Shown here: in pieces, positions 1 to 14,545 of the stretch | Numbering within the stretch: position 1 is the stretch's first letter | How the letters are laid out: every line of letters begins with the position of its first letter | Position numbers and translations under genes: made by a program | From: DATKZS01 sp035527835 [NCBI: bacterium] | GTDB taxonomy: Bacteria; RBG-13-61-14 | Assembly: GCA_035527835.1 (NCBI GenBank) | Contig: DATKZS010000051.1 | Coordinates: forward strand, 1 to 14,545 | Direction of reading: 5' to 3' | DNA length: 14,545 nucleotides | The notes under the pieces: model-generated | What the model was told of the DNA's origin: nothing | Databases searched by the model: none | Seen by the model: the letters and a program-made list of their open reading frames with translations, nothing else

Positions 1-76
1 CCGGTTCGCCAAGCCGGTTGGGGCCAACGCTCCGGAGCTGTTCTTTGCCGGGCCGCCAAGAAACATCAGGTTTTAC

Positions 77-109
77 TTGGCGATCCTTGGCGCTCTTGGC
101 GTCTTGGCG
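77..109. repeat. Degenerate TTGGCG tandem repeat
   Basis: The hexamer TTGGCG occurs four times, at 77, 87, 96 and 104, with spacings of 10, 9 and 8 bases. The units are separated by short variable bases (atcc, ctc, tc). It lies in the leader of the first gene. Repeats of this look (gene-poor, short period, non-identical units) recur in every larger spacer of the window. Confidence 0.7.
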
Positions 110-162
110 GTTTTCTTACGGCCTATTTTGGACAAGAGTGAACCAGATCATAACTTTTTCTT

Positions 163-195
163 AATCCGTGTTTATCAGTGTTCATCTGTGGTTGT
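163..195. repeat. Degenerate GTG-phased repeat, 10-base period
   Basis: GTG trinucleotides sit at 168, 178 and 188, exactly 10 bases apart, inside units of the form GTGTTYATCW. The repeat ends about 13 bases before the Shine-Dalgarno of the first gene, so it would lie in the 5' untranslated leader or the core promoter. Confidence 0.6.
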
Positions 196-207
196 GTTGT
201 TTTACTG

Positions 208-216
208 AAAGGAGGT
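208..216 (+). promoter_or_regulatory. Strong Shine-Dalgarno of the first gene
   Basis: AAAGGAGGT is complementary to the 3' end of 16S rRNA and sits five bases (tcgag, counted after AGGAGG) before the ATG at 221. It fixes the start of the thiolase-like gene. Confidence 0.85.
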
Positions 217-220
217 CGAG

Positions 221-1411
221 ATGAGCAAAGGCGAGTTCGCGGTCATCGGCACGGGCGAGGTCCCGTGCGGGAATTTTCCGGAGCGGACCGAGTTCGAGAC
301 CGCCTACCGGGTTTGCAAGCTGGCGATCGAGGACGCGGGGATCAATAAGAACGAGATCGGGGCGGTGCTGTGCGCGCAGCACATCATGGGGAACGAGTAC
401 AACACGGAGGCGGTGTTCGGCCGCCTCCCGGAGGCCATCGGGGCGCGGGGATGCAAGATCACGTGCATGACCAGCTCGGGCGGGGCCTCGAGCTTCTCCA
501 TCCGCAAGACCGCCGAGGGCATCCTTCACTCCGGGGAGACAGACACGGTGCTGGTGGTCCATGCCCAGCGCTTCTCGCAGTTCACCATGAACGAGATGGC
601 CCAGTACTTCGCCATCGCCGGCTCGGACGAGGAGTGGGACGTGCCCTACGGCATGACCTACAACTCGCTGGCGGCCATGGTCACTCAAGCATATATGAAC
701 GCCACCGGCTCCACCCGCGAACAGGTGGCGGCGGTGGCCGTGGCCTGCCGCAAGTGGGCCATGCTCCAGCCCAATGCCATGTTCAACAAGAAAGAGATCA
801 CCGTTGAAAAAGTTCTCTCCACCAAGATGGTGGCTTGGCCGCTCACCAGCCTCATGTGCAACGTGCTCGCCGACGGCGGGTCAGCCTACATCATGACCAC
901 GGCGGAGAAGGCCCGGAAGGTCTGCAAGAAACCGGTCTATTTCCTTTCCGACGCCTCCGACTATTCCCACCGCTCCATCACCAGCGCCAAGGTCAGCGGT
1001 TTCGAGTCCCTGGCCCAATACTTGAAGCCCCTCGCGGACAAGGCCTATGAGCGGGCGGGGCTCGGGCCGGACGACATGGATATCTTCGAGATCTACGGCT
1101 CCTACCCCGGCATCCACCTCATCATCATGGACGCGCTCGGGTTTGTTGAGCCGGGCAAGTCGGGCGCGCTGGTGGAGGCCGGAGAAACCGGCCCGGGCGG
1201 GAAGTATCCGTGCACGACCAACGGCGAAGCCCTGTCCTTTGGACACACTGGAACCGGGGTGGGCTTCGGGCTGTTTGTCGAGGCCTGCCGCCAGCTCATG
1301 GGCAAGGCCGGCAAGGCCCAGGTGCCGAACGCCCGCTTCATCATCGAGAACACCGGCGGCGGCGCGTTCATGGACTGCCATTTCACGGTCCTGGGGAATG
1401 AGGTCCCTTAA
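221..1411 (+). CDS. SCP2-type thiolase-like protein, possibly an acyl-CoA aldolase
   Basis: This 396-residue cytoplasmic protein has the thiolase fold of the lipid-transfer/SCP2 group. Recognisable parts are the active-site loop near residues 80-90, the CNVLADGGSA segment (213-222), EIYGSYPG (290-297), NGEALSFGHTGTG (334-346, His342) and a Gly-rich C-terminal ENTGGG strand. In family members the loop reads Cys-x-Ser-Gly-Gly. Here it reads T84-S-S-G-G, so the nucleophilic Cys appears replaced by Thr84, with C82 two residues out of place. A DUF35 protein follows directly, as in the BbsAB thiolase and the Ltp2-ChsH2 aldolase. Lack of the Cys is a known feature of Ltp2, which performs retro-aldol cleavage of a beta-hydroxyacyl-CoA. 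Thiolase superfamily membership is secure; aldolase activity is inference. The start is set by the Shine-Dalgarno at 208-216. Confidence 0.88.
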   Translation: MSKGEFAVIGTGEVPCGNFPERTEFETAYRVCKLAIEDAGINKNEIGAVLCAQHIMGNEYNTEAVFGRLPEAIGARGCKITCMTSSGGASSFSIRKTAEGILHSGETDTVLVVHAQRFSQFTMNEMAQYFAIAGSDEEWDVPYGMTYNSLAAMVTQAYMNATGSTREQVAAVAVACRKWAMLQPNAMFNKKEITVEKVLSTKMVAWPLTSLMCNVLADGGSAYIMTTAEKARKVCKKPVYFLSDASDYSHRSITSAKVSGFESLAQYLKPLADKAYERAGLGPDDMDIFEIYGSYPGIHLIIMDALGFVEPGKSGALVEAGETGPGGKYPCTTNGEALSFGHTGTGVGFGLFVEACRQLMGKAGKAQVPNARFIIENTGGGAFMDCHFTVLGNEVP

Positions 1412-1423
1412 GTATTTTTCTCG

Positions 1424-1447
1424 CACCGAGGCACAGAGATCACGGAG
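1424..1447. repeat. Degenerate CAC/GAG short repeat
   Basis: In the 56-base gap between the first two genes, GAG occurs at 1428, 1436 and 1445 (spacing 8 and 9), each preceded by an AC-rich triplet. It lies immediately upstream of the ribosome binding site GAGGAG (1455-1460) of the DUF35 gene. Confidence 0.5.
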
Positions 1448-1467
1448 CTAAGAAGAGGAGAGATCAA

Positions 1468-1914
1468 ATGGGAATTAAAGAATTATTAAATCTGTCGGAC
1501 GAGGAAGTGAAAAAGCCCATGCCCAAGCCGTCGAAATGGTCAAAGCCTTTCTGGGACGCGGCCAAACAGCACCGGCTCGTGCTCAAGCGCTGCAAGGACT
1601 GCGGCCGTATTGACCATCCGCCTTACCTCTACTGCACCAACTGCCAGAGCGATAATAGCGAATGGGTGGCGGCTCAAGGAAAGGCCAAGCTTTACGCCTA
1701 TGCCATCAATGAGTACATGGTGCCCTTCCCGTTCTGGGACGACATGCCTTATGTAGTGGCGATGGTGGACCTGCCGGAAGGCGTACGCATGATCTCCAAC
1801 ATCATCGAGTGCGACAAGGACAAGCTTAAAAACGGCATGGAGCTGGAGGTGGTGTTTGACGACGTATCGCCGGAGTTCACGCTGCCCAAGTGGAGGCCGG
1901 CGGGAAGAAAGTAG
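1468..1914 (+). CDS. DUF35 Zn-ribbon/OB-fold protein, partner of the thiolase-like protein
   Basis: This small protein of 148 residues has the two-part DUF35 layout. After an N-terminal helix (about 20-38) comes a rubredoxin-like zinc ribbon with ligands C42, C45, C56 and C59. An OB-fold follows from about residue 68 to the end, ending in a FTLPKWRP-type strand. In known systems such proteins bind thiolase-fold enzymes: BbsA with BbsB in toluene degradation, the DUF35 domain of ChsH2 with Ltp2 in steroid degradation, and the archaeal acetoacetyl-CoA thiolase/HMG-CoA synthase complex. There it shapes the CoA tunnel or is needed for activity. Adjacency to the thiolase-like gene strongly suggests a heteromeric complex here. 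The ATG at 1468 has GAGGAG seven bases upstream. Its stop codon lies inside a heptad repeat. Confidence 0.9.
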   Translation: MGIKELLNLSDEEVKKPMPKPSKWSKPFWDAAKQHRLVLKRCKDCGRIDHPPYLYCTNCQSDNSEWVAAQGKAKLYAYAINEYMVPFPFWDDMPYVVAMVDLPEGVRMISNIIECDKDKLKNGMELEVVFDDVSPEFTLPKWRPAGRK

Positions 1915-1937
1915 CCAGTAGCAAGCAGCCAGTAGCC
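1910..1937. repeat. Four-unit heptad repeat AGYAGCM across a stop codon
   Basis: The units AGTAGCC, AGTAGCA, AGCAGCC and AGTAGCC follow each other with no gaps (1910, 1917, 1924, 1931). The TAG at 1912-1914 that ends the DUF35 gene is part of the first unit, so the repeat begins inside the coding sequence and fills the gap to the next gene. Confidence 0.75.
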
Positions 1938-1946
1938 AGGGGAAGA

Positions 1947-3035
1947 ATGGAGAAGGGAGACAGACTGCGGCGGGCCGATCCGTGGAGACAGACTTTCGAG
2001 CTTCGGCGAGAGAACCCGGGCCGGGAAATAACCGACCACTTGCCCGCGCTGGAGATTGATCCGGCGGCGCTCGACGCCTATTCCGAGGCGGATCCGCTGC
2101 CGGAGCTGCCGGGCGCGATGAAGAACAAGCTCATGCTGATCGCCAGGCTGGAGGCGCCGAAGTGGGCGAAGCGCGGCAAGCTCGGCGATTATGGATGGGG
2201 CGCGGGCCGGAGCATTTTGCGCATGGACCTGGGGCAGACGTTATTCGAGAGAAAGGTCGCCCCTCAAAAGGCCCCGGACCTGAACCAGCTCAAGCGGGAG
2301 ATCAGGGAATTCGCGAAAAGCGTGGGCTACGGCCTTTGCGGATTCACCCGCATTGATCGGCGGTTTATCGCCGAGGGGCGGGACGACAAGTTTCCCTACG
2401 ACGCGGCCGTGGTCCTGGGCATGGAGATGGACCGGGGCCTGCTGGAGGAGGTCCCCTTTCCCGGACGCCGGCTCTTTGACTTCGAGGTCTACGTGGAGAG
2501 CGGACGGCGGGTGTTCGAGGTGGCCAGGTTCATAAGGTCGCGCGGATACCGCTGTCACGCGCGCGTGCCCTTTGACGGCTGGGTCAAGTACCCGCCGCAC
2601 GCCATCATGGCCGGGCTGGGCGAGCTGGGAGCGCAGGGCGTGGTCATCACCAAAGAGTACGGGCCGCGGCAGCGCTGGACCATGATCAGCGTGGACGCGG
2701 ACCTGGACCCGGACGAGCCGGTGGACCTCGGGATGGCCGAATATTGCGACCAATGCATGATCTGCGTCAACGCCTGTCCGGGCCGGGCCATCACCCGCGA
2801 GCGCATCTGGTGGAGAGGGGTGTTGAAGCGGAAAAACAACGACGCGCGCTGCTTCCCGATCTTCAGGAAGTACGAGGGTTGCGGCATTTGTTTAAAGGTC
2901 TGCCCCATCAACCGCCACGGCTACGAGGCGTGCATGGAGGCGTATCAAAAGGACGGGACGGTGCTGGGCAAGCAAGGTCCGGGCGCGGCCGAATTCGGCG
3001 GCCCGGAGGGAGCGGGAGAAAGGAGAACGGAATGA
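1947..3035 (+). CDS. QueG/reductive-dehalogenase-like protein with two [4Fe-4S] clusters
   Basis: The product is 362 residues from the ATG at 1947. The central region (about 115-260, with GYGLCGFTRID at 127-137) resembles the cobalamin-binding core of epoxyqueuosine reductase and RdhA-type proteins. A bacterial ferredoxin-like segment follows, with C267, C270, C273, C277 and C302, C312, C315, C319 positioned for two [4Fe-4S] clusters. There is no Tat or Sec signal, so it should be cytoplasmic, unlike respiratory RdhA. The first ~105 residues are an Arg/Pro-rich extension I do not recognise. An in-frame ATG at 1890 would add 19 residues, but these overlap the DUF35 gene and encode the heptad repeat, so 1947 is preferred. 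The stop overlaps the next start (ATGA). Reductase or electron-transfer role is likely; substrate and corrinoid content are unknown. Confidence 0.72.
   Translation: MEKGDRLRRADPWRQTFELRRENPGREITDHLPALEIDPAALDAYSEADPLPELPGAMKNKLMLIARLEAPKWAKRGKLGDYGWGAGRSILRMDLGQTLFERKVAPQKAPDLNQLKREIREFAKSVGYGLCGFTRIDRRFIAEGRDDKFPYDAAVVLGMEMDRGLLEEVPFPGRRLFDFEVYVESGRRVFEVARFIRSRGYRCHARVPFDGWVKYPPHAIMAGLGELGAQGVVITKEYGPRQRWTMISVDADLDPDEPVDLGMAEYCDQCMICVNACPGRAITRERIWWRGVLKRKNNDARCFPIFRKYEGCGICLKVCPINRHGYEACMEAYQKDGTVLGKQGPGAAEFGGPEGAGERRTE
3019..3025 (+). promoter_or_regulatory. Shine-Dalgarno deciding the enoyl-CoA hydratase start
   Basis: AAAGGAG lies six bases before the ATG at 3032. It supports this start over upstream in-frame codons that reach back to 2744 and would code an Arg/His-rich stretch out of frame with the ferredoxin gene. 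Confidence 0.75.
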
Positions 3036-3832
3036 GCGGCGAATACCAAACCCTGCTTTATGAGGTCTCGGGTCCGGAAAACAGCGTCTGCACCATCACC
3101 CTGAACCGGCCGGAACAACGGAACGCCATCAACCGGGAGATGGCCGCGGAGATGCTGGACGCCTTCCGGCGGGTGCGCGACGAGCCGGGCGTCAAGGTGG
3201 TGGTGTTCACGGGCGCGGGCAAGTCCTTCTGCTCGGGCGGAGACCTCTCGGTCCTGCCCACGTTCAACCACCAGACCGTCATGGACTGGCTCGCCCGCAC
3301 CGGCTACGACATCATCCACAACATCACCGAGAGCGAGAAGATCGTGGTGGCCAAGGTCAAGGGCCACTGCCTGGCCGGCGGGCTCGAGCTGGCCCTGGCC
3401 TGCGACCTGATCTACGCCAGCGAGAAGACCAAATTCGGCGTCACCGAGATCACCATGGGCATCCTGCCCGGCTGGGGCGGCACCGCGCGCCTGGCCCGGA
3501 CCATGCCCATCTTCCGCGCCCGCGAGATCCTGCTCACCGGACGCAAGGACTACACGGCCCGCGACGTCTACGACATGGGACTGCTGACCCGGGTCTTTAC
3601 CGAGGACGAGTTCGACCGAAAGGTGGATGAAGTGGTGAAGGACCTGGCCCTGAAGTCCGCGGACGCGCTGCGCATGGGCAAGAGCGTGATCAACCGGTCG
3701 TTCGAGGGGATCAACTGGGACGCGGCCATGACCCTGGAACGCAACGCCATCATGTGGCTCTTCTACTCGGACTATGCCACCAACCTGCGCAAATTCGCGC
3801 TGGCCGCCCTGGAGCAAAAGAAAAAAACGTGA
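3032..3832 (+). CDS. Enoyl-CoA hydratase/isomerase (crotonase family)
   Basis: This 266-residue protein has the usual crotonase length. The NRPEQRNAIN segment (25-34) and the oxyanion-hole loops FCSGGD (66-71) and GHCLAGG (111-117) are present. Both catalytic glutamates of true hydratases are found at the expected 20-residue spacing: E119 in GGLELALACD and E139 in FGVTEI, followed by LPGWGGT. It should therefore add water to a 2-enoyl-CoA, giving a 3-hydroxyacyl-CoA in the cytoplasm. It starts within the stop of the preceding gene (ATGA, 3032-3035), so translation is probably coupled. No 3-hydroxyacyl-CoA dehydrogenase gene accompanies it. Substrate specificity cannot be read from the sequence. 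Confidence 0.92.
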   Translation: MSGEYQTLLYEVSGPENSVCTITLNRPEQRNAINREMAAEMLDAFRRVRDEPGVKVVVFTGAGKSFCSGGDLSVLPTFNHQTVMDWLARTGYDIIHNITESEKIVVAKVKGHCLAGGLELALACDLIYASEKTKFGVTEITMGILPGWGGTARLARTMPIFRAREILLTGRKDYTARDVYDMGLLTRVFTEDEFDRKVDEVVKDLALKSADALRMGKSVINRSFEGINWDAAMTLERNAIMWLFYSDYATNLRKFALAALEQKKKT

Positions 3833-3869
3833 CCGCGACCCAAGGCGTCCGCGCTAAGAGGAGGGACCC

Positions 3870-5033
3870 ATGGATTTTTCATTGACCGAGACCCAGTTGC
3901 TGCTCAAGGACCAGATGGAGAGGTTCTGCAAGAAGGAGCTGAATTACGAGTACGTCAAGTGGATGGATGAGAACGTGGACTTTCCGCCCGACGAGCTGTG
4001 GAAAAAATTCATCGCCCTCGGGATCTTCAGCGGGCCGGTGGCCGAGGAGTACGGCGGCCAGGGGCTCGGACAGGTGGACGCCATGGTGGGTTTCGAGCAG
4101 ATCTGCAAATGCTCTTTGTCCGTGGCCAACGCCATCGGCGCCACCATCGGCTTCGGGGTCCGCTTCATTTCCGAGCTGGGGACCAAGGAACAGAAGGAAT
4201 TTTTTCTTCCCCGGCTGGGCGAGGGCAAGCTGAAATTCTGCATGGCGCTGACCGAGCCCGCGGGCGGCACGGACATCCTGGGCGCCATTTCCTCGTTTGC
4301 CGAGGACAAGGGAGACCGCTGGGTCTTGAACGGCCAGAAGATGTTCATCACCGGCGCGCACGTGGCCGACTACATGGTGGTGATCGCCAAGACCGAGAGA
4401 GACGCGAAGCCTTCCAAGTCGCTGAGCATTTTTCTGGTGGACGCCAAGAGCGCGGGGATCAAGACCACCAAGGTCCCCAAAATCAGCTTTCATCATTGCG
4501 ATTCGGTCGGGATTTTTTTCGAGGACGTCGAAATTCCTCAGGAAAACATCCTGGGCCGGCGCGGCGCGGGGTGGTATGACATGCTGACCGTGCTCAACCC
4601 GGAGCGCATCGGAGTGGCCATGATGGGGGTCGGGATCATCGCCGCGATCTATGAATATGTTTTCAAGTACGTCCAGGAGCGGCAGGCGTTCGGCGGACCC
4701 ATCAGCCGCTTCCAGATCCTGCAGCATTACCTGGCCGACATGTACTGCAACCTGGAGAACTCCAGGAACCTGACCTACAAGACCGCCTGGCTTTGCGATC
4801 ACGGCAAGCCGTATCACCTGGAAGCCACCATGGCCAAGCTGGTGGCGGCGCAGGGCGCCATGCACGCGGCGGTGCACGGCGCGGAGATCATGGGCGGCTA
4901 CGGCATCTGCAAGGAATACCCGATCCAGATGTACGCCCGCGACGCCTTCCAGATCCAGTTTTCGCCGATCTCGAACGAGATGAGCAAGAACATGCTCATG
5001 CAGTTCCAGGGCCTGCCCAAGTCCTGGGCCTAG
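3870..5033 (+). CDS. Acyl-CoA dehydrogenase with IVD/LCAD-type catalytic Glu
   Basis: A 387-residue FAD enzyme with N-terminal helical, middle beta and C-terminal helical domains. Signatures are CMALTEPAGGTD (124-135), WVLNGQKMFITG (151-162), RQAFGGPISRFQ (271-282) and MGGYGICKEYPIQMYARDA (341-359). In most acyl-CoA dehydrogenases the base is the Glu of an IYEGT motif after the RDA segment. Here that place reads FSPIS, with no Glu. Instead Glu245 in LNPERIGVA matches the alternative position used by isovaleryl-CoA and long-chain acyl-CoA dehydrogenases. It should form an alpha,beta-double bond in an acyl-CoA, perhaps a branched or bulky one, and pass electrons to ETF encoded elsewhere. AAGAGGAGGG (3856-3865) precedes the ATG by four bases. 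Confidence 0.92.
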   Translation: MDFSLTETQLLLKDQMERFCKKELNYEYVKWMDENVDFPPDELWKKFIALGIFSGPVAEEYGGQGLGQVDAMVGFEQICKCSLSVANAIGATIGFGVRFISELGTKEQKEFFLPRLGEGKLKFCMALTEPAGGTDILGAISSFAEDKGDRWVLNGQKMFITGAHVADYMVVIAKTERDAKPSKSLSIFLVDAKSAGIKTTKVPKISFHHCDSVGIFFEDVEIPQENILGRRGAGWYDMLTVLNPERIGVAMMGVGIIAAIYEYVFKYVQERQAFGGPISRFQILQHYLADMYCNLENSRNLTYKTAWLCDHGKPYHLEATMAKLVAAQGAMHAAVHGAEIMGGYGICKEYPIQMYARDAFQIQFSPISNEMSKNMLMQFQGLPKSWA

Positions 5034-5052
5034 CCGCGCCGCGGGCGCAAGG

Positions 5053-5059
5053 AAAGGAG
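5053..5059 (+). promoter_or_regulatory. Shine-Dalgarno deciding the OYE-family start
   Basis: AAAGGAG sits six bases before the ATG at 5066. The reading frame stays open upstream to 4793, inside the dehydrogenase gene, but that part is an Arg/His-rich out-of-frame shadow. The ribosome binding site and the canonical OYE N-terminus (LFEPIQIGDCELKNRV) both mark 5066. Confidence 0.8.
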
Positions 5060-5065
5060 CACCCC

Positions 5066-6448
5066 ATGAGCTATGATAAACTCTTCGAGCCGATTCAAAT
5101 CGGCGACTGCGAGCTCAAGAACCGCGTCGCCATGTCGCCCATGAACATGACCTATTCCGCGCCCTTCGGGTACATGAGCCTGCAAAGCCTGGCCTGGTAC
5201 GCCACCCGGGCCAAGGGCGGCTTCGGCCTCATCATCACCGAGTGCGTGGTGGTCAACCCCCACCGCTGGCGCGGATGCGACGCCCTTAACCCCGCCCTCT
5301 TCACCGACGTGCGCCAGGCCCGGCATTTGAGCGAGCTCGTGAACCTGATCCACACTTATGACCGCACCCGGATTTTCATCCAGTTGAGTCCCGGGTGGGG
5401 GCGGCAGGGACACCCCAACCTCGACCAGCCCGACGTGCCCAGCGCCGCGCCCTCGCCCGTGCCCATGCGCACCGACGTCAGGAACCTCAACAAGGGCTGG
5501 GAGCGGCAGGTGAAGAGAGTGGCGCCCGAGATCGTGGCCCTGGTCGGCGGCGACTTCGACAAAATCAGGGCGATGAGCGACGACCAGTACGCGCTCCTGG
5601 AAAAGGTCATCATCGAGGCGCTCGCGAAAAAGGCGCCGGAGCTTTTGCACGTGGTGGTGGGGGAGACCCCGCGCGAGCTCCGCCGGGACGAGATCGTGGA
5701 CCTGGAGGACCGCATGGCCGCGCAGGCCGAGGCGTCCTTCAAGCTCGGGTTCGACGGCGTCGAAATCCACAGCCCCCACGGGTACCTCATCCACCAGTTC
5801 CTGTCGCCCCGCATGAACCTCCGCCATGACGAGTACGGCGGGTCCCTGGAAAACCGCGGCCGGTTCCTCGTCAACATCATCAAGAAAATCCGGGCCCGGG
5901 TCGGGCCGGACAAGCCGGTGGGGGCCCGCTTCTCCGGCGACGAGAAGGTTCCCGGCGGCCTCTCCCGCGACGAGGCCAGGCAGTTCGTCGCGATGGCGGC
6001 GGCGGCCGGGATGAACTACGTCAACATCTCCCAGGGATGCTACGAGAACCCGGGCGCCTTCGCGCCCGACGGGGAGGACGAGTTCACCCAGTACGGGCCC
6101 GGGTTCAAGCAAGCGGGCGGGGTGCCCGTGGTCACGCCCGGCTTTATCCATCCCGAGACCGCCAACGAGGCCGTGCAGGCGGGCTCTACCGATGTCATCT
6201 CGCTCGGCCGGCAGGCCATCGCCGATCCTTACTGGCCGGCCAAGACCCAGGCCGGGCGCGAGAAGGACATCGTGAAATGCACAAGATGCAACCAGTGTTA
6301 CATGAACCTCTTCGAGCCAAGATGGATCACCTGCAAGGCCAACCCCACCGCCGGGTTCGAGAAGTTCTATCCCGAACTGTGGATCAGGAACTCGCCCCAT
6401 GAAAAGAAAGCCCAGAAGTTCATGGCCAAGGCCAAGGGCCTGATCTGA
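5066..6448 (+). CDS. OYE/2,4-dienoyl-CoA reductase-like Fe-S flavoprotein, single-domain
   Basis: This 460-residue protein begins as an FMN-binding TIM barrel of the old yellow enzyme family: LFEPIQIGDCELKNR (6-20), VEIHSPHGYLIHQFLSP (232-248), YGGSLENRGRF (257-267). A [4Fe-4S] site follows, C405-x2-C408-x2-C411-x11-C423, the spacing seen in FadH and trimethylamine dehydrogenase. Those relatives continue with FAD and NAD(P) domains to about 670-730 residues. This one ends about 37 residues after the last Cys, so it needs another protein to deliver electrons. A segment of about 60 extra residues (about 134-200) sits before the usual TPREL helix. Reduction of a C=C bond conjugated to a carbonyl, or its reversal, is the likely chemistry. 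The neighbouring ferredoxin-like protein is one possible electron partner. Confidence 0.88.
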   Translation: MSYDKLFEPIQIGDCELKNRVAMSPMNMTYSAPFGYMSLQSLAWYATRAKGGFGLIITECVVVNPHRWRGCDALNPALFTDVRQARHLSELVNLIHTYDRTRIFIQLSPGWGRQGHPNLDQPDVPSAAPSPVPMRTDVRNLNKGWERQVKRVAPEIVALVGGDFDKIRAMSDDQYALLEKVIIEALAKKAPELLHVVVGETPRELRRDEIVDLEDRMAAQAEASFKLGFDGVEIHSPHGYLIHQFLSPRMNLRHDEYGGSLENRGRFLVNIIKKIRARVGPDKPVGARFSGDEKVPGGLSRDEARQFVAMAAAAGMNYVNISQGCYENPGAFAPDGEDEFTQYGPGFKQAGGVPVVTPGFIHPETANEAVQAGSTDVISLGRQAIADPYWPAKTQAGREKDIVKCTRCNQCYMNLFEPRWITCKANPTAGFEKFYPELWIRNSPHEKKAQKFMAKAKGLI

Positions 6449-6473
6449 CGGCCCCGCAAGAGAGGATTGACCG

Positions 6474-8030
6474 ATGATAATGCTCGACGACATCCCGAGA
6501 AAGCACGCCAAGCTCGACCCGGAGTTCGAGTGCCTGGTGTTCGAGGAGCACCGCCTCACCTGGCGCCGGCTCGATGAGCGGGTGGACCGCCTGGCCAACG
6601 GCCTCATCGCCCTGGGGATCAAGCCCGGCGAGCACCTGGCCATCCTGGCCCAGAACAGCCACCGCTTCATGGAGTATTATTACGCGTGCGCCCGGGCGGG
6701 GATCGTGGCGGTCCCTCTCAACTGGCGGCTTGCGCCTGACGAGCTGCATTACATTTTGGACCATTCCGAGGCCGTGGCTCTGCTCACGGGCGCGGAGTAT
6801 ATCGAAACGGCCAAGACGCTTCGGCCGAAGCTCCCGCGCCTCCGGCATTACCTCTCCCTGGACGGTCCGGTTGAGGGCATGCGGGATTACGAGGCGCTCC
6901 TGGCCTCTGCTTCGCCCTCGCCCCATTACGGTCCGCGCGACGAGAACGCCATGTTCATCCTGATGTACACCGGCGGCACCACCGGCCTGCCCAAGGGCGT
7001 GATGCTGTCGAACCGCAACGTGCTGACCGCGGCGCTGGGCTGCCTTTTCACCATGCGGATTACCAAGGACGACAGCACCATCGCCATCCTGCCGCTGTTC
7101 CACATCGCCTTCTGGCCCGTTACCGTGGTGCACTTCATGGGCTCGAAGGCGGTGATCAGCAAGAAATTCGACCTGGCCTACGTGCTCGAAACCATCCAGA
7201 ATGAACGCTGCACCCACGTCAACATGGTCCCCACCATCGCCGGCTTCCTGCTCATGTTCCCGGACCTCGACCAGTACGACCTCACCAGCCTGCGCGCCAT
7301 CACCTATGCCGGCTCGCCCATGCCCTTCGAGCTCCTGATGAAGCTCAAGGAGAAATTCCCCGACCTCGACCTCGGCCAGGGCTACGGGCTTACCGAGGCC
7401 GCGCCCACCGTGGCCATCCTCGACCAGTTCGACCACCGGCGCATCGAGACCGAGCTCGGCCGGCGGCGGCTGGCCAGCGCCGGCCGCGAGTGCCTGGTCA
7501 CCGAGGTCCGGGTGATGAACGAGGAAGGCGGCCAGGTGAAGCCGGGAGCGATCGGAGAAATCTGCGCCCGGGGCGCCAACGTCATGCTGGGCTACTGGAA
7601 GAACCCGGAGCTTACCGCCGAGACCTTAAAAGACGGCTGGCTGCACACCGGCGACATGGCCACGATTGACGAGGACGGCTATATCTACATTGTGGACCGC
7701 AAGAACGACATGATTATTTCCGGGGGCGAGAACGTGTATCCGCGCGAGGTGGAGGACGTGATCTACAAGCATCCGGCCGTGATGGAGGCCGCGGTGGTGG
7801 GAGTGCCCGATCCCACCTGGGGCGAGGCGGTGAAGGCCGTGGTCGTGCTCAAGCCCGGACAGAGCGCCACCGAGGAAGAGATCATCGCGCTGTGCAAGCA
7901 GCACCTGGCCGGCTATAAAAAACCCAAGAGCGTCGAGTTCGCGTCGAGCCTGCCCAAGACGGCCATCGGCAAGATCCTGCGCCGCGAGGTCAAGGCGCCG
8001 TATTGGATCGGCAAAAGCAAGAGAGTATGA
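6474..8030 (+). CDS. Acyl-CoA synthetase (AMP-forming)
   Basis: A 518-residue class I adenylate-forming enzyme of typical length. The phosphate-binding loop MYTGGTTGLPKG (164-175), the A5 motif GYGLTEA (303-309), the hinge and A8 region GWLHTGD and DRKNDMIISGGENVYPREVE (388-427) and the C-terminal catalytic Lys500 in LPKTAIGK are all intact. It should convert a carboxylic acid, ATP and CoA into acyl-CoA, AMP and pyrophosphate, which would be the entry step for the dehydrogenase and hydratase encoded upstream. The acid cannot be predicted. AGAGGA (6461-6466) precedes the ATG at 6474; a second ATG two codons later is a possible alternative. Its stop overlaps the start of the next gene. Confidence 0.93.
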   Translation: MIMLDDIPRKHAKLDPEFECLVFEEHRLTWRRLDERVDRLANGLIALGIKPGEHLAILAQNSHRFMEYYYACARAGIVAVPLNWRLAPDELHYILDHSEAVALLTGAEYIETAKTLRPKLPRLRHYLSLDGPVEGMRDYEALLASASPSPHYGPRDENAMFILMYTGGTTGLPKGVMLSNRNVLTAALGCLFTMRITKDDSTIAILPLFHIAFWPVTVVHFMGSKAVISKKFDLAYVLETIQNERCTHVNMVPTIAGFLLMFPDLDQYDLTSLRAITYAGSPMPFELLMKLKEKFPDLDLGQGYGLTEAAPTVAILDQFDHRRIETELGRRRLASAGRECLVTEVRVMNEEGGQVKPGAIGEICARGANVMLGYWKNPELTAETLKDGWLHTGDMATIDEDGYIYIVDRKNDMIISGGENVYPREVEDVIYKHPAVMEAAVVGVPDPTWGEAVKAVVVLKPGQSATEEEIIALCKQHLAGYKKPKSVEFASSLPKTAIGKILRREVKAPYWIGKSKRV

Positions 8031-9151
8031 GCATGAAATCGGCCGAGCGCATACAGGCTGTCGTGGACTTGGAACGGCCCGACCGGGTCGCGCTGGCCCC
8101 GCTTATTGACCACTTCGCGGCCACTTATGCGGGCTGTACCAATGCCGATCTCATGACCGACGGTGAAACGCGCATCCAGGCCGTGCTCAAGACCATGCGC
8201 GAGCTGGGGCCCTGGGACATGACCTTTATCGCGGACACCGCCAACGCCTTCCTTTTGAAGATCGGGGTCCTGGCCCGGCTCCGCCTTCCCGGCCGCGAGC
8301 TGCCGGCGAACGAGGTCCACCAGTTCGTGGAAAGCGAGTTCCTGAAACCCGAGGATTACGACCGCCTCATCAAGCACGGCTTCTTCCGGTTCATGATGGC
8401 GGCGGCGGGCAGGAACCATCCGGAGCTGGCATTCGGCAAGGGCATTCCCCGCACCATCTACTCCCTGTTCGAGATGCGCCGGCACCGCAAAATGGTGGAG
8501 CGGGCGGGCGCGGTCATGGCCGCGGGCTTCATTCATCCGGGTCCGCTGTTCGAGGCGTTTTCCTTCGGACGCGGCCTGGGACCGATCAGCCTGGACCTCT
8601 ATGACCGGCCCGACAAGCTCAAGGCCGCGAGCAAGGCCTGGGCCAAGGCCTCCACCCGCATGGCCATCGCCTGCGCCCGGTTCATCGGCGCGCCGCGCAT
8701 CTTCATCGGCCTCTCCCGCTCGTCTCCGGCCACCATCTCGCCCCGCCACTTCGAGGAGTTCGTCATGCCCGAGCTCGAGTACATGGTGAACACCATTATT
8801 GACGAGGGCATGACCCCGCTGTTGCACTGCGACACCGATTGGAGCAAAGGCTATAATCTGTTCCGGAGACTCCCGGCCAAGAAGTGCATCCTCGAGCTCG
8901 ACGGCTTCTCCGACATCTTCAAGGCCAAGGAGGCGCTGGGCGATCATATGTGTATCATGGGCGACGTGCCGGCGTACCTGCTGGCCTTCGGGAAAAGGGA
9001 CGAGGTGCTGGCCTACTGCAAGCGCTTGATTGAAGAGGTCGGCAAGGGAGGCGGCTTTATTTTGTCGTCGGGCTGTTCCATCCCGGCCAACGCCCGGCCG
9101 GAGAACGTCAAGGCCATGGCCTATGCGGTGGAGGAGTGGGGATGGTATTAA
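8027..9151 (+). CDS. Uroporphyrinogen decarboxylase/MtaA-CmuA superfamily protein
   Basis: The product is 374 residues, a TIM-barrel protein of the UroD superfamily. The C-terminal signature GGGFILSSGCSIPANARPENVKAM (341-364) is that of MtaA-type proteins, with C350 at the place of their third zinc ligand. The first two ligands are normally His-x-Cys; here the strand reads H267-C268-D269. MtaA and CmuA move methyl groups between corrinoid proteins and coenzyme M or related acceptors, but no corrinoid protein is encoded beside it. It is unlikely to be the haem enzyme HemE, given the catabolic operon and the MtaA-like tail. ATG 8027 overlaps the preceding stop (ATGA) and implies coupling; ATG 8033 is an alternative. 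The reaction is unknown. Confidence 0.78.
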   Translation: MSMKSAERIQAVVDLERPDRVALAPLIDHFAATYAGCTNADLMTDGETRIQAVLKTMRELGPWDMTFIADTANAFLLKIGVLARLRLPGRELPANEVHQFVESEFLKPEDYDRLIKHGFFRFMMAAAGRNHPELAFGKGIPRTIYSLFEMRRHRKMVERAGAVMAAGFIHPGPLFEAFSFGRGLGPISLDLYDRPDKLKAASKAWAKASTRMAIACARFIGAPRIFIGLSRSSPATISPRHFEEFVMPELEYMVNTIIDEGMTPLLHCDTDWSKGYNLFRRLPAKKCILELDGFSDIFKAKEALGDHMCIMGDVPAYLLAFGKRDEVLAYCKRLIEEVGKGGGFILSSGCSIPANARPENVKAMAYAVEEWGWY

Positions 9152-11289
9152 GGGACAAGTCCGTGGCTGACCGCCGCGTCGTCCGCTCCGCGTGCCGCAT
9201 GTGTCACGGCGTGTGCCAGGTGCTGGTGCACCTGGAAGGGGACCGGGTGGTCAAGGTGGCCGGCGATCCGGCGAGCCCCACCAGCAAGGGTTACATCTGC
9301 CCCAAGGGCGCGGCCTCGGTCGAGCTGCTTTACCACCCGGACCGGCTCCGCTATCCGCTTCAGCGCGCGGGCGAGCGCGGCCAGAACAAGTGGAAGCGCA
9401 TTTCCTGGGACCAGGCGCTCTCTGAAATGGCGGAGAGGTTGGGCCGGATCAAGGACGAGAGCGGGGCCGAATACGTCGGGATGATGCAGGGCACCGGCCG
9501 GCCCTATACCGGGTTCACCACCCGCTTTGCCAACGCCTTCGGCACTCCCAATTTCACGGGCGTGGCCCACGTCTGCTATTTCCCGAGATGGATCGCCAGC
9601 CTGGGCACGGTGGGCCAACTGCCTATCGCCGACGTTTACGGCTTCGGCGGCCGGATGCCGGAATGCGTCGTGCTCTGGGGCTGCAACGTCACCCAGACGG
9701 GCGCTTCCGACGGCATGTGCGGAGGCATGGTCCAGCGCGCCCTCGACCAGGCCAGGAAAGTGATCGTGATAGACCCGCGCCGGACCGGGCCGGCCAAGCG
9801 CGCCGACCACTGGCTCCGGCTCCGGCCCGGCACCGACGGCGCGCTCGCCATCGCCATGCTTCACGTGATCGTCGGCGAGAATCTTTACGACCGCGAGTTC
9901 GTGGAGAAATACACCAGCGGCTTTGACAAGCTCGCCGAGCACGTAAAGCCGTTCACGCCGGAGTGGGCCGCGGCCATCACGCGGCTTACGGCCGATGAGA
10001 TCCGGGCCGCGGCCCGCACTTACGCCGCGGCGCGGCCGGCCTGCATCCAGTGGGGCAACGCCCTGGACATGAGCGCGTCCAATTACCAGACCGCGCGCGC
10101 CATCCTCATTATGAGCGGCATCTGCGGCAACATTGACGCGCCCGGCGGCGACGCGCTGTGGGTGGGGCCGGCGGGCGTCAAGCAGCGCTCCATCTTCCGC
10201 AACCTGGAGGTGGCCGGTCTGCAATTCCTTCCGCCCGAGAAGGCGGCGAAGAGACTCGACGGCGGCAAGTACCCGCTGTGCCCGGCCGTGCATCCGCCCG
10301 CGTTCTGGCGCTCGATCGTGACCGGCGACCCCTACCGCCTCCGGGCCTTCTGGGTGGTGGGATCGAATCCGCTCACCACCATGACCAACACCGCCGACGT
10401 GGAGGCCGGGCTCAAGCTCCTCGAATACACCGTGGTTACGGACCTGTTCCTGACCCCGACCGCGCAGCTCGCCGACCTGGTCCTGCCCGCGGCCTCATGG
10501 CTGGAGCAGGACGAGATAGTCAACATCCATAAAATCTGGTGCGTGCTGGCCCGAAAAAAAGTCGCCCAAATCGGCGAGACCAGGGACGACCGCGAGATCA
10601 TCATCGAGCTCGCGCGAAGGCTGGGACTCACCGCGGCCTTTCCCTGGAAGGACTACCGCGAGTACCTGGAGTGGGTATTGGAGGATTCGGGCCTCGCCTT
10701 CGAGGAATTCTGCGAGCGCGGCATCCTGGCCGGTGAGCAGCGTTATTACAAATACAAGAATTCCGGCTTCGAGACGCCTTCCGGCAAGCTCGAGATTTAC
10801 AACGGCCTGCTCAGCATGCTCGGCCGCGAGCCGCTGCCGGTTTACCGCGAGCCGCCGCTGACGCCGGTGTCCGCGCCCGAGCTGGCAAAAGAGTATCCGT
10901 TGATCCTCACCACCGGCGCGAAGGTCCGGGCGTTCTTTCACTCGGAGGGCCGCCAGCTCGAGTCATTGCGCAAGACCAATCCCGATCCGCTGGTCGAGAT
11001 CCATCCCGACACCGCGCAGCCGCTCAATATTTCCGACGGCGACTGGGTCTGCATCGAGACGCCGCACGGCAAGATCAAGATGCGCGCCCGCCTCACCGAC
11101 ATCGTGGCGCCGGACGTGGTCTCGGCCCAGCACGCCTGGTGGTTCCCGGAGCAGGACCCCCCCGAGTACGGCTACAAGCAATCCACGGTGAACCTGCTCT
11201 TCGGACCCATGGCCTACGACCCCGACACCGGCTCCGAGTCGCTGCGCAGCGCCTTGTGCAAGGTGTACCCGGCAAAGGGAGGCCGCTGA
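9142..11289 (+). CDS. Molybdopterin (Mo/W-bis-MGD) enzyme, stand-alone catalytic subunit
   Basis: A 715-residue member of the complex iron-sulfur molybdoenzyme (DMSO reductase/formate dehydrogenase) family. The N-terminus carries the [4Fe-4S] motif C18-x2-C21-x3-C25-x27-C53-PKG. The metal-ligand position reads HVC145YFPRW, so Mo or W is probably bound by Cys145; the His that follows it in formate dehydrogenases is Tyr here. The C-terminal molydopterin-dinucleotide domain (about 580-700) is present. There is no Tat signal, and no Fe-S or membrane subunit is encoded nearby, so it is cytoplasmic and may act alone, as acetylene hydratase does. The Asp after the second cluster Cys of acetylene hydratase is His22 here, so the same reaction is not expected. 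ATG 9142 is preferred over GTG 9136; it overlaps the preceding gene by ten bases with GAGGAG at 9131-9136. Confidence 0.88.
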   Translation: MVLRDKSVADRRVVRSACRMCHGVCQVLVHLEGDRVVKVAGDPASPTSKGYICPKGAASVELLYHPDRLRYPLQRAGERGQNKWKRISWDQALSEMAERLGRIKDESGAEYVGMMQGTGRPYTGFTTRFANAFGTPNFTGVAHVCYFPRWIASLGTVGQLPIADVYGFGGRMPECVVLWGCNVTQTGASDGMCGGMVQRALDQARKVIVIDPRRTGPAKRADHWLRLRPGTDGALAIAMLHVIVGENLYDREFVEKYTSGFDKLAEHVKPFTPEWAAAITRLTADEIRAAARTYAAARPACIQWGNALDMSASNYQTARAILIMSGICGNIDAPGGDALWVGPAGVKQRSIFRNLEVAGLQFLPPEKAAKRLDGGKYPLCPAVHPPAFWRSIVTGDPYRLRAFWVVGSNPLTTMTNTADVEAGLKLLEYTVVTDLFLTPTAQLADLVLPAASWLEQDEIVNIHKIWCVLARKKVAQIGETRDDREIIIELARRLGLTAAFPWKDYREYLEWVLEDSGLAFEEFCERGILAGEQRYYKYKNSGFETPSGKLEIYNGLLSMLGREPLPVYREPPLTPVSAPELAKEYPLILTTGAKVRAFFHSEGRQLESLRKTNPDPLVEIHPDTAQPLNISDGDWVCIETPHGKIKMRARLTDIVAPDVVSAQHAWWFPEQDPPEYGYKQSTVNLLFGPMAYDPDTGSESLRSALCKVYPAKGGR

Positions 11290-12605
11290 TGAAGCTCCGG
11301 TCAATCGGGATCGCGGTCCTGGCATACGCCCTTGCCGCGGCCTCCGCGCTCCTGGCGGCTTCCAACCCGCAGGACCGCGAGGGCCTGTTTGCCGAGACCG
11401 CGGTCATCATCGTTGGCGCCCAGGCGCCGGCCCTGAATGGAGCGGACATATCCGCCTTGAGTCTGGCCGCGTCCCACGACGGCAGGCTTACCGCCATCCC
11501 CATGCAGGTGGACGAGGTCAGGGACGGCGAGCACGTGTTCGCGTGGGTGAGCCCCAAGGGCCGGGAAAAGGGCCTGCACGATAGGGACGTGGACAACGGC
11601 CGGCTCGACGCCGATGACGAGATCGTGTTCATGGCCCGGGACCTGGGCCCGCGCGCGGAGCCGGTCCAGGAAACCGGCGCGGCCAAGGCCGTCGAGCTAT
11701 CCGTGACCGATCCCGCCTCCGGCCGGACCGCTTACGCTTACCTCCTGCTCAACTCCAAGCTGCCCCGCTGCCAGCACGATTATGTCAAGATGGACATCTC
11801 CGGGGAAAGGCTCCACATCGAGACCGAACGCTACCAGTTCTCGCAACAGGCGGACCTGGGCTATTTTGATGAGCTTCGGGTCCGGACCGCGAACGGAAAT
11901 TTCACCCCCGACCTGGTGGTCCGGAACCAGACGCCGGGCGTGCTCAAGGTCAAGGTCATCGGTCTCACCGGCGAGGTGGACTTTTACGATCTCATCCGGG
12001 GCGAGACCATCGCCACCAAGGACGGGCCGGTGCGCGCGCTGTGGCGGGCCGCCGGCGGCGCCGACTTCGGCGTGTTCCGGATCAAGGGCCAAGGCGGGAC
12101 CGAGCAGCACTATTACTTTAACCGCATGGACCAGCCGGTGATGATGGACATCCCCTTCGACTTCAACTCCGTCCTCTCTTCGTTCGTGATCCGCGGGACC
12201 GTGGTGCTGGACCCCAAGGTCCTGCCCCTCACCTACTACGATGTTTCCCATCGCCAAGGCGTTATCCTGGACGGGGTCCCGGATTCCCCGGACGGGCCCT
12301 TGATCGGCCGCGACGCCCGCGACTGGTGCGTGGGCAGCGGACGCGGCATGAGCGTGTATTACATCGTGCACTTTCCCGACGAATGGAAGAAAACTCTTAA
12401 ACAAGTGTCCTTTGTGGACGACGGTCCCGGCCGCTCCGAAGGAGGTTCGCAGTTCGGCGATATGGTTGACCTCCTCACCAGGGGACTGCACCAATACATG
12501 GTCCGCTTCTATATCGTGCCGCATGAGTTTAAATGGGGCGATGAGAAAAATATCGAGGACATGGCGGGAGACAAGCTTCAGGTGTCATGCGCTGAAGTGC
12601 CTTGA
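11289..12605 (+). CDS. Secreted protein of unknown function
   Basis: I do not recognise this 438-residue protein. Residues 1-24 form a Sec signal peptide: a Lys/Arg start, a hydrophobic Ala/Leu core, and a likely cut near Ala-Ala-Ser. No later membrane span is evident, so a periplasmic product is expected. The mature part is rich in beta-strand-like segments and polar Asp/Gly turns, with DVDNGRLDADDEIVFMARDLG (about 98-118) suggesting a carbohydrate- or Ca-binding-like turn, though no family motif is certain. Only three Cys occur in the mature part, with no CxxCH haem site. The start is the ATG at 11289, which overlaps the stop of the Mo/W gene (TGATG). It is the only exported product of the operon, so a role in substrate binding or envelope contact is possible. 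Confidence 0.8.
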   Translation: MKLRSIGIAVLAYALAAASALLAASNPQDREGLFAETAVIIVGAQAPALNGADISALSLAASHDGRLTAIPMQVDEVRDGEHVFAWVSPKGREKGLHDRDVDNGRLDADDEIVFMARDLGPRAEPVQETGAAKAVELSVTDPASGRTAYAYLLLNSKLPRCQHDYVKMDISGERLHIETERYQFSQQADLGYFDELRVRTANGNFTPDLVVRNQTPGVLKVKVIGLTGEVDFYDLIRGETIATKDGPVRALWRAAGGADFGVFRIKGQGGTEQHYYFNRMDQPVMMDIPFDFNSVLSSFVIRGTVVLDPKVLPLTYYDVSHRQGVILDGVPDSPDGPLIGRDARDWCVGSGRGMSVYYIVHFPDEWKKTLKQVSFVDDGPGRSEGGSQFGDMVDLLTRGLHQYMVRFYIVPHEFKWGDEKNIEDMAGDKLQVSCAEVP

Positions 12606-12641
12606 ACGAAAAGCTGGCAACCATCTCCGATGAAAAGATTA

Positions 12642-12716
12642 TTAACAAGGATATTCAGGATTTCCAGGATAATTTCCGGTTTCCTTGATCCTGAACATCC
12701 TGAATATCCTTGTTAA
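12642..12716. repeat. 75-base inverted repeat with a perfect 20-bp arm, GGAT family
   Basis: The arm at 12642-12661 (TTAACAAGGATATTCAGGAT) is perfectly complementary to 12697-12716. Pairing continues imperfectly inward, leaving a loop of about 16 bases. Within each arm GGAT recurs every nine bases. It begins 36 bases after the stop of the secreted-protein gene. An RNA copy would form a very stable hairpin and might end or punctuate the operon transcript, but no T-tract follows the right arm. Confidence 0.85.
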
Positions 12717-12774
12717 AAATTCTTGGCGGGGTTATTAAACCGCCTCTAGTGGCCGGGGCTCGCGCCCGATTTAC

Positions 12775-12781
12775 AAGGAGG
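12775..12781 (+). promoter_or_regulatory. Shine-Dalgarno of the amidohydrolase gene
   Basis: AAGGAGG lies seven bases before the ATG at 12789. The upstream 60 bases show no convincing promoter, so whether the gene is transcribed separately cannot be decided from sequence. Confidence 0.8.
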
Positions 12782-12788
12782 AATTAAA

Positions 12789-13793
12789 ATGGCGATGGAA
12801 TTTGAAAAGGACGACTATTTCAAGATTGACCCCGAGGCCCATCTCATCGGCGACATGGGACCCATCAACCATTTTCCCGGCGTCCAGATGTGGTGGCGCG
12901 CCATCGCCAGCATCACCCGGCCGCTGATCATGGGATCGCCGCCGGAAAGTCTGGCCATGCTGGAGCCGCGCGAGATGGTCAAGAACCACGATCCCGCAAA
13001 CCTCCTCTGGTCCATGGACCGGTACGGCGTGGACGTGGCCTGCCTTTTGCCCGAGTCCATGATGGACACCACCGGCTACACCTCCCGCTGGGTCAGCAAC
13101 GGCGAGATGGCCAAGGTGGTCGAGTCCAATCCCTCGCGCTTCATGTATCAGCCCAACGTCTCGCCCATCAAGCACAAGGGCCTGGACAACACCATCTGGG
13201 AGCTCGAGTACTGGGTCAAGGAAAAGGGCGCCAGGATTTTCAAGTTCTACCCGCCGGAGGACACTTTCATCAACGATCCCGACCTCTGGCCCTTTTATAA
13301 AAAGGCCGAGGAGCTGGGCATCGTGCTCGACATCCACACCGGCTTCTGCTGGGTCCCGCCCGGAAAGTCAAAGCACGCGCTGCCCATCCTGCTCGACGAC
13401 GTGGCCCGCGATTTCCCCGATCTCAAAATCGTCGCCTTCCACATGGGCTACCCTTATTGCGACGACCTCAACATGGTCGCCATGGGTCATCCCAACGTCC
13501 ACGTCTGCCTCTCGCTCCTCTGCCCCTGGGCCGTCTCCGCGCCCCGCAAGTTCGCCAAGATCATCGGCGAGGCCCTGCGCTGGGTCGGACCCGACAAGAT
13601 CATCTGGGGCACGGATTACGCCGGCTTCTCCGCCCAGATCGGCGCCGCGGTCAAGGGCCTCCGCGATTTCCAGATCCCCGAGGACATGCGCTCGGGCTAC
13701 GGCTTCCCCCTCATCACCGGCGAGGACCGCCGCAAAATCTTCGGCCAAAACCTGGCCCGCCTCATGGGCATCGAGACCAAACGAAGGGTCTGA
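12789..13793 (+). CDS. Amidohydrolase-2 (ACMSD-like) family metal-dependent hydrolase or decarboxylase
   Basis: A 334-residue TIM-barrel protein of the amidohydrolase-2 family. The metal ligands are visible: IDPEAHL with Glu16 and His18 (the ExH form of the N-terminal motif), His183 in LDIHTG, His218 in VAFHMG and Asp276 in WGTDYAG. No signal peptide is seen, so it is cytoplasmic. The family includes ACMSD, gamma-resorcylate decarboxylase and other C-C or C-N bond cleaving enzymes with one divalent metal ion. Here it could decarboxylate or hydrolyse a product of the operon. It is separated from the ten-gene block by a 183-base spacer holding a long inverted repeat, so co-transcription is uncertain. 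Product specificity cannot be read. Confidence 0.88.
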   Translation: MAMEFEKDDYFKIDPEAHLIGDMGPINHFPGVQMWWRAIASITRPLIMGSPPESLAMLEPREMVKNHDPANLLWSMDRYGVDVACLLPESMMDTTGYTSRWVSNGEMAKVVESNPSRFMYQPNVSPIKHKGLDNTIWELEYWVKEKGARIFKFYPPEDTFINDPDLWPFYKKAEELGIVLDIHTGFCWVPPGKSKHALPILLDDVARDFPDLKIVAFHMGYPYCDDLNMVAMGHPNVHVCLSLLCPWAVSAPRKFAKIIGEALRWVGPDKIIWGTDYAGFSAQIGAAVKGLRDFQIPEDMRSGYGFPLITGEDRRKIFGQNLARLMGIETKRRV

Positions 13794-13845
13794 ACTCCGC
13801 CCCCCTCGCTCCCGCAAATGCCGGAAGCCGGGTAGAAGACGTTCG

Positions 13846-13878
13846 GGAACGCGGAACCCGGAACGCGGAACGGGGAAG
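13846..13878. repeat. GGAAC heptad repeat, five units
   Basis: GGAAC or GGAAG occurs at 13846, 13853, 13860, 13867 and 13874, exactly seven bases apart, with two variable bases between. It starts 52 bases after the amidohydrolase stop. Confidence 0.8.
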
Positions 13879-13918
13879 AAGCAATGGTGCGCGCGATGAA
13901 TTTTTGAGCATTGACCAT

Positions 13919-13937
13919 TGGCCGCAATTCCAGGCCA
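13919..13937. repeat. Isolated GGCC hairpin unit
   Basis: TGGCC (13919-13923) and GGCCA (13933-13937) flank a nine-base loop ending in TTCCA. It is the same unit as the array at 14025-14156, lying about 90 bases before it, followed by the same CGGAAG flank that follows the last array unit. Confidence 0.65.
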
Positions 13938-14024
13938 CGGAAGCCTTTCCCCCGAAAATATTTTGCCCGGCTCAACACGGCCTGCAATAAAATCGAGTAG
14001 TTGCCGATCCGAGGCCCAATTTCT

Positions 14025-14156
14025 GTGGCCCAGAGTCCGGGCCGCGAAACCCCTTTCGTGGCCCAACTCCCGGCCTCCCGCGGCCCAATGTCCAGGCCAC
14101 CCGCGGCCCAACATACAGGCCGCGAAAAGGCCTCCGTGTCCCAGCGTCCAGGCCAC
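14025..14156. repeat. Array of five interspersed GGCC palindromes
   Basis: Five small palindromes begin at 14025, 14058, 14080, 14103 and 14136, giving spacings of 33, 22, 23 and 33 bases. The consensus is GYGGCC, a nine-base loop like CARNRTCCA, then GGCCRC. Arm changes are often compensated or wobble pairs (GTGGCC with GGCCGC, GCGGCC with GGCCGC), which points to selection for pairing. The second unit has a shorter loop and a degraded right arm, and the fifth has one mismatch. This looks like a REP/BIME-type palindromic cluster, not a CRISPR array, because the spacers are too short and repeat-like. Confidence 0.8.
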
Positions 14157-14236
14157 GGAAGGTCGCGCCAAAATCCCCGCTTTTGACCCCATTGTTGAAC
14201 ACGGCTCTCCACTTTTTTTTGATACTTCAAGAATAA

Positions 14237-14312
14237 TAAACAAGGATGTCAAGGATTTTAAGGATAAATTCCAAAATCCTCTTATCCTGTTCATCCTGTA
14301 TATCCCTGTTAA
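14237..14312. repeat. Second GGAT-family inverted repeat, imperfect 31-base arms
   Basis: Arms 14237-14267 and 14282-14312 are complementary at about 22 of 31 positions with a 14-base loop. GGAT recurs every nine bases in each arm. The left arm aligns base for base with the inverted repeat at 12642, so the two are copies of one family located on both sides of the amidohydrolase gene. Confidence 0.8.
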
Positions 14313-14320
14313 CCCTCTTC

Positions 14321-14394
14321 AACCCCAAACCCCAAACCTTTCTTCCCCTCCCCTCTTAAACCACAAACCCCAAACCTCAAACCTCAAACCTTTT
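14321..14394. repeat. C-rich CAAACCY heptads
   Basis: Runs of the seven-base unit CAAACCC/CAAACCT occupy 14321-14340 and 14358-14394, split by a pyrimidine stretch. The complementary strand is G-rich and telomere-like in look (GGTTTGG units). Confidence 0.75.
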
Positions 14395-14467
14395 AAATTG
14401 CCCTCCTACTATTCGCAAAATGGTCGCACCAAAATGGAAAAAAAGTAATGCTGGGGGAGAGAATTGA

Positions 14468-14541
14468 ACCACAAAGACTCAAAGGTTTTAAAGGAAAACA
14501 AGAAGTTCTTTTATTCTTCGTGTTCTTTGTGACTTAGTGGT
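14468..14541. repeat. ACCACAAAG-type inverted repeat
   Basis: ACCACAAAG at 14468-14476 and the following CAAAGG are mirrored by CTTTGTGACTTAGTGGT at 14525-14541. AAAG is phased at 14473, 14481 and 14490 (8 and 9 bases apart). The window ends four bases after the right arm. Confidence 0.75.
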
Positions 14542-14545
14542 AAAA

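Follow-up and report, generated by a model that had tools for sequence, protein, structure and literature searches.

Aldol cleavage by proteins of the thiolase fold has been proved so far mainly in steroid-degrading bacteria. BbsAB, the benzoylsuccinyl-CoA thiolase of anaerobic toluene degradation, works in anaerobic beta-oxidation. It is composed of DUF35-type and thiolase-fold subunits (7pxp), as is the gene pair g1-g2 of the locus described here, but BbsB keeps the nucleophilic Cys and the HDAF motif, unlike g1. The steroid C3 side-chain aldolase TcLtp2-ChsH2(DUF35) of Thermomonospora curvata (6ok1) is Cys-less. In Comamonas testosteroni, the bile acid side-chain aldolase CtSal-CtShy(DUF35) (9myr; PMC12329534) combines a thiolase fold with a DUF35 partner, like g1-g2, and acts on a steroid in an aerobic model host. 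The DUF35 domain of CtSal's partner is fused in a MaoC hydratase protein, as far as the accessible part of PMC11321319 describes it, whereas our locus encodes a free DUF35 protein and a hydratase of the crotonase type.

The idea that bacteria growing anaerobically use aldolytic cleavage has precedents: the available portions of PMC8399759 and PMC6208644 describe or propose it for denitrifying cholesterol and bile-acid degraders. In Sterolibacterium denitrificans, the side chain of cholesterol is degraded anaerobically along a route (ACS, ACAD, ECH, ALD, ALDH) that we liken to our locus by its description in the same part of PMC6208644. The order of activities is the same and oxygen plays no part, but an aldehyde dehydrogenase is involved, as are steroid enzymes, a C25 dehydrogenase among them; bile-acid clusters likewise encode an aldehyde dehydrogenase, Sad (PMC8399759, part available). 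For a non-steroid, ibuprofen, the accessible text of PMC9195938 describes a route initiated by a CoA ligase in which the retro-aldolase IpfDE, encoded by thiolase-annotated genes, frees propionyl-CoA. The likeness is again one of description, and IpfDE acts downstream of a dioxygenase, hence in an oxygen-dependent manner.

Here, we analysed a window, the whole 14,545-nt stretch of DNA, which with a probability of roughly 0.7 carries an aldolytic beta-oxidation module. The best reading of this module, drawn from sequence, is that its core would be a Cys-less thiolase-fold aldolase with a previously unstudied Tyr/His active site. Our literature search found no published description of the gene cluster, and the gene set is not apparent in the available parts of the benzene work PMC13101534 and PMC13416013.

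Results

Genes of the window

Table 1. Predicted genes of the window, with the basis of each assignment.
Gene	Positions	Strand	Assignment	Basis
g1	221..1411	+	Thiolase-fold protein without nucleophilic Cys, proposed retro-aldolase	PF22691, PDB relatives, alignment, tree
g2	1468..1914	+	DUF35 (zinc ribbon + OB fold) partner	Pfam zf-ChsH2 + OB_ChsH2_C
g3	1947..3035	+	RdhA/QueG-like Fe-S protein	TIGR02486, PDB relatives
g4	3032..3832	+	Enoyl-CoA hydratase (crotonase), E119 + E139	Pfam ECH_1, conservation
g5	3870..5033	+	Acyl-CoA dehydrogenase	Pfam; Glu349 within GYGICKEYP
g6	5066..6448	+	Old-Yellow-Enzyme-like (OYE) FMN protein	PF00724, NCBIfam
g7	6474..8030	+	Acyl-CoA ligase	PF00501; NF004837 above cut-off
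g8	8027..9151	+	UroD/corrinoid-methyltransferase-like	PF01208; best PDB match CdmB, E 3.9e-21
g9	9142..11289	+	Molybdopterin protein	Best PDB match acetylene hydratase, E 1.4e-110
g10	11289..12605	+	No Pfam match	tblastn
g11	12789..13793	+	Amidohydrolase_2 family, ExH motif	PF04909, motif alignment

The run of genes in the window extends to about 13.8 kb (Table 1). The original prediction had confined the module to positions 221-5033 and had listed in it a thiolase-fold protein without its Cys, an adjoining DUF35 protein, a hydratase with both catalytic Glu, an acyl-CoA dehydrogenase and an acyl-CoA synthetase, without a 3-hydroxyacyl-CoA dehydrogenase (HAD). These components were all recovered, with the synthetase lying beyond that range, which proved much too short. 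The RdhA-like gene inside the range had been overlooked, as had the OYE-like, UroD-like, acetylene-hydratase-like and amidohydrolase genes downstream. As for the missing dehydrogenase, tblastn with one HAD and one SDR query gave no match inside the window, and neither family appeared in the Pfam scan of 10 window proteins.

Among PDB entries, g2 matches ChsH2(DUF35) itself best (6ok1_B, E 7e-25), and all four zinc-ribbon Cys are present in 31 of the 32 rows of its alignment. In g4, E119 and E139, which we take to be the catalytic Glu pair, are kept in 22/23 (Asp in L023) and 23/23 rows, respectively; Glu349 is presumably the catalytic Glu of g5. The other assignments are looser. g3 scores 100.7 bits against TIGR02486, below the cut-off of 160.35, with PceA among its PDB relatives, and g6 is shorter than the BaiCD profile, its best stretch stopping at profile position 371 of 642. 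g9 reads CRMCHGVC where acetylene hydratase has CQSCDINC, so that the Asp by the Fe-S cluster that marks acetylene hydratase, presumably its Asp13, is replaced by His after the second cluster Cys. A homologue of g10 was found by tblastn in L001 alone among the first 17 loci, and its membership in the module is uncertain. Copies of g11 in related loci are 52-84% identical, with remote ones (23-25%) in L024 to L026.

The active site of g1

MAFFT, hhalign and phmmer all agree that the nucleophilic Cys is absent from the N-terminal half of g1. The thiolase Cys column corresponds to Gly88 by MAFFT and to Gly87 by hhalign, as well as by phmmer against 6esq; the earlier placement of the site at Thr84 was therefore mistaken. 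Cys82, which the original prediction had considered as an alternative nucleophile, takes that place in no alignment made and is not conserved. Further along, Tyr292 stands where thiolases have the His of their HDxF motif. Both sites change together: among 66 aligned rows, 55 combine Gly88 with Tyr292, nine combine Cys88 with His292 and none is mixed, the other two being fragments that carry one of the two sites each. On a tree of 45 rows, from which the fragments L016 and L037 were left out, the switch between Cys and Gly/Tyr occurs once and the Cys rows, BbsB, 6esq and 7yvy among them, separate with 99/90 support from the window, CtSal and TcLtp2; clustering of g1 with the Cys-bearing BbsB was thus not seen. 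Because the Gly/Tyr coupling reflects a single evolutionary change, the many rows that show it are not independent.

Could g1 still be a thiolase or acyltransferase using another residue, with SDR genes providing the dehydrogenase step? Of the 40 g1 copies, 9 have such a gene within 12 kb (tblastn, one query), in L005 between the ligase and the UroD-like gene, and its product could oxidise a hydroxyacyl-CoA. In addition, phmmer against 7yvy, the only alignment to do so, pairs the thiolase Cys with Thr84, and position 84 is Cys in L020, L021, L024, L025, L058, L061 and L062. However, residue 84 is T, V, L, I, M or C across the Cys-less relatives, in which Gly88 is constant, the Cys column falls on Gly88 or Gly87 and the HDxF His is Tyr in 55/55 Gly88 rows with both sites, so that we consider this explanation improbable. 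g1 has neither the nucleophilic Cys nor the HDxF motif of BbsB-type and SCP2-type thiolases, and is probably incapable of thiolysis, judging from these alignments. The nearest NCBIfam models ('acetyl-CoA acetyltransferase', 'thiolase domain-containing protein') all score below cut-off.

The aldolase reading came through both the alignment and the tree, with Thr84 replaced by a stronger signature, the Gly/Tyr pair, also present in CtSal and TcLtp2, whose retro-aldolase activity is proved. The PDB relatives of g1 are 4u4e, 9myr (CtSal) and 6ok1 (TcLtp2). The nearest solved sequence is 4u4e (phmmer, E 1.7e-42), named 'Thiolase' in the PDB, which has the same Gly, Tyr, Ser and His at positions 88, 292, 294 and 342, with the motif YDSF instead of YGSY. 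CtSal shares the Gly at the Cys site and its catalytic Tyr302 aligns with Tyr292, but its acid Cys304 corresponds to Ser294 and its Gln352 to His342; position 294, part of the Cys304/YDCY signature that strictly defines the Sal clade, is Ala in L012 and many other relatives. TcLtp2, which matches g1 less well than 4u4e and CtSal do, aligns Tyr294 with Tyr292, but carries YDHF and the acid Tyr344, the strict Ltp2 signature, where g1 has YGSY and His342. As far as alignment can tell, the active site of g1 matches neither proven aldolase. We know of no activity for any member of the g1 subfamily. An AlphaFold2 model of g1 built from 15 close sequences had a mean pLDDT of 47.6 and was set aside.

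Gene neighbourhood and distribution

We counted neighbours around 40 g1 copies of at least 33% identity, including the window. A DUF35 gene lies beside 39 of them, and the exception, L037, breaks off inside g1. Within 12 kb, 34 copies have an acyl-CoA dehydrogenase (ACAD), 33 an OYE, 30 a ligase, 28 a hydratase and 27 a MerR-TetR regulator; most are also neighboured by an amidohydrolase, that of the window being uncounted since it lies just beyond the limit. L004 and L013 cover overlapping parts of one contig and share the same molybdopterin and UroD-like genes, so that one module may count twice. L028, L029, L030, L036 and L074 were searched and held no copy at this threshold, and L017, L032 to L035 and the short loci L038 to L072 (part duplicates, part further copies) were left out. 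The recurrence of the gene set in diverged copies is more than chance.

A HAD-type dehydrogenase occurs near one of the 40 copies, apparently in another operon; the HAD gene of L006 lies 5 kb upstream, separated from g1 by a regulator and a further open frame of the opposite strand. HAD genes (PF02737) are present in 14/14 genomes and near just 1/16 full-length g1 orthologues. Aldehyde dehydrogenase (PF00171) is absent within 5 kb of g1 in 23 genomes and lies about 9 kb away in one, while no aldehyde-ferredoxin oxidoreductase is near g1 among the matches listed; many contigs are short, and these absences cover part of the neighbourhoods. The lack of a nearby PF00171 gene fits a ketone product better than an aldehyde, or else the enzyme is encoded elsewhere.

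Orthologues of g1 (67-83%, at most four candidates scored per genome) are found in MAGs named Deltaproteobacteria, Actinomycetota and Syntrophomonadaceae. In G773 the module lies on one contig of 4.54 Mb, which may be a closed genome. The record titles of g1 relatives mention groundwater, fen, marine and anoxic samples, and the hosts, from several bacterial groups, probably live without oxygen. Three genomes carry two orthologous g1 copies each, and in two of these each module has its own type of hydratase (around 70% identity to g4 in one, 40% in the other), which would suit two successive cycles.

Discussion

In the pathway that we propose, the g7 ligase would activate an acid, g5 would desaturate the acyl-CoA and g4 would hydrate the enoyl product to a beta-hydroxyacyl-CoA. 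g1, presumably bound to its DUF35 partner g2, would then carry out a retro-aldol cleavage between C-alpha and C-beta that leaves a ketone or aldehyde besides acetyl-CoA (or propionyl-CoA), a route that would need neither 3-hydroxyacyl-CoA dehydrogenase nor thiolysis. Tyr292 may be the base, deprotonating the beta-hydroxyl group, Gly88 may leave free space at the place of the thiolase Cys, and His342, invariant in the family of the window, would be the most likely acid. His342 is retained in Cys-bearing thiolases too, so its conservation alone is no proof of this role.

In which direction would g1-g2 work? Aldol reactions are reversible, and the complex might instead join an acyl-CoA to a ketone or aldehyde by an aldol- or Claisen-type C-C bond, in a substrate-activating or biosynthetic route. 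Synthetic complexes of DUF35 and thiolase-fold proteins do exist, namely the archaeal thiolase/HMG-CoA synthase and the acylase PhlABC (PMC12329534, part available). However, a ligase, an acyl-CoA dehydrogenase and a hydratase in one run look catabolic, and canonical thiolase genes near 3 of the 40 copies (L012, a fragment, L016 and L076), together with MFS transporter genes in L016, L076 and L077, suggest uptake and breakdown, which leaves the joining direction a low probability. The presence of canonical thiolases beside some copies also indicates that the Cys-less g1 is not simply filling their place. That g1 is a non-catalytic scaffold or has a slow side activity, like the Trypanosoma SCP2-thiolase-like protein with its weak malonyl-CoA decarboxylation, is unlikely: such proteins of unclear role exist (PMC12329534, same part), but conservation is strong, with a mean column identity of 85% and Tyr292 and His342 invariant over the 15 sequences of alignment A1 (14/15 full-length relatives taken; L013, with an internal TGA, left out).

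If retro-aldol cleavage by g1-g2 is true, several bacterial groups would have an oxygen-independent means of shortening acids in which no ketone can form at the beta carbon. The Gly88/Tyr292 pair offers a simple test to tell likely aldolases from thiolases, and the recurring set of seven genes (g1, g2, g4, g5, g6, g7 and g11) with its own regulator gives a handle on the substrate. More tentatively, with the odds somewhat against it, one may picture a strictly anaerobic degradation, spread across phyla, in which repeated aldolytic cycles on non-steroids are run by thiolase-fold aldolases of a third type, with Tyr as base and His as acid, while the OYE relative, the amidohydrolase and, in some copies, the acetylene-hydratase-like molybdopterin enzyme finish the leftover ring or ketone; some abundant natural compound, branched or polycyclic, might be the target. 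An HMG-CoA-like cleavage or a release of acetone, suggested by an acetoacetate-CoA ligase in the G773 gene run (L074), was set aside, as tblastn found no close copy of it in the other loci searched. DUF1302 and FAD_binding_2 proteins are encoded in L012, and steroid side chains were considered as a substrate.

Results

The module in the window is probably a variant of the known aldolytic systems that use Cys-less thiolase-fold enzymes, a reading well supported by comparison. All window genes, g1 to g11, lie in a single long run (see table). The genes expected at 221-5033 are present, the ligase g7 lying outside that range, and the run continues to g11 at 13793.

Genes of the window and regulators found near g1 relatives (L, loci carrying such relatives)
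Feature	Location	Strand	Remark
g1 thiolase-fold	221-1411	+	
g2 DUF35	1468-1914	+	
g3 RdhA-like Fe-S protein	1947-3035	+	
g4 crotonase	3032-3832	+	
g5 acyl-CoA dehydrogenase	3870-5033	+	
g6 Old-Yellow-Enzyme-like (OYE)	5066-6448	+	
g7 acyl-CoA ligase	6474-8030	+	
g8 UroD/CdmB-like	8027-9151	+	
g9 molybdopterin protein	9142-11289	+	best PDB match acetylene hydratase
g10, 438 aa	11289-12605	+	Pfam: no match
g11 amidohydrolase	12789-13793	+	
MerR domain fused to TetR domain	L001:5821-6762, L003:827-1672, L011:7212-8609, L012:3007-4317, L073:12805-13728		

By E-value, the first PDB match of g1 was 4u4e, followed by 7yvy and the proven Cys-less retro-aldolase CtSal (9myr); archaeal thiolase 6esq, BbsB (7pxp) and the second proven retro-aldolase, TcLtp2 (6ok1), were more distant. 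As predicted, g1 lacks the nucleophilic Cys, the residue aligned to it being Gly88 (MAFFT), Gly87 (hhalign with two profiles, phmmer against 6esq) or Thr84 (phmmer against 7yvy), depending on the aligner. Thr84, the site originally proposed, was thus reached by one comparison only and is abandoned. Cys82, whose placement as nucleophile would have spoken against an aldolase, fell on the nucleophile site in none of these alignments, and several relatives have a different residue at position 82. The GGASS stretches of g1 and CtSal match letter for letter, and therefore g1 Gly88 corresponds to CtSal Gly89. In CtSal, a Gly is reported to replace the thiolase Cys and the Gly89 backbone to contact the beta-hydroxyl (PMC12329534); both statements presumably concern one residue. 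Diverged copies in L020, L021, L024, L025, L058, L061 and L062 carry Cys at position 84 and retain Gly88 and Tyr292; a naive motif search would label them thiolases.

The thiolase HDxF motif reads YGSY in g1, whose Tyr292 aligned to CtSal Tyr302 and TcLtp2 Tyr294. In the CtSal study, Tyr302Phe abolished activity, a result judged there to agree with the TcLtp2 Tyr (PMC12329534). Among 66 aligned rows, 55 had Gly88 with Tyr292, 9 had Cys88 with His292 and none was mixed, the remaining two being fragments with one site each. A 45-row maximum-likelihood tree, from which the columns near the Cys and HDxF sites were excluded, requires a single change for this switch; therefore, the rows do not count as independent evidence. 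Clustering with BbsB, which would have spoken against an aldolase, was not observed: BbsB sits with the Cys rows on one side of a branch (support 99/90) and g1 on the other, deeper placements being unsure because several branches are long.

The active site also differs from those of the proven enzymes. The CtSal acid, Cys304, is replaced by Ser294 in g1, and L012, L016 and numerous diverged copies have Ala there; TcLtp2 Tyr344 and CtSal Gln352 are replaced by His342, which is His in all window-family rows with the site present and also in Cys-bearing thiolases. In g1, Tyr292 would act as base and His342 may be the acid.

A scan of contigs with g1 gave 27 pattern matches and 17 loci: 15 full-length (72-83% identity), one fragment (69%) and one remote relative (24%), titled Chloroflexi in its record. 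Record titles name Deltaproteobacteria, Syntrophobacteria, Syntrophobacteraceae, Syntrophomonadaceae, Acidimicrobium and Actinomycetota (Geothermincola, Solincola and others). In samples drawn from two phyla, g1 matched 9/396 genomes (phylum of G002, E 1e-60; eight at >=72% identity, all already in the contig-scan set) and 19/395 (phylum of G009; five at >=67%, three of them new), and is therefore rare in these samples; the phylum of G001 has 3 genomes in the collection sampled.

Within 12 kb of 40 g1 copies (identity >=33%), we found DUF35 near 39, acyl-CoA dehydrogenase 34, OYE 33, ligase 30, hydratase 28, MerR-TetR regulator 27, amidohydrolase 24, UroD-like 11, short-chain dehydrogenase/reductase (SDR) 9, molybdopterin 8, RdhA-like 4, canonical thiolase 3 and 3-hydroxyacyl-CoA dehydrogenase (HAD) 1. 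These counts, of which a few matches are remote (<30% identity), are lower bounds because many loci stop inside 12 kb and single tblastn queries were used. Both regulator domains occurred in 5/5 proteins scanned. The amidohydrolase is 70-81% identical where g1 is only 36-42% in six runs (L073/L074, L075, L079, L080, L081, L083); in L024 to L026 amidohydrolases near g1 are remote only (23-25%).

HAD genes (PF02737) occur in 14/14 genomes and near only 1/16 full-length orthologues, there 5 kb upstream of g1, beyond open frames on the opposite strand. In the aldolytic reading, SDR genes leave the main loophole. Aldehyde dehydrogenase (PF00171) is present in 23/23 genomes; in every case the 5 kb on either side of g1 are free of it, and a single such gene lies roughly 9 kb away.

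Discussion

For bile acids and cholesterol, it is established that Cys-less thiolase-fold enzymes carry out aldolytic cleavage (PMC12329534); such cleavage is described or proposed in denitrifying steroid degraders (PMC8399759, PMC6208644), and ibuprofen breakdown has one step assigned to a retro-aldolase (PMC9195938). We found no description of the present gene set in open-literature titles, abstract beginnings and passages, a body of text mostly outside subscription journals.

G004, G005 and G013 each carry two full-length g1 orthologues, and G007 an additional end fragment. The hydratases of the two modules differ in G004 and G005 (69-71% versus 40% identity to g4); in G013 one module contig ends too soon for this comparison. 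Such pairs resemble bile-acid degradation, in which the aldolases Sal1 and Sal2 act in succession (PMC8399759).

The names of organisms and samples given in record titles suggest an anaerobic setting, as do the RdhA-like and acetylene-hydratase-like proteins. The latter, g9, matches acetylene hydratase at E 1.4e-110 and has His next to the second cluster Cys, where acetylene hydratase has Asp; six distinct copies (64-84% identity) occur in L001, L003, L004 (the same gene in L013), L008, L009 and L074. UroD/CdmB-like and RdhA-like families frequently use corrinoids; g8 and g3 share one gene run, and Pfam scans of window proteins showed no corrinoid carrier protein. A g10 homologue is present in L001, and the g10 N-terminus resembles a signal peptide by eye.

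On a single 4.54 Mb contig, L074:4470-6455 encodes an acetoacetate-CoA ligase (TIGR01217 far above cut-off) flanked by OYE and acetylene-hydratase-like genes, a possible hint at acetoacetate as route product. In L011, a 2-hydroxyglutaryl-CoA dehydratase D-component-like gene (13961-15349) directly follows the amidohydrolase.
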